Source of the DNA: Candidatus Treponema merdequi
GTDB taxonomy: Bacteria; Spirochaetota; Spirochaetia; Treponematales; Treponemataceae
Assembly: GCA_018064525.1 (NCBI GenBank)
Contig: JAGHVB010000029.1
Span: forward strand, 1-60,455
Length of the DNA: 60,455 bases
Reading direction: 5' to 3'
In this document: positions 1 through 60,455 of the stretch, in pieces
Position numbering within the stretch: position 1 is the stretch's first letter
Layout of the letters: each line of letters begins with the position of its first letter
Notes under the pieces: model-generated
What the model saw: the letters and a program-made list of their open reading frames with translations, nothing else
The model's database searches: none
Told to the model about the DNA's origin: nothing
Translations under genes and position numbers: made by a program

Positions 1-60
1 TACATATATAGTACTTATGATTTGAAAAAATATTACCAAAAAAATATAAAAAACTAAAAA

Positions 61-513
61 TTATCTGTGTTTTTCAATTTCCTTCTGGCAGAGAGAATCG
101 CAGATTTCATTGTATTCGATTCCTGCATGTCCCTTAACCCAGTTGTAATTTACAGAAAGAGAGGAATTTAACTGATCCAGCTGCATCCAGAGATCCTGAT
201 TTAATACAGGTTTTTTAGAAGCAGTTTTCCATCCATTTTTTTTCCAGTTTGTAATCCATGAAGTAATTCCATTTTTTACATACTGACTGTCAGAAAAAAG
301 TTTTATCTGTCTTGAATTGAAATCTGGAGACTGAGAAATTGTTTTTAGTGCAGTTATGGCAGCTGTAAGTTCCATTCTGTTATTTGTTGTGTTTTTTTCT
401 CCTCCAGACAGTCTGATATCTTTTCCGTCTGCAAGAATTACTACTCCCCATCCACCAGGACCTGGGTTTCCAGAACATCCGCCATCTGTGTAAATAATTA
501 TTTCATCTGCCAT
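61..513 (-). CDS. rnhA: Ribonuclease HI
   Basis: Cleaves the RNA strand of RNA-DNA hybrids in the cytoplasm, as in primer and R-loop removal. The N-terminus carries the RNase H signature YTDGGCSGNPGPGG with the first catalytic Asp. NRMELTAAI supplies the Glu, DSQYV the second Asp and GHAG...NEICD the His/Asp end of the site. The frame is open 19 residues further upstream, but that stretch is Lys/Asn-rich and unlike the family. Starting at ATG 513, after a CAGGAT-like binding site, gives the usual 150 residues and removes an overlap with the upstream gene. The 5' gap to the next gene is only 37 bases, so the two are probably cotranscribed. Confidence 0.95.
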   Translation of the reverse strand: MADEIIIYTDGGCSGNPGPGGWGVVILADGKDIRLSGGEKNTTNNRMELTAAITALKTISQSPDFNSRQIKLFSDSQYVKNGITSWITNWKKNGWKTASKKPVLNQDLWMQLDQLNSSLSVNYNWVKGHAGIEYNEICDSLCQKEIEKHR

Positions 514-550
514 ATTTTTATCCTGATTTTTTCGTTTATAAAAAATTATT

Positions 551-1456
551 TTATTTAATTTTTTTTGCAATATATGCCTGGTTTGAATTTATACAATATT
601 CTTTTAACCAGCTTCTGATAGGAGCAATCCAGTTATCGTCTGTAATTCCAACAAGAAGAAAGCGTTCATAAATAAAGTACATGTAGTCTTTTAATTCTTT
701 CTGTGTTTCTTCCGGGATGTTTGTTTTTACAAACATATCGCGTAAAAATTGAATTCCATCTTCTGCAGTAAAATGCGGACGCATTAAAAATGTCATCATA
801 TATAAAGCTGCAGGAATGCAGTTTACGCTGTGCTGTTTGATGTATAAGACAGTTTCTGCAATTTTAATTGCTCCGTCGTAAAGTTCTTTTATGTAAAAAT
901 CTTTTTCTTCGTCTGTAAGTTCCTGCATATCTTTAAAAGCATCTCTGTAAAAACTCCAGACAAGACTTACAACACTGATATGAAGACTTGGTACACATAA
1001 ATAATGCGGATCAAAAAAATGAATTACTCTGAAGTAAAACATTTTATAATATTTTGGACGGGCTGTTGTTGACATGCACATTCTGTAAACACGGCTTGCA
1101 GAATGATATGCGAGTGTAATTTTTTTCAGATAATCTTCGATGTAAAATCTTGCTTTTTTATGATCAAGTTTTTCTATCATCATCGCCATCGGTCTTATCC
1201 AGAACGCTGTAAAATCAAGATAGGTACCTATTTTGTATGGTGTGAATGGAATTTTATCATCAAGCTCATTATCTACTTTTGCAATTGGTGTTTTTGTAAA
1301 ACCGAATTTTCTGGCAAATTGTATAAAAAAGAAATCTTTAAGGACTGTAACAATAAATGTTACCATTCTGAGAAAAAGATTCGGGTGGCTCAAAACATAA
1401 AATGTGGCTTTGGGTACTGAATAGTCATTAATACTTTTTATTTTTTTATCTGTCAC
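551..1456 (-). CDS. Conserved spirochaetal-type protein with PAP2-like CPSLH motif
   Basis: I do not recognise this as a named protein. Around residue 155 it has HYLCVPSLHIS, which looks like the C-P-S-x-H phosphatase motif of PAP2-type lipid phosphatases and phosphotransferases. A later KQHSVNC could be the second histidine. However, the protein lacks the five or six clear membrane helices of PAP2 enzymes; only short hydrophobic stretches near residues 25-50 and 150-170 are visible, and there is no signal peptide. It could be a peripheral relative, or the motif may be coincidental. It starts 11 bases after the NFACT gene ends and probably shares its transcript. Confidence 0.6.
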   Translation of the reverse strand: MTDKKIKSINDYSVPKATFYVLSHPNLFLRMVTFIVTVLKDFFFIQFARKFGFTKTPIAKVDNELDDKIPFTPYKIGTYLDFTAFWIRPMAMMIEKLDHKKARFYIEDYLKKITLAYHSASRVYRMCMSTTARPKYYKMFYFRVIHFFDPHYLCVPSLHISVVSLVWSFYRDAFKDMQELTDEEKDFYIKELYDGAIKIAETVLYIKQHSVNCIPAALYMMTFLMRPHFTAEDGIQFLRDMFVKTNIPEETQKELKDYMYFIYERFLLVGITDDNWIAPIRSWLKEYCINSNQAYIAKKIK

Positions 1457-1467
1457 GATTAATCCTT

Positions 1468-2991
1468 TTAGATGCCTTCCTGTTCCTGTCTTAGAACTTC
1501 GAGTTTCGCAAGTAATTTGGAATCTAATATAATATTAAGGTTTTTTTCCTGAGTTGGCAAGACCAGACCTTTGGGTCCGTTTTTTGCGCGTCTTAAATAC
1601 TTAACCTGTGTATAATAAAGGTCTGCTTTTCCGGCTTTTCTGGCCTTTGAATAATATACAGCAAGATTTCCTGCATAAAGCATTATTTCAAGCGGAATAG
1701 TTTTGCCAGCTCTGTATTTTACAAAAACATAACCGCCAGGACAGTCTCTTGTATGAAACCACATGTCACTTCCGCGAACATGCCGTCTTAAAAGTTCATC
1801 GTTTTCATTTGCATCTCGTCCTACAAGAATGTACCAGCCGTCTACAGTATAATCAAGCCCCGGATGTGTCTTCTTTTCCTGCTGTTTAGGCTTAGAATCC
1901 TTTCGGATCATCTGTTCAATGCGAACCGGGTTAGGTTCATTTTTCATGCTGTCATATTCTTTTTCGAGTCTTGAAATTTTGTCTTTTGTAAGCTGTATAT
2001 CCTGGTCAAGCTGTTCAAGTCCTGAAATTTCTTTTTTATACGATTCGTAATAGAACTGTGCATTTTCATGAGCAGATTTTTTCGGGTCGATTTTTATTCT
2101 TAATGTTTCATTTGTTTCATAGTCTGTACATTCAATAAAGTTTGAATCAGGCTGCATCTGAGAAGCAAATGTCATAATGAGATCGCCGTAATGTTTTTTT
2201 TGTGGAGCAAGAGAAAACTGTTTTCTTTTTTCTTCAAGTTTCGAAAGGGCAGAAATTAATTTTGTATGATGTTCGTTAAACCACTTTTCGCATTTTTCAA
2301 GAAGTGCTTCACGGCTGAGTGTTTCTGCATGTTCGCTGTAAAATAAATCAAGCTTTTCGTTAAAAGATAAATCTTCAAATTTTTTATATTTTGAATCTGG
2401 CAGTGCGTCATATTCGGTTTTTAATTCCAGAAAATCTCTGACAGGAAATTTTTTTACTGATGACTTTTGATCTGCGGAAGAATAATCCTGAGATTCTGAT
2501 TTCTGATCAGAAGTATGATCATTTAAAATAAATTCCGGTTCGTGGAAAATTCCACCAGTAATTTCATCTTTTCCGGGTCTGCGGAACATTGTATCAAGAA
2601 TTTTTTTTGCGGAATCGCATAGAATGATATTTCCGGCATTAGACCAGAGACGAATGTACATTATGTAAGATTCATCTCCGTGAGTAAGTTCCATTTTAAT
2701 AATTCTTTCAAGTCCAAGCTGACGGCATGAAACAATTTTTGCACCACGAATCCGAGATTTTAAAAATTCCATAAAACGAAGCGGTTTTTCATTTTTAGGA
2801 ATTTTACGTCTTGTTTCATTTATTCTGCAGCTTTTTTGTGCAGTACAGATGAGTACAGTTTTTGCCGTTGAATTTTTATAAGTATATAATGCCAGTGTAT
2901 CAAAACCCGGCTGAATGATGTCCTGAATGAATGAACCTTCAAGGTCGAGTTCTGAAAGTGACAGATTTATTTCATTACAGTTTAGAGACAT
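1468..2991 (-). CDS. NFACT-family protein (RqcH/Rqc2/FbpA-like)
   Basis: Belongs to the family that binds stalled 60S/50S-tRNA complexes and adds C-terminal tails in ribosome quality control; some members were first described as fibronectin-binding proteins. Seen here: an NFACT-N-like region over about residues 5-150, including SNAGNIILCDSAKKILD; a charged coiled coil at about 240-360; and an NFACT-R (DUF814) domain around residues 375-480 with GRDANENDELLRRHVRG, SDMWFHTRDCPGGYVFVK and YTQVKYLRRAKNGPKG. At 507 residues it is somewhat shorter than typical bacterial RqcH (about 570), mainly in the N-terminal half. Its start overlaps the end of the upstream gene by 17 bases, suggesting translational coupling. 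Confidence 0.85.
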   Translation of the reverse strand: MSLNCNEINLSLSELDLEGSFIQDIIQPGFDTLALYTYKNSTAKTVLICTAQKSCRINETRRKIPKNEKPLRFMEFLKSRIRGAKIVSCRQLGLERIIKMELTHGDESYIMYIRLWSNAGNIILCDSAKKILDTMFRRPGKDEITGGIFHEPEFILNDHTSDQKSESQDYSSADQKSSVKKFPVRDFLELKTEYDALPDSKYKKFEDLSFNEKLDLFYSEHAETLSREALLEKCEKWFNEHHTKLISALSKLEEKRKQFSLAPQKKHYGDLIMTFASQMQPDSNFIECTDYETNETLRIKIDPKKSAHENAQFYYESYKKEISGLEQLDQDIQLTKDKISRLEKEYDSMKNEPNPVRIEQMIRKDSKPKQQEKKTHPGLDYTVDGWYILVGRDANENDELLRRHVRGSDMWFHTRDCPGGYVFVKYRAGKTIPLEIMLYAGNLAVYYSKARKAGKADLYYTQVKYLRRAKNGPKGLVLPTQEKNLNIILDSKLLAKLEVLRQEQEGI

Positions 2992-4300
2992 TTGCTTTTT
3001 CTTCTTTGAGAAGTTTTTTTAACTCGATTGTTTTGTGAGTCTGATTAAAAAGTCTCTGTGCAAGCATCTTTGAAAGGAAAATTCCGTAATGAGGATTTTT
3101 TCTGATCATATCAAGAAAGTCAATCTTTGGAATCTTGATAAGACGGCAGTTTCCAGAAGCAAGAACTGTAGCAGAGCGTCTGTCATTAAGTAAAAATGCC
3201 ATTTCACCAATAAACATATCATTTGGTGTTAAAACAGAAACGAGCTTTCTTCCTGAGTATACTGCAAATTTTCCTGAAACAATAAAATACAGGTCATTTG
3301 TTTTTTCATTTTCACGGCAGATTACATCACGGTCTTTAAATGTAACTGTTTCAAATGTTCTCATTGCAACAGGAATGTTGTTTGAAGAATCTTTCTGTGA
3401 TTTGATCTTAAGTGTAACCTGATTTCCTTTTTCGTTGTAAGAAAGTTTTCCTACAACACCTGTTGAAAGCTGTATTCCGCGTCCGTGAAGTTCAAGATTA
3501 GGTTCTTCATCTTCTGCTTTGTTTACAAATTTGCGCCAGTCAAATCCATCACCATCATCTGTAATTGTGAAAGAACAGAAATTGTCATTTAAAGTGTAAT
3601 TAATCTGAATCTTTCTGTCTTTGTATTTTGGTTCATTTCGTTTTTTGTTGATGAGAGAAATAATTTCTCCGTTTTCCATCATCCAGTTAGTTTTTTCTTC
3701 AAATGAAATTTCGAGATTGCCGTGTTCGAGTGCATTATTTAAAAGTTCAGAAAGTGCCATCTGAAGATTGAAACGATCCTGGGTAGAAATACGGCTTGTG
3801 TTGTAAAGATAGCTTACAAGAAAGCTTGAATAAAAGTGAATGTCGAGAAGGTCGTTCTGGAATGAGAAAGAACCCGATTCTTCATTGCCGATGTCGTTCT
3901 GCAAACCTCTGTGAAAAATAAACTGCTGGTTTGCAAGAACAAGTTTTAACAGCCTGAGAAGATTCTGCTTTAACTCATCAACAGTCAGAACGCAGAGAAT
4001 ATTTGAGTCCTGAAGTTCTTCGAGAGTTTTTTTCTGTCCGCGTGTTGTACATACTGCGATAATTCCGCCGTAATGAAGCCATGGATCTTTATTGATGATA
4101 GAAAGAATTGTGTCACAGTCTGTGTCCTCAGAAGTGTAATCTAAAATCTTTAGTTCTGGTAATTCATAATTGACATAAGTGATGATCTGAGTAGTTTCCC
4201 ACAGATACTCTGCATCAAAATATCTTGAAAGTTTTGAAACAGCTTCTTTTACTGTTTTTAATACTTTTTCATTTGATGAAATTGTAAGAATTTTTTTCAT
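2975..4300 (-). CDS. Fusion of anti-sigma-type ATPase domain and cyclic-nucleotide-binding domain
   Basis: A cytoplasmic signalling protein with three visible parts. Residues 1-125 look like a receiver-type alpha/beta domain without a clear phosphoacceptor pocket. Residues about 170-310 form a GHKL/HATPase domain: N-box in LSELLNNALEHG, G1 box TDDGDGFDW, G2-like GRGIQLS. This resembles the SpoIIAB/RsbW-type ATPase rather than a full sensor kinase, because no dimerisation/His domain precedes it. Residues about 325-430 are a cNMP-binding fold (VICRENEKTNDLYFIVSG, then GEMAFLLNDRRSATV). The substrate of the ATPase domain and the ligand are unknown. It is preceded by ilvB with a 15-base gap. Confidence 0.75.
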   Translation of the reverse strand: MKKILTISSNEKVLKTVKEAVSKLSRYFDAEYLWETTQIITYVNYELPELKILDYTSEDTDCDTILSIINKDPWLHYGGIIAVCTTRGQKKTLEELQDSNILCVLTVDELKQNLLRLLKLVLANQQFIFHRGLQNDIGNEESGSFSFQNDLLDIHFYSSFLVSYLYNTSRISTQDRFNLQMALSELLNNALEHGNLEISFEEKTNWMMENGEIISLINKKRNEPKYKDRKIQINYTLNDNFCSFTITDDGDGFDWRKFVNKAEDEEPNLELHGRGIQLSTGVVGKLSYNEKGNQVTLKIKSQKDSSNNIPVAMRTFETVTFKDRDVICRENEKTNDLYFIVSGKFAVYSGRKLVSVLTPNDMFIGEMAFLLNDRRSATVLASGNCRLIKIPKIDFLDMIRKNPHYGIFLSKMLAQRLFNQTHKTIELKKLLKEEKANVSKL

Positions 4301-4315
4301 TTTAATTCTCCGTTT

Positions 4316-6037
4316 TTAATGAATTGATTCTATATTTGCTTTACCTGCTTTTACATAAGGAAGTACATCTTCTTCTGGACTTACTCTTACAATAACAAAG
4401 CGTGGTCTGTTGTCTGATTTTGAAAAGGCTTTCTGCGCCCAGTTTTCATCTTTATCTGCATCGACAGTTTCAATGTTAAAACCTTTTGCAATCTGTAAAA
4501 GATCTGGATTTTTACCAAAAATTGAAGCGCTGTAATTTTTTTCAAAAATATATTTCTGCTGCTGGTAAACCATTCCAAGCGTACCGTTTACAAAAATGAT
4601 TACTGTTACAGGAAGATTTAATTCCGAAAGAGTTGCAAGTTCCTGAATGTTCATCATTATTGAACCGTCACCTGATAAGCAGACTGTTCTCTTTTTCGGA
4701 TTTGCAATTGCGCTTCCGATTGCAGCCGGGAGCCCAAACCCCATTGTCCCAAGACTTCCGGAAGTCAAAAAAGTTCTCGGAGATAAAACAGGGTAGTATT
4801 GGGCTGCAAACATCTGGTGCTGTCCGACATCAGTTGTAATGATTAAATCTTCTGGCTTGAGTCCTGCCTTTTTTGCTTCAAGCGGAATGTCTGCAATAAA
4901 CTTTCTTGGATTTACAAAGTCAGATTTTTTATCTCTTCCGCATTCTTCAGAAAAAGTTTTTTTCCTTTTTGCAGCCATCTTTTTAAGCCACGTGATCCTG
5001 TTTTCTTTTAAAGTTGAATTTTTCTTTTCGGAAATCATTTCTGCTAAAACAGGAATGCTTGATTCGACATCGCAAACGAGAGAAAGATCTGCAGAATAGA
5101 TTTTATTTATTTCTGCAGCGTCAATATCGATGTGAAGTATCTTTGCTTTCGGGCAGAATTTTCCGGCAATTCCTATAGCTCTGTCATCAAATCTTACTCC
5201 GCATGCCAAAACTAAATCGCTTTCATACATCGCTTCGTTTGCAGCAACGCTTCCGTGCATTCCAACCATTCCAAGATAATTTTCACTTGTGCACGAAACG
5301 GATCCGATTCCCATCAGCGAAGAAACAACTGGTGCATCGTAAACTTTCAGAAGAGAAGAAAATCCTTTTGCACTTGATGGATTGTTCGATCCGCCACCGA
5401 GATATAAAACAGGTTTTTTAGAAGCGAGAAGTGCATCTGCCATTCTGTTAAGAATGTCTGCCATTTCTTTTTTGTCTGAATGAAATTTTGTCTCGAGTTT
5501 TTTTGAATTGATTTTTGGCCATTCAGAAAATTCCACTTCTTCAAGCTGTACGTTTCGTGGAACATCGATGAGAACAGGTCCTGGTCTTCCGCTAGATGCA
5601 ATTTTAAAAGCCATCGGAATTACTTCTAAAAGTTCACTTGCAGATTTTACCATTACGCTGTGTTTTGTAATCGGAAATGAAAGTCCGAATGTGTCTGCTT
5701 CCTGAAAAGCGTCAGTTCCGATGAGCGGAAGGTTTACCTGCCCTGTGATTGCGATGATTGGAATTGAATCGCATTTTGCATCTGCAATTGATGTGAGAAG
5801 ATTCATTGCTCCAGGGCCGCTTGTTGCAAAACACACAGCCGGCTTTCCTGTTGTACGCGCAATTCCCTGAGCGATAAAACCTGCAGACTGTTCCTGGCGG
5901 ACGAGCACATGAGAAATTCCACTTCGGGTAAGTTCATCATAGAGAGGAAGAATTGATCCTCCCGGAATTCCTGCGACAGTTGTAATTCCGTGCATTTTGA
6001 GAAGTTCTGTAATAATTTGTGAGCCTGTTTTTTTCAT
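4316..6037 (-). CDS. ilvB: Acetolactate synthase large subunit
   Basis: ThDP- and FAD-dependent enzyme condensing pyruvate to acetolactate (or acetohydroxybutyrate), the first common step of branched-chain amino acid synthesis. The N-terminus VAGIPGGSILPLYDEL holds the PP domain, with the ThDP-activating Glu in VLVRQEQSAGF. GTDAFQEADTFGLSFPITKH is the anabolic-type AHAS segment. GDGSIMMNIQELAT is the metal-ThDP motif near residue 460. Length (573) is normal. No regulatory subunit gene (ilvN) or other ilv gene is adjacent, so that partner must lie elsewhere. Two terminators separate it from adk upstream; its own promoter should lie in roughly 6040-6115. Confidence 0.93.
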   Translation of the reverse strand: MKKTGSQIITELLKMHGITTVAGIPGGSILPLYDELTRSGISHVLVRQEQSAGFIAQGIARTTGKPAVCFATSGPGAMNLLTSIADAKCDSIPIIAITGQVNLPLIGTDAFQEADTFGLSFPITKHSVMVKSASELLEVIPMAFKIASSGRPGPVLIDVPRNVQLEEVEFSEWPKINSKKLETKFHSDKKEMADILNRMADALLASKKPVLYLGGGSNNPSSAKGFSSLLKVYDAPVVSSLMGIGSVSCTSENYLGMVGMHGSVAANEAMYESDLVLACGVRFDDRAIGIAGKFCPKAKILHIDIDAAEINKIYSADLSLVCDVESSIPVLAEMISEKKNSTLKENRITWLKKMAAKRKKTFSEECGRDKKSDFVNPRKFIADIPLEAKKAGLKPEDLIITTDVGQHQMFAAQYYPVLSPRTFLTSGSLGTMGFGLPAAIGSAIANPKKRTVCLSGDGSIMMNIQELATLSELNLPVTVIIFVNGTLGMVYQQQKYIFEKNYSASIFGKNPDLLQIAKGFNIETVDADKDENWAQKAFSKSDNRPRFVIVRVSPEEDVLPYVKAGKANIESIH

Positions 6038-6112
6038 ATTCCACCAGAAAAAATGATTATTTTATAGCGTAACATTTTATTGGATTTGTGACAATAAAAT
6101 TTAGGTTGAGGT

Positions 6113-6150
6113 CAAAAAAACTCTGGTACAATCATAAAATGTACCAGAGT
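6113..6150 (-). terminator. Rho-independent terminator, second of a tandem pair
   Basis: An 11-bp perfect stem (6120-6130 with 6140-6150) with a 9-base loop is followed on the minus strand by seven Ts (6113-6119). It lies downstream of adk and upstream of ilvB. It could instead act as an attenuator for ilvB if a promoter lies upstream of it, but almost no room remains before the first terminator. Confidence 0.75.
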
Positions 6151-6154
6151 CTGA

Positions 6155-6196
6155 TATAAAAAAAGCTTACAGTCCATCAGATCTGTAAGCTTTTTT
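6155..6196 (-). terminator. Rho-independent terminator after adk
   Basis: AAAAAAAGCTTACAG pairs with CTGTAAGCTTTTTTT across a 10-base loop. A-runs and T-runs flank both sides, so it can work in either direction; on the minus strand it ends adk about 30 bases after the stop codon. Confidence 0.85.
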
Positions 6197-6225
6197 TGTG
6201 AAAAAATATTTAATATAATTCCACT

Positions 6226-6852
6226 CTATTTGAAAATTTCTTTGAATTTTCCGAGAAGAACGTCTGTTTCGATTCCTGCATCAAGGTCAGTAATCTTTCC
6301 CTTCTTGCGGTAGAAGTCGATTAAAGGTTCTGTCTGTTCTTTGTAAACATCCATTCTGTGAAGGATTGATTCCTGTTTGTCGTCGTCGCGCTGATAAAGT
6401 TCGCCGCCGCATTTGTCACAGACACCTTCTACTTTTGGTGCTTTTGTAAGAACGTTGAAGTTTTCTCCGCATGCTTTACATACACGGCGTGTAGAAAGAC
6501 GTTTGATAACGATGTCTGTGTCGATTGTAAAGTTTACGCAGGCAAGTTCAAGACCGAGTGTCTCAAGCATTTCTGCCTGTGGAATTGTGCGTGGAAATCC
6601 GTCAAGAATGAAACCGTTTTTGCAGTCATCCTGTGAAAGTCTGTCTTTAACAAGTTCAAAAGTGAGGTCATCGCTTACAAGGCTTCCTGAGTCGATGATT
6701 GCCTTAACTTTTACTCCGAGTGGAGTCTGAGCCTTGATGTTAGCTCTGAAAATATCGCCAGTTGAGATGTGTGGAATTTTATAATCTTCCTTTACTTTAA
6801 CTGCGAGTGAACCTTTTCCAGCTCCTGGAGGTCCTAAAAAAATGAAATTCAT
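6226..6852 (-). CDS. adk: Adenylate kinase
   Basis: Interconverts ATP + AMP and 2 ADP in the cytoplasm. The P-loop is at residues 7-14 (GPPGAGKG). The AMP-binding region is HISTGDIFR, followed by GFILDGFPRT. The LID is the long form and keeps a four-cysteine zinc site (CKACG ... CDKCG). Length 208 is normal. ATG 6852 is preceded by an AGGAG site. Encoded just downstream of the RarA fusion gene (45-base gap) and terminated by the tandem hairpins. Confidence 0.97.
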   Translation of the reverse strand: MNFIFLGPPGAGKGSLAVKVKEDYKIPHISTGDIFRANIKAQTPLGVKVKAIIDSGSLVSDDLTFELVKDRLSQDDCKNGFILDGFPRTIPQAEMLETLGLELACVNFTIDTDIVIKRLSTRRVCKACGENFNVLTKAPKVEGVCDKCGGELYQRDDDKQESILHRMDVYKEQTEPLIDFYRKKGKITDLDAGIETDVLLGKFKEIFK

Positions 6853-6897
6853 ATTGTACTCCTATTAAAAAATTATTTTTCGTTTAACATATCCATT

Positions 6898-9378
6898 TTA
6901 CAGGGAAATGCTTAAAAAAGCAATTTCAGTTTCCCAGTTAAAAACAGTGTTTTCAGATGCGTTTTCCAAAAGAGCCCTGAGCTTTTCAAGTGATGCATCT
7001 CCAACTTCTTCGGCCATTGCGTGCGCGTATGCAGAAGTCTCAAGATTAAACCAGTTGAAAATTTCTCTCTTTGTAATTCTTCGTTTTTCGATTACGCGTT
7101 CAACTTCGTATGAAACATTAAATCCGTCTTTCTTAAAAAGCTGGACTATTACATCATTGTTCCATTCAAAAAGTGGATTTGATTTATCACCAAAGAATTT
7201 TGTTTCTGCATTTTCCATTTTAGAAAGCATCGAAGCATAAGGTTCAAAAATTTTGTTTCCTAAAACCTGAGCTCCAATCAGTTTTGAAATGCGCTGTCCG
7301 TTGCTCGGAATTTTCTGTGCAATTACGATGTTAAATCCTTTTGCAAGCGGATTTGTTTCTTCAGGTCGTTTTGAAATTGTCTTGATCTGATTAGAAAGAT
7401 TTTTAATGTCAGAAACAGAGTTAAATGGATTTCTGAAAAAGACATGATCAAAAACGATTCCCTTTAACGCAAAGTTGTCGAGCATGTCAGAAAAAGTTTC
7501 GTTCTCTTTCGGAAATTCAAGTAAAGGTTTATCAAGGTTTCCGAGCGTGCGTGAATACTGTTCGAGAATCTGTTTTCCCTTTTCATTTCTGCACACACCG
7601 CATGTAACACCTTCAGGAGTTTTGCGTGCAACTTCCCATAACAAAAGCGCGTCGTCTGCATTCCATATTAAAGAACGGTCGTGACGAGAAAGTGTTGCAA
7701 CCTGAGTCATCGTGTCGCGTTCTTTGAGTAATATTTCTGCACGGTTAGAATCGATTCGTGAGCGCCATGATTTGTCTGCTTTGTCGAGAGCAGTTTCTTT
7801 GTATGCGTTGACAGGTGAGTAAGTTAAATTTTCTGCAGTTTTTATATTTCCTGATTTGAAATGTTCGTTGATCCACCATTCAGAAATTGGATTTTCTCCA
7901 AACTCAGATTTTTCGTTTGCGCAGCTTTTTGCAGTAGGCGAGCGGAGTGCTTTTGATTCTGATGCGTTTTTGCTTCCTGTTTCAAGTGGAACTTCTTTCT
8001 CCGCATTCTCATAAAAATCTTCTTTCTCAAGAATTGCCGCAATCTGAAGTTCGCGTCGTGAGAGAACATCATTTCTGATTGTATCTTCATAGCCCTGATT
8101 GCTCGGAGTGTAGAAAACTCTTCCCATAAGTGCATCAGGTAAATACTGCTGTGCAACCCAGTGATCGCGGTAAGCATGCGGATAAAGATATCCAGAGCCA
8201 TGACCAAAGCCTTCTGCATCGCGGCTTGAATCTTTTAAATGATTCGGGACATCTGCATCTTCTTTTTCTACAGAAGAGAGTGCATCAAAAAATGCCATCG
8301 AGCTGTTTGACTTTGGACATGTCGAAAGATAAAGCGCTGCGTGAGCAAGATGATATCTTCCTTCAGGTAATCCGACTCTGTCAAAAGCTTCTTCACATGC
8401 AGTCACAACTGCAATAGCCATAGGGTCTGCCATTCCTGTGTCTTCGCATGCAGAGATTAACATTCTTCTGAAAATAAAATGAGGATCTTCTCCAGCTCTC
8501 ACCATACGGGCAAGCCAGTACATTGCAGCATCCGGATCTCTTCCGCGTAAAGATTTTATAAAAGCACTTATGATGTCATAGTGATAGTCGCCGTCTCTGT
8601 CATAGAGTACAACTTTTTTTTGAATTGATTCTTCGGCTGCTTCTTTTGAAATGTAAATTGTACTTCCATAAGACGGAACAGGAGGAGTTGCCTGCGGATC
8701 CCATTTTTCCGGAGTTGTTTCGACAGCAAGTTCAAGTGCGTTTAACAGTGAACGCGCATCTCCGTTTGCGGTTTCGATTAAATGTTCAAGTGCACCTTCT
8801 TCGAATTCCACATTCCAGTGCCCATAACCGCGGTCAATATTTTTTAATGCCTGTTCTGCTGTTTTTTTGAGATCGTCAATTGTGTGAGGTTTTAACTGAA
8901 AAACGCGGCTTCGGCTTACGAGCGCTTTGTTAACTTCGAAGAAAGGATTTTCTGTTGTGGCACCGATCAGGATGATTGTTCCGTTTTCGACCCATGGCAG
9001 AAGTGCGTCCTGCTGAGCTTTGTTCCAGCGGTGAACTTCGTCTACGAATAAAATTGTGCGTCTTGAATAAAGATTAAAGTAATCTTCTGCCTGTTTGATG
9101 GCAGTTCTTATGTCAGCGACACCGGTTAAAACTGCATTGAGCGTGATGAAATTACTTTTTGTGTGGTTTGCGATAACGCGGGCAAGGGTTGTTTTACCTG
9201 TTCCCGGAGGACCATAAAAAATAACGGAAGTAAGCTGGTCTGCTGCAATTGCACGGCGTAAAAGCCTTCCGCGTCCGACAATATGATCCTGACCGATATA
9301 TTCATCAAGAGTCTGCGGCCTCATGCGTGCAGCAAGCGGCTCTTTTAAAATTGAACTGGCATAAAAAAGTTCATCCAT
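6898..9378 (-). CDS. rarA: RarA/MgsA-type AAA+ ATPase with long C-terminal fusion domain
   Basis: The N-terminal ~440 residues are a clamp-loader-like RarA ATPase acting at stalled replication forks. Visible motifs are the N-terminal [16 protein letters not shown], Walker [14 protein letters not shown], Walker [21 protein letters not shown], sensor-1 [13 protein letters not shown], and the C-terminal tetramerisation region [17 protein letters not shown]. After this come about 330 extra residues, including [22 protein letters not shown], that may be a degenerate Rossmann/methyltransferase-like fold. RarA joined to an unknown domain is known in spirochaetes and cyanobacteria. The frame is open 15 bases upstream (GTG), but ATG 9378 overlaps the preceding stop as TAATG, implying coupling. 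Confidence 0.9.
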
Positions 9379-10421
9379 TACTCGATATTCCACTTGCCTC
9401 GGCTTGGGTAGTATGACCAGAGTCCCTGATGTGTAAACTGAGCAGAATTTGAACCTGTTCCTTCTACCTGGTTAGAAGCATAGATAATATTTTGCAAAGC
9501 ATTTCTTTCAGGAAAGACTGCAAGAGGTGCATAAGTTTCGTAAATTGTACTCATTGTACTTGAAAGGTTTTTAAATTCCATAGCCTTGCCGGTAGCACGG
9601 TCAATGAGAACTGTTCCGTTTTGAGATGTTGCAAGAACTGAATCGTTCATTACGGCAAGTCCTGTTATGATTCCGTTTGCCGCTGTAGAAAGAACTGATA
9701 CATTACCTGTTGAGTCCATCACTTTGAGCTGTGTATAGTCACCATAGAAAATGCATGTTGCGTCAGAATATGCTGTTTCATCAGAACATGCTGCAAAATA
9801 GTCAAAAAAGAAAACAGTACCATTAAGCCATGCACATGAGTTTTTGCCATATGTTCCATATGGTGTAAAATCTGTAAAACTGTCTCCTTCAAGTTTATAA
9901 ACGGTGTTGTTGATATTTATGAATGCTGCTCTGTGATCTTTTTGAACGGCATTTGTACACATAAGAGTAACATTCTGGTATTCATCGCTTCCCATAACTC
10001 CTGAAAGCGGATGTCTGTTCCAGAAACCGTTTTTATCAAGATAATAAAGTGATCTTGAAGAAAGTTCTGTTTCTCCTTCATTTCCGTCTGTATCAAAGTT
10101 AACTACAAAGGCATAAAGGTAATCTTTGTCTGCGGCAAGGGAATGAACATGTCCGTTTGGTTTTGATGTCTGTATCCATGAACCGTGTGTTTCATTGTAC
10201 GCGCTTTTTGTAAAGATTTTTCCGTTTGCAACATAAAGTGATTCAAAATTATTTGCATCTGTAAATCTTATGACTGAAAAAATGTCACCGAGCATTGTTG
10301 CTTCTTCGAGTTTTACTTCCTGTCTTACGTGATAAAGAATAGGATCCTGACATGAAGTTAAAAATGCAGAAAAAATTAATGCAAGAGAAAAATATGTAAG
10401 TAATTTTTTAGTAAGTTTCAT
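9378..10421 (-). CDS. Putative lipoprotein, function unknown
   Basis: A 347-residue predicted lipoprotein: lysine-rich start, hydrophobic core, and lipobox FLTSC with the acylated Cys at residue 24. The mature part has repeated short beta-type segments (SLYVANGKIF, YLYAFVVNF, SVLATSQNGTVLIDRATG) that suggest a beta-propeller-like fold; this is inference from pattern only. No family is recognised. AGGAG precedes ATG 10421. It sits between an outer-membrane protein gene (21-base gap) and rarA, which it overlaps by 3 bases. Confidence 0.75.
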   Translation of the reverse strand: MKLTKKLLTYFSLALIFSAFLTSCQDPILYHVRQEVKLEEATMLGDIFSVIRFTDANNFESLYVANGKIFTKSAYNETHGSWIQTSKPNGHVHSLAADKDYLYAFVVNFDTDGNEGETELSSRSLYYLDKNGFWNRHPLSGVMGSDEYQNVTLMCTNAVQKDHRAAFININNTVYKLEGDSFTDFTPYGTYGKNSCAWLNGTVFFFDYFAACSDETAYSDATCIFYGDYTQLKVMDSTGNVSVLSTAANGIITGLAVMNDSVLATSQNGTVLIDRATGKAMEFKNLSSTMSTIYETYAPLAVFPERNALQNIIYASNQVEGTGSNSAQFTHQGLWSYYPSRGKWNIE

Positions 10422-10442
10422 GTGTTCTGTTTCTCCTGAAAA

Positions 10443-11096
10443 TTAAAAGTGATATCTGGCACAGGCTGCTGCTGTAATTCCGAGATAGTTGTCATTTTTA
10501 GCAGGATCTTTTGAAATCCACTGCGGAAGCCATAATACATTGCATTCAAGTCCTGCAGACCAGTTTTCGTTTATTCTGAAGTAACATCCTGCATCACCTT
10601 TTACAATAAGGCCCGGAAAATAAGTATACTGAAGATATGTTTCAACAGCTCCGCCTATGTTGACTGAAATTGGAAATTCAAATCGTCCGATATATGGCTG
10701 AAAAGTAACTCCGAGTGTAAACGGAATGATTGTAAACATATTGTTTCCAATTGTAGGGTTATAGGCAAACATGATTTCAGCTCCGACTGCAAAAAACTGA
10801 GACAGAAATCTATGGTAGCCGAGACTGAGTCCGCCTCCGATAAAAAGCTGTTCGTCAAATCCCAATGGAAAAACAGGCATGACTTTTAATTTTATAAACT
10901 GATCGCCGGGACCGTTCTGTGTAAGCTTCTGATCTTCTTCTTCGTAATAATCTCCGTCACCTTCGTAATCGCCTGAGTCGTCCTGATTCTGCTCTGACTC
11001 TGAAATTTCTGTTTCTGATTGTGCAAAAATGTTTTGTGGAACGGCTGCAAAAAGCATTCCCATTGCAAGAATAACAGCCTTTGAAAAGCGTTTCAT
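10443..11096 (-). CDS. Putative outer-membrane beta-barrel protein
   Basis: Has a Sec signal peptide (MKRFSKAVILAMGMLFAAVPQNIFA, cut near AQS) and then an acidic, low-complexity stretch (about residues 28-60) rich in Glu/Asp/Tyr. The rest alternates hydrophobic and polar residues in strand-sized blocks, such as GGGLSLGYHRFLSQFFAVGA, and ends ACARYHF; a terminal Phe is typical of proteins inserted in the outer membrane by BamA. At about 190 mature residues an eight-stranded small barrel is plausible. Placement beside folD recalls a small-barrel candidate near folD in T. pallidum, but I cannot verify that relationship here. Confidence 0.7.
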   Translation of the reverse strand: MKRFSKAVILAMGMLFAAVPQNIFAQSETEISESEQNQDDSGDYEGDGDYYEEEDQKLTQNGPGDQFIKLKVMPVFPLGFDEQLFIGGGLSLGYHRFLSQFFAVGAEIMFAYNPTIGNNMFTIIPFTLGVTFQPYIGRFEFPISVNIGGAVETYLQYTYFPGLIVKGDAGCYFRINENWSAGLECNVLWLPQWISKDPAKNDNYLGITAAACARYHF

Positions 11097-11226
11097 AATT
11101 CCTCACTGATAGAATTTAAATAGAAAATTTGTTATAATTTAAGAATAATACATTTTTTACTGTGTTTATTCAATAAAATTTAAATTAATAACTTTTTATT
11201 TAGTTACATATACTAAGGGGACTGAA

Positions 11227-12105
11227 ATGAGTGCTGAGATTATTGACGGAAAGGCAATTGCAGAGCAGGTAAGGGCAGATGTTGCAGAAAAAGCTGCAGA
11301 ATTAAAGAAAACTGGAATTATTCCATGCCTTGCAGTCATTTTAGTGGGTGAAAATCCAGCCAGCGTATCTTATGTTACCGGCAAGCAGAAAGCTCTTGCA
11401 GAAGCCGGAATGGCAGATAAAAGCGTCCGTTTACCGGAAAACACTACAGAAGACGAGCTTCTGGCATTAATCGACAGATTGAACAAAGATGACACAGTTC
11501 ACGGCATTCTCGTTCAACTTCCTCTTCCAAAGCATATAAACGAAGACCGCGTAATCATGGCAATTGACCCGAAAAAAGACGTTGACGGCTTTCATCCTGT
11601 AAATGTCGGAAATCTTATGATAGGCAGAAAATCATTTTTACCATGTACACCGCACGGAGTCGTAGTTCTTCTCAAAAAAATGAACATCGAGACAAGCGGA
11701 AAGCACTGCGTAATCATCGGACGCTCAAACATCGTAGGAAAGCCTCTTGCACTTCTTATGGCACAGCGCGAAGTAAATTCCACAGTAACAATCTGCCACA
11801 CGGGAACAAAAAATCTTGCAGAAATCACAAAGCAGGCAGACATCTTGGTTGCAGCTGTCGGACATCCGTCGACTGTTACACGCGATATGGTAAAACCGGG
11901 CGCTGTTGTAATTGATGTCGGGGTCAACAGAATTCCGGATGAAACAAAAAAGAGCGGTTTCAGACTTGTCGGAGACGTTGACTTTGATGCAGTTTCAGAA
12001 ACTGCTTCTTATATAACTCCAGTTCCAAAAGGTGTAGGCCCGATGACGATTGCGATGCTGATGGTCAACACTCTCGAGGCTGCAGAAAATACTTTGAATA
12101 AATAA
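11227..12105 (+). CDS. folD: Bifunctional methylenetetrahydrofolate dehydrogenase/cyclohydrolase
   Basis: Converts 5,10-methylene-THF to 10-formyl-THF with NADP, in one-carbon metabolism. Seen: [13 protein letters not shown] with the catalytic Tyr/Lys, the signature [26 protein letters not shown], the Rossmann segment [14 protein letters not shown], and [14 protein letters not shown] near the end. Length 292 is normal. ATG is preceded by AAGGGGA. It is followed after 11 bases by miaB. The 130-base gap to the divergent outer-membrane gene must hold promoters for both. Confidence 0.97.
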
Positions 12106-12116
12106 GTGGAATCTGT

Positions 12117-13502
12117 ATGACTTATTTTTTTGAAACTTACGGCTGCCAGATGAACATTGCTGAGTCTGCGGCAGTTGAACAGCTTTTAATTTCCCGCGGA
12201 TGGACAAAGGCAGATGATGTTCAGGTCTGCGATATGGCAATCATCAATACATGTTCTGTCAGACAGACTGCAGAAAACAGAATACTTGGAAGGCTCGGAT
12301 GGTTTACAGGTCTTAAGGCACTCCGCGAAAAAAGACCTGGGGCAAAATCAAAGACTCTTGAAATTGCCGCAGAATATGTCAAAGACGGCGCTAAACCGAT
12401 TACTGTTGTCGTAATGGGATGTATGGCAGAACGGCTTTTGAAATCACTTCAGATTGATTTTCCTGTCGTTGATTATGTCGTTGGAACTTACGCAAAAAAG
12501 CAGTTTGGCGAGATCATTAATGCCGTAGAAAATAATATTGATCCGAAAAATTTAAAGCTTGTAAATGATCCTGACGGTTATGAATTTTCACCTCTTTCAC
12601 TTGAGCCCGGAAACTTTTCGGCCTTTGTTCCAATCATGCACGGATGCAATAATTTCTGTTCATACTGTATCGTTCCGTATGTACGGGGCAGGGAAAAAAG
12701 CCGCAGCACAGAAGATATCCTTAAAGAAATTGATTTTCTTTCTAAGAACGGCGTAAAGGAAATTACTCTTCTCGGGCAGAATGTCAATTCATATCATTAT
12801 AACGAAATTGACTTTCCGGAACTGTTGAAAATCATCTGTGATCATATCGATGAAACTGAAAGTGAAATCGGCTGGGTAAGATTTATGTCGAGTCATCCGA
12901 AAGATCTTTCTGATAAATTGATTTCAATCATCAAAGAACGAAAACAGCTTTGTCATCACATTCATCTTCCTGTTCAGCACGGTTCTACAAAAGTCCTCAA
13001 AGAAATGAACAGAAAATATTCCCGTGAAGATTATCTTGCTCTCGTTTCAAAAATTAAAAAAGAAATTCCTGATGTTTCGCTTACGACTGACATCATGGTC
13101 GGATTTCCTGGCGAAACAGAAGAAGAGTTTGAAGAAGTACTTTCTCTTCAGAGAGAAATTCTATACGAAACAGCTTTTATGTATTACTATAATCCTAGAG
13201 AAGGAACTCCGGCTTCTATCCGTCCTGATCAGATTGATGTCGAAGTTAAGAAGCAGCGTCTTCAGAAAGTCATTGACCTTCAGCTTGAGATTACAAAAGG
13301 CGAAATGACAAAGCGAATCGGAAATTCTGTTACTGTTCTCGTAGAAAAAGTAAGTCATGATGATAAGACAGAACTTCTCGGTAAGACACCGCAGGATGAA
13401 CGCATTGCATTTAAAGGCGATGAAAACCTGATCGGAAAATTTGTTGATGTAAAGATTGAAAGTCTTTCAGGCAATACTTTCCGTGGAACTGTTTTGAATT
13501 AG
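12117..13502 (+). CDS. miaB: tRNA-2-methylthio-N6-dimethylallyladenosine synthase
   Basis: Radical-SAM methylthiotransferase that modifies adenosine 37 of tRNAs reading U-starting codons. The N-terminal MTTase domain supplies three Cys for the auxiliary cluster (YGCQMN, NTCSVR, MGCMAE). The radical-SAM CxxxCxxC is in HGCNNFCSYCIVPYVRG. TDIMVGFPGETEEEFEE is the typical SAM-region motif, and a TRAM RNA-binding domain ends the protein (about residues 390-461). MiaB is preferred over RimO or MtaB because of the MiaB-type ETYGCQMN start and SYCIVPYVRG. Likely cotranscribed with folD. Confidence 0.95.
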   Translation: MTYFFETYGCQMNIAESAAVEQLLISRGWTKADDVQVCDMAIINTCSVRQTAENRILGRLGWFTGLKALREKRPGAKSKTLEIAAEYVKDGAKPITVVVMGCMAERLLKSLQIDFPVVDYVVGTYAKKQFGEIINAVENNIDPKNLKLVNDPDGYEFSPLSLEPGNFSAFVPIMHGCNNFCSYCIVPYVRGREKSRSTEDILKEIDFLSKNGVKEITLLGQNVNSYHYNEIDFPELLKIICDHIDETESEIGWVRFMSSHPKDLSDKLISIIKERKQLCHHIHLPVQHGSTKVLKEMNRKYSREDYLALVSKIKKEIPDVSLTTDIMVGFPGETEEEFEEVLSLQREILYETAFMYYYNPREGTPASIRPDQIDVEVKKQRLQKVIDLQLEITKGEMTKRIGNSVTVLVEKVSHDDKTELLGKTPQDERIAFKGDENLIGKFVDVKIESLSGNTFRGTVLN

Positions 13503-13534
13503 AGTTGTTTATATAAATAAGGAGTGTGTGGAAT

Positions 13535-13936
13535 ATGATAGCTAAGTTAATCAGTCTGATTGCAATACTTGTTCTGTTTGCTTTTTTTATGGGTTTTAAC
13601 CTTGATAATAAATGTAATATCTGGCTTTTTTATAAAACATTTGAAAACGTTCCGGCTTTCATGAACTCACTTATTTCATTTGCTTTTGGAGTTCTCTGTA
13701 CACTTCCTTTTGCTTTAGTCAGAAAATATAAAAAGACAAAAGAAATTGAACAGCGTGAAAACGAAAAAGCAAAAAGAAAAGCTGCGAGAAAAAATTCATC
13801 ATCAGAAACAAAAATTGAAATTGCTGATTCGGAAAATAAACCGCTTTCAAAAAGAGATTTCATTCTCAGTAAAATTAATAAATTAAAAAAACAGAATGTA
13901 AAAGAAACATCAGAAACAGAAAGTGATTCAGAATAA
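13535..13936 (+). CDS. Small LapA-like inner-membrane protein
   Basis: About 133 residues with two predicted membrane helices (about residues 5-25 and 45-65) separated by a short loop, then a long Lys/Glu-rich cytoplasmic tail likely to form a coiled coil. The layout resembles LapA/DUF1049 proteins of the lipopolysaccharide-assembly type. The frame can be read from GTG 13526, but that codon lies inside the binding site TAAGGAG (13518-13524); ATG 13535 is correctly spaced. It opens the envelope-related run that continues to lptB. Confidence 0.65.
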   Translation: MIAKLISLIAILVLFAFFMGFNLDNKCNIWLFYKTFENVPAFMNSLISFAFGVLCTLPFALVRKYKKTKEIEQRENEKAKRKAARKNSSSETKIEIADSENKPLSKRDFILSKINKLKKQNVKETSETESDSE

Positions 13937-13958
13937 AAAAATGCATTTGGATATTGAT

Positions 13959-15044
13959 ATGAAAAAAAATTATAAGGCTTTTGTTTTATTGCAGTTACTA
14001 CTTTGCTTCTCATTGTCTGCACAGAATAATGCAGTGCTGCCTGTTTCAAAAGCACTTGAGTGTGAAACTGTAGAAGAATCAATTTCATATCTGAATAAGC
14101 AGATTGAAAAAACAGAAGCCTCTTCTGATAAAAGAATCCTTTATGTCTTTAAAGCTTCGGTTGAAGAACAGGCTTCGATGTATGTTGATGCCTCAAAGTC
14201 TTACGCAAAAGCTGCAGGCTTGAAAATTACGCAGGAAGAAATCAATTCTTTTAAACTTCCCAAAAATGCAAAGCCGGAAGAAAAAATTGTTTATAATATT
14301 TTAAAAAAGACTTCCAGTATTCTTGTTCTTGATGCAGTAAGAACAAGCCTTAATGCAGGAGAATCGGAAACTGCAAAAAGTTATTTAAATTCTTCAATCA
14401 GAAATTCTAAAGACGAAAAAATTCAGGCAAAGATTAAACTTTATGAAGTGTGGGCTTCTCTTTGCGGACAGATTAGCGAAGATGAATTTAATTCAATTAT
14501 ATATCTTTTAAAAGCTTATTCTGGAATGCCGGATATGAAATCTGTCCGTGTTTCTGTTCTGTTTACGCTCTGGTATATAAATAATGATTCAGATGCTTCG
14601 AAAATTTTACGGGATGAATATCCAAAGAGTGCAGAAGCTCAGATTGTTACCGGAAATTCTCAGCTGATGCCGACACCGTTCTGGTTTTTTGTGGAACGTC
14701 GGGGTAATGCACTTTCTGCTTCGTCTGGAAATAAAAATATAAATTCTGCCGGACAGAAAATTTCAAATATTGAAGTTGCGAAAGTTAAATCTGAAGAACC
14801 TGAAAATCAGGACGGTAAATCAGATGAAAAAATCAAGCGCCAGCAGGTAGGCCTTTTTGGAAAAAAAGAAAACGCCGAATCTCTAGTTTTAAGATTAAAA
14901 GAAAAAGGATTTACTGCAAAAATTGAAGAAGAAAAAAGACCTTCTGGAAATATTTACTTTATTGTAACAGTTGATGAAAATCCGGAAGGTAATATGGGAT
15001 TAAAGTTAAAGACAGCAGGCTTTGACTGTTATCCGATTTTTTAA
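13959..15044 (+). CDS. Secreted protein with C-terminal SPOR-like domain
   Basis: Signal peptide MKKNYKAFVLLQLLLCFSLSAQ, then a helical, probably TPR-like region (about residues 30-220), a Ser/Lys-rich linker, and at the end a roughly 70-residue SPOR-like fold: QQVGLFGKKENAESLVLRLK ... GFTAKIEEE ... YFIVTVDE. SPOR domains bind denuded glycan strands in septal peptidoglycan, so a periplasmic, wall-associated place is likely. The start at ATG 13959 was chosen because it begins the signal peptide; upstream GTG 13923 and ATG 13941 would bury it. The binding site there is weak. Confidence 0.7.
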   Translation: MKKNYKAFVLLQLLLCFSLSAQNNAVLPVSKALECETVEESISYLNKQIEKTEASSDKRILYVFKASVEEQASMYVDASKSYAKAAGLKITQEEINSFKLPKNAKPEEKIVYNILKKTSSILVLDAVRTSLNAGESETAKSYLNSSIRNSKDEKIQAKIKLYEVWASLCGQISEDEFNSIIYLLKAYSGMPDMKSVRVSVLFTLWYINNDSDASKILRDEYPKSAEAQIVTGNSQLMPTPFWFFVERRGNALSASSGNKNINSAGQKISNIEVAKVKSEEPENQDGKSDEKIKRQQVGLFGKKENAESLVLRLKEKGFTAKIEEEKRPSGNIYFIVTVDENPEGNMGLKLKTAGFDCYPIF

Positions 15045-15078
15045 TTTTTTTATTTTTTTTTTGCAAAGGAGAAAATAG

Positions 15079-16164
15079 ATGGATAGTAAAAAAACAGTTC
15101 AGACGATTTTTATTTTTGCACTTCTTGCACTTTTTCTTACGGCCTGTATTGCAATGATATATCCTTTTTTTACAGTTATTCTCTGGGCAACTCTTTTATA
15201 TATAATTTTCAGACCGTTACACGGAAAACTGATTTTAAAACTTGATTCTAAAAAAAAGTTTTATAAACTTAAAAAAAATCTCATCGCAGGATTATTTGCT
15301 GTCGGAATTCTTTTTATTATTATCATTCCTTTGATTTTTATTTCTTTTCTTCTGCTGCAGGAATTGACAGCTTTCTTTCAGAATGCACTTTCTTTTATAA
15401 AAAATAATCCGTCTTATTTTTCAAAAGACGGACCTTTTGGAAATATTTTTAATTTTTTTACATCTCGTGGAATTGATATTCCGAATTTTGATCTTGCTTC
15501 AATTCAGAATTATCTCATCAGTTTTATTCAGTCGTACAGTTCAAAATTTCTTTCTCTTGGAACTTCAGTTGTAAGTAAAACTGGAAATTTTATCATTTCA
15601 CTTTTGTTTGTTGTGTTTGCACTTTTCTTTTTCTTTCTTGACGGACAATATCTTATTGAAGTATTTAAAAAAGCTCTTCCTGTAAAGAATGTCTATATGG
15701 ACATTCTTACTCAGAAATTTGCAGAAATAACAAGGAAACTTTTTTCAGGATATATTCTTGTAGCTCTTTATCAGGGCGTTGCTTCATTTATCATAATGAC
15801 AATTTTTCATGTCAGAGGCTCTCTTCTGTTTTCCGTTATCCTGATGTTTGCTTCTTTTATTCCGATTTTTGGTGCGTCTATTGTCTGGCTCCCGATTGGA
15901 ATCGTAATGTGTTTTACAGTTTCAATGTTTAAGGGAATTCTGTTTTTACTTTTATGCGGTTTCTGCGTAAGTTTTCTTGATAATTTTCTCAGACCGTTTC
16001 TGCTTAAAGACAGAATAAATATTCATCCGTTAATAATTTTCTTTTCAATTCTCGGTGGATTAAAAGTTTTTGGAATGAACGGTTTGATCTTAGGACCTTT
16101 AGTTGTAATTTTGTTTTTTACAGTTCTTGATCTTCTTGTTAATACAAAAGATATGGAGCTTTGA
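15079..16164 (+). CDS. AI-2E/PerM family membrane protein
   Basis: A 361-residue polytopic membrane protein with about eight hydrophobic segments and a soluble insertion at about residues 90-160, as in the PerM/TqsA/YtvI family. Members have been linked to export of autoinducer-2, ion antiport, or unknown substrates; the substrate cannot be read from sequence. The family feature GASIVWLPIGIVMC followed by FLDNFLRPFLLKDR is present. A good GGAG site precedes ATG 15079. Its stop lies two bases before the start of the LptC/LptA-like gene. Confidence 0.88.
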   Translation: MDSKKTVQTIFIFALLALFLTACIAMIYPFFTVILWATLLYIIFRPLHGKLILKLDSKKKFYKLKKNLIAGLFAVGILFIIIIPLIFISFLLLQELTAFFQNALSFIKNNPSYFSKDGPFGNIFNFFTSRGIDIPNFDLASIQNYLISFIQSYSSKFLSLGTSVVSKTGNFIISLLFVVFALFFFFLDGQYLIEVFKKALPVKNVYMDILTQKFAEITRKLFSGYILVALYQGVASFIIMTIFHVRGSLLFSVILMFASFIPIFGASIVWLPIGIVMCFTVSMFKGILFLLLCGFCVSFLDNFLRPFLLKDRINIHPLIIFFSILGGLKVFGMNGLILGPLVVILFFTVLDLLVNTKDMEL

Positions 16165-16166
16165 CA

Positions 16167-17309
16167 ATGAAAAAATATTTCCTGTTCTGTATTTCAGGTA
16201 TTCTCTTTTTCTCAGTCTCTGGATGTTCATTAAAATATAATCGTGAACTTCTTTCAGAAGAAAATGCTCCTCAGTTAAGACTCGAAAATATCGTTATGAG
16301 AAAATATAATGATAATAAAAAAAGTCTCGAGCTTAAAAGTTCTGTTTATGAACAGTATAAAAGTGCAAATCTTTCCTATGCCAGAGACGCTGTTTTTACT
16401 TTGTATGACAGTGACATGAAGCAGACTTCTACCGGAGAAGCTTCTTTGCTCAGTGCAAATACAAGAGAAGAAGTTTTTTCATTGTTTGGTGGAATTGATT
16501 TTTACGATAGTACGCAGAACCTGAAAATTAATGGTGATTCTTTAAGATGGAATGGAAAAACTGAACAGCTTGTTTCTGCAAAAGGAAAAGAAATTACAAT
16601 TCATAAAGATGATCTGATAATTTCTGGAAAAGATTTTTCTGCAAGTGCTGTAAGCAATACATTTTTGTTTTCAAGTTCTGTTCATGGATCACAGGTTTTC
16701 GTAAATGAAACAGACGGCTCCAAAGAAGAAATTACATTCTATGGCGATTCAATGCAGGGTAGTGTATCAAATTCCAAAGAAAGTTCCAAACAGAATTCTA
16801 CGATACTCTCCGGTAACGCAATTGTAAAAACTTCTACAATGGAAATTAAAGCTGATTCAATTGAACTTACTGGAAATGATTTTGATATAATAAAAGCTTC
16901 TGGAAATATAAAGGGAACAAATACGGAATCTGAACTTGAATTTTCTGCAGAGACTCTTGAATATAACCGTGAAACTAAAATTGTAGTTCTTTCTGGCGGA
17001 GTAGAATTAAAAGATTTAAAAAATGATGTAACTGCAAAAGCACAGATTATAGAATATGATCAGAATACTGATGTTGCAATCATGCAGATCGATGTTGAAC
17101 TTAAACAGAAACAGAATGTCTGTACGGGAGCATATTCTGTTTACAGAAAAAAAGAACAGACTCTCGAATTAAGCGGAAATGCAAGCGTAAAACAGTCAGA
17201 CGATACATTCCGCGCGCAGTATATTTCATTTGACATGGATACAGAAGAAATTGTAATGGACGGTAATATTCGTGGAACTGTAACAACAAAAAAGACGGAG
17301 TCAGAATAA
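16167..17309 (+). CDS. LptC/LptA-like lipoprotein of lipid export
   Basis: Likely periplasmic bridge component of an Lpt-type exporter that takes amphipathic lipid from the inner-membrane ABC transporter. Signal peptide ending in lipobox VSGC (Cys near residue 20). The first ~175 residues look LptC-like (DIFYDS/GDSLRWNGK pattern); the rest has repeated OstA/LptA-like strands (NAIVKTSTMEIKADSIEL, SGGVELKDLKNDVTAKA, LSGNASVKQSDDTFRAQYI). It thus appears to combine LptC and LptA in one chain. ATG 16167 is chosen over TTG 16161 because GGAG lies at 16155-16158. It overlaps lptB as TAATG. Confidence 0.8.
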   Translation: MKKYFLFCISGILFFSVSGCSLKYNRELLSEENAPQLRLENIVMRKYNDNKKSLELKSSVYEQYKSANLSYARDAVFTLYDSDMKQTSTGEASLLSANTREEVFSLFGGIDFYDSTQNLKINGDSLRWNGKTEQLVSAKGKEITIHKDDLIISGKDFSASAVSNTFLFSSSVHGSQVFVNETDGSKEEITFYGDSMQGSVSNSKESSKQNSTILSGNAIVKTSTMEIKADSIELTGNDFDIIKASGNIKGTNTESELEFSAETLEYNRETKIVVLSGGVELKDLKNDVTAKAQIIEYDQNTDVAIMQIDVELKQKQNVCTGAYSVYRKKEQTLELSGNASVKQSDDTFRAQYISFDMDTEEIVMDGNIRGTVTTKKTESE

Positions 17310-18226
17310 TGTCAGACGAAGAAATGTTTTTAAATACCGGAATTTCATCAGAAATACAGAACCCAACAGAAGAACCTGCTTCCGAAGTTCCATCTGAAAT
17401 GCAGACCCCAACAGAAGAACCTGCTTCCGAAGTTCCACTTGAAATACAGAATTCAACGGAAGAACAGATTCCCGAAGTTCCACCGGAAGTGCAGCCGGTA
17501 ATTCATACACTCAGGGCTTCGTCTCTTTATAAAACTTTTGGACGAAAAAAGGTTGTACAGGGAATTGATTTTGAAATGCACACCGGTGAAGTTTTAGGTC
17601 TTTTGGGACCGAACGGTTCTGGAAAAACAACTACTTTTTATATGATTGTCGGTTTTTATAAACCAACTCAGGGAGAAGTTTTTCTTGATGGAAACAGAAT
17701 GACAGAACTTCCGATGTATCGTCGTGCTCAGAGCGGAATATCGTATCTTCCGCAGGAGCCGTCCGTATTTAAAAAAATGACTGTTGAAGATAATATCTGG
17801 TCAATTATTGAAACCAGAAAAGATCTGACTCTTAAAGAAAAGAAAAATCTGCTTGAACAGCTTATTGAGGAATTTGCGATAACAAGAATCAGAAAACAGA
17901 AAGCATATACACTTTCGGGTGGAGAACGAAGAAGAACGGAAATTGCCCGAAGTCTTGCAATTCAGCCAAAATTTCTTATGCTTGATGAACCTTTTGCAGG
18001 AATAGACCCGATTGCAGTTTCTGATATCAAAAATCTGATAAAAATACTCGTAAAGCGGGATATCGGAATACTTATAACAGATCATAATGTCCGCGATACT
18101 CTTGAAATTACAGACCGTGCTATTATTATTAATAACGGTCAGATTATTACACAGGGAACTAAGGAAGAGATTTTACAGTCTGAACAGGCAAGAACTATAT
18201 ATCTTGGCGCTGATTTCGAAATGTAA
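17309..18226 (+). CDS. lptB: LptB-like ABC transporter ATPase with repeat-bearing N-terminal extension
   Basis: ATPase of the LPS-type export complex. The ABC core starts at about residue 68: Walker A GLLGPNGSGKTTTFYM, Q-loop SYLPQEPSVF, signature LSGGERRRTEIARSLA, Walker B FLMLDEPFAGIDP, H-loop ITDHNVRDT. Core length matches LptB (about 240). The first ~65 residues are extra: three 15-residue repeats rich in Glu, Pro and Thr, then a fourth partial copy. Such an extension is not part of LptB. A terminator hairpin follows at 18250-18282. Confidence 0.9.
   Translation: MSDEEMFLNTGISSEIQNPTEEPASEVPSEMQTPTEEPASEVPLEIQNSTEEQIPEVPPEVQPVIHTLRASSLYKTFGRKKVVQGIDFEMHTGEVLGLLGPNGSGKTTTFYMIVGFYKPTQGEVFLDGNRMTELPMYRRAQSGISYLPQEPSVFKKMTVEDNIWSIIETRKDLTLKEKKNLLEQLIEEFAITRIRKQKAYTLSGGERRRTEIARSLAIQPKFLMLDEPFAGIDPIAVSDIKNLIKILVKRDIGILITDHNVRDTLEITDRAIIINNGQIITQGTKEEILQSEQARTIYLGADFEM
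17351..17500 (+). repeat. 45-bp tandem repeat inside lptB 5' end
   Basis: Units start at 17351, 17396 and 17441, with a partial fourth at 17486. Each 45-bp unit encodes 15 residues of the type E-I-Q-x-P-T-E-E-P-A-S-E-V-P-x. The first two units are nearly identical in DNA; the third is diverged. The reading frame is kept, so copy number could change by slippage without breaking the ATPase. Confidence 0.9.
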
Positions 18227-18249
18227 CTTTTCAAATTCTGTAAAAAATT

Positions 18250-18283
18250 AAGGTTTTTACTATGATATTAAAAATCTTTTTTA
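18250..18283 (+). terminator. Probable terminator after lptB
   Basis: AAGGTTTTTA (18250-18259) pairs with TAAAAATCTT (18269-18278, one G-T pair) and runs into TTTT. It lies 24 bases after the lptB stop and just before the cheA promoter. Confidence 0.6.
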
Positions 18284-18284
18284 C

Positions 18285-18312
18285 TTGACTTCTGACACAG
18301 AAAGGTTAAAAT
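18285..18312 (+). promoter_or_regulatory. Candidate cheA promoter
   Basis: TTGACT (18285-18290), 16-base spacer, TAAAAT (18307-18312). The start codon of cheA is at 18321, so transcription would begin at or within a base or two of the ATG. No Shine-Dalgarno sequence is present. Confidence 0.55.
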
Positions 18313-18320
18313 AGAAGAAT

Positions 18321-20750
18321 ATGAGTGATTATCTGGATATTAACAACGAAGAGCTCTTGAAAGACTTTTTCACAGAAGCAGAACAGCAGGTGGAAAATCT
18401 TGAAAGCAACATCTTAGTCATTGAAAACGACCCGACAAATCATGATGCCATTGATGAAATTTTCAGAGCGGCACATACTTTGAAAGGTGGATCAGCAACT
18501 GTTGAAATGACTGAGCTTTCTACATTCACACATACTGTAGAAGATGTTCTTGATGAGCTCCGTTCGGACCGTTTACAAGTTACAGAACCTGTCGTCGATG
18601 TTTTGCTTGATTCTATCGATACAATCAAGGCAATGCTCGATGCACGTGCTAATGGCTCTGTTTATCAAGAAGATGTAACTTCTCTTTTGGACCGCCTTAA
18701 GGCGTTTATCCCAGAGAAACAAGATAAAAAAGCAAAGAAAACAGTTCCTGCAGAACTTCGTCCTCAGGTTCCTTCTCCAAAACCGGAACCTGTACAGGCC
18801 GCAGCACCTCAGACTGGTGCTCCTCCAAAGCCTGTAATTTCAGATGATGAATACGCAGAACTTACACAGGTTCTCGAAGCAGATCAGAAGCTTTGGTGTG
18901 TAACAGTAGCCTTTGATGAATCAAATCCGATGAACTCTGTCGGTGGTATTCAGGTATTTGCTGCACTTAAGGCATGTGGAAGCGTTCTGAAAACTGTTCC
19001 TGATTTTGATGCATTGTACGAGGATGAATTCTATCCTCAGGTACTTTATTATATCGGTTCCAGCTCGACAGCTGAAAATCTCGAAGATGTTGCATTTTTG
19101 AGTGATGTTACTTTGAGTACTGATGCTCAGATTGTGGAACCTGAAAGCGCCGCTAAATCTGCTCCGGAACCAGCTCCTGTAAAACCTGCAGCAGCTCCTG
19201 TTCAGGCAGCACCTGCAGCAGCTGCGCCTTCTCCGGTTCCTGCCGAAGAACAGGAAGCAGTGCCGGAAGTTCCACCAAAAGCAGAAGAAAAAACAGAAGC
19301 AAAACCAGAGGCAAAACCCGCTGCAAAAGCAGCTCCTGCAACTGGTACACATATTCAGCAGGGCTCTGTGCTCCGCGTAGATTCAAAGCGTATTGACTAT
19401 CTCTTAAACCTCGTTTCAGAGACTGTAATTACAAAGGCTGCATTTAACCAGACAGCAAGCCAGATGAGCGATATTCAGGTTCAGTTTCAGACAATTGATG
19501 CTGCATACCGTGAAAAAATCAGACGTATGTTTGACCAGCTTCCGCAGTATCTTGAAGAAATTCAGTCTGGTGTAAGCGTAAGAGATGTAAAAGCAAATAT
19601 CACTCAGGAATTTGGTGATGTTGTAAATTACTTTGATACATTTGAATCTTCACTTAAAAATCTTACTGTTAAGTTCCGTTCTTCAACTCAGAACCTTGGT
19701 CGTATTGCCGGAGAACTTCAGGAAGGCGTAATGAAAATCCGAATGGTTCCGATCAATCAGATTTTCAGCCGTTTCCCTCGCGTTGTCCGCGACCTTCAGA
19801 GAGATCTTAATAAAAAGGTTAACCTCGTAATTGAAGGTGAGGATACAGAACTTGATAAGACTGTAATTGATGATCTTCTTGACCCTGTAATGCACTGTGT
19901 AAGAAACTCTGTAGACCATGGTATTGAAGAGCCTCAGGTTCGTCTTGCTGCCGGTAAGCCGGAAGAAGGTACTTTACTTCTTAGAGCTTCAAACGAAGGT
20001 AACCAGATTATCATCGACATTGCAGATGATGGTGCTGGTATCAACGTAGAAAAAGTAAAGAATAAGGCTATTGAAAAAGGTCTTATTCATCCGAATAAAA
20101 AAATTTCCGATCAGGAAGCATATCAGTTAATCTTTATGCCAGGCTTTTCTACAGCTGCAAAGATTTCGAATGTTTCTGGACGCGGTGTAGGTCTTGATGT
20201 TGTTAAGACAATGATTGAAAAACTCAACGGAACAGTTTCTGTTTCAAGTGAACCTGGAAAGGGAACAAAGTTTACAATCCGTCTGCCGTTGACACTTGCC
20301 ATTATTCAGGGTCTTCTTGTTCGTGTCGGAAAGGAAGTTTACTCAATTCCAATTGCTTCGGTAATTGAATCACAGCGTGTAAAAATTGAAGACATTAATA
20401 CAATTGATAACTACGAAGTTCTGAATGTTCGTAATGAAGTTATCAGTATTCTTCGTCTTTCAAGATTGTTCAACATAAAAGAAACAAACAACAGCGAATA
20501 CAGCTTTGTTGTAATTGTAGGAACAGAAGAAAAGAAAATTGGTGTAATGGTCGATTCTCTTATTGGAGAAGAAGATGTTGTAATTAAACCTCTTCGCGAT
20601 CAGTTTACAAACTCACCGGGAATTGCCGGCGCTTCTGTATTAGGTGATGGATCTGTTTCTTTGATCATCGATGTTCGTCAGCTTCTTGAGCTTGGTGTGC
20701 GTCAGGAATTGAATGCACAGGAAGCTCAGTCTGCAGCGCAGAATATGTAA
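18321..20750 (+). CDS. cheA: Chemotaxis histidine kinase CheA
   Basis: Central kinase of chemotaxis; phosphorylates CheY in response to receptor state at the cell-pole array. Domains in order: HPt with phosphoacceptor His52 (RAAHTLKGGS); a P2-like region about 175-275; Ala/Pro linker about 280-345; dimerisation P3 about 350-470; ATPase P4 with N-box HCVRNSVDHG near 525, G1 DIADDGAGI and G2 GRGVGLDVV; and CheW-like P5 about 655-795. At 809 residues it is long because of the extended linker. It is first in the cheA-cheW/R-cheX-cheY operon. Confidence 0.97.
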   Translation: MSDYLDINNEELLKDFFTEAEQQVENLESNILVIENDPTNHDAIDEIFRAAHTLKGGSATVEMTELSTFTHTVEDVLDELRSDRLQVTEPVVDVLLDSIDTIKAMLDARANGSVYQEDVTSLLDRLKAFIPEKQDKKAKKTVPAELRPQVPSPKPEPVQAAAPQTGAPPKPVISDDEYAELTQVLEADQKLWCVTVAFDESNPMNSVGGIQVFAALKACGSVLKTVPDFDALYEDEFYPQVLYYIGSSSTAENLEDVAFLSDVTLSTDAQIVEPESAAKSAPEPAPVKPAAAPVQAAPAAAAPSPVPAEEQEAVPEVPPKAEEKTEAKPEAKPAAKAAPATGTHIQQGSVLRVDSKRIDYLLNLVSETVITKAAFNQTASQMSDIQVQFQTIDAAYREKIRRMFDQLPQYLEEIQSGVSVRDVKANITQEFGDVVNYFDTFESSLKNLTVKFRSSTQNLGRIAGELQEGVMKIRMVPINQIFSRFPRVVRDLQRDLNKKVNLVIEGEDTELDKTVIDDLLDPVMHCVRNSVDHGIEEPQVRLAAGKPEEGTLLLRASNEGNQIIIDIADDGAGINVEKVKNKAIEKGLIHPNKKISDQEAYQLIFMPGFSTAAKISNVSGRGVGLDVVKTMIEKLNGTVSVSSEPGKGTKFTIRLPLTLAIIQGLLVRVGKEVYSIPIASVIESQRVKIEDINTIDNYEVLNVRNEVISILRLSRLFNIKETNNSEYSFVVIVGTEEKKIGVMVDSLIGEEDVVIKPLRDQFTNSPGIAGASVLGDGSVSLIIDVRQLLELGVRQELNAQEAQSAAQNM

Positions 20751-20770
20751 AAAAAAAGGTGGAGATGTTT

Positions 20771-22180
20771 ATGGAAAACGAATACACAAATGCTACACAG
20801 TTAACAGACGATCTCACTATGATGCAGCAGGAAGCAGATGATAAAGAAAATGTTTCTGTTGTTGACTACAAAATGGTAACTTTTTCTCTTGCAGGAAAAG
20901 ATTATGCCATTGACATCATGCAGGTAAAAGAAATTGCAAAGACTGGACGCTTTACTTATGTTCCTAATACTTTGCCTTTTGTTCTTGGTGTATACAACCT
21001 TCGTGGTGAAATTATTCCGATTATTGACTTAAGATTGTTCTTTAATATTGATGTTCCTCCTCGTCAGGATAATGCTGTTGAAAACATGCTTATCGTAAGC
21101 GTAGAAGACCAGCTTTTTGGTGTTGTAGTTGATGCAATCGATAAAGTTGTTGGAATTCAAAAAAGTACAATTCAGCCTCCACACCCATTGTTTGGCGACA
21201 TTAACATTAAGTACATCTATGGTGTTGTAGAGTCTCAGAGTCATCTTTATATTCTTCTCGATATTGAACGTATTTTCAATTCCAGAATTTCTTCAAAAGA
21301 TAATGAAAATGGAATGAATAACGTTTATGTGAATACTTCTGTAAGGGAAATAATGCCGGATAATCAGGCTCAGACTCCTGCCAGAGGTCTTGCTGCAAAG
21401 GCAGCACAGGCAAATGCAAACGCAAATGCTGCTTCTCAGAAAGACAATTCACAGGATTATAAGTTTGTCGTAGATGAGTTAAAAAATCTTAAGAAATTCT
21501 TTGTTTCAGATCTTAACGAAAACTGGGTTAAAAGCCGTTTTGAAGAATGGTCAAAAGAAAGAAAAGAAAGTCAGCTTCAGACAGAAAAAGATGCTGATGA
21601 TTTCTTGAGTAAATTCTGGTCTCCTTGTAACGGACAATGGTGGACTAAACAATATGCGGATGAAGTTTATAAACTTTTACCGGATAATTCAGCAAAACAG
21701 ATTGTAGTCTGGAATCCTGGATGTGGTAAAGGTTATGAATCATTCTCGCTTGCATGTCTTTTGAAGAAGCGTTACCCTGATTCTAAAATCAGAATTTACG
21801 CTCATGACATGGATTTGCTAAATGTATCTAATGCACCTTTAATTTCAATTCCGGAAACATACGCAAATGACTGGTATGCTCCGTTTGTGACAAAAAAGGT
21901 GAATGGAGAATATACCTTTACACAGGAAATAAAAGATATTATCATGTTTGAGTACCATGACTGTACGCACAGTAATTCGCTCCCTATGGTAGACATCGTA
22001 TTTGCACGTGATCTTCTTTCTTTCCTTTCTGTAGAGGCACAGAATATGGTTGTTGGTGATTTTGATGAAAAACTCAAAGGTAATGGTATCATTATCCTGG
22101 GTCAGGGAGAATCACTTGGCAAGGGCTCTAATTGGGGTGAAAAGACTGTCGGGTCTTTAACCTACTTTAATAAACAATAG
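20771..22180 (+). CDS. cheW: CheW coupling protein fused to CheR-like domain
   Basis: Residues about 35-180 are a CheW domain that couples receptors to CheA (VDYKMVTFSLAGKDYAIDIM, PFVLGVYNLRGEIIPIIDLR). After an Ala/Asn-rich linker, residues about 230-470 resemble the catalytic half of the methyltransferase CheR: VVWNPGCGKGYESFSLACLL stands where CheR has a Gly-rich SAM motif, followed by IRIYAHDMDLLNVSNA and FARDLLSFL. The helical substrate-recognition domain of CheR is missing and the SAM motif differs (GKGYES for STGEEP), so activity is doubtful. CheW/CheR-like fusions are known in treponemes. ATG 20771 is chosen over GTG 20759, which overlaps the binding site AAGGTGGAG. Confidence 0.93.
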   Translation: MENEYTNATQLTDDLTMMQQEADDKENVSVVDYKMVTFSLAGKDYAIDIMQVKEIAKTGRFTYVPNTLPFVLGVYNLRGEIIPIIDLRLFFNIDVPPRQDNAVENMLIVSVEDQLFGVVVDAIDKVVGIQKSTIQPPHPLFGDINIKYIYGVVESQSHLYILLDIERIFNSRISSKDNENGMNNVYVNTSVREIMPDNQAQTPARGLAAKAAQANANANAASQKDNSQDYKFVVDELKNLKKFFVSDLNENWVKSRFEEWSKERKESQLQTEKDADDFLSKFWSPCNGQWWTKQYADEVYKLLPDNSAKQIVVWNPGCGKGYESFSLACLLKKRYPDSKIRIYAHDMDLLNVSNAPLISIPETYANDWYAPFVTKKVNGEYTFTQEIKDIIMFEYHDCTHSNSLPMVDIVFARDLLSFLSVEAQNMVVGDFDEKLKGNGIIILGQGESLGKGSNWGEKTVGSLTYFNKQ

Positions 22181-22196
22181 CATTAAGGAGTAGTGC

Positions 22197-22679
22197 ATGA
22201 GAGTTGAGTATATTAACCCATTTGTAGAAACTTCATACAGAGTTTTAAAAGAAGTTTTAGGTGATGCGGAAGTTAAACGTGGCGACTTGTATTTAAAGTC
22301 AACTGCAATGCCTGTAATGGGTGTAGCAGCTTTAGTAGGCTTGGCAGGCGATGTTGAAGGTCGTGTTTTATTTGACATGACATTTGAAACAGCTTTAAAT
22401 ATCGCATCAAAGATGAATGGCGAACAGCTTGCTGAATTTGATGATTTGGCAAAAGCTACAATCAGTGAATTGGCAAACCTTATTACAGCTCAGGCAGTTA
22501 CAAAACTGCATGAACTTGGATTTAAGTTTGACCTTACACCACCAGCTTTGTTTGCAGGCGAAAAAATGGAAATTGCCGCATTGGCAGGACAGTCAGAAAA
22601 TGTTGAAGCATTAATTGTTCCACTTATTACTGACTTTGGAAAAATTGAAGTTAACGTTGCAATTCGTGAACGCGCATAA
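22197..22679 (+). CDS. cheX: CheY-P phosphatase CheX
   Basis: Dephosphorylates CheY-P and so resets flagellar switching. At 160 residues it matches the CheC/CheX/FliY-type fold. The catalytic E-x-x-N is in ISELANLITAQA (about residues 92-95), as in CheX, which has a single site. Spirochaetes use CheX rather than CheZ. GGAG precedes the ATG; the gaps are 16 bases to cheW/R and 18 to cheY, so all are in one transcript. Confidence 0.95.
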   Translation: MRVEYINPFVETSYRVLKEVLGDAEVKRGDLYLKSTAMPVMGVAALVGLAGDVEGRVLFDMTFETALNIASKMNGEQLAEFDDLAKATISELANLITAQAVTKLHELGFKFDLTPPALFAGEKMEIAALAGQSENVEALIVPLITDFGKIEVNVAIRERA

Positions 22680-22697
22680 TACAAAGGGAGAAAAGTT

Positions 22698-23132
22698 ATG
22701 AAAACAAAACAGGATTTTCCTACAATCAACGAAAGACCACCAGAAGGTACAAAAGCTGACGGATCAAAATTCCGTGTTTTAGTTGTAGACGATTCAATCT
22801 TCGTTGCTAAACAGCTCGGACAGATTTTGTCCAGCGAAGGTTATGAAATTGTTGCAACTGCAGCAGATGGAAAAGAAGGTGTTGATAAATATAAGGAGCT
22901 TTGTCCAAATGTTGATATCGTAACAATGGATATTACAATGCCTCGTATGGATGGTATTACAGCTCTTGAACAGATTATGGCTTTTGATAAAAATGCAAAA
23001 GTTGTAATGGTTTCTGCCCTCGGAAAAGAAGAACTTGTTAAAAAGTCTCTTTTGCTTGGTGCTAAAAACTATATCATCAAACCTCTTGACCGCAAAAAGG
23101 TTTTGGAACGCATTGGCGCTTCATTAAAATAG
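22698..23132 (+). CDS. cheY: Chemotaxis response regulator CheY
   Basis: Single-domain receiver that binds the flagellar switch when phosphorylated by CheA. After a 20-residue N-terminal tail it has the acidic pair and start of strand 1 (RVLVVDDSIF), the phosphoacceptor Asp in DIVTMDITMPRMDG, the Ser in VMVSALG and the Lys in IIKPLDR. Last gene of the che operon; a long hairpin terminator follows at 23223-23287. Confidence 0.97.
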   Translation: MKTKQDFPTINERPPEGTKADGSKFRVLVVDDSIFVAKQLGQILSSEGYEIVATAADGKEGVDKYKELCPNVDIVTMDITMPRMDGITALEQIMAFDKNAKVVMVSALGKEELVKKSLLLGAKNYIIKPLDRKKVLERIGASLK

Positions 23133-23222
23133 AATTATTCAGTTTGTGCCTGTCCTTTTCAAGTCTGATATTGTTTAGACTTGAGAGGCGGTTCAACTTA
23201 CAGATTTTTTCTCTTTTAGAAT

Positions 23223-23287
23223 AAACACTATAATGGTTTTATTTCAGTTTTTTAAAATTGAGATAAAATCGTTATAGTGTTTTTTTG
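23223..23287 (+). terminator. Terminator of the che operon
   Basis: A long stem of about 25 pairs (with G-T pairs), AAACACTATAA... with ...TTATAGTGTTT, is followed by seven Ts. It separates cheY from the convergent regulator gene that ends at 23319 and could serve both directions. Confidence 0.85.
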
Positions 23288-23318
23288 TTTAAACACTTTT
23301 TGTTTTAGCGTTGTAAGT

Positions 23319-24164
23319 TTATTTTTTATTGCAGTCTGGAACTGTTGTAAGTATGTAGCCTTTATTAAAAGAAATTATGTCAAAGTTCAGTTCTGAATCG
23401 TTTGCAAGAATATTTCTAAGACGATGTATTGTAAGTCTTAAGCTGTTGGAACTTGCCGGTTTGTCATCTCTTGAAATATATTCACATAATTCTTTTGCGG
23501 ATACATGTCTGTCAAAATTCTGATAGAGCTTGTTAAAAATTATCTGAAGCTTATTTGAAATATGATTTCTCTTGTGGAATTTTTTTATGCAGTCTGAAGT
23601 TTCAAGCAGTGTATTTTCATCATGATTAAAAGGCTTCCGCTTTTTTTCAGGTACAAGAAAATCTGTAATTACATTTGAAAAGTGAGAAGTGTAATATTCC
23701 ACTTCATGAGAATCAATTGGTTCTATGTAGCGGAGATTGTCAGATATATATTCTTTTGGTTCCTGAATGCAGCTTACATAAGGATAAATTTCTGGATTCT
23801 GAAGGGCATTCTGCATTATGTCAAGAAACGGTAAAATTGCAGAAAGATCAGAAAAATAACCTGTTTTCTGAAGCTGTTTTTTCCAGAACATTTTTCTGTT
23901 TTCCGCAAGTGGAAAAGGATGATTGTAAAAAACAATCGGAAACATTTTATTATGTTTCAAAAGAAGGCTGTAAGGATTGAAAGTTGTACTCTGATAGTAC
24001 ATAAAGTCTAAAAACAGAATATCAGGTTCAACGCCAAATTCAAAAATATTTTGAAAAAGTTTTGTAAGCAGCGGATAAATTTTGATTTCAACATTGGTAC
24101 CTGCCATTTTGTCTGCAAGGAGCTGACATACATCAGGCTGCCTTGTTAAAAAGTAGATACGCAT
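23319..24164 (-). CDS. Transcriptional regulator with pseudo-receiver and winged-helix domain
   Basis: The C-terminal ~95 residues are an OmpR/PhoB-type winged helix: LQIIFNKLYQNFDRHVSAKELCEYI, then SNSLRLTIHRLRNIL as recognition helix and FNKGYILT as wing. The N-terminal ~120 residues look like a receiver fold with an Asp at the phosphoacceptor place (LFLDFM, Asp53). But the acidic pair after strand 1 is absent (TRQPD) and the Thr/Ser and Lys positions are not conserved, so it may not be phosphorylated. No histidine kinase is adjacent. It is divergent from the G3E GTPase gene across 305 bases. Confidence 0.75.
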   Translation of the reverse strand: MRIYFLTRQPDVCQLLADKMAGTNVEIKIYPLLTKLFQNIFEFGVEPDILFLDFMYYQSTTFNPYSLLLKHNKMFPIVFYNHPFPLAENRKMFWKKQLQKTGYFSDLSAILPFLDIMQNALQNPEIYPYVSCIQEPKEYISDNLRYIEPIDSHEVEYYTSHFSNVITDFLVPEKKRKPFNHDENTLLETSDCIKKFHKRNHISNKLQIIFNKLYQNFDRHVSAKELCEYISRDDKPASSNSLRLTIHRLRNILANDSELNFDIISFNKGYILTTVPDCNKK

Positions 24165-24469
24165 AGTTAATTATTCTCTCTTGATGTTAAGTTACTTAAA
24201 ATAATATCATAATCAATAAAGATTTCAATACTAAGGTTTTCAAATATTGTAAAAATGTTAAAAATATAATTTTATAGTAAAAAAGTTTAATGATAAAAAG
24301 TTAAAACTTCTGGATAAAAGTTAAAAGCTGGAAAACCGTGGTAAAAAATTCAACCTGAATAAAAACTTTCAGATTATTCTTGTTAGAATGCGGAATATTT
24401 ATTATATTTATTGGAACGAAGACATTTTTAATATGTTCCACTTAAAATAATTTTATAAGAGGCGCGAAA
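24165..24469. promoter_or_regulatory. Divergent intergenic region with GTTAAAA repeats
   Basis: This 305-base AT-rich region separates two divergent genes and must carry both promoters. It has three GTTAAAA copies in the same orientation at 24257, 24300 and 24320; the last two lie within a near-repeat of about 19 bases spaced 20 bp apart. A TGGAAC/GTTCCA inverted repeat (24412-24417 with 24435-24440) sits just before the GTPase gene. I see no convincing coding sequence. Confidence 0.5.
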
Positions 24470-25771
24470 ATGGGTAAGAAAGTTCCTATTACATTGCTTG
24501 CAGGATATCTTGGTGCTGGTAAGACAACACTTATGAATCATATTTTGAACAATCAGAAAGGTTATAAGGTAGCCGTAATTGTAAACGACATCGGTGAAGT
24601 TAATGTTGATGCTACTCTGATTGCAAAGGATGCAAATATTACTGATACTTCGAGCATTGTTGCCCTTCAGAACGGATGTATCTGCTGTCAGCTTAAGAGC
24701 GATATGGTTAACCAGATTGAAAAGCTCATCAAGACAGGCAAGTATGATTATATTTTGATTGAAGCAAGCGGTGTCTGTGAACCGCTTCCGATTGCTCAGG
24801 CTTTGTCTCAGATCAGCAACGGTTATATCGATGGAATTATTTCTGTAGTTGATTCAATGCGTATGGTAACTGAATTTGATGAAGGTAATGCGCTTTTGAA
24901 GGATAATATCGGGGAAGAAGATATTGAAAGTCTTCTCGTTCAGCAGATTGAATTCTGTAATACTCTTATCATCAATAAAGTTGACCTTGTTACAGAAGAA
25001 CAGCTTAAAAAAATCAGAAAGATGGTAAAAATTCTTCAGCCTAATGCACGTGTAATTGAAACTACGAAAGCAAATGTTGCAATTGAAGACATCATCGGAA
25101 CAAAAGAATTTGATTTTGAAAAAGTTTATGCAAGTGCCGGATGGGTTGCAGAACTCAACAGACTTGATAACGAAGATGATGACAGAGATGAAGATCATGA
25201 TGAACATGACCATCACCATCATGACCATGATGAAGACGAACACGAACATCACCACCACCATCATAATGATGAAGATGATGACGACGACGATGATGATGAA
25301 TGCGATCACGATGCAGAACATTGTCATGACGAACACTGCCATCACCATCATCACCACCACGAACATCATCACGACGGCGAATCAGAAGATGAATATGGAA
25401 TCGGTTCATTTGTTTATTACCGCCGCGGATGTTTTGACCGCCAGCTTCTGGATAAAGTTGCTGACAAGTGGCCGAAGAACATCGTCCGTTCAAAGGGTGT
25501 AATGTGGTTTAATGATGAACCTGAAATGGCATGGGTCTGGGAAACTACTGGACGCCAGATTGTTGCAGGATACTCTGGTGCATGGCTTGCTTCGGCTCCA
25601 AAACGAGAACAGGAAAAAATCTTGAAGCAGGATCCTGAAATGGCAAAGAACTGGGACCCGAAATATGGCGACCGTATGATTAAGCTTGTAATCATCGGTA
25701 TGCACCTTGATAAAAAGGCTATCAGTGATCTGCTTGATACTGCAATTACTGCAGACCCTGAAAATTTATAA
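24470..25771 (+). CDS. G3E-family (CobW/ZNG/YjiA-type) GTPase with His/Asp-rich metal loop
   Basis: A metal-chaperone GTPase. Walker A is GYLGAGKTT (residues 12-20), the conserved metal-binding CxCC is Cys70-Ile-Cys72-Cys73 (NGCICC), and base recognition is NKVD. Between the GTPase domain and the C-terminal CobW domain (about residues 320-433) lies a stretch of about 65 residues made almost only of His, Asp and Glu (about 238-305), which should bind several Zn, Ni or Co ions. The metal cannot be decided from sequence; no cobalamin, nitrile hydratase or hydrogenase genes are nearby, so a zinc role is the most likely inference. Confidence 0.9.
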   Translation: MGKKVPITLLAGYLGAGKTTLMNHILNNQKGYKVAVIVNDIGEVNVDATLIAKDANITDTSSIVALQNGCICCQLKSDMVNQIEKLIKTGKYDYILIEASGVCEPLPIAQALSQISNGYIDGIISVVDSMRMVTEFDEGNALLKDNIGEEDIESLLVQQIEFCNTLIINKVDLVTEEQLKKIRKMVKILQPNARVIETTKANVAIEDIIGTKEFDFEKVYASAGWVAELNRLDNEDDDRDEDHDEHDHHHHDHDEDEHEHHHHHHNDEDDDDDDDDECDHDAEHCHDEHCHHHHHHHEHHHDGESEDEYGIGSFVYYRRGCFDRQLLDKVADKWPKNIVRSKGVMWFNDEPEMAWVWETTGRQIVAGYSGAWLASAPKREQEKILKQDPEMAKNWDPKYGDRMIKLVIIGMHLDKKAISDLLDTAITADPENL

Positions 25772-25821
25772 AAAAAATTAAAAAAAATTTTATTATTTGA
25801 TATAAAACAGCAAATTATTTG

Positions 25822-25938
25822 TATATTATAAGTGGTTGTTGTTTTCTGGCATTGGATGCCTTTAATGGTAATCCTTTCCTCCTTGACCGGAATCTCTGTG
25901 TGAGGTTCCGGTCTTTTTTTGTATGGGGGTAATTTAAA
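25822..25938 (+). promoter_or_regulatory. Leader of the giant gene with possible promoter
   Basis: A candidate -10 (TATATT or TATTAT, 25822-25829) is seen, with a weak TTGATA at 25797-25802 spaced 19 bases away. From there to the ATG the leader would be about 100 bases, with a small hairpin (GGCAT/ATGCC, 25848-25860) and a full terminator-like hairpin (25885-25920). The binding site GGGGGT follows at about 25924. Confidence 0.4.
25885..25920 (+). terminator. Strong terminator hairpin 19 bases before the giant gene
   Basis: GACCGGAA (25885-25892) pairs perfectly with TTCCGGTC (25906-25913) and is followed by seven Ts. It can end the G3E GTPase transcript, but it is so close to the next start codon that no complete promoter fits between them. 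See findings for the attenuation hypothesis. Confidence 0.85.
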
Positions 25939-28900
25939 ATGAATTTAAAATTTTCTAAAAAGCTTACGGCTTTTCTTGTTGCTGCAAGTTATTGCCTTAT
26001 GCTTGTTCCTGCCAGAGAATTTCGGGAGGAATTTGAAAGTAAAGGACTGTTTGTTGAAAGAAATGAAATTGAAAAAGAAAAATTGAGTGAAGAAGAAAAA
26101 GTTTCTCTTGAACGTATGCTTAAAGGTGATGTTGTATGTGATGATATTTTCTGGGGTGAATATGATTCTGAATATTCAGAAATAAAAGATGCAACTTATG
26201 ACAGTCTTTTTTTAATTCACAAAAGCAGATTGTACGGACTTTTACTTAAAGCTAAAGAAGATTTTTTTAATGAAAAAAAAGAAAGTTATCAAAGTGAAAA
26301 AGAAATTGAAAGTAAATGGGAAAAAACAGCAGAAAAAATTGCAGAAGATTATATTTTAGAAAGTAATCTTTCAGATTCGAAAGAATGTGATGAAATTAGC
26401 TGTGATTTTATTGAAATGGAAAAAGAAGTTTTTAATGAGCTTTTGTGTGAATTAATGCAGTATGAAAATTCAATTGAAAAAAAATCTGTAAAGACACGGG
26501 CGGATCTTGTTGCAGATCAGATGATTTCTGAAATTGAAACAGAGACTGCACAGAGTTATGCAGATCTTTTTGATAAAGTTGAAAAAGCTGATGAATATGA
26601 TGAGGAAAATCTTGTTGTTCAAAGGGATGAGTGGTTTGAAAGTTTTAAAAAGTATATTGAAAATGGAATTTATAAATGGCAGAAAATAGAAAGTGATTTT
26701 CTGGAAGCGAAATACAGTTATGAAAGTGAAGCCGGTGATAAATATGCGGAAAGTGTAAAAGAGTGGGCAGATGCTTATGACAGACTGGAACAGAAAAAAG
26801 AAGCGTGGAAAGATGAAATGGAAACAAAACTTGAAGAAGGTCTTGTTACATGGCAGAAAAAGAGTTTACTTCTTGATGAAGATATTAATAAGGCTATGGA
26901 GGATTATAAAAATGAATTACTCGCAGAATCAAAACAAAAAAGTGAAGCTTTCAAAATCAATTGTGAAATATACACACAGACTCGTTCCCTGCTTAGTACA
27001 GCATGTAATGAAATCGAAAACTGGGCAGCAGTCTGGTCAGAAAAATATGACGGTATTTATTCATATTGGAAAACGGAAGACAATATGCAGGAAGCAGTAA
27101 ATCCACTGAAGAATTTTGTAACGATTGATGAGACTAACTGTAATCAGTTAAAGGAAAGTATTTCCAGTGTAAAAGAACAGTATAAAAAAACAACTGAAGA
27201 TATAATTTTGCGTAATGATGAATCGTTAAAAAATATTTATTTCGAATTATTTAATGAAGAAAATATACTTTTTAATGAACTTGAGATAGCGGAGAACTGG
27301 GTAGATTTAATCTGTGAATATTCAGTGTCTTTGAATGAAAGTCTTGAAAATCTCAGAAAGATGGTGTTTGATTATTCTGATCTGACATTTGTAAAAAGTA
27401 ATTTTAATTCACAGAAAGCTGTTCTTGAATCAGACTGTAATATGGCTCAGAAGCAGCTTGAAATATATAAAAGAATTTATGATTTTACAGTCAGTGATGA
27501 TTTTAAAAACGTAAACACAGAAGATTTAAAAATAAAACTTTCTGAAGCCTGTAATCTGACAGATAAATTTTCTGAAGAATATTCTCTTCTTCTTTTACAG
27601 ATAGAAAATGCAAAAGAAGAATATGAAAAAGCTGTTAAAGATTATGCAAATGAAAAAACTGTAATAAATAATCTTTTGCAGGAGTTGAAATCGGTTGAGA
27701 CAGATTACGAAACTGCAAAATATAATGACAGTTATACAAATCTTACAAATTTAAAAAATGAATGCATTTCTGTCATAAATTCCATGAATTCAATTTTTAT
27801 TAATCCTTTAATCACAAAAGCCTGCGTTAAAGAATACGTTAACCTTGTAGAAAATCATTATTATGAAAAAGTTTATGAAGATTCAAAGGTGATTGTCCAA
27901 TCACTATATGACGGTTTTAATTGTGAATATTACGATGAAACTGGATTTCACAGTTATTATGTAAGGGGAATTAATGAACTTTATGAGGAACTTTATAAAA
28001 TAAAAGAAATTAATAAAACGGCTGTTTATTATTCTTCTGGAATGGTTGATGAATCGCGTCTGATTGATACAACGGAAATTGAAAATTTAATTGATATCAG
28101 TACAGAACTTGCAAAGTTTATAAAGTATGGAACTCTTACGAAGGATTATTCTGAACAGGAATATGAAGATATGGTAAATGCCAATGGATTAAAGTCGGCT
28201 ATGTTCAGTCAGAAAAAAGATTCTGAGGTAAAATCTCTTTTATATGATTGCATTGTTAGATTTAAAAATGACAATCCTCAATATTATCTTACGATGTCTG
28301 ATAACGAAATTGATGATTTTTTTAATGAATTGAATCTTATTATTAAAAATAATTTCTGTACTGATCTTGTAAAGGATGAACTGAGTATTTATCAGAATGA
28401 AATATATAAAGCAAGAAATCAGGCAAAAAACCTGGATGAAATAAACAGACTCTCGCTAGATTTAAGTAATGTTTTTGAATATGAAATAAATATTAATCAA
28501 TTGAATTATGATATAGAAAGTTTTGAATTTTTATTTATAAACGGTGTTTTGGAATTTGAATTACCTGAAAAAATTAAAAAACAGGAAATAGAAGATAAGA
28601 ATAATCCTTCAAATAAAAAAAATTATACGGCATACACAGAAGAGTCAGAGATGGAATATTCGATGAATGAAAGAGATGCCGTAAAAAAACTTTTTTTATT
28701 TGATACGATGTATGAAAAATTAAAAGTTACATTGGAAAATACAGGAAAACAGTTAGTCAAAGTTAATGATGAATATCAGGATTTTTACATTCGCTATACA
28801 GATACAAAAAATAAAATGGATTATTTTGAAAACCGGTATGCCGATGAACTTGAAAAATTAAATGGAAATAATTTTGAAAGTTATTTTATAAAAGTAAAAA

Positions 28901-31900
28901 AGAATCTTGAAAAGTATAATGATCTTGTTAATCAGGCTTTTACAAAATATGAGCAGCTTGAAGAAGCCAGGGATAATGAATATGTTTTAATAGAAGCATT
29001 TAATCTTAAACAGAATGAATACATTTTTTTAGACAGTGATCTTGAAAACTGTTTTTCTCCTTTAAAAAATTATCAGAATGCTTTGTCAGATTATGAAGAA
29101 AAATTGAACAGACTTAAAGAATTTGAATTAAAAAATTCTGGTATTGATTATCAGAAACATCTTGTTTTATATGATTCAGATGGAAATGATGTTTTTGATG
29201 AATTTCATGATATTTCGGAAATTTATCGTTCATCAGAAGTTTTTGGATATGAAATCAGGAATGTTATCAACCGTCAATTTGAAAAATATGAAAAAGTTCT
29301 GAAGAATGAAGCGGAATTATTTTCAAGCATTGTCTGTGAAACTGAAACTGAAAATTTTGAACTAAAAGATATTGTAAAAGCTTTTGTTAAAGTTGAAAAA
29401 GTAAATGATGTATATGATATTTCATTTAGAGATGATATAGATTTTACAAAAACTGTTCTTGATAAACCTTATGAATATGAAGAAGCATGTTCTGAATATT
29501 TGACGCAAAAATGCGTAACTCAATATCTTGATACAGGTGAACCGGTTTTTTATTCAATGTCTGAAATTGAATGCGGAAATTTTTTAAAAGAGCTTTCTGG
29601 CAAACAATATTCAATTGATGATCTGATGCTTGCGGAGTGTTATTTAAAAGCGCTGTTTACGGAAAAGTCTTTGTTTGAGGAAGGTGAAAATCCCCAGAAT
29701 AATCAGAATTATGCACTTGATTCAATTATTGATAAAATGCTTGATGTAAGTATTTATACAGAATATAAAAATGGCAGGATTAATACAATCCGGGATTCAT
29801 ATTATAAAGTAATTGCAAATAATGGACAGAATGATCTTGCAAAGTTTATTGTGTTTAATGAATATAATATTAATGAAAATCTTAATCTGCTTGAAAGGGA
29901 AAAAGCTGTAATTGCTAAAAATGCATTGATGCAGGTTATTTCTCATCTTGAAAGTAAGGAAAAAGAATATAAAACAAAAGAATCTGTTGCTATAACTTCT
30001 GCATCTGCTATGGCCTGTGTTGCAGTTTTTCCTGTTCTTGCATTTTTTGCTGCTCCTTCAGCAGCATTGTATGTAACGGCTGCTTCATATCACAGGTCTG
30101 CCGAAGATTTTGCAGAATGTGCAGATGATATCAGAAACATTATCAATGGTTATGATATTATCATTGCGGATGAAGAAAATTCTGCAGGAAATATAATTGC
30201 ATCATGGATAGAAAAACAGAATGTCCTGAATATAATACAGAATGATACATATACGATGTTATATGGACAAAATCAGTTTTCGGATAAAAATATAACTTTT
30301 GATAAATTCAATAAACAGATAAAAAAAATGCTTTCTGATAATGGAATGGATTATGATTTATATACTGAAAGTTTGTATTCAGATTTAGAAGATATCCGTA
30401 CATTTGAGGATCTGTTTAATAATGCTGTTCTCAATCATGATTGTACTACAACTCTTGATGCAGTAAATTGCATAACAGATTATCTTGCTCGGAAGTATGA
30501 CTCTGAGTTTATGAAAGTTACAGAGTGTGCTGATAGTGCAAGAAAAAACGATGACTGGAATGAATCAATGTATCTTCGTGAAATCGGAAATATCAGCTTT
30601 GATACTCTTATTAATGAAAGTAAAGTAGATTTGAAAAGAGAACAGGAAGATTATATTTCAACAGGTTTTAATATTCTTGTTTCATCTTATGAAAATCTTT
30701 TGACAGAATATTATAAAAATCTGATTATTGAAAAAGAAAATAATTTAAATCTAAAAAAAGAAAAGCTGAATTTACAATATCTTGACTGGTTGAATGAAAT
30801 TGAAACTACGAAATTAAAAGGTGATAAGGAATGGGCTGAAGCAGAAGAACAGTTTAAGGCGAAGTTTGTAACCTGGAAAAATCAGTTTATCGATAATTTT
30901 GAAAAAAAAGAACATGATTGGAATTCAGAATACGAAAATCTTTTAAAAGAAAAAGCTGAATGGATTGACTATAATTATACAAGACAGGCCTTGTCTTCTG
31001 ATATCGACATAACTTCAGATTACGAGCTCAATTCCAGAATTGCTGAAATTTCAGAAAAAGCAAAAGAAATTTCTTCTGCAGGTGAAAATGAATATTTATA
31101 TGTAATACAAAATTTGAATCTGGAAGATATATGTGATCTTTCCGGGTTTGATTTAATCAGTTCAAGTATTGAAAATTTAAATACTGAAATCCTGCGTAAC
31201 GCTGTGGATATTTTCAATGTAAGTAAACTAAATTATTTTGATTTTGAAAGTTCAGAAAAAATTAATAAAACAATTGAAAAAATAGGCAATGATATTGAAA
31301 GCATTACATTTATTCAGTCTTCACAGTTGGCTCTTGAAAGCATAAATAATCAGATAAATCAAATTCTTGATATGATAAACGAAAGTAACAGGAATTTTGA
31401 AAAATGGGAAAAACAGCTTGTATTAAAAGACGGTTATACTTATGGAAATGAAATTTACAGAGATGCTGTTGTAGATTCAACTGTTTTTGAATCTACAATA
31501 CGAAAAAGACAGACTGTTCATAAATATGAGTTTTTTGAAACTGTAATTCCGGAAATTTCATTTTCAGTTAAGAGTGCTAAGAATTCAGATATTATAAATT
31601 TTATGCTGAATAAAACTTATGATGATATCCGTATCTGGAATGAAGAGATATTTGGTTCTGAAAACGGTGATGGTAAAGAAGGCCTTTTTGCAGAACATAT
31701 CGGATTTGCACCTGAATTTGTTGAAAATGTCAACACAAAAATAGATTGTGTCAAAAATATTTCAAAACCAGGAAGTGGACAGCTGGGATTTGTGATGTTA
31801 GACTATATATGGAATTCAGCTGAAAGCCACAGCGGGTATGAACAGCTTGGAATTCCTCTTTATGAAAAAAAGCTGACTTCAGAAAATCAGATTTTGGGTA

Positions 31901-34203
31901 TTGAACTTCCAACTTTGCGTGATGTAACTGCAATGGTATGCGATATTATTGGAAATTGTACTGGGCAGGTCTGGGTTTCTGCGATTGATGATTTGTTGTT
32001 TGGTATTATGGATTTGGATTTTAATCAAAAATCTGCAGATCAGGTTACAGTTTCTCTTTTAAAAGCCGGTGCCGCTTCGTGTATTGGTTCTGCGGCTTCT
32101 GCTGCGATGAATACTGTTGCCGGTACTGCAATGAATCAGGTCTTGAAAACGACTGCAAATGCGGGTATCAGAACTGCACAGACATTTTTAAGTTCTGCAG
32201 CAAATTCATATATAGATGCGATGAGTTTTACGGATGGCTTTTCAATTGACTGGAATAAGGCAAACAACTTTTTGTCAGACGGAGACGTATTGAGAAATTC
32301 CATAAGCGCCGGATTATCATATTTCACAAACCAGACAGTCAGCAGTGCATTAAATTCAATTACATTAACAGACGGAGTAAATAAAGCATTAAATCAGGAT
32401 ATATTTAAGGTCTCTCAAATGAATTCACTTAACAGTGTTATCTCTGGTGTTGCCGCTTCTGGTGTTGAGAGGATGATTACTGGGAAAACAACTTTGAATC
32501 TTTTAAGTGCCGCAGATCTTGGTTTTAGAACTGGCTTTATTGATAAAAATGGAAATTATATAAAAACGGATCAGGGTGTTGATGTAGGTTTGCTTGCAGT
32601 AACTTTTGATGATTCAGGTGTAAGTGCGAAAATTGCAAATGAAGGAACTGTTCTCGGGTTAAAAAAGATTACGGATGGTTTGACAGGAATAGATGATGCA
32701 CTTCGAGTAATAAAGGCGAAAGAAAAAGCAAAGAATGGTGATAATAAAGAGATTTCGATTTTGAACGGTGTGAATGGACTGGGGTATTTAGGTGGAATTA
32801 ATTTTGATATTGCACAAAATGTTTGGAATGATAGTTTATATGTTGAATTTGTAAATTCAGATGCTGAAGGTTTTTATAATCAAAAATTGTCTCCAAATAC
32901 AATTTACGTAAATGAAAAATATATCGGAAATGATATAGATAGTATTTCAAAATTTGGAACAGTTCTTGCTCATGAAGGTTCCCATTATCTAGGTAATGAT
33001 GTAGAAGGATTTGCTTATCTGTTGAGTGATTCAGCATATAATAATTTGATTAATTTTTACGGATGTGAAAAGGATCTTGATTTTCAAGAAATCATAACTT
33101 ACGGTTTGATAAATCCTGAATCTTGGAAAATCAGTAATGAAGAATATCAATGGTGGAAAGTTAATCATGATGGAAATTTAATTTTTGATGGAAAAACTGA
33201 TTTGTATGATGAAAATAATCTTTTGTTAAAAAAAACAGACAAAGGATTTACAGATTCGTTGGCTGAATATTTAAATATTTCTTATCAAGATGCAACAAAA
33301 TTATTATTGAGTTATTTTAACTATGATAAAAGAAGATCTAAATGGGTTTATAAAGAGAGCGGTGCTATTGTAGATTTAGATCCTGGTTGTGTTTTTGAAA
33401 CATCTAATGAATTTAAATATGCTTATGATTTTCAGATAAATTATATAGATAAAGTTAATAGTGAATATGGAGGCAGTTTAATGAATGCTGTTAATGCTTA
33501 TGAAAATAAACTGTTAAGTGATGTTCAATATTCAAAAAATAGACAGCTGGCCATAGAGGAATTACAGAATATAGAATCATATAAAAACTTTGCTAATGAG
33601 TATGATTCTTTTATAGATAAGTATCTTAATAAACAGCTTCCAAAAGAAGATAAACAGAAGTATTTAGATGCCGTTGTTAATGAATGTATGAATAATAATT
33701 ATAGTAATGAAAGTATTTTTTATACATTGATTGAAAAAGACTTGAATCCTTTATTAGGTGAGACATATATAAATACTAAATATATATATGATAAAGATAA
33801 TAAATATCTAATAGAAGCAGGTCTGGCTAATAAAAAACATTCAATTAAGGCAGATACTTTTGCATATGATTTAGGTACACATCAAAAAGGATTAGATATA
33901 CTTTCTATTGTTCCATCGAATCTTGTAACATCTGATTATATTCGGGTAACATATGGAGCTGGATATGAGTTATCAACATATACAAAAGATTTTTTAATAA
34001 AAGCAAAACATATGCAGGAAAATAGTCAGGTGTTAAACGATATACGAAAGTTAGCTACAAGTGCAGAAGAAATCAATTTGCAAAGATTTCCAATTCCGCA
34101 AAATACTAAAATTGGTGAAGTTGGAACAAAAGGTTTTGTTGGAAACTATTGGAGTGGTCCACACTTACATGGTGAATATACATATTTAGGAATAAAAAAA
34201 TGA
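25939..34203 (+). CDS. Giant secreted coiled-coil protein with HEGSH motif and M23-like C-terminus
   Basis: 2,754 residues, not matched to a named protein. A signal-like N-terminus (KKLTAFLVAASYCLMLVPA) precedes about 1,300 residues of Glu/Lys-rich helix, probably coiled coil. A hydrophobic stretch at about 1350-1382 is followed by more coiled coil to about 1900, then an Ala/Gly/Ser-rich hydrophobic part at about 2035-2095. Next is a metalloprotease-like HEGSH (2345-2349, then LGNDVE). The last ~110 residues resemble an M23/LytM peptidase: His2648 with Asp2653, His2691, and GPHLHGEY with His2742 and His2744. The first pair is HxxxxD, not the usual HxxxD. Giant spirochaetal proteins with variable C-termini are known, for example in Leptospira. 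The 3' end is visibly richer in AT. Confidence 0.8.
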   Translation: MNLKFSKKLTAFLVAASYCLMLVPAREFREEFESKGLFVERNEIEKEKLSEEEKVSLERMLKGDVVCDDIFWGEYDSEYSEIKDATYDSLFLIHKSRLYGLLLKAKEDFFNEKKESYQSEKEIESKWEKTAEKIAEDYILESNLSDSKECDEISCDFIEMEKEVFNELLCELMQYENSIEKKSVKTRADLVADQMISEIETETAQSYADLFDKVEKADEYDEENLVVQRDEWFESFKKYIENGIYKWQKIESDFLEAKYSYESEAGDKYAESVKEWADAYDRLEQKKEAWKDEMETKLEEGLVTWQKKSLLLDEDINKAMEDYKNELLAESKQKSEAFKINCEIYTQTRSLLSTACNEIENWAAVWSEKYDGIYSYWKTEDNMQEAVNPLKNFVTIDETNCNQLKESISSVKEQYKKTTEDIILRNDESLKNIYFELFNEENILFNELEIAENWVDLICEYSVSLNESLENLRKMVFDYSDLTFVKSNFNSQKAVLESDCNMAQKQLEIYKRIYDFTVSDDFKNVNTEDLKIKLSEACNLTDKFSEEYSLLLLQIENAKEEYEKAVKDYANEKTVINNLLQELKSVETDYETAKYNDSYTNLTNLKNECISVINSMNSIFINPLITKACVKEYVNLVENHYYEKVYEDSKVIVQSLYDGFNCEYYDETGFHSYYVRGINELYEELYKIKEINKTAVYYSSGMVDESRLIDTTEIENLIDISTELAKFIKYGTLTKDYSEQEYEDMVNANGLKSAMFSQKKDSEVKSLLYDCIVRFKNDNPQYYLTMSDNEIDDFFNELNLIIKNNFCTDLVKDELSIYQNEIYKARNQAKNLDEINRLSLDLSNVFEYEININQLNYDIESFEFLFINGVLEFELPEKIKKQEIEDKNNPSNKKNYTAYTEESEMEYSMNERDAVKKLFLFDTMYEKLKVTLENTGKQLVKVNDEYQDFYIRYTDTKNKMDYFENRYADELEKLNGNNFESYFIKVKKNLEKYNDLVNQAFTKYEQLEEARDNEYVLIEAFNLKQNEYIFLDSDLENCFSPLKNYQNALSDYEEKLNRLKEFELKNSGIDYQKHLVLYDSDGNDVFDEFHDISEIYRSSEVFGYEIRNVINRQFEKYEKVLKNEAELFSSIVCETETENFELKDIVKAFVKVEKVNDVYDISFRDDIDFTKTVLDKPYEYEEACSEYLTQKCVTQYLDTGEPVFYSMSEIECGNFLKELSGKQYSIDDLMLAECYLKALFTEKSLFEEGENPQNNQNYALDSIIDKMLDVSIYTEYKNGRINTIRDSYYKVIANNGQNDLAKFIVFNEYNINENLNLLEREKAVIAKNALMQVISHLESKEKEYKTKESVAITSASAMACVAVFPVLAFFAAPSAALYVTAASYHRSAEDFAECADDIRNIINGYDIIIADEENSAGNIIASWIEKQNVLNIIQNDTYTMLYGQNQFSDKNITFDKFNKQIKKMLSDNGMDYDLYTESLYSDLEDIRTFEDLFNNAVLNHDCTTTLDAVNCITDYLARKYDSEFMKVTECADSARKNDDWNESMYLREIGNISFDTLINESKVDLKREQEDYISTGFNILVSSYENLLTEYYKNLIIEKENNLNLKKEKLNLQYLDWLNEIETTKLKGDKEWAEAEEQFKAKFVTWKNQFIDNFEKKEHDWNSEYENLLKEKAEWIDYNYTRQALSSDIDITSDYELNSRIAEISEKAKEISSAGENEYLYVIQNLNLEDICDLSGFDLISSSIENLNTEILRNAVDIFNVSKLNYFDFESSEKINKTIEKIGNDIESITFIQSSQLALESINNQINQILDMINESNRNFEKWEKQLVLKDGYTYGNEIYRDAVVDSTVFESTIRKRQTVHKYEFFETVIPEISFSVKSAKNSDIINFMLNKTYDDIRIWNEEIFGSENGDGKEGLFAEHIGFAPEFVENVNTKIDCVKNISKPGSGQLGFVMLDYIWNSAESHSGYEQLGIPLYEKKLTSENQILGIELPTLRDVTAMVCDIIGNCTGQVWVSAIDDLLFGIMDLDFNQKSADQVTVSLLKAGAASCIGSAASAAMNTVAGTAMNQVLKTTANAGIRTAQTFLSSAANSYIDAMSFTDGFSIDWNKANNFLSDGDVLRNSISAGLSYFTNQTVSSALNSITLTDGVNKALNQDIFKVSQMNSLNSVISGVAASGVERMITGKTTLNLLSAADLGFRTGFIDKNGNYIKTDQGVDVGLLAVTFDDSGVSAKIANEGTVLGLKKITDGLTGIDDALRVIKAKEKAKNGDNKEISILNGVNGLGYLGGINFDIAQNVWNDSLYVEFVNSDAEGFYNQKLSPNTIYVNEKYIGNDIDSISKFGTVLAHEGSHYLGNDVEGFAYLLSDSAYNNLINFYGCEKDLDFQEIITYGLINPESWKISNEEYQWWKVNHDGNLIFDGKTDLYDENNLLLKKTDKGFTDSLAEYLNISYQDATKLLLSYFNYDKRRSKWVYKESGAIVDLDPGCVFETSNEFKYAYDFQINYIDKVNSEYGGSLMNAVNAYENKLLSDVQYSKNRQLAIEELQNIESYKNFANEYDSFIDKYLNKQLPKEDKQKYLDAVVNECMNNNYSNESIFYTLIEKDLNPLLGETYINTKYIYDKDNKYLIEAGLANKKHSIKADTFAYDLGTHQKGLDILSIVPSNLVTSDYIRVTYGAGYELSTYTKDFLIKAKHMQENSQVLNDIRKLATSAEEINLQRFPIPQNTKIGEVGTKGFVGNYWSGPHLHGEYTYLGIKK

Positions 34204-35135
34204 AAAAGAAAAATTTTTTAATTATTGTTGTATCTCTTTTAGGCTGTTTATATGCTCAGGTGAATGTTGACTTTTTGAAAGGGTATAGTTGTGATCATTG
34301 CAGATTATTAACTGATAATGATCAATATTGCGGCTATTTATCAATTGAAAATGGAAAAGTTACTGTCGGGTATGAAGGAAACGGACCAAAGAGTTTTATT
34401 CAGAATATTAAAACACATGGTTCTGTATGTGAACTTGAAATTGTACAGACATGGAATCTGGAATCATTTGATGAAAGTAAACCTGTTCAAGTTGTAAAAA
34501 AATATTCTTATCCTTCTTGTTTTTCAATTTTTATTGATAAAACAAAAAATAGTAATTACTTGATTGTCAACAATTATCATAACTGTTTAACTTGTAATGG
34601 AATAGTAATCAGAGATTGTAAAGCTTATGCTGAAATTGGAAAAGACAAAGATTATTTGAATTTAACAAAAGGAATGGATGTAATTTTCTGTGGCTCTGAT
34701 ACTATAACTTCAAAAGATGGTGAATTAATAAAATATCTGAAATATAAGCAAAATAAAAAAGAATATTATGTTCTTTCTGAAAATGTAAGGTTATATTTTG
34801 ATGATTCCTATAAAATTCAAAATAGACAGGAAGTAATTTCTTATTTAAATGTAAATAAAAAGTTTTTTAAATATCATGAAGGTGATTGTTTGAAAACTTC
34901 TTTTAATTTGAAATTACGACAATCAGAAAATTTAAATTCTGATGTAATTATGGTTATGGAAAAAGGTTCTTTAGTAAGAATTATTGCTATTGGTCATGAT
35001 GATTATATTGATGGTGTAGAAAACAACTGGGTTTACGTTCAGCCTGTAACTTTTAATGAACAGATGGAAATGGTTAATAGTGGAGAAGACGGTTATTGTT
35101 ATGGGGCATATCTTGAAGAAACAGATTTGCCTTGA
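34200..35135 (+). CDS. SH3b-domain lipoprotein, candidate partner/immunity protein
   Basis: 311 residues starting within the stop codon of the giant gene (ATGA), so translation is coupled. Signal peptide MKKKNFLIIVVSLLGC has a good lipobox (LLGC, Cys16), placing it in the periplasm as a lipoprotein. The middle is rich in Tyr, Lys and Cys (YSCDHCRLL) and not recognised. Residues about 230-290 look like a bacterial SH3 domain (FNLKLRQSENLNSDVIMVME, then NNWVYVQP), a fold that often binds peptidoglycan. Position and location fit a cognate immunity or anchoring protein for the M23-like effector; that role is inference. AT-rich like the 3' end of its neighbour. Confidence 0.7.
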   Translation: MKKKNFLIIVVSLLGCLYAQVNVDFLKGYSCDHCRLLTDNDQYCGYLSIENGKVTVGYEGNGPKSFIQNIKTHGSVCELEIVQTWNLESFDESKPVQVVKKYSYPSCFSIFIDKTKNSNYLIVNNYHNCLTCNGIVIRDCKAYAEIGKDKDYLNLTKGMDVIFCGSDTITSKDGELIKYLKYKQNKKEYYVLSENVRLYFDDSYKIQNRQEVISYLNVNKKFFKYHEGDCLKTSFNLKLRQSENLNSDVIMVMEKGSLVRIIAIGHDDYIDGVENNWVYVQPVTFNEQMEMVNSGEDGYCYGAYLEETDLP

Positions 35136-35170
35136 TAAAATTTTTTGAAAAAAGTTAATTGTATAAATAA

Positions 35171-35445
35171 TTAATACAACCTTTTTCTTTGTTCGTATTC
35201 TTTGAAAAGTTCGAGGCAGTCGCCGCGGTGATAGTTTTCGAGTTGCGGCAGGCATCGCGGATTGCTTCCATTTCGCCGTGGCAGGTCGGATCTCCGTTTT
35301 TGAGAACTCGGTTGTGGCCGCGTCCTATGATGTGATTTTCTTTTGTGATGACAGAACCAAATGGACCGCCGTCACCGTTTCCGATTCCGTTATAGGCTTC
35401 GTCTAAGGCAATCTGCATGGCAAATTCCTGTGTAACCGGTTCTTT
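35171..35445 (-). pseudogene. Relic of nucleoside/guanine deaminase with internal deletion
   Basis: The first part reads like a cytidine-deaminase-fold enzyme: MQIALDEAYNGIGNGDGGPF, RGHNRVLKNGDPTCHGEMEA, keeping the zinc His and proton-shuttling Glu (HGE). After RDACR (near 35245) the normal frame drifts into nonsense, but a different frame continues with LPQLENYHRGDCLELFKEYE and stops at 35171, which fits the normal C-terminus of such deaminases. The PCxxC zinc segment in between is missing, so a deletion of tens of codons plus a frameshift has destroyed the gene. Base composition is less AT-rich than the genes just upstream. Confidence 0.75.
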
Positions 35446-35700
35446 TTGTAATTCTGATATATGTGTATGTGATTGCAAGACGGAGCATTTTTTTTCCAAA
35501 ACCTTTGCTACGCCACTTTGGAGCGATGTACTGGCCGATGTGACCTGAACCGTCTGCAAGAGCTTCTGTAAGATAATGTCTTATCCTGATCATTCCGATT
35601 ATTTCATCATCATTTATAAAAAGAAAATTCGTTTACAAACCCGTTTTCGTCGGCGGGAATTGATTTTATAAATTCATATTCTTTTTTATCAAATGTATAA
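35446..35700 (-). pseudogene. Relic of GNAT acetyltransferase
   Basis: Read on the minus strand, one frame gives FDKKEYEFIKSIPADENGF and stops; a neighbouring frame continues with NDDEIIGMIRIRHYLTEAL and GSGHIGQYIAPKWRSKGFGK, then KMLRLAI. This is the core of a GNAT acetyltransferase including the acetyl-CoA-binding R/K-G-x-G-x-K region. The chain then degenerates before the conserved end and runs into the deaminase relic. At least one frameshift and a 3' loss are visible. No functional product is expected. Confidence 0.7.
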
Positions 35701-35793
35701 CTGATTTCTTATAAATAAAACATAATCTGCTTATAACATACATTTCTGGTTTTAAAAAGTAATATTGTCTTATAGATTCCCCTTAAAAATCCC

Positions 35794-35822
35794 TTGCACA
35801 AAAGTGCATAAAAATGTATATT
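35794..35822 (+). promoter_or_regulatory. argG promoter
   Basis: TTGCAC (35794-35799), 17-base spacer, TATATT (35817-35822). This gives a leader of about 50 bases before argG, ending in an AGGAG binding site. Confidence 0.75.
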
Positions 35823-35839
35823 AATTGCATAAATATACA
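35805..35839. promoter_or_regulatory. Two tandem ARG-box-like operators
   Basis: TGCATAAAAATGTA (35805-35818) and TGCATAAATATACA (35826-35839) both fit the ARG-box pattern TG-N-A-T-W4-A-T-N-C-A closely. Their starts are 21 bp apart, the same spacing as paired ArgR half-operators in Escherichia coli. The first lies between -35 and -10, the second covers the expected transcription start, as expected for repression by an ArgR/AhrC hexamer. No argR gene is in this window. Confidence 0.65.
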
Positions 35840-35882
35840 TTCTGGTTTTTAATTAAATTCAACCTGAAACAGGAGAAAAAAT

Positions 35883-37148
35883 ATGGCAAAGGACAAAGTA
35901 ATTCTTGCTTATTCTGGCGGACTTGATACAACAGTTATCATTCCATGGCTCAAAGAAAACTATGACTACGATGTAATCGCAGTTTGTATCGACGTTGGTC
36001 AGGGCGATGACTGGCCGGCAATCAAAAACCGCGCACTTAAAACAGGTGCGAGTGCCTGTTACGTTGTTGATGCACGCGAAGAATATATCACAGAATATAT
36101 CTGGCCTGCTGTTAAGGCAAATGCAGTTTACGAAGATGAATATCTTTTGGGAACTTCAACAGCTCGTCCTTTAATCGGAAAAATTTTAGTTGAATATGCA
36201 CGTCAGGAAAAGGCAGTTGCAATCTGTCATGGTGCTACTGGTAAAGGAAACGATCAGGTTCGTTTTGAACTTGCTATCAAAGCTTTTGCTCCTGACCTTC
36301 AGGTTATCGCTGCATGGCGTGATGACAAGTGGAATATGGACAGCCGCGAAGCAGAAATCAAATACCTCGAAGACCGTGGCCTCGAAGTTCCAATGAAAAA
36401 AGACCAGTCATATTCACGCGACGAAAACATCTGGCACCTTTCACACGAAGGTCTCGAACTTGAAAAAACAGAAAACGAACCAAACTATAAACACATGCTC
36501 AAGAACACTACAGTTCCTGAAGAAGCTCCTGCTGACGGCGAGTACGTAACAATCGACTTTGAAAAAGGAATTCCTGTTGGACTTAACGGAAAGAAAATGG
36601 GCGCACTTGATCTGTTGAACGAACTCAACGTAATCGGTGGAAGAAATGGTGTAGGTCTTGTTGATATCTGTGAAAACCGCTGCGTCGGTATGAAGAGCCG
36701 CGGTGTTTATGAAACTCCGGGTGGAGCAATCCTTTACTTTGCTCACAGAATGATGGACCACATCTGTCTCGACCGCGAAACATATCACTACAAGCAGCAG
36801 GTTTCTATCCGCATGGGTGAACTTATTTACGACGGAAAATGGTTTACAACTTTGATGGACGCTTGTATGGCATTTATGGATAAAACAGAAGAAACTGTAA
36901 CTGGATGGGCAAAAGTTAAACTTATCAAAGGTGCTATCCGTGCTGCAGGTTCTGGTTCAAAATACAGCTTGTACAACGAATCACTTGCTTCATTTACAAC
37001 TGGTGAGCTTTACAATCATAAAGATGCTCAGGGCTTCATCACATTGTTCGGCCTTCCACTTAAAGCACGTGCTTTGATGGAACAGAAAGTCGGCGAAGGT
37101 CAGGCTGTAAAAGAAAGCAAGAATCTTAAGAAAAGACCAACGGAGTAA
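35883..37148 (+). CDS. argG: Argininosuccinate synthase
   Basis: Joins citrulline and aspartate with ATP to form argininosuccinate, the penultimate step of arginine synthesis. The N-terminal PP-loop is AYSGGLDTTVIIPWL. Also seen: CIDVGQGDD, STARPLIGKILVE, CHGATGKGNDQVRFEL and GRNGVGLVDICENRCVGMKS. Length 421 is normal. Codon use is enriched in C-ending codons compared with neighbours, as in well-expressed genes. argH is not adjacent. Its promoter carries two ARG-box-like sites. Confidence 0.97.
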   Translation: MAKDKVILAYSGGLDTTVIIPWLKENYDYDVIAVCIDVGQGDDWPAIKNRALKTGASACYVVDAREEYITEYIWPAVKANAVYEDEYLLGTSTARPLIGKILVEYARQEKAVAICHGATGKGNDQVRFELAIKAFAPDLQVIAAWRDDKWNMDSREAEIKYLEDRGLEVPMKKDQSYSRDENIWHLSHEGLELEKTENEPNYKHMLKNTTVPEEAPADGEYVTIDFEKGIPVGLNGKKMGALDLLNELNVIGGRNGVGLVDICENRCVGMKSRGVYETPGGAILYFAHRMMDHICLDRETYHYKQQVSIRMGELIYDGKWFTTLMDACMAFMDKTEETVTGWAKVKLIKGAIRAAGSGSKYSLYNESLASFTTGELYNHKDAQGFITLFGLPLKARALMEQKVGEGQAVKESKNLKKRPTE

Positions 37149-37158
37149 AATTGATTTC

Positions 37159-37191
37159 ATCACTTGAATGCCCGCGGGTTTTTCAAGTGAT
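37159..37191 (+). terminator. Inverted repeat after argG
   Basis: ATCACTTGAA (37159-37168) and TTCAAGTGAT (37182-37191) form a 10-bp stem 10 bases after the argG stop. The following bases (TGATTTTAT) are only moderately T-rich, so termination may be partial; it may also stabilise the 3' end. Confidence 0.55.
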
Positions 37192-37200
37192 TGATTTTAT

Positions 37201-37237
37201 AAAAGCCATTTCTCGATTCGGGGGGATGGCTTTTTTT
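37201..37237 (+). terminator. Terminator between argG and the flavodoxin gene
   Basis: AAAAGCCAT (37201-37209) pairs with ATGGCTTTT, followed by a T-run to 37237. Only 21 bases separate it from the next start codon. Confidence 0.8.
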
Positions 37238-37258
37238 GTTTAAGGGGAATTTATAAAA

Positions 37259-38023
37259 ATGATTTTATGTTTTAGTGGAACTGGAAATTCGAAATTTGTT
37301 GCAGATGCTTTGAGTGAAAAAATTTCTGATAAAGTAATTTCGATCAATGACATCCTCAAAAAAAACAGGAAGCGCGAATTCAAATCTGAAAAACCTTTTG
37401 TTATTGTTGCGCCGGTTTACGCATGGCAGCTTCCGCAGATCATAAATGAATTTATTGAGTCTTCATCTTTTGAAGGAAGTGATAAAATTTATTTTGTTGC
37501 GACAATGGGAAAAGATACAGGCAATACAGATAAATACTGCAAAAAGCTCTGTTCGAAAATCGGGATGATTTTTATGGGCTTTACTGGAATTACAATGCCC
37601 GACAATTATGTGTTTGCCGTTAAGATGAAATCAAAAGAGGAATGTGAAGAAATACTCAGAAACTCACTTCCTGCAATTGAAGACACTGCAGAAAAAATTC
37701 TCGCTCTCGAAAAAATCAAACGGACAGACAGATCAATTTTGCGCGGACTCAAATCTGGAATGGTAAATAAAATGTTCAATCAGTATGCACGAAATGATAA
37801 CGGTTTTACTGTTTCTGACAAATGCACTTTATGTTCCGCATGTGTAAAACTCTGTCCGCTTAATAATATCAAAATCAAAAATAATAAAATCACATTTATG
37901 CACAACTGCACAAACTGCTATTCATGCATTCATCACTGTCCGACACAGGCTCTTAACATTCAGGGGCACACAGAAAATAACGGCCGCTATGTCTGTCCTG
38001 ATTACAAGACTTTTGAAAAATAA
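37259..38023 (+). CDS. EFR1-type flavodoxin/ferredoxin fusion protein
   Basis: 254 residues: an N-terminal flavodoxin-like domain (ILCFSGTGNSKFVADAL with the FMN phosphate-loop SGTGNS; VAPVYAWQLP) and a C-terminal two-cluster ferredoxin with CTLCSACVKLCPLNNI and CTNCYSCIHHCPTQAL, so two [4Fe-4S] clusters. Such proteins are presumed cytoplasmic electron carriers in anaerobes; the partners are unknown. SD AAGGGGA precedes the ATG. It lies 50 bases before the MoxR gene and may share its transcript. Confidence 0.9.
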   Translation: MILCFSGTGNSKFVADALSEKISDKVISINDILKKNRKREFKSEKPFVIVAPVYAWQLPQIINEFIESSSFEGSDKIYFVATMGKDTGNTDKYCKKLCSKIGMIFMGFTGITMPDNYVFAVKMKSKEECEEILRNSLPAIEDTAEKILALEKIKRTDRSILRGLKSGMVNKMFNQYARNDNGFTVSDKCTLCSACVKLCPLNNIKIKNNKITFMHNCTNCYSCIHHCPTQALNIQGHTENNGRYVCPDYKTFEK

Positions 38024-38073
38024 AAAGTGGAACTGCATTATTAGATTCCACATAAAAAGAACAAGGAAAAATT

Positions 38074-39183
38074 ATGACAATCAACACAAAACAGCTTTAC
38101 TACATTCTTGACCACACACCTGAAAGCCAGAACATAATGCTTATCGGTAAACACGGAATCGGAAAGTCCCGCATTCTTGAAGATTATTTTTCTTCACGCG
38201 GAGCAAAAGTTGTTATACTTTTTCTCGGTCAGATGAGTGATCCTGGAGACCTTATCGGACTTCCTGAAAAAAATGAAAAAACTGGAAAGACTGATTTTAT
38301 GCTTCCGTACTGGTTTCCGACAGATGATAAACCGATTGTTCTTTTTCTCGATGAATTGAACCGCGCCCGTCCTGAAGTTTTGCAGACAATCATGGACTTA
38401 ACTCTCAACAGAAAACTTGCCGGAAAATCACTCCCAGAAAACAGCCGTATCATAAGCGCTGTCAATAACGGTTCTGAATACCAGCTTACAGATTTAGACC
38501 CGGCTCTTGTTTCACGCTTTAATATTTATGAGTTTGTTCCGAGTGTCGATGACTGGCTTTTGTGGGGTGAGAAAAGTGGAATTGATGAACGCGTTTTGTC
38601 TTTTATCCAGCAGAATCCTGAATATCTCGACAGTGATGAAAATCTTTCTGAAGAAGGAAATCTTGTGCGTTCTCCTGATCGCAGAAGCTGGGAAAGAACT
38701 TCTGATGTAATTAAAAACATAAAGACACTCGATCGTGAAGTAATGCCTCTTGTCGCAGGTATAATCGGAAATAAAGCTTCATCACTTTTTTTCAAATTCA
38801 CAAATGAAAAAAATACGGTTACCGCAAAAGATATCCTCACAGATTTTGATAATATCAGTTCAAAATTGACAGAGCTTTCAGTTCCAGATTTTGCATTTAT
38901 AAATAAATCAATTTATAAGTTTTTGGAAAGCCAGCTGGCTGGCGCGGATATTTTGAATGATGATAGTTTTGAAAAGTCGTTGAATCAGACTTCTTCTGTT
39001 TCAAAATCTCAGTTGTCTGAAAATCTAAATAAGTATTTTGACTGGCTTGGGAATAATCAGAAGTCAGAAATTCAGACTCACTTTGTAAGCCTTGTTGATG
39101 GCGATAAATTTCCGAAAGCACTTTGTTTTATAAAAGATGATTGTGGTGATATGTATAATAAAATGATGAATGTCATTAAGTAA
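38074..39183 (+). CDS. MoxR-family AAA+ ATPase
   Basis: A chaperone-like ATPase that usually works with a VWA-domain partner. Walker A is GKHGIGKS (about residues 25-32), followed by LGQMSDPGDLIGLPE; Walker B is IVLFLDELNRA (about 88-98), sensor-1 SRIISAVNNGSEYQ, and the arginine finger is likely in LDPALVSRF. The rest is a helical C-terminal domain. AGGAAAA precedes the ATG. Its VWA partner is encoded at 40526, but two secreted-protein genes lie between them, which is unusual for this pair. Confidence 0.9.
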   Translation: MTINTKQLYYILDHTPESQNIMLIGKHGIGKSRILEDYFSSRGAKVVILFLGQMSDPGDLIGLPEKNEKTGKTDFMLPYWFPTDDKPIVLFLDELNRARPEVLQTIMDLTLNRKLAGKSLPENSRIISAVNNGSEYQLTDLDPALVSRFNIYEFVPSVDDWLLWGEKSGIDERVLSFIQQNPEYLDSDENLSEEGNLVRSPDRRSWERTSDVIKNIKTLDREVMPLVAGIIGNKASSLFFKFTNEKNTVTAKDILTDFDNISSKLTELSVPDFAFINKSIYKFLESQLAGADILNDDSFEKSLNQTSSVSKSQLSENLNKYFDWLGNNQKSEIQTHFVSLVDGDKFPKALCFIKDDCGDMYNKMMNVIK

Positions 39184-39226
39184 AAATAAAAAAATGATGA
39201 ATCTAAAAGTTATCAGGAGATTTTAA

Positions 39227-39700
39227 ATGAAAAAAATATTTTTATTTCCGGTAGTTTTGAGTTTTGCTTTTGTACTGCTGTCAGTGCGAATGAGAAATCG
39301 GAATCAATACAGAAGATTGCAGATACAAAAATCGAAGAAATTCTGAACGATCAAAATATAATTGTCAATAAGAGTCATTACATTTTTTTTAAACTCATTA
39401 CAATGTTCAATGAAACTGAAGAAAAACAGAATTCTTCAGTTGAAGATAAGAAATCTAAAAAGAAATCAAAAAAAGAAGTTTATAAAAGTCCTGATGAGTT
39501 AAGAGAAATTTATTTTTCTGAAAAACAATATATAGAACCTGATTTTCAAAGATTTTCTTATAACTGACAATGGATTTTCAATTATCTGGTATGGATACGA
39601 CAAATTTACCGGCGAACTAAAAAGGGCTTTTGGTGTTAAAATCAGTCATGATTTACAAACTGTGACTCCTTTCTGTGATGAAGTAGAGTCAAATAAGTAA
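39227..39700 (+). pseudogene. Broken gene for a small secreted protein
   Basis: A start with AGGAG begins a signal peptide (MKKIFLFPVVLSFAF), then the frame is lost at a TTTT run near 39270. In the next frame the chain continues through TAVSANEKSES, a Lys-rich middle and EPDFQ; it shifts back at a second TTTT run near 39553-39558 and continues FLITDNGFSIIWYGYDK to a stop at 39700 in the original frame. One missing and one extra T would restore 157 residues with a normal signal peptidase site (AVSA). So this is either a decayed gene or two homopolymer sequencing errors. The family is not recognised. Confidence 0.75.
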
Positions 39701-39719
39701 CAAATTAAGGACGTCCAAT

Positions 39720-40505
39720 ATGAAAAAAAACTTAACTATGATTTTGATGTGTGCAGTTGCAGTATTGCTCTGTGCGTGTATAAAAAAAGAATCTGCAGCA
39801 GTAAATGAAACTGAAAATGCTGTTTCCCCAATTGAAGACCCTGAATGGACAAAAATTGAAAATCTCAGAGAAAAATTTAATTCCGATATAAAATATTCAA
39901 CTCTTGATGATTTAGAAATAATGAATTTTGTTGATAATACTTATTATTGCGATATTGTTTACTGTATTACAGAAGACGTTTTTGAAAATGAAATGTTTGA
40001 TATAGATCCGAACTATAAATATAAGCTTGATGGAATCTATAAGTATTCTTATATTTCTCCTGATGTATTGAAAAATCTTTCTGAATATAAAATTTGTATC
40101 GATGTTTTTCATGACGATAATTTTCTTTTTAGTTTTTACGATTTAGATGAGTATGATGACTATTATTATGATGTTTTGAATCCGTCTTTTTCTAAAGATA
40201 ATATTTTTCTTATAATTGGTGGAATTGCAGCATATAGAAATATTGGTTTTATTGAAAATGAAAGATTTAATTCAATCCTTGAGTTTAGTGAAGAAGACAC
40301 TCTTGAATATGAAAATCGTGAATCAAATATTCTGGTAACTGATTATGATATTATTTTTTCAGATGATGAAATCAGAGTTTTGTTCTATTCATATAATCCG
40401 CTTGATGAAAACAGTGCAGAAGTTCACGGATATAAATGCAGAATGTACGTTGACAATGAAACATCTGAACGCAAATTTCAAATCGAGAAAGTAAACTTGA
40501 AATAA
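39720..40505 (+). CDS. Putative lipoprotein, function unknown
   Basis: 261 residues with a lipoprotein signal peptide (MKKNLTMILMCAVAVLLCAC, acylated Cys near residue 20). The mature chain is very acidic and rich in Asp, Glu, Tyr and Ile, with a DEYDDYYYDVL stretch. No domain is recognised. It is 19 bases after the broken secreted-protein gene and 20 bases before the VWA gene, so it is inserted inside the MoxR-VWA unit. AT-rich compared with both flanking genes of that unit, suggesting a later arrival. Confidence 0.75.
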   Translation: MKKNLTMILMCAVAVLLCACIKKESAAVNETENAVSPIEDPEWTKIENLREKFNSDIKYSTLDDLEIMNFVDNTYYCDIVYCITEDVFENEMFDIDPNYKYKLDGIYKYSYISPDVLKNLSEYKICIDVFHDDNFLFSFYDLDEYDDYYYDVLNPSFSKDNIFLIIGGIAAYRNIGFIENERFNSILEFSEEDTLEYENRESNILVTDYDIIFSDDEIRVLFYSYNPLDENSAEVHGYKCRMYVDNETSERKFQIEKVNLK

Positions 40506-40525
40506 TTTTTCCGGAAGTACAAATA

Positions 40526-41722
40526 GTGCAGTCAAACGATAAACGAATCAGTTCAATCATCTCATCCTGGTTTTACTCAGATCCTCTTTTCTTTTCGATA
40601 TCGCAGACGCACTATATCGTTGCGAATGAAAATATCTCCTGCGTCATGCGTTCAGGAAATCATAAAGTGGAATATAACCCGGCGCTCATCAAAAACTTCG
40701 ACGATTCCACTCTCGAAAAATATCTTTCAATTGAAATGACCCGCATTCTTCTCGGTCATCCGTATCAGAGACAGCCGTATCATGCAAAGCCTGTGATTCT
40801 TGCACTTGCGAGTGATGCGGTGATCTGGCAGCTTGATGGAAAATTCGGAATGCAGAATATGGAACGCGGAATTGAACTTGCTGGAGTTCGATATTTGAAG
40901 GAAAAGGTTGGACCGTATGCTACTTTTCCGGAGATGAATTTTGAGAAATGGTATAAATATATTTACGATCTTGTTTATTCTCAGAAAGGCGGTGAAAGTG
41001 CCGGAGGAGTTTCAGTTGACGGAATGCAGTCACTTTCAGAAATGGCGGAACTCTGGAGTGAAGATGAAGAAGTACTTTCTGAAATTGAAAGCGAAATAAA
41101 GTCTGCGGATGAAGGTGTCAGTGATGACGGCGAAGGTGGCGAACTTATACGCGCATTAAAAGAGAATGCTGATTTTTCGTTTGATTACAGAAAAGCTTTG
41201 ACTCAGTTCAGACAGAACATCGTAAGTGCAGACAGAAAGCTTACCCGTATGAGACCAAGCCGCCGCTACGGCTTTAAGGCAATGGGCAGCCGCTATGAGA
41301 GAAAGGCGAATGTCCTTATTGCCATTGATGTTTCAGGTTCTATTACAGATGAGAGTTTTGAGCATTTTGCTCATGCAATCAAAAATTTTTTCTTTCTCGG
41401 ACTTATTGAAAAAATCGATTTAATATTTTTTGATGTAAATCTTAAAAATACGACACCGATTTCATTTTCAAAAAAAGTCAACCTTGACGAGATAAAAGGT
41501 CGTGGTGGAACAAATTTTCAGATTCCATTTGATTATTTTGAAGAACACAAGTCAGAGTACAGCGGAATGATAATTTTTTCTGACGGCGAGGGAAGCTGTC
41601 CTCTTGTAAAGTCTGGAGTAAAAAACATTCTGTGGATTCTCGACAGCCGTCAGTCGTTTGAAAAAAACGGACAGTGGATAACAAAGCAGGCTCTCTGCCG
41701 TGCAACGTATCTTCCGTTTTGA
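40526..41722 (+). CDS. VWA-domain protein (DUF2201-type putative metallopeptidase-like)
   Basis: 398 residues. The N-terminal half resembles the DUF2201/putative metallopeptidase module (YNPALIKNFDDSTLEKYLSI, LLGHPYQRQPY), but the metal motif is reduced to a lone GH here. An acidic linker follows (about 170-205), then a VWA-like domain (about 262-395) with MIDAS motif DVSGS and later IIFSDGEG. Proteins of this type pair with MoxR ATPases in metal-cofactor or protein maturation; the target is unknown. The GTG start at 40526 is supported by GGAAG eight bases upstream. Confidence 0.85.
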   Translation: MQSNDKRISSIISSWFYSDPLFFSISQTHYIVANENISCVMRSGNHKVEYNPALIKNFDDSTLEKYLSIEMTRILLGHPYQRQPYHAKPVILALASDAVIWQLDGKFGMQNMERGIELAGVRYLKEKVGPYATFPEMNFEKWYKYIYDLVYSQKGGESAGGVSVDGMQSLSEMAELWSEDEEVLSEIESEIKSADEGVSDDGEGGELIRALKENADFSFDYRKALTQFRQNIVSADRKLTRMRPSRRYGFKAMGSRYERKANVLIAIDVSGSITDESFEHFAHAIKNFFFLGLIEKIDLIFFDVNLKNTTPISFSKKVNLDEIKGRGGTNFQIPFDYFEEHKSEYSGMIIFSDGEGSCPLVKSGVKNILWILDSRQSFEKNGQWITKQALCRATYLPF

Positions 41723-41754
41723 ACGCGCGGGTTGTGAAGTGATGTGAGGTATTT

Positions 41755-42321
41755 ATGTATAACGATGTAGAAGCAGATTTCTGGAAAGAACTTTTTGTTC
41801 ATGTTCAGCATAAGAATATGGTCAGAATCGGAGCTGAAAAACTTACTTTTTCTCAGTGTAAACCTGTCATTGATGATTTTTCTGCACGTCATCCGGAATA
41901 TAAAATTGACACAGATTATTCATCGTCGTATTGCACCTGGGAAGTTTTTGTTACAAAGACAATCAAGCTCCGACTTTTTATTCAGGCATCAATAAAGGCA
42001 ACTTTACTTCAGTTTGACGGCGGAGATTATGTCAAGATTGCAGATGCAAAATTTGCATACAACCCGTTTCCTGAAATCGAAGAATTCCTTTCTCATTCAA
42101 AAGAGTATGAAGGCGAATTAAGTTCCATCAAAACAAAACAGCTTCACACAAAAGCACAGCTGAAAACTGCCCGCGAGTTTATCAAAGCACGATGCCACTT
42201 AGACTATGACCCGAAAAATATTGTCTGGAATCTTTCAGAAGACGGCGATGGTTTTAAATTGTCATTGATTGATGGAAAAGTAAAAAAAGAAATTCACCTC
42301 GGTATCAATGCCATTTCATAA
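41755..42321 (+). CDS. Hypothetical protein of the MoxR/VWA cluster
   Basis: 188 residues, no signal peptide or membrane segment; I recognise no family. The middle has strand-like segments (KLRLFIQASIKATLLQF) and the C-terminus is basic with IKARCHLDYDPKNIVWNL. It starts 32 bases after the VWA gene with a GAGG site, so it probably belongs to the same unit. Its 3' end overlaps the convergent acetyltransferase gene by 17 bases. Confidence 0.7.
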   Translation: MYNDVEADFWKELFVHVQHKNMVRIGAEKLTFSQCKPVIDDFSARHPEYKIDTDYSSSYCTWEVFVTKTIKLRLFIQASIKATLLQFDGGDYVKIADAKFAYNPFPEIEEFLSHSKEYEGELSSIKTKQLHTKAQLKTAREFIKARCHLDYDPKNIVWNLSEDGDGFKLSLIDGKVKKEIHLGINAIS

Positions 42322-43285
42322 TCCGTTCATCAATTTTTCTCGCAAACGTGAACGCGTACGGCGAAAAATATTTACTCCAGAAATTTGCTGCGATGAGGTT
42401 TGTCGTTTCATATTCCACAGCTAAAAATTTATTTCCTTCATCTTTTGCAATATCGTAAACATAAGCGACAAGTTTCTGTGCAATTTTAGTTCCGCGGAAT
42501 TCTTCTTTAACAAACATATCTGAAATATTGATTACATCTTCTGCGCACGATACATGATTTTCGCCGGCTTTTGTCAGCGTGAGCATTGCAATTATTTCTT
42601 CGTTCTGTTTTGCGATAAAGACGCGTTTTGTTCTGTCTGAATAATCTTCTGAAAACTGTCTGCTGTATTCTGCCATGTCGATGACTTTGAAACATGGTGA
42701 TTTCAAAAGGTGAAGTGAAAGTTCTTCGATGAGTGTAAATATTTTTTCTTTGTTTTTAGTGGAATATTCAAGTTCTGAAATTGTAATCGGCCCGGATTGT
42801 GAATTGATGCCGGCACTGGAACTGGCTGCTGACTGTGAATTGATGCCGGCACTGGAACTGGCTGCAGATTGTGAATTGATGGCTGTGCGTGAAGTGATGT
42901 CGGTTGTGAAGGGGGCTTTATCTTTAATTTCGAGAATTGAACATGCTTTACAGATTCCAAATCCTGAAAAGGTGAGCGTTTCAGTTATGTCTTTATCTTT
43001 TGAAAAAGTGTCGATTGCAAATGAAGTGATGTCTGACTGAGAAAGTTTATCAAGCTGGTATGAGAGAAGATTTGTCATAATCCGCTTTCTGTCTTTGGAA
43101 GGCAGGTCCGGTTTTACCCAGGTTCCACCAAGCGGAGCATAAGCGCCGTCCCGCAGACCAAAAAGATTTTCAATCGGAGACGCAAAGAAAAGATATCCTA
43201 CCATTTCTCCGTCTTTCGTTTTTGCCATCACCCCATGGTCTTCAATCAAAAGCCATTCCAGAGTCTCTTCAAAAGTATTCCCCAT
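42305..43285 (-). CDS. GNAT acetyltransferase with repeat-bearing linker
   Basis: About 326 residues. The first ~140 look like a degenerate GNAT half (GVMAKTKDGEMVGYLFFASP). A Ser/Ala/Asn/Gln linker at about residues 138-165 is made of 12-residue repeats. The C-terminal GNAT domain (about 200-320) is more typical: VFIAKQNEEIIAMLTLT, ISDMFVKEEFRGTKIAQKLV (acetyl-CoA loop) and EYETTNLIAANFW. Substrate unknown. The frame is open to GTG 43318, but ATG 43285 has a GAGGTGG site before it and is preferred. Confidence 0.8.
   Translation of the reverse strand: MGNTFEETLEWLLIEDHGVMAKTKDGEMVGYLFFASPIENLFGLRDGAYAPLGGTWVKPDLPSKDRKRIMTNLLSYQLDKLSQSDITSFAIDTFSKDKDITETLTFSGFGICKACSILEIKDKAPFTTDITSRTAINSQSAASSSAGINSQSAASSSAGINSQSGPITISELEYSTKNKEKIFTLIEELSLHLLKSPCFKVIDMAEYSRQFSEDYSDRTKRVFIAKQNEEIIAMLTLTKAGENHVSCAEDVINISDMFVKEEFRGTKIAQKLVAYVYDIAKDEGNKFLAVEYETTNLIAANFWSKYFSPYAFTFARKIDERIMKWH
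42801..42890. repeat. 36-bp tandem repeat in acetyltransferase gene
   Basis: Two near-identical 36-bp units (42801-42836, 42837-42872, differing by two bases at the end) plus a partial third. On the minus strand each encodes SQSAASSSAGIN-type sequence. In-frame, so length changes keep the protein intact. Confidence 0.9.
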
Positions 43286-43365
43286 TTCGCCCACCTCAAA
43301 ATAAAGAAAAAGTTCCACAACTATGTTAACTGTGAAAATGTCTCAGGTCAAGAAAAAATATTTTT

Positions 43366-43409
43366 AAAATAAAAATACCCCTTTTACCATAAACTGGAAA
43401 AAAGGGGTA
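43366..43409 (-). terminator. Terminator after the minus-strand lipoprotein gene
   Basis: TACCCCTTTTACC (43376-43388) pairs with GGAAAAAAGGGGTA (43396-43409); on the minus strand it is followed by a T-rich run (43366-43375). It ends the lipoprotein transcript before the acetyltransferase gene. Confidence 0.8.
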
Positions 43410-43452
43410 CAGATCAGTAACAATGATTACTGCAGTTTTAATACAGACAGAT

Positions 43453-44478
43453 TTACTGTTTCTGATATTTAATCTGAAGGTTTATTTGAATTACTTGACT
43501 TGGCTTTCTCATAAGTTTTGAAAAAACTTCAGAATATTTCAATTCCATTTCACAATTCACATTTTGTACGATAACTGTTTTATCATCACTTACTTTATAA
43601 GCTGATGTAGTAACATATCTGGAAATTGAATACATATTTTCGTTGCCCATACTGAGTTTCTTTAATTCTTCAGAAGAAAAAACTTTTACTTCATCTTTTA
43701 AAACTGCCGTTGCGATATCAGAATCAGAAAAATAAATTGGTTTATTGAAATCTCCTGCACCCTGAGTACTGCTTACGGTTTCTGTTGTGACAGGAGTAAT
43801 TATACCGTCCTGTATACTTACTCCGGATAATTCAATGATTTTCCAGTTTCCGATCAGCCATGAATTGCCGTCTCTTTCAACAACTTTTTCCAGAGAATCT
43901 TTTGCTTCGCTTGTATTGGTACTGCCTTCTTTTTTTAATACGAAGCTTACATTTACAGATTCAGAGCTTCCTGAGTTTGTAAATGTAATGTTGATTGTCA
44001 AGATTGTTCTTTCTGGATTTAATGTTGCTTTACCTTTAAAGTATTTGAAATCTCCAGGCAGATTTCCGGCTGATTTCAGAAGTTTGACTTCCTGAGGATT
44101 GTCGGTGTTTGTATATGTAGATCCGTCAAGAAATTTTAAGAATTTTGAATTTTCATCAAAAACTTCATCTGAACTAAGGTCGATTTTAGCATTGTTTATG
44201 AATTTTTCTGCATATATCAGTGCATCGTTTTTATCTAAATATACAGGAATCCCGTTTACAGTTTTTGTACCGCTTCCGCTTGTTACATTCCATACAGCTT
44301 TGAGAGTGGTTTTGTTTTCACTGGAAATAATTTCTGAAAAAGTTTTTTGTTGTCTGATTGGTTCATAAACTGGTGATATCGGAGTATTGTTTCCTCCGCC
44401 AGAGGAAGGATTTGAGCAGGAAAACATTAAAATGCCTAAACCTGCAGCCAAAGTAATGATTTTTGAAACTTTTTTCAT
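43453..44478 (-). CDS. Putative lipoprotein, function unknown
   Basis: About 341 residues with a lipoprotein signal (MKKVSKIITLAAGLGILMFSC, acylated Cys near residue 21), followed by a flexible Ser/Gly/Asn stretch as in surface or periplasmic treponemal lipoproteins. The rest looks beta-rich, with blocks such as ATLNPERTILTINITFTNSG. No family is recognised. GTG 44487 could start the frame, but ATG 44478 with AAGAGG eight bases upstream is better. Single-gene transcript with its own terminator. Confidence 0.75.
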   Translation of the reverse strand: MKKVSKIITLAAGLGILMFSCSNPSSGGGNNTPISPVYEPIRQQKTFSEIISSENKTTLKAVWNVTSGSGTKTVNGIPVYLDKNDALIYAEKFINNAKIDLSSDEVFDENSKFLKFLDGSTYTNTDNPQEVKLLKSAGNLPGDFKYFKGKATLNPERTILTINITFTNSGSSESVNVSFVLKKEGSTNTSEAKDSLEKVVERDGNSWLIGNWKIIELSGVSIQDGIITPVTTETVSSTQGAGDFNKPIYFSDSDIATAVLKDEVKVFSSEELKKLSMGNENMYSISRYVTTSAYKVSDDKTVIVQNVNCEMELKYSEVFSKLMRKPSQVIQINLQIKYQKQ

Positions 44479-44668
44479 TGTTTTCACCTCTTATCAAAAC
44501 TTTTCAACGTTTTTTTGAAAAGTTAAGAATTTTTTCTCTCCTTCATTCAATTGTGATTATATCATCTTACCTGAAAATGATAAAATTAAATTTCCTATAA
44601 AGTATCTGTTTTCTCCATATTCTCCAGAAAAAAATATACCGCAACTTCAGTGAAATATTTACCATTCT

Positions 44669-44697
44669 TTGACATTTATTCCCATATTCTGTATAAT
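44669..44697 (+). promoter_or_regulatory. Consensus promoter of the MATE gene
   Basis: TTGACA (44669-44674), exactly 17 bases, TATAAT (44692-44697): a perfect housekeeping-sigma promoter. It excludes the open-frame start at 44650. Confidence 0.9.
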
Positions 44698-44739
44698 TCC
44701 ACTAATCTGATGAAAAACATAACACAGGAAAATAAATCT

Positions 44740-46089
44740 ATGGAAAACAAGATGGGCGTAATGCCGGTTAACAAACTCATTATCAATATGTCGCTTCCGA
44801 TGATGTTCAGTATGCTTGTGCAGGCGACTTATAATATCGTTGACAGTGTCTTTGTTTCCATGATTAACGAAGAGGCTTTGACAGCCGTTTCGCTTGCTTT
44901 CCCTTTCCAGATGCTCATGATTTCGTTTGGAGTAGGTACTTCTGTCGGAATTAATGCCCTTCTTTCGATGCGGCTTGGCCAGAAAAATCAGGATGCAGTC
45001 AACAAAACTGCTGTAAACGGCCTTTTTCTGGCATTCTGCAATTACATCGGTTTCTGCGTGCTTGGTTTTTTCCTGATTGACCCTTATCTCCGAAGTCAGA
45101 CAGGCAATGAACTTATCATCAGCTATGCAAAAAGCTATCTCGAAATCGTAATGTACGCAGGTTTTGGTCTGTTTTTTGGAATTACTTTCGACAGACTTCT
45201 TCAGTCGACCGGAAAAACGTTCTATACAATGATTACCCAGCTTGTAGGCGCAATATTAAACATAATTCTTGATCCGATTTTCATTTTCGGATGGGGCCCT
45301 GTTCCTCATTTTGGAATTGCGGGCGCTGCAATTGCAACTGTTGTCGGTCAGATTATCGCAATGATCGTTTCTGCAGTTTACAATGTTACTAAAAACTATG
45401 AAATCAAGCTCAATTTTAAGAAATTCCGCCCTGATGGAATCATAATCGGACAGATTTATAAAGTTGGTCTTCCGTCAATTATTCTTCAGGCAGTCGGTTC
45501 TTTTACGACTTATGGAATGAACCTTATTTTTAAGACTTTCAAGACAGTTGCAGATACAGCAATTGCCGTTTACGGAGCATATTTCAAGCTCAACAGCTTC
45601 ATTTTTATGCCTGTTTTCGGATTAAATAACGGTGTCGTTCCGATCATCGCATACAATTACGGTGCAAAAAACAGAAAGCGCATTACAGATACTGTAAAAA
45701 GCGGAATGTCTTTCGCAGTGCTCATCATGGTCATCGGCGCCCTTATTTTTGAAATTTACCCGGAACAGCTTCTTTCGCTTTTCCATGCTTCCCTCGGAAT
45801 GAAGGCAATCGGGATTCCGGCCCTCAGAATCATTGCAACAAGCTTTATCGGAGCTGCAGTTGCAATCGCGTTGGGTGCTGTTTTTCAGGCTCTTGGTGAT
45901 GCAGTTTATTCTATGGTAGTTTCTCTTGCGCGTCAGGTCGGTGTTCTTCTTCCGGTAGCTTATGCATTCTCCAAAACAGGAAATATCGATCTCGTCTGGT
46001 TCTGTTTTCCAATCGCAGAACTTATGTCGGTTGCACTTTCATTGATTTTTTACGTAAAAGTGTACAAAAACAAAATCAAGACTCTTTAG
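44740..46089 (+). CDS. MATE-family efflux transporter
   Basis: A twelve-helix cation-coupled exporter of drugs or metabolites. Seen: LIINMSLPMMFSMLVQATYNIVDSVFVS (helix 1-2), GVGTSVGINALLSMRLGQ, the internal repeat AAIATVVGQIIAMIVS, and NGVVPIIAYNYGA in the second half. The longest frame begins at GTG 44650, before the promoter, so it cannot be the start. ATG 44740, after an ACAGGA site, gives 449 residues, the normal family size. ATG 44710 is possible but leaves a very short leader. Confidence 0.9.
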   Translation: MENKMGVMPVNKLIINMSLPMMFSMLVQATYNIVDSVFVSMINEEALTAVSLAFPFQMLMISFGVGTSVGINALLSMRLGQKNQDAVNKTAVNGLFLAFCNYIGFCVLGFFLIDPYLRSQTGNELIISYAKSYLEIVMYAGFGLFFGITFDRLLQSTGKTFYTMITQLVGAILNIILDPIFIFGWGPVPHFGIAGAAIATVVGQIIAMIVSAVYNVTKNYEIKLNFKKFRPDGIIIGQIYKVGLPSIILQAVGSFTTYGMNLIFKTFKTVADTAIAVYGAYFKLNSFIFMPVFGLNNGVVPIIAYNYGAKNRKRITDTVKSGMSFAVLIMVIGALIFEIYPEQLLSLFHASLGMKAIGIPALRIIATSFIGAAVAIALGAVFQALGDAVYSMVVSLARQVGVLLPVAYAFSKTGNIDLVWFCFPIAELMSVALSLIFYVKVYKNKIKTL

Positions 46090-46092
46090 ATA

Positions 46093-46129
46093 GAATCGCA
46101 CCGTCAGTTTCGGTGATTCCTGCTTTTTA
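46093..46129 (+). terminator. Probable terminator after the MATE gene
   Basis: GAATCGCACCG pairs with CGGTGATTC (one bulge) over a short TCAGTTT loop, followed by CTGCTTTTT. A second 8-bp inverted repeat, AGTTGAAT/ATTCAACT, lies at 46131-46158 and touches the rpe -35 box. Confidence 0.6.
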
Positions 46130-46157
46130 AGTTGAATCTGCTCCAGCACAATTCAAC

Positions 46158-46186
46158 TCGACAACTGCCTCCTTTTTTGCTATAAT
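46158..46186 (+). promoter_or_regulatory. rpe promoter, nearly leaderless
   Basis: TCGACA (46158-46163), 17-base spacer, TATAAT (46181-46186). The rpe ATG is at 46196, so the mRNA would have about 0-4 leader bases. No Shine-Dalgarno sequence is present. Confidence 0.65.
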
Positions 46187-46195
46187 AAGAAGATA

Positions 46196-46816
46196 ATGAA
46201 AAACTATATACTCGCACCGTCTTTGCTTTCTGCAGATTTTTCAAATCTCGGTAATGCAATTAAATTAATTGAAGAAAAGAAAGCAGGTTTTGTTCATATT
46301 GATGTCATGGATGGAATGTTCGTTCCACAGATTTCTTATGGGCAGCCGGTTGTAAAGTCTTTGAGACCGCTTACTGATCTGGTTTTTGATGTTCACCTTA
46401 TGATTGAGCATCCTGAAAATCATATTAAATCTTTTGCAGAATCGGGCGCCGATTATATTACATTCCATTATGAAGCATCAGAAAATCCGAATGCCTTAAT
46501 CGATTTGATTCATTCATTTGATAAGAAGGCTGGAATTTCCGTAAAGCCAAAGACTCCGGTTTCTGCAATTGAAAAATATCTTGCGGATGTCGAACTTGTT
46601 TTAGTTATGACAGTTGAGCCTGGTTTTGGCGGACAGAAAATTATTTCTGAGTGCGTTGATAAAGTGAGACAGCTTGTGGAACTTCGCAAAAAACTTAATC
46701 TTGATTTTAAGATTTCGGTTGACGGCGGAGTAAATGAGAACACTATTCAGAGTGTTATAGATGCAGGTTCGGATGTAATCGTATCTGGTTCTGCGTTTTT
46801 TTCAGGAAGGTTATAA
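46196..46816 (+). CDS. rpe: Ribulose-phosphate 3-epimerase
   Basis: Interconverts ribulose 5-phosphate and xylulose 5-phosphate in the pentose phosphate pathway. TIM-barrel motifs: LAPSLLSADFSNLG with active-site Ser/Asp, FVHIDVMDGMFVPQIS with metal His/Asp, FDVHLMIEHPE, VLVMTVEPGFGGQ and ISVDGGVNENT. 206 residues, slightly short but complete. It abuts the next gene directly. Confidence 0.96.
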   Translation: MKNYILAPSLLSADFSNLGNAIKLIEEKKAGFVHIDVMDGMFVPQISYGQPVVKSLRPLTDLVFDVHLMIEHPENHIKSFAESGADYITFHYEASENPNALIDLIHSFDKKAGISVKPKTPVSAIEKYLADVELVLVMTVEPGFGGQKIISECVDKVRQLVELRKKLNLDFKISVDGGVNENTIQSVIDAGSDVIVSGSAFFSGRL

Positions 46817-47725
46817 ATGAAAAGTAAGAAGAGTTTATTCTTTGTTTTGATGCTTAGTGTTTTAATTTCAGTTTCTGCTGTTGCTCAGATTTCTGAGTTT
46901 GATGCAGATTCTGTTGATGTGAATTATGCATTGACTTATGAAGCATCTGAAACTTTAGCTGATGCATTGAATGCTTATAAAACAGGTGACTGGAAAACTT
47001 CTGTTTTCCTTTTCAAAAAACTTCATTCAGATCCATCAAACATCACTCCTGAAACATTGTACATGCTTATCATGGCAGAAACATATTCCGCAGATTACAA
47101 ACAGGCTGCTGTTGACTGCGATGTGTTTATCAAAAACTTTCCGCATAACCAGTATGTAGAACTTGTTACATATCAGAAAGGAAAAAATCTTTATCATATC
47201 AGTGATTATGAAAAATCAATAATTACTTTAAGTGATTTCTGTCATTCGCATACATCTCATCCTCTTTATGCAGCTTCTCTTTTCTGGATTGCAGAAAGTT
47301 TTTATACAACATACAACTTTGAAAGTGCAAAACCTTTGTATGAAAGAATTGTTGAAGAATTTCCTGATGATTCAAAAGCAAAAGATGCAAAGTATCGTCT
47401 TGATATAATTGCACAGCGCAGCCGTGAAGAAAAACTTCTGTATCTGTTAAAGCAGACTGGTGAAGATTATCTTTCTTCCCGTGAATCTTATGAAAAAACT
47501 TTAAAACAATATAACGTAGAAAATTCTGTCGGCGTAAATAACCAGCTTCGTGAACTTCGTTCACAGAATGAAACTCTTGATTCTGATTTAGTATTACAGA
47601 AAAAAAGAAATGAAGAACTTGAAGCTCAGTTAAAACTTTACGAAAAAGATTTATCAAACAGTATCCGTGAATTAAAGAGTCAGGCTGTTCAGGCACAGGA
47701 ACTTCTTGAAAATGAGGAAGAATAG
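46817..47725 (+). CDS. Secreted TPR protein (YbgF/BamD-like architecture)
   Basis: Signal peptide (KKSLFFVLMLSVLISVSAVA, cut near AQI), then TPR-like helices (about residues 40-215) with repeats such as DYKQAAVDCDVFIKNFPHNQ and NFESAKPLYERIVEEFPDDS, and a C-terminal coiled coil (about 235-300). The order TPR then coiled coil is reversed relative to Tol-Pal YbgF. Its start touches the rpe stop, and the next gene begins 3 bases after its own stop, so a tight operon is clear. Partner unknown; a periplasmic scaffold role is likely. Confidence 0.75.
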   Translation: MKSKKSLFFVLMLSVLISVSAVAQISEFDADSVDVNYALTYEASETLADALNAYKTGDWKTSVFLFKKLHSDPSNITPETLYMLIMAETYSADYKQAAVDCDVFIKNFPHNQYVELVTYQKGKNLYHISDYEKSIITLSDFCHSHTSHPLYAASLFWIAESFYTTYNFESAKPLYERIVEEFPDDSKAKDAKYRLDIIAQRSREEKLLYLLKQTGEDYLSSRESYEKTLKQYNVENSVGVNNQLRELRSQNETLDSDLVLQKKRNEELEAQLKLYEKDLSNSIRELKSQAVQAQELLENEEE

Positions 47726-47728
47726 TTT

Positions 47729-48880
47729 ATGAAAAAAGTATTTGTTTTAATTTCTGCTCTGCTGATGTCTTTCAGCTGTTTTGCACTGACTGTTAACGAT
47801 TCGGTAACAATTAAAAATGGAATTGCTGCTGTTGAATATGTCCCATACAACGGTGGTGTTTTTCTTTATGCAGAAGGTGTTAATAAAAAATATGTTCCTT
47901 TGATTGATACAGTAGATTATGCAGCTTCTTCTTTTATTGGAGTTGCAGTAGATAAAACTTATTATAATCTTAGAAATTCAGGCGGTGTAAAATATGATTA
48001 CACAATTGAAGATAACGTTTTATCAATTGTGTATAATGTTAAGAATCAGATTCAGCTTACTGTAACTTATAAAATCAATAAAAAAAATATCATCGATGTT
48101 AAATATTCTGTAAAAAATCTTGAAAGTGTAAAACATTCTGTTTCTGTAAAATCTGTTTTTGATACAGTTCTTGGAGAAGGAAAAGACGGTGCATATTTAA
48201 CTGCAGTAAAAAATAAAATCAATTCAGAATATATTATTTCTGATTTTGAAAAACATAAATATCTTACTTCGACAGACCAGAAAGTTGCAATTCGTTTTCT
48301 TTTTGACAGCATTTATCAGAAATATGCTTATAAAACTGTAATTGCTGCAAAACCATTTTTTGATACTTCAGTTTTTGAAGGAAGATTTGTAGAAGGTCGC
48401 GGTTTTAATACTGTATTGAGTTATAATAATTCCTGTGTCGGATGTTTTTTTAAAACAATGAAATTGAATCCAGATGAAGAAAAATCATTTGAACAGAAAA
48501 TTGAAGTTTTAAGAAATGAATTTGCAATTTCAGAAAATGAAGATGATGATGATGTTTATGGTGCTGCCGGAAATGGCGACGAGGGAAATTATTTTTCTTC
48601 TGAAATAAAATCTGCTGATGATGTAATTGATGAAAGCAAAGATTCTGATGTATCAGAAAATACAAAAGATGCAGAAAAAGTTTTAACTGAAGAACCTGCA
48701 GTTGTACCTGTAATTTCTGCTGAAAAAACTTCAGAAATAAATTTCTCTAAAGAAGAAGCTCTTGAACTTATCAAAAAAATAAATTCACTTGAAGATGACG
48801 GCTCAAATACAAACGCCGAAGAGATTGAACAGCTTCAGAAAAAATTAAATGAAGTTCTTCTTTATTTAAAAAATAAATAA
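47729..48880 (+). CDS. Secreted protein of unknown function
   Basis: 383 residues with a signal peptide (MKKVFVLISALLMSFSCFA); SFSC is a poor lipobox, so signal peptidase I cleavage after CFA is more likely. Residues about 20-260 are strand-rich (VKNGIAAVEYVPYNGGVFLYAEG), perhaps a beta-sandwich. An acidic region (about 265-330) and a C-terminal coiled coil with EALELIKKINSL follow. No family is recognised. Encoded between two TPR proteins in one operon. Confidence 0.7.
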   Translation: MKKVFVLISALLMSFSCFALTVNDSVTIKNGIAAVEYVPYNGGVFLYAEGVNKKYVPLIDTVDYAASSFIGVAVDKTYYNLRNSGGVKYDYTIEDNVLSIVYNVKNQIQLTVTYKINKKNIIDVKYSVKNLESVKHSVSVKSVFDTVLGEGKDGAYLTAVKNKINSEYIISDFEKHKYLTSTDQKVAIRFLFDSIYQKYAYKTVIAAKPFFDTSVFEGRFVEGRGFNTVLSYNNSCVGCFFKTMKLNPDEEKSFEQKIEVLRNEFAISENEDDDDVYGAAGNGDEGNYFSSEIKSADDVIDESKDSDVSENTKDAEKVLTEEPAVVPVISAEKTSEINFSKEEALELIKKINSLEDDGSNTNAEEIEQLQKKLNEVLLYLKNK

Positions 48881-48897
48881 CGGAACGGAAAATTATA

Positions 48898-49992
48898 ATG
48901 ACACAGAATGCAATTGAAATGGCAAAACGACTCATGGCACGACGCGATTTTGGAGGCGCAATAAAAATTCTCCAGGCTCGCAATGAAATTTATGAAGAGA
49001 GCTTTGAATATAATTGTATTTTTGCAACAGCATGTCTTTATGTCGGTGATTCCGGTGTTGCAAGTCAGTATTATGAACGCGCAAGAAAAATTAAAATAAA
49101 TGATGCCAACCTTCTTCTTGGTCAGGCTGCAATTTTTTTAAGACGCGGTGATACAGACCGTGCATTGCAGTATTACCTTGAGATTCTGGAATTTGATCCT
49201 CAGAATGAAATTGCAAAAGCAGCTCTCGAATTTATCCGTGTTAACGGTGATTATGAGACAATCTGTCAGTGGGTTGATTCAGGCAAGATAGAACGCTTTT
49301 ATCCGCCGCTTGGTTTTAATACGAGACTTTTTGGTTTTATAACTTTTTCTGCTGTTCTTGGAATTTTATTTGGAATTTTTATCGTAAATATTTTTACTTC
49401 GAAAGTGGTTTTAAAAAGTTCCAGAGCAGATCTATCAGAACTTGCACTTACGCAGGAAGAACAGAAACATCCTCAGGAAAAAGATATTTCAAAAAATGTT
49501 GTAAGATATATTCTTACAGACAGACAGATTAAAGATTCGTATTTTAAAGCTTCAAAAAGTTTCCATGAATTTAATGATAATGCTGCTCAGGTTGAGATAA
49601 ACCGTATTTTGAATTCAAACGCTTCAAATGGAATCAGACAGAAAGCAAGACTTTTGATGGATTATCTTTCAGAACCGACATTTGATTCTTTAAAAGAAAA
49701 TTATGAAATTGAACAGGTAAAAGAAGATCCGTCTCTTTATCTTGACTGCTTTGTTGACTGGTCGGGCCGAATTGCCAATATTGAAAAAACAGAAAATACA
49801 ATGAAATTTACACTTCTTGTCGGTTACGAAGATCAGAAAAATGTTACCGGAACAGTTGAGGTCAGACTTGGATATATTCCGCATCCGGAACTGGATGGTT
49901 CAAAACCTGTGCGCATTCTTGCAAAAGTTATGCTTGATGGTGATAAAATTTATCTAAAAGGAAAATCGGTATATCAGAATATTAATAATTAA
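48898..49992 (+). CDS. Membrane-anchored TPR protein
   Basis: 364 residues. The N-terminal ~125 residues hold three TPR-like repeats (ARRDFGGAIKILQARNEIYE, DSGVASQYYERARKI, GDTDRALQYYLEILEFDPQN). One membrane helix lies near 145-165 (LFGFITFSAVLGILFGIFIV), and a soluble ~195-residue C-terminal domain follows, presumably periplasmic. The repeats are therefore cytoplasmic. It is the third gene of the rpe-linked envelope group, 17 bases after the second. Confidence 0.75.
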   Translation: MTQNAIEMAKRLMARRDFGGAIKILQARNEIYEESFEYNCIFATACLYVGDSGVASQYYERARKIKINDANLLLGQAAIFLRRGDTDRALQYYLEILEFDPQNEIAKAALEFIRVNGDYETICQWVDSGKIERFYPPLGFNTRLFGFITFSAVLGILFGIFIVNIFTSKVVLKSSRADLSELALTQEEQKHPQEKDISKNVVRYILTDRQIKDSYFKASKSFHEFNDNAAQVEINRILNSNASNGIRQKARLLMDYLSEPTFDSLKENYEIEQVKEDPSLYLDCFVDWSGRIANIEKTENTMKFTLLVGYEDQKNVTGTVEVRLGYIPHPELDGSKPVRILAKVMLDGDKIYLKGKSVYQNINN

Positions 49993-50068
49993 AAATCAGA
50001 AGATAAAATTATTTTTATTTTTGATTATATTTTATATAAAAAAAGGTATATAAAGGGTGGAGGCACAT

Positions 50069-51166
50069 ATGAATAAAAAGGAAGCAGACATGTCTGAAAA
50101 GCTTCAGGCTTTGGAAGCAGTCAAACTTCAGATTGAAAAACAGTTTGGACAGGGTTCTTTGATGAAACTCGGAACTCATTCAAATGCAGAAGGAATTGAA
50201 GCAATTCCATCAGGTTCAATTCTGCTAGATGAAGCACTTGGAATCGGTGGTTATCCAAAAGGCCGTATTATTGAAATGTACGGTCCAGAAAGTTCCGGAA
50301 AGACAACTCTTGCATTGCATGCAGTTGCAGAAAGCCAGAAGAAGGGCGGAATTGCCGCTTTCATAGATGCAGAACATGCGCTTGATCCACAGTATGCAAA
50401 GGCGCTTGGTGTAAATATTGATGAGCTTTATGTATCTCAGCCTGATAGCGGAGAACAGGCTCTTGAAATCTGTGAAAGTCTTGTAAGAAGCGGCGCAGTT
50501 GATATTATCGTAATCGACTCAGTTGCAGCCCTTACACCTCAGGCAGAAATCGAAGGCGAAATGGGAGACTCTCATATGGGACTTCAGGCTCGTCTTATGA
50601 GTCAGGCTTTGAGAAAACTGACTGCCATCATCGGTAAGTCAAATTGTATTGTAATCTTCATCAACCAGATTCGTATGAAGATCGGCGTTATGTTCGGAAA
50701 TCCTGAAACTACAACTGGTGGTAACGCACTTAAGTTCTATGCTTCAGTTCGTCTTGAGATTCGCCGTGTTGAATCAATTGATTCAAAGACTTCAGAAGAC
50801 GCTGTCGGAAACCGCGTTCGTGTAAAGGTTGTAAAAAATAAAGTAGCTTCACCTTTTAAAAAGTGTGAGCTTGATATTTACTTTGGTAAAGGTATTTCCA
50901 GTGCTGCGAGTCTTCTTGACTCGGCAGTTAAACACGGAATTATTGATAAAAGAGGCGCATGGTTCACCTGTGGGGACGAAAAAGTTGGACAGGGAAAAGA
51001 AAATGCTGTTGCATTTATTGAATCAAACCCGGATTTTGCCGCTAAGATTGAAAAGCAGATAAGGGACACCGTATTTGCTAAACCTGGAGAAGCAAAAGAA
51101 GAAACTTCAAAAGCAGAAAAAGCAAAAACTGAGCCTGCAAAGGCAGAAACTGTTCCTGAAGCATAG
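50069..51166 (+). CDS. recA: Recombinase RecA
   Basis: ATP-dependent strand exchange and LexA-type co-protease. Walker A is [13 protein letters not shown], preceded by [12 protein letters not shown]; Walker B is [14 protein letters not shown], and the L1/L2 regions are [20 protein letters not shown] and [16 protein letters not shown]. The C-terminus ends in a Lys/Glu/Ala tail. GTG 50057 is in frame but overlaps the GGTGGAGG binding site, so ATG 50069 is chosen. Starts the recA-folK-scpA-scpB block. Confidence 0.97.
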
Positions 51167-51176
51167 GTTTGATTGA

Positions 51177-51758
51177 ATGAATTGTGTTGTACTCGGGCTC
51201 GGGTCAAACCGTTCTTATAATGGGCTTGATCCGGTAAATTTACTGCGTCGTGCGGTATTAAAGCTTGAAGAAATAGTGTCAGATGCCGTTATTTCTTCGG
51301 TTTACCGCACTAAAGCCATGTATGTAGAAGATCAGGATGACTTTTATAACATGGTGCTTGCCGGCTTTATAGATGACGGCATGACACCGCAGAAACTGCT
51401 TGAGTGCATTCACGAAATTGAAGGTTTTTTGGGTAGGGACCGTTCAAAAGAAGTCCGTTTTGGACCACGCTCTGTTGATATCGACATTGAATTTTTTGGT
51501 GACCTTGAAATTGACACCCCGGATCTGCAGATTCCACATCCGAGACTCAAAGAAAGGGCATTTGTTTTGCAGCCATTGCTTGAGATTTTGCCAAAATGTG
51601 CCGATGCTATGAAAGGAGAAAAATTAAAAAAAATTGAAAAGATGACTGTTTCGTCACCTGACGTACAGCTTTATCTTGATTCAAAAAGTTTTTTCCTTTC
51701 AAAAGTAGACGAAGAGGTTCAAAATGGAAACAGAGACACAGACACAAGAAGCAGTTAA
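51177..51758 (+). CDS. folK: 2-amino-4-hydroxy-6-hydroxymethyldihydropteridine pyrophosphokinase
   Basis: Transfers pyrophosphate from ATP to the pterin in folate synthesis. Typical HPPK features: GLGSN near the start, SSVYRTKAMYVEDQDDFYNM, GRDRSKEVRFGPRSVDIDIE with the metal-binding Asp pair, and IPHPRLKERAFVLQPL. 193 residues; the tail after about residue 155 is longer than average. Its 3' end overlaps scpA by 35 bases. No folP or folB is adjacent. Confidence 0.93.
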   Translation: MNCVVLGLGSNRSYNGLDPVNLLRRAVLKLEEIVSDAVISSVYRTKAMYVEDQDDFYNMVLAGFIDDGMTPQKLLECIHEIEGFLGRDRSKEVRFGPRSVDIDIEFFGDLEIDTPDLQIPHPRLKERAFVLQPLLEILPKCADAMKGEKLKKIEKMTVSSPDVQLYLDSKSFFLSKVDEEVQNGNRDTDTRSS

Positions 51759-52488
51759 GACAACCCGAACTTTCAAAGCAGGCGATTTTGATGGCCCGCT
51801 TGATTTACTTTGGACACTTATACGCGAAAGTAAAGTAAATATTTATGATATTCCGATTGCGCAGATTACAGACCAGTATCTTGCATATCTTAAGGAATTA
51901 AAAGAAACAGATTTACAGGATCTGTCAGAATTCTACAGCTGGGCAGCAAAGCTTGTTCTCATCAAAAGCCGTATGCTTTTGCCTGTAGAAATTGAATATG
52001 AAGATGATGAGCGTGAAGACCCTCGTGCAGAGCTTGTTGAACACCTCATCGAGTATCAGAAATTTAAAAAACTTTCTGAACTTATGGAAGAAAAAGAAGA
52101 CGAGTCTGAATTCAGTTTTGAGAGAAAGAAGATTCAGCGTGTTCTTCCGTTTGAAGATGAAGAAGCCCAGTGGGAACGTGTTGACACCTGGGAACTTTTA
52201 CAGCAGATGCAGAAACTTTTCAAGAATATGGTTTCTCAATATTCCGATGAAAAGATTCTTGATATGTACGAAGAAATTTCTGTAAATGAAAAGATTACTT
52301 TGATGAACGAGTTTCTTGAAAATAACGGTGAATGTATGTTTACCGATTTGATTACGCGACAGAATAATGAAATGGACGTGATCTGTGCATTTATGGCTAT
52401 TCTCGAAGCCGTAAAATTCAAGATGGCATGTATTTATCAGAGCAAGCTTTTTGGAGATATTAAAATACGAAGATTTGAAGCTGCATGA
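51724..52488 (+). CDS. scpA: Segregation and condensation protein A
   Basis: Kleisin subunit of the SMC-ScpA-ScpB condensin. N-terminal signature FDGPLDLLWTLIRESKVNIYDIPI AQITDQYL-type region (residues about 18-50) binds the SMC neck; the middle is acidic and coiled; the C-terminal winged helix (about 175-250) binds the SMC head. Starts inside folK with GAAGAGG upstream, indicating coupling. 254 residues is normal. Confidence 0.94.
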   Translation: METETQTQEAVKTTRTFKAGDFDGPLDLLWTLIRESKVNIYDIPIAQITDQYLAYLKELKETDLQDLSEFYSWAAKLVLIKSRMLLPVEIEYEDDEREDPRAELVEHLIEYQKFKKLSELMEEKEDESEFSFERKKIQRVLPFEDEEAQWERVDTWELLQQMQKLFKNMVSQYSDEKILDMYEEISVNEKITLMNEFLENNGECMFTDLITRQNNEMDVICAFMAILEAVKFKMACIYQSKLFGDIKIRRFEAA

Positions 52489-52541
52489 CAGATTTTTGCT
52501 GTCTGACAGTTTTTAATAATATACGATACAGGTTTTAGAAA

Positions 52542-53081
52542 ATGGATTTTGCAAAAGAAAGCGCACTTATTGAACAGATTTTATTTCTCGAAAGCGAACC
52601 GATTGCAGAGCAGAAACTTGCTCAGATTTCGGAACTTTCAGAAGAAGTTGTGGCAAAGTGCATCGAAGTGTTAAAAGAAAAATATACAGATGAAAACTCA
52701 GGAATCGAACTCGAGTTCATCACTGGTGGCTGGGCATTGATTCCTAAAAAAGATATCTGGGAAGTTTTGAAAGAACGCTACGGAAATAAAAATGAAGGTA
52801 AACTCAGCCGCAGCGCAATGGAAACACTTTCCATCATCGCTTATTCACAGCCGATAACAAGAGCCGAAATTGAAGCAATCCGCGGAGTTTCGGCAGACAA
52901 TATGATCCGTCTTTTGATGGAAAGAAATCTCGTCAGAGAAGTTGGCAAAAAGGATGTCCCTGGCAAACCAAGCCAGTTTGGAACAACAAAAGAATTTCTC
53001 AAATTCTTCCGCTTAAACTCAATTGCAGATTTACCAAAACTCGAACAGGAAGAAGAGGAGAGATTTGAACTTGCCCGCTAA
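52542..53081 (+). CDS. scpB: Segregation and condensation protein B
   Basis: Winged-helix dimer that stabilises the ScpA-SMC complex. Typical features: IEQILFLESEPI, LSRSAMETLSIIAYSQPITRAEIEAIRGV and FGTTKEFLKFFRL. 179 residues is normal. It follows scpA after 53 bases and overlaps the start of the pseudouridine synthase gene. Confidence 0.95.
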   Translation: MDFAKESALIEQILFLESEPIAEQKLAQISELSEEVVAKCIEVLKEKYTDENSGIELEFITGGWALIPKKDIWEVLKERYGNKNEGKLSRSAMETLSIIAYSQPITRAEIEAIRGVSADNMIRLLMERNLVREVGKKDVPGKPSQFGTTKEFLKFFRLNSIADLPKLEQEEEERFELAR

Positions 53082-53817
53082 CGATACCGAAAAACAGGAA
53101 ACAAGACTTCAGGCGTATCTTGCACATTGTGGTGTCGCAAGCCGCCGTGCTTCAGAAAAAATTATTCTCGATGGCCGCGTTACAGTTAACGGTAAAGTTG
53201 TAGTGGAACTTGGTACAAAGGTAATTTCTTCTGATAAAGTCTGTGTCGATGGTAAAGAAGTATCACTCGAAGAAAACAAGCGTTATGTCCTTTTGAATAA
53301 ACCGTCGGGCTACATATGTTCATCAAGCGATGAACAGGGCAGACAGCGCGCAATTGATTTACTTACAGATTCTTATTCCGAACGTCTTTATAATGTAGGC
53401 CGTCTTGATATGTTTTCAAGCGGTCTTATTATTTTTACAAATGACGGTGACTTTGCGGCCCGGCTTTCTCATCCGTCGAGCGAACTTGAAAAAGAATATG
53501 TCGTTGATTCAAGTCTTCCTCTTCCACGTGGACTTTGCGAAGAGTTTATGAAAGGACTTCGCGTAGATGGAACTTTCTATAAATGCAAGGCAGCCAGAGA
53601 ACTTAATTCCCACAGAATGCAGATTGTTCTTATAGAAGGTAAAAACCGCGAAATACGACGTGTCTTTGAATCAAAAAATGTTGCGATAAAAAGACTTGTA
53701 CGTGTCCGTATCGGAAACATCGAAATGAATAAACTTGCACCAGGAGATCACCGTGATCTGACAGCAGTAGAAGTAAAAGGACTTCTTTCGATATGCAGAA
53801 AAAAAGATTCTGAATAA
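53065..53817 (+). CDS. rluB: RsuA/RluB-type pseudouridine synthase
   Basis: Isomerises uridine in rRNA. N-terminal S4 domain (RLQAYLAHCGVASRRASEKII ... GRVTVNGK) is followed by the catalytic domain with GRLDMFSSGLIIFTNDGDFA (catalytic Asp) and IEGKNREIRRVFES. By neighbourhood with scpB the RluB type (23S rRNA) is most likely; RsuA cannot be excluded. The frame opens at 53023, well inside scpB, but GAGGAG (53055-53060) points to TTG 53065 or TTG 53071 as start. So a non-ATG start overlapping scpB by about 17 bases is inferred. Confidence 0.88.
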   Translation: MNLPANDTEKQETRLQAYLAHCGVASRRASEKIILDGRVTVNGKVVVELGTKVISSDKVCVDGKEVSLEENKRYVLLNKPSGYICSSSDEQGRQRAIDLLTDSYSERLYNVGRLDMFSSGLIIFTNDGDFAARLSHPSSELEKEYVVDSSLPLPRGLCEEFMKGLRVDGTFYKCKAARELNSHRMQIVLIEGKNREIRRVFESKNVAIKRLVRVRIGNIEMNKLAPGDHRDLTAVEVKGLLSICRKKDSE

Positions 53818-53864
53818 TGTTTTAAGTTTTTTTTAGAACAGACATAAAGTTAAGGAGAAAAAAA

Positions 53865-54497
53865 ATGGTAATTGCTATAGACGGACCTGCAGGAACTGGA
53901 AAGAGTACAGTTGCTGGAATTATTGCAAAAAGACTTAATATTACATTTTTGAACAGTGGAAGTTTTTACCGCGGTTTGACTCTTGCAATTCTCGAAGCCG
54001 GAGTTGATATTTCTGATAAAAATGCTGTAATTGAATTCTGTAAAAAACAGGATCTCGGTTATGTAAATTCCCACCTGATTTTAAATGGGAAAGATGTAGA
54101 AAGCCGTCTTCATGAAGATGCTGTAAGTGCAAACGCATCTCCGGTTTCTGCAATTCCAGAAGTAAGACATATCGTAAATGACAAGCTCCATGAGGTTACA
54201 AAGTCACTCAGTATCGTCTGCGAGGGCCGCGACATGACGACTGTCGTTTTCCCGGATGCAGAATACAAGTTCTATTTAGACGCTTCAATTGACGTACAGG
54301 CAAAACGCCGCTTTGATCAGGGTGTTTCAAATATGTCGCTTGAAGAAATTAAAGCTGCTATTATTAAGCGAGATGAACTCGATAAAAATAAGGTTGAAGG
54401 ATCGTTAAAAATCGCTCCGGATGCAACATATATCGATACATCGGACTTGACCATAGAAAATGTTTGTGAGATAATCATAAGCAAAATTCACCAATAA
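53865..54497 (+). CDS. cmk: Cytidylate kinase
   Basis: Phosphorylates CMP and dCMP. P-loop AIDGPAGTGKSTVAGIIA at residues 3-20, NSGSFYRGLT, CEGRDMTTVVFPDAEYKFYL and KRRFDQ are all typical of bacterial CMP kinase. 210 residues. A good AAGGAG site precedes the ATG. Encoded directly before rpsA, a pairing common in bacteria. Confidence 0.94.
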   Translation: MVIAIDGPAGTGKSTVAGIIAKRLNITFLNSGSFYRGLTLAILEAGVDISDKNAVIEFCKKQDLGYVNSHLILNGKDVESRLHEDAVSANASPVSAIPEVRHIVNDKLHEVTKSLSIVCEGRDMTTVVFPDAEYKFYLDASIDVQAKRRFDQGVSNMSLEEIKAAIIKRDELDKNKVEGSLKIAPDATYIDTSDLTIENVCEIIISKIHQ

Positions 54498-54511
54498 AAA
54501 AGGTACAAAAA

Positions 54512-56227
54512 ATGGAAATGATGGAAGTGGAAAAGGAAGAAGCCCAGAACTCCAAGGGTAACATCCAGACACAATTAGAAGAATCTCTCAATAATCTTAA
54601 ACCGCTTGAAGACGGCCAGCTTGTTGATGGAATCGTAGTTCAGGTAACAGAAGAGTATGTATTCTTAGATATAGGATACAAATCAGAGGGAAAGATCCCT
54701 GTAACGGAGTTCGCAGATAATCTGCCGAAAGTCGGGGAAACAGTAACTGTAGTTCTTCTTAGAAAAGATGGTAGAAACGGCCCAGAAGTTTCTAAAGCAA
54801 AAGCAGATGCAAAGCAGATGTGGAAAGACGTTCGCAAGGCATTTGATGAAAAAGCTCCGATTGACGGAAAGATCGAAAAGATCGTTAAAGGCGGATACGA
54901 TGTTAACCTCGGCGGTGACATTCACGCATTCCTCCCTATCAGTCAGTCAGACAGCTCAAAAGTTGAAAAAGCTGAGAGCCTTATTGGACTTAAGGGTAAA
55001 TTTTATATAGAAAGATTATATTCTGACAACAAAGCAAATGTTGTTGTTAACAGAAGAAAATATCTCGAAGAAGCAATGAATTCTGCTCGCGATAAATTCT
55101 TTGAAACAGTTCAGATTGGAGACAGCGTAAAAGGTACTGTAAAGAGTTTTACAAGCTTTGGTGCTTTCATCGATCTCGGTGGTTTCGACGGACTTCTTCA
55201 TATCAATGATATGAGCTGGGGTCATGTAACTCGTCCAAAAGACTTCGTAAAGAAAGGTCAGGAAATTGAACTTAAAGTTATCCGCCTTGATCCGGAAGAC
55301 AAGAGAATCAATCTTTCTCTCAAACACTTCTCAGAAGATCCTTGGATGCGCTTTGAAGAAAATTATCACGTTAATGATGTAGTAAAAGGAAAAGTTACAA
55401 AACTTACAGACTTTGGTGCTTTCATCGAACTCGAAGAAGGTATCGAAGGTCTTGCTCACATCAGTGAATTCTCATGGACAAAGAAAATCAATAAACCATC
55501 TGACATGGTAAAAATCGGTGACGAAGTTGAATGTATGATCCTCGGATATGACATTCAGGCTGGACGTGTTTCTCTCGGACTTAAACAGACAACTGCAAAT
55601 CCTTGGGACACAATCACAGAAAAATATCCTGTTGGAAAAAAGATTAACGGTAAAGTTGTTAAGCTTACAAATTCTGGTGCCTTCATTTCTCTTGAAGACG
55701 GCATCGATGGATTCCTCCATGCAGATGACATTTCATGGACAAAGAAACTTAAGCACCCGGGAAGCGAATTGACAGTTGGTCAGGAAGTTGAAGCAGTAGT
55801 TGTAGAAAATGATCCTGAACAGCACAGAATCCGTCTTGGAATCAAACAGCTTTCAGACAATCCTTGGACAGCTTTTGCAGAAGCTCACAAACCTGGAACA
55901 ACACTTGAAGGTGAAATTACTTCTATTACTGACTTTGGAATTTTCGTTCGCGTTGACGGAGCAATCGAAGGCCTTGTTAATAAAGCAAATATCACAGATG
56001 ATAAAGATGTTCCATTTGCTGATGCAGTTGCAAAATACAAGGTTGGAGACAAAATCAACGTTTACGTTGTAGAAGTTAATCAGGACAAAGAGAAAGTTGC
56101 TTTCTCAATCAAAGAATTTAAAAAGAAAATGCAGCGTGATGAAATCTCTCAGTATATGGCAACATCAAACAATGATGATGATGGCGCTTATACTCTTGGT
56201 GATGCTCTTAACGCTCAGAAGAAATAA
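54512..56227 (+). CDS. rpsA: 30S ribosomal protein S1
   Basis: Binds mRNA and helps its docking to the 30S subunit. Six S1 (OB-fold) repeats can be followed: VDGIVVQVTEEYVFLDIGYK, DGKIEKIVKGGYDVNLGGDI, VKGTVKSFTSFGAFIDLGGF, VKGKVTKLTDFGAFIELEEG, INGKVVKLTNSGAFISLEDG and LEGEITSITDFGIFVRVDGA. 571 residues is close to the gammaproteobacterial length. It follows cmk by 14 bases and is 9 bases from the sigma-54 activator gene. Confidence 0.96.
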   Translation: MEMMEVEKEEAQNSKGNIQTQLEESLNNLKPLEDGQLVDGIVVQVTEEYVFLDIGYKSEGKIPVTEFADNLPKVGETVTVVLLRKDGRNGPEVSKAKADAKQMWKDVRKAFDEKAPIDGKIEKIVKGGYDVNLGGDIHAFLPISQSDSSKVEKAESLIGLKGKFYIERLYSDNKANVVVNRRKYLEEAMNSARDKFFETVQIGDSVKGTVKSFTSFGAFIDLGGFDGLLHINDMSWGHVTRPKDFVKKGQEIELKVIRLDPEDKRINLSLKHFSEDPWMRFEENYHVNDVVKGKVTKLTDFGAFIELEEGIEGLAHISEFSWTKKINKPSDMVKIGDEVECMILGYDIQAGRVSLGLKQTTANPWDTITEKYPVGKKINGKVVKLTNSGAFISLEDGIDGFLHADDISWTKKLKHPGSELTVGQEVEAVVVENDPEQHRIRLGIKQLSDNPWTAFAEAHKPGTTLEGEITSITDFGIFVRVDGAIEGLVNKANITDDKDVPFADAVAKYKVGDKINVYVVEVNQDKEKVAFSIKEFKKKMQRDEISQYMATSNNDDDGAYTLGDALNAQKK

Positions 56228-56236
56228 TTTAATTCG

Positions 56237-57787
56237 ATGAGTGACATAGATTTTATTACATCCGATAAACTCAAAGCACTCGTCGAAATTAACGGAAAGA
56301 TTAATGCAAATTATTCTGACGTTAATGCATTGATGGTTTATATTCTTGAAGCAGCAATGCATCTTGTAGAATGCGAATCTTCTTCTTTATTGCTCGTTAA
56401 TAAAGAAGATGGTTCGCTTTATTTTTCTGTAGCTCTCGGTCCAAAAGGAGCAGAAGCAAAAAATATTCGTGTTGATAAACAGAGTATTGCTGGTTGGGTT
56501 GCAGAACATAATGAGGCAGTTCTTTTAAATAATGTTGCAGAAGATCCCCGCTTTTATACTTTAGTTCAGCAGAAGACCGGTTATATCAGTCATACAATGG
56601 TTGCAGTACCGATGTGCATTGATAAAGAGGTTATCGGTGTAATAGAACTTCTCAATAAATCAGAAAACAGAAATTTTGATAAAGCGGATTTACAGCTTCT
56701 TCAATTATTGAGTTCACAGGCTGCTGTTGCTTATTCAAATGCTTCAAATTTCAAAACCGTAACAGAAAAAATTCAGAATCTTCAGGAAACAATTACCACT
56801 TCAAACGAATATCATTCGTTTATTGCAAAGAGCCCTGCAACTATGGATTTGATTCATATTGTTGATGCTATTGCAAAAACCACGACATCTGTTTTGATTA
56901 CCGGTGAAAGTGGTTCTGGTAAGGAACTTTTTGCTGAACAGATTCATATCAAAAGTCCAAGAAAGAATAAGCCTTTTGTCAGAGTAAACTGTGCGGCTCT
57001 TGCACCAAGTCTTTTGGAAAGTGAATTATTCGGACATGTAAAAGGTGCTTTTACTGATGCTTCTACTAACCGCAAAGGCCGGTTTGAACTTGCGGACGGC
57101 GGAACAATCTTTTTAGACGAAATTGGTGAACTTCCGATAGAACTTCAGGCAAAACTTTTACGTGTTCTTCAGGAAAGAACTTTTGAAAGAGTTGGTTCAA
57201 GTGAGTCAATAACTGTTGATGTAAGAATTATTGCTGCAACAAATAAAGACCTTGAACAGATGGTCAATGATGGAAAATTCCGTAATGACCTTTATTACAG
57301 AATCAATGTAGTTCCGCTTCGAATTCCACCATTAAGAAACCGCAGAGAAGACATAGAACCTCTTTCTTCATTCTTCCTTTCAAAATTCAGTTCAGAAACT
57401 AAAAAGAAGTTTGAAGGATTTTCTGAAGATGCTTTGAACTGTCTTTTGGAATACGAATGGCCTGGTAATATCCGTGAACTTGAAAATACAATTGAAAGGG
57501 CCTGTGTTTTCGGACATGTTCCATTTATTCAGGAAGCGGATCTTGGGTTAAAAATTAAAGAAATATCAGGAGAAAATGTTCAAAGTAATAGATTTTCTGA
57601 TGATATTTCTGCTATAATAGATTCGAATGATTTGTCGTTAAAAACGGCGGTCAACACATTCAAGAAAAATTATGTTAAAAAGATTCTTGAGATGACTAAA
57701 AACAATCAGACAAAGGCAGCCAGTGTTCTTGATATTCAGCGAACATATCTTGCCCGTCTTTTGAATGAATTAGGAATCCGGGAATAA
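56237..57787 (+). CDS. Sigma-54-dependent activator with GAF domain
   Basis: 516 residues in three parts. A GAF domain (about 15-175) should sense a small ligand. The AAA+ domain (about 195-435) has Walker A GESGSGKE (near 223), the sigma-54-contacting GAFTDA loop (270-275; Ala for the usual Gly is within family range), Walker [14 protein letters not shown] and the arginine-finger region [20 protein letters not shown]. The C-terminal Fis-type HTH is [18 protein letters not shown]. This resembles NifA/NorR-type regulators. Targets are unknown; I saw no clear -24/-12 promoter in the window. Confidence 0.92.
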
Positions 57788-57825
57788 AAAAAAGTGCGAT
57801 TTTTCGCAAATTGGGAGCAAAAAAA

Positions 57826-58527
57826 ATGGCCGGAAAAAATGTTGAAAAAATGCCAAAAAAAGAAAATTTAACTTCAGTAGATAAAGTAAGTAATTTTGTG
57901 TCTGCTAACAGAGTAGTACTTCTTTCTACAATTTGTGTTGTAATTCTGGGACTTGTTGGTTACACAATATTCCTTCATTTTTCACAGATGAATGTTGAGA
58001 AAGATCTTGCTCAGATTGAAAATATTGAATTTCTTTTTACAAAAGATGCAGCAGGTGCTTCGGAAGACGTACTTAAAGATAAATATGATTCAGCTTTAAA
58101 AAATCTTGAAAAATACACTTCTAAAGGTGGGATTGCTGGTGCCCGTGCTTCTTATCTCAGTGCAGAAATCAAGTTTTTGCAGAAAGATTACAGTGCAGCA
58201 AAGGACTTTTATATTGCAGCAGCATCAAAAGTAAACAAGACTTATCTTTCTTCAATCTGCTGTTATTGTGCAGGTGTTTGCTTTGAAGAATTGAATGATA
58301 CAGATAAAGCTCTTGAATATTATGAAAATTCTGCAAATGATAAAAACTTCCCTGATACAACACATGCTTTGTTTAATGCAGGTCGTATTAAAGAATCAAA
58401 ACTTGATTATACAGGCGCAAAAGAAGCTTACGAAAAAATTACAGCAAAAAATAATCCAAATGATCCATGGTCAAATGCTGCACAGTCACGCATTTTGCAG
58501 ATGCAGATTGATGGAAAAATCGAATAA
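57826..58527 (+). CDS. Membrane-anchored TPR protein (YfgM-like)
   Basis: About 233 residues: a short basic cytoplasmic head, one membrane helix (VVLLSTICVVILGLVGYTIFL), then periplasmic TPR-like repeats (AGARASYLSAEIKFLQKDYS, DTDKALEYYENSANDKN, DYTGAKEAYEKITAKN). The layout matches YfgM/CpoB-like tetratricopeptide proteins that associate with the Sec translocon. TTG 57811 overlaps the GGGAG binding site, so ATG 57826 is the better start. Confidence 0.8.
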   Translation: MAGKNVEKMPKKENLTSVDKVSNFVSANRVVLLSTICVVILGLVGYTIFLHFSQMNVEKDLAQIENIEFLFTKDAAGASEDVLKDKYDSALKNLEKYTSKGGIAGARASYLSAEIKFLQKDYSAAKDFYIAAASKVNKTYLSSICCYCAGVCFEELNDTDKALEYYENSANDKNFPDTTHALFNAGRIKESKLDYTGAKEAYEKITAKNNPNDPWSNAAQSRILQMQIDGKIE

Positions 58528-58572
58528 GCTGTTATAAATATTTTTAATAAATATTTGCAAAAGGGTATCAGG

Positions 58573-59328
58573 ATGAAAAAAATATTTCATATATTGTTAT
58601 GTACTGTATTTTTTTCAATGACATTTCTGTCTTGTGGTCTTGATACCTTTTATATTATCCCTTCACCTTCCGAAATAAATCTTCTGACAATTTCCAATGA
58701 TGACCCTGGAAACAATAAAGTCAGTTTCAGGACAAATGAAACTGGTATTGCTTCTGACTTTTCTTTTGACGGAACATATATCTATTACAGAATTTTTGCT
58801 ACAAAAGAAGCCTGTGAATCTTCTTACACAGCAATTGATGCTGTAAACAATGATTCAAATTATGAAACTGCATCAAACAGAATTATTTCTTCTTATAAAA
58901 TAATAAAATTTATTGACAGTGGTAATAATGTTGATGATTATCTTATCGGCTATGCGGGATTAAACCGCAATATTGAAATTCGCCTTACAAATTATTTTTT
59001 ACCTGACAGTCCGATGGCAGAATATATGTCTTTTATAAAAATTGACGGATTATCAAATTATAAACCAGTGAGAAGTGAAAGTACTTCTTCAAATCCAAAG
59101 TATTTTGATTTTGGATGGAGAAGTTTTTCCGGTTATAATGATACATGTGCTTTACCTGATAAAGATTCAGAAGATTTTGATAAAGGAACTTCTTCTGACG
59201 GATATTATTATATTGATCTTTATGCTATTGCTATTGGACACGATACAACAATTAAAACATACCGTTCAAGACCTCTGCATCTTGGTGTAATAAAAGTTAA
59301 TTCCAAAGCTTCCAATAACTGGTTCTAG
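58573..59328 (+). CDS. Putative lipoprotein, function unknown
   Basis: About 251 residues. Signal peptide MKKIFHILLCTVFFSMTFLSC ends in a lipobox (FLSC, Cys near 21). The mature part is strand-rich and Tyr/Asp/Ser-rich, with several short repeats of the type DGTYIYYRIF and DGYYYIDLYA. No family recognised. ATG 58573 was chosen over TTG 58555 because it opens the signal peptide and has AAGGG upstream. Confidence 0.75.
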   Translation: MKKIFHILLCTVFFSMTFLSCGLDTFYIIPSPSEINLLTISNDDPGNNKVSFRTNETGIASDFSFDGTYIYYRIFATKEACESSYTAIDAVNNDSNYETASNRIISSYKIIKFIDSGNNVDDYLIGYAGLNRNIEIRLTNYFLPDSPMAEYMSFIKIDGLSNYKPVRSESTSSNPKYFDFGWRSFSGYNDTCALPDKDSEDFDKGTSSDGYYYIDLYAIAIGHDTTIKTYRSRPLHLGVIKVNSKASNNWF

Positions 59329-59371
59329 TTCTACTGGTTTTTGTACCTACTTGATTAAACTCTGAAAATCA

Positions 59372-59377
59372 TATAAT
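59372..59377 (+). promoter_or_regulatory. tRNA-Arg promoter -10
   Basis: TATAAT at 59372-59377, 12 bases before the tRNA; the -35 is weaker (CTTGAT, 16 bases upstream). Confidence 0.55.
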
Positions 59378-59388
59378 ATAGCCTCAAT

Positions 59389-59462
59389 GGCCCTTTAGCT
59401 CAGCTGGATAGAGCACTTGCCTTCTAAGCAAGTTGTCGACAGTTCGATTCTGCCAAGGGTCA
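59389..59462 (+). tRNA. tRNA-Arg (anticodon UCU)
   Basis: 74 bases fold as a cloverleaf: acceptor GGCCCTT with AAGGGTC (one G-T pair), D-arm with AGCTCAGCTGGATAGAGC, anticodon stem CTTGC/GCAAG with loop CTTCTAA giving UCU, and T-arm with GTTCGATTC. Reads AGA, the main Arg codon in this AT-rich DNA. CCA is not encoded. Confidence 0.95.
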
Positions 59463-59545
59463 TTTTTTTATGTCCAGACAGGTTTTGAAGAAAATTTTAC
59501 AGAATAAAAAATTATCTTTTTTTTGTAAATTTGTTCTTTGGGTAC

Positions 59546-59574
59546 TTGAAACAAGTTTTATTTTTTGCTATATT
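59546..59574 (+). promoter_or_regulatory. tRNA-Pro promoter
   Basis: TTGAAA (59546-59551), 17-base spacer, TATATT (59569-59574), 14 bases before the tRNA. Confidence 0.7.
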
Positions 59575-59588
59575 AATATTACATTTTA

Positions 59589-59661
59589 CGGGATGTAGCG
59601 CAGTTGGTAGCGCGTCTGGTTTGGGACCAGAATGTCGCAGGTTCAAGTCCTGTCATCCCGA
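59589..59661 (+). tRNA. tRNA-Pro (anticodon UGG)
   Basis: 73 bases: acceptor CGGGATG with CATCCCG, D-arm AGCGCAGTTGGTAGCGC, anticodon stem TCTGG/CCAGA with loop TTTGGGA giving UGG, T-arm with GTTCAAGTCC. The C1-G72 pair is typical of bacterial tRNA-Pro. CCA is not encoded. Confidence 0.96.
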
Positions 59662-59664
59662 TTA

Positions 59665-59692
59665 AAGACTTGCTTAATGCAAGTCTTTTTTT
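59665..59692 (+). terminator. Terminator after tRNA-Pro
   Basis: AAGACTTGC and GCAAGTCTT form a perfect 9-bp stem with loop TTAAT, followed by a T-run. Confidence 0.9.
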
Positions 59693-59746
59693 ATGCCATA
59701 AAATGATTGTTGTAAAAATTCCATTTGACGCAACGAGGAAAGACTG

Positions 59747-60406
59747 TTGTCAGAATCATTAAGACAGATAGGATTGTGGATTCCTTCTCTTTTAGACGGT
59801 GCAAAACTTACCGTAACACTTACGATTTGTTCTGTAACGGTAGGTCTTTTAATTTCTGTTTTTCTTGCACTTGGAAAAATTTCAAAAATAAAAATATTAA
59901 ATAAAATCTGTGCTTTTTATATTTTCTTTTTTCGAGGAACACCGTTATTACTGCAGCTTTATTTTGTTTATTACGGGCTTCCAAAAATAAATCCTGCATT
60001 GACAATATCAAACCGTTTTTTTGCGGCCTTTTTGACCTTTGCATTAAATTCCAGTGCCTATCTTGCAGAAGTTGTAAGAGCTTCGATTGTATCAATAGAT
60101 AAAGGACAGTTAGAGGCATCTCGTTCTTTAGGAATGAGTTATGGACAGACTATGTTCTCTGTAATTATTCCTCAGACTTTTTCAAGACTTCTTCCGCCGG
60201 TCGGCAATGAGTTTATTCTTGTACTTAAAGATGCATCACTTGTTTCAATTATTGCTCTTTCTGATATTACACGTGTTACACAGAATATAGCTTCAAGCAC
60301 TTCTTCAAGTCTCGTTTATATTCCTGCCATGATTTTATATCTTTTGATTACTGCATTCTTTACATGGACTTTTAATAAACTTGAAAAAAAATTCACAGAA
60401 GAATAA
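59747..60406 (+). CDS. Amino-acid ABC transporter permease (HisM/GlnP type)
   Basis: Inner-membrane permease of a polar amino-acid importer. 219 residues with about five membrane helices. FFRGTPLLLQLYFVYYGLP is the family N-terminal signature, and LEASRSLGMSYGQTMFSVIIP is the EAA loop that docks the ATPase. TTG is the start: GAGG lies at 59735-59738, eight bases upstream, and no ATG is nearby. The ATPase and binding protein are not in the window; the next 49 bases to the end hold no gene. Confidence 0.92.
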   Translation: MSESLRQIGLWIPSLLDGAKLTVTLTICSVTVGLLISVFLALGKISKIKILNKICAFYIFFFRGTPLLLQLYFVYYGLPKINPALTISNRFFAAFLTFALNSSAYLAEVVRASIVSIDKGQLEASRSLGMSYGQTMFSVIIPQTFSRLLPPVGNEFILVLKDASLVSIIALSDITRVTQNIASSTSSSLVYIPAMILYLLITAFFTWTFNKLEKKFTEE

Positions 60407-60455
60407 AAATAAATCCGCTTCAGACTGTAAAATAATTGTTTTATAAAATTAATAT

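Follow-up and report, generated by a model that had tools for sequence, protein, structure and literature searches.

The window, by which we mean the whole 60,455-nucleotide stretch of Candidatus Treponema merdequi DNA that was analysed, contains the argininosuccinate synthase gene argG, and the promoter region of this gene is overlaid by three palindromes resembling the ARG boxes of ArgR operators. The features of the region are:

35794..35799, plus strand: likely -35 hexamer, TTGCAC; TTGCAT stands here in the majority of 39 aligned promoters
35795..35808, no strand: box A, TGCACAAAAGTGCA, a perfect palindrome that departs from the consensus at two symmetric positions, which hold C and G
35805..35818, no strand: box A', TGCATAAAAATGTA, with 1 mismatch to TGNATWWWWATNCA, 21 bp upstream of box B
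35817..35822, plus strand: likely -10 hexamer, TATATT; these columns read TA in 39/39 aligned promoters
35826..35839, no strand: box B, TGCATAAATATACA, the exact consensus (0 mismatches); 28/39 aligned promoters also have 0 here
35871..35875, plus strand: AGGAG, a likely ribosome binding site, judged from sequence
35883..37148, plus strand: argG, argininosuccinate synthase, 421 aa (NCBIfam PRK00509, 551 bits, and TIGR00032, 453.6 bits, both above cut-off)

The likely argG promoter, TTGCAC-17-TATATT, occupies positions 35794-35822. Box A' is located between its two hexamers, its last 2 bases being also the first two of the -10, and box B begins 3 bp downstream of the -10, probably over the predicted argG transcription start. 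Box A overlaps both the -35 and box A', lies 31 bp upstream of box B, and is in the position of the upstream box that is conserved among relatives. The original prediction was of two ARG-box palindromes 21 bp apart at the argG promoter, and both are present (35805-35818 and 35826-35839, measured start to start). Its span of 35794-35839 ends correctly at the end of box B but starts at the first base of the -35, where no box begins. It placed the first box between the -35 and -10, which is right except that the box reaches into the -10 by 2 bases, and the second over the start site, which agrees with where we predict transcription to begin. Missing from it was the third, overlapping palindrome, box A (35795-35808).

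A generic promoter scan was not significant on its own (2 promoter-like sites vs 2.0 expected), and our promoter call is supported instead by the conservation of the -35 and -10 columns across aligned relatives. An intrinsic-terminator-like match on the minus strand (35808-35795) is box A itself, and no minus-strand gene apparently ends there, so we discarded it. The window ArgG matches its nearest named records at 98% (a Treponema MAG from cattle colon) and 95% (T. bryantii), on which we take the source to be a Treponema of the gut type; it does not have the Lys/Ala-rich N-terminal extension (e.g. MAKVTEKVADKAKKTVSKAKTAVKSAAKKTTKKSG) present on the ArgG proteins of L058, L061, L062, L064, L068 and L157. 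Pieces that lie in different frames on the minus strand at 35440-35712 resemble a broken GNAT-type acetyltransferase (a label given by eye), and are flanked by a dCMP/cytidine-deaminase-like ORF (35155-35559, PF00383) and the argG promoter. Elsewhere in the window, positions 25939-34203 form an ORF of 2754 aa that matched no Pfam family at E 0.001.

The palindromes have the form and placement of ARG boxes, being 18-bp imperfect palindromes of the TGNAT-W4-ATNCA type at arg promoters. Position 35826 is the sole exact match to the 14-mer consensus in the window, and the A'-B pair has the smallest mismatch sum among all pairs at spacings of 9-42 bp. In the organism's own 2.7 Mb genome (G000; assembly of 2.70 Mb, 99.77% complete), the 21-bp tandem pattern with at most 3 mismatches occurs at 8 places, vs 0 for a reversed-pattern control, and its best places are argG and argF (1 mismatch each). 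The 31-bp tandem pattern occurs at 6 places (0 in the control), the best being argJ with 1 mismatch, while argG has 2. Exact single boxes number 14, compared to 2 in the control; they include boxes 17-82 bp from the starts of argF, argR, argJ, argG and citrate synthase, four lie within other ORFs, and the remainder have no clear link.

The expectation that the motif would also occur at other arg genes was therefore borne out at argF, at argJ, which heads argJ-argB-argD, and at the promoter of argR itself (as well as at citrate synthase). It failed at argH, where the only matches have 2 mismatches and none with ≤2 mismatches is at a promoter-like place, so we rejected argH as a target in this genome. 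Among same-genus genomes, an exact box is found upstream of argR in 21/30 and upstream of argJ in 11/30, with one mismatch in 14 more of the latter. At argF, by contrast, only 9/29 upstream regions, that of our own genome included, have a box with ≤1 mismatch; this is not a general feature, and on this count we rejected a conserved argF box across relatives.

The citrate synthase gene (G000:C87; 451 aa, PRK14032 683.6 bits) has an exact box 17 bp upstream of its start, directly after TTGCAT-17-TATAAT. Among the 29 same-genus genomes with at least 80 bp upstream of this gene, own genome included, an exact box is present in 20 and a box with ≤1 mismatch in 24, compared to shuffle expectations of 0.08 and 1.68, respectively. 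Citrate synthase leads toward 2-oxoglutarate and glutamate, which is the start of arginine synthesis; if ArgR controls it, arginine synthesis would be tied to 2-oxoglutarate supply. We found no report of ArgR with citrate synthase or gltA among the matches listed, and in the excerpt of PMC12341379 the mention of gltA is a reference title.

Boxes at argG are widespread in the genus. Among 31 same-genus argG upstream regions of at least 60 bp, the box is exact in 24, has one mismatch in 6, and is absent from one (G030, which has no ArgR hit). We compared spacings in 75 named Treponema-type argG promoters with at least 100 bp of upstream sequence (L230 was left out because its gene start is off the contig, reducing 76 loci to 75; the upstream regions of L058, L061, L062 and L068 are misplaced due to the N-terminal extension of ArgG, yet are kept in the counts). 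A pair of boxes with summed mismatches ≤3 was found in 53 of them and none in 22. The best spacing among the 53 is 31 bp in 33, 20 bp in nine, 32 bp in four, 41 bp in two and 10 bp in one, and in the remaining four, other spacings are tied with 31 bp (21 bp in two, 10 bp in one, and both 11 and 35 bp in one). A spacing of 21 bp is thus best in only 2/75 other argG promoters, both ties with 31 bp. The prediction of an ARG-box operator at the argG promoter stands, but the enteric 21-bp spacing as the design of the lineage is rejected, because 31 bp is best in 33/75 relatives.

A looser search for pairs at any spacing of 17-41 bp, made in 59 genomes, found 61 pairs, with 0 in the reversed control in every genome. 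There are 22 pairs at 31 bp, 20 at 21 bp, six at 20 bp, three at 22 bp, three at 18 bp (terminator-like), two at 30 bp, and single pairs at 27, 29, 32, 40 and 41 bp. Box spacings in the lineage cluster at 20-22 and 30-32 bp in these two datasets, although the 75 named loci and the 59 genomes share species and are not independent. Among 14 argG upstream regions from other genera, six have a 1-mismatch box, none has an exact one, and in none do two boxes of ≤1 mismatch each lie 21 or 31 bp apart.

The regulator itself is present. As the original prediction anticipated, the genome has an argR homolog, a single 155-aa ORF (G000:C20) with scores of 75.3 bits to PF01316, 85.6 bits to PF02863, and 133.7 bits to TIGR01529 (argR_whole; cut-off 130.45), all above cut-off. 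As is characteristic of the ArgR/AhrC family, it combines an N-terminal winged helix with a C-terminal ArgR domain in a single chain of ~150 aa. Its best solved relative in the PDB is AhrC of B. subtilis (E 2.4e-26), and the VTQAT-SRD recognition region is retained. The ArgR C-terminal domain is present in 53/59 genomes searched, and in 34/36 within the genus. ArgR and argG boxes tend to occur together: ArgR is found in 27/28 genomes with a boxed argG vs 12/22 with an unboxed one (Fisher P 5.0e-4), a comparison that covers 50 of the 75 loci and in which the incompleteness of metagenome assemblies is uncontrolled. G030, a 97% complete genome in which ArgR gave no hit, lacks the box at both argG and citrate synthase. 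The counter-cases are the 12 unboxed genomes that have ArgR, one of which is L195, with an ArgG 98% identical to that of the window, and two genomes, the boxed G107 and G002 (71% complete), that have boxes but no ArgR hit, perhaps because of missing sequence.

We conclude that this stretch is very probably the argG operator-promoter of a Treponema-type spirochaete, at which ArgR would shut off argG when arginine is plentiful. Under this model, ArgR, likely as an arginine-bound hexamer, would bind box B together with one upstream box, which may be either A' (21 bp away) or A (31 bp away). Both distances are whole helical turns, so in either pair (A'-B or A-B) the two boxes are on the same face of the DNA. 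Bound ArgR would cover both promoter hexamers and the start region, blocking RNA polymerase and turning argG off, and argJBD, argF, citrate synthase and argR itself are probably under its control too. We judge the predicted ArgR operator to be real, and ordinary in kind.

It is extremely improbable that these are chance A/T-rich palindromes near a promoter that no regulator binds. If 2 mismatches are allowed, matches to the 18-bp motif arise often by chance (59 in the window vs 39.9 expected), but helically spaced pairs are almost absent from shuffled sequences and from the reversed-pattern controls, on which we rejected this explanation, and the boxes recur before the same genes in other genomes. 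It is quite possible, though not the reading we favor for the window, that the real operator pair is A and B at 31 bp, with A' owing its resemblance to a box only to its overlap with the -10 region and the right half of A. An alignment of 39 distinct argG promoters with a 31-bp pair puts the -35 (TTGCAT) at the left edge of box A, and the position of A' has ≤1 mismatch in 0/39, which indicates that the conserved upstream box is the one built over the -35; the poor scores of A' in these promoters are due in part to the -10 region forming its right half. Besides being the best spacing in those 33 of 75 promoters and tied best in four more, 31 bp is also the better fit at argJ in the same genome (1 mismatch vs 3 at 21 bp). 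Against this, box A in the window has C/G at its two symmetric consensus columns, a state seen in 0/39 relatives, whereas A' has 1 mismatch. In the window the 21-bp pair has 1 mismatch and the 31-bp pair has 2, so A'-B may be the working pair in this genome; argF in the same genome is a 21-bp pair, and 21 bp is common at other genes genus-wide (20/61 pairs). As the working register, we give a slight edge to the 21-bp pair in the window and to the 31-bp pair in the lineage.

We think it unlikely that the palindromes bind an ArgR whose signal is something other than, or besides, arginine, but the ligand pocket raises this question. According to the excerpt of PMC7248756, Gly-Asp-Asp is the one longer stretch shared by the four ArgRs aligned there, and both of its Asp residues contact L-arginine in B. 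subtilis ArgR. In all 30 ArgR proteins that we compared (28 from the same genus and two from the same order) the second Asp is Asn, and the first is retained in 23 and replaced by Glu in seven, so that the stretch reads Gly-Asp-Asn or Gly-Glu-Asn in 30/30; two proteins have an inserted Arg. The pocket therefore differs from those of solved ArgRs, which makes arginine less than certain as the ligand and weakens the claim of arginine binding, while the family assignment, made by whole-protein score, is unaffected. The presence of citrate synthase, the entry to 2-oxoglutarate and glutamate, among the targets also fits another ligand. However, arginine synthesis genes and argR itself make up most of the clear targets, an Asn may still be able to contact the ligand, and the equivalent of Asp128 is missing in some ArgRs (PMC7248756, in the same excerpt).

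The operator can be compared to three known designs, as described in excerpts of the papers cited. In E. coli, two 18-bp ARG boxes with a 3-bp gap are 21 bp apart (PMC6640053) and the consensus is TNTGAATWWWWATTCANW (PMC4865122). The window is similar in having two boxes that overlap promoter elements and an A'-B spacing of 21 bp, but its half-site is TGCAT/TGTAT rather than TGAAT, and 31-bp pairs dominate at argG in the Treponema lineage. Streptomyces ArgR operators have TGCAT half-sites (AWTGCATRWWYATGCAWT, PMC4865122), as in the window, but their boxes are contiguous or 1-2 bp apart (PMC5839063, PMC3293853). In the high-affinity argC operator of B. subtilis, two ARG boxes are 11 bp apart and the hexamer touches three boxes (PMC3293853). 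This longer gap at an AhrC site resembles that of our 31-bp pairs, with a centre distance of 29 or 31 bp depending on the box length used, and we know of no closer parallel to the long spacing than argC of B. subtilis.

Three features of the lineage are worth testing: the spacing of three helical turns with one box enclosing the -35, the citrate synthase target, and the altered ArgR pocket. We tentatively propose that gut-type Treponema have a variant arginine regulon, in which the upstream box also serves as the -35 and lies three turns from the downstream box, citrate synthase is a member that links arginine to 2-oxoglutarate supply, and the ArgR pocket has Asn for the second Asp; the operator in the window may have moved from a 31-bp to a 21-bp register through the symmetric change in box A. 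In the one open-access library searched, we found no paper on ArgR in Treponema and none on an arginine regulon in Treponema or spirochaetes, consistent with the remark in the original prediction that arginine repression is little described in this group. Our results propose an arginine regulon that can be tested in a spirochaete genus, with the regulator gene and five promoters named in one genome and citrate synthase as a predicted target, and indicate that related genomes can differ in operator spacing by one helical turn.

Some further observations concern genes downstream of box pairs, which we read for 30 of the 61 pairs (29 plus our own argF); the names MoxR ATPase, symporter and ABC transporter come from reading translated starts, with no family search. 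A separate argD gene is preceded by a 31-bp box pair in relatives L156 and L166, and 21-bp pairs are found upstream of a MoxR-like ATPase gene (named by eye) in L162 and L163. The OTC of our genome (G000:C2:9103-10098) is 77-94% like the OTC of 17 same-genus genomes; other same-genus genomes have only a 49-53% relative, and genomes of other families have one of 57-60%, a pattern possibly reflecting mixed ancestry or a catabolic type of OTC.
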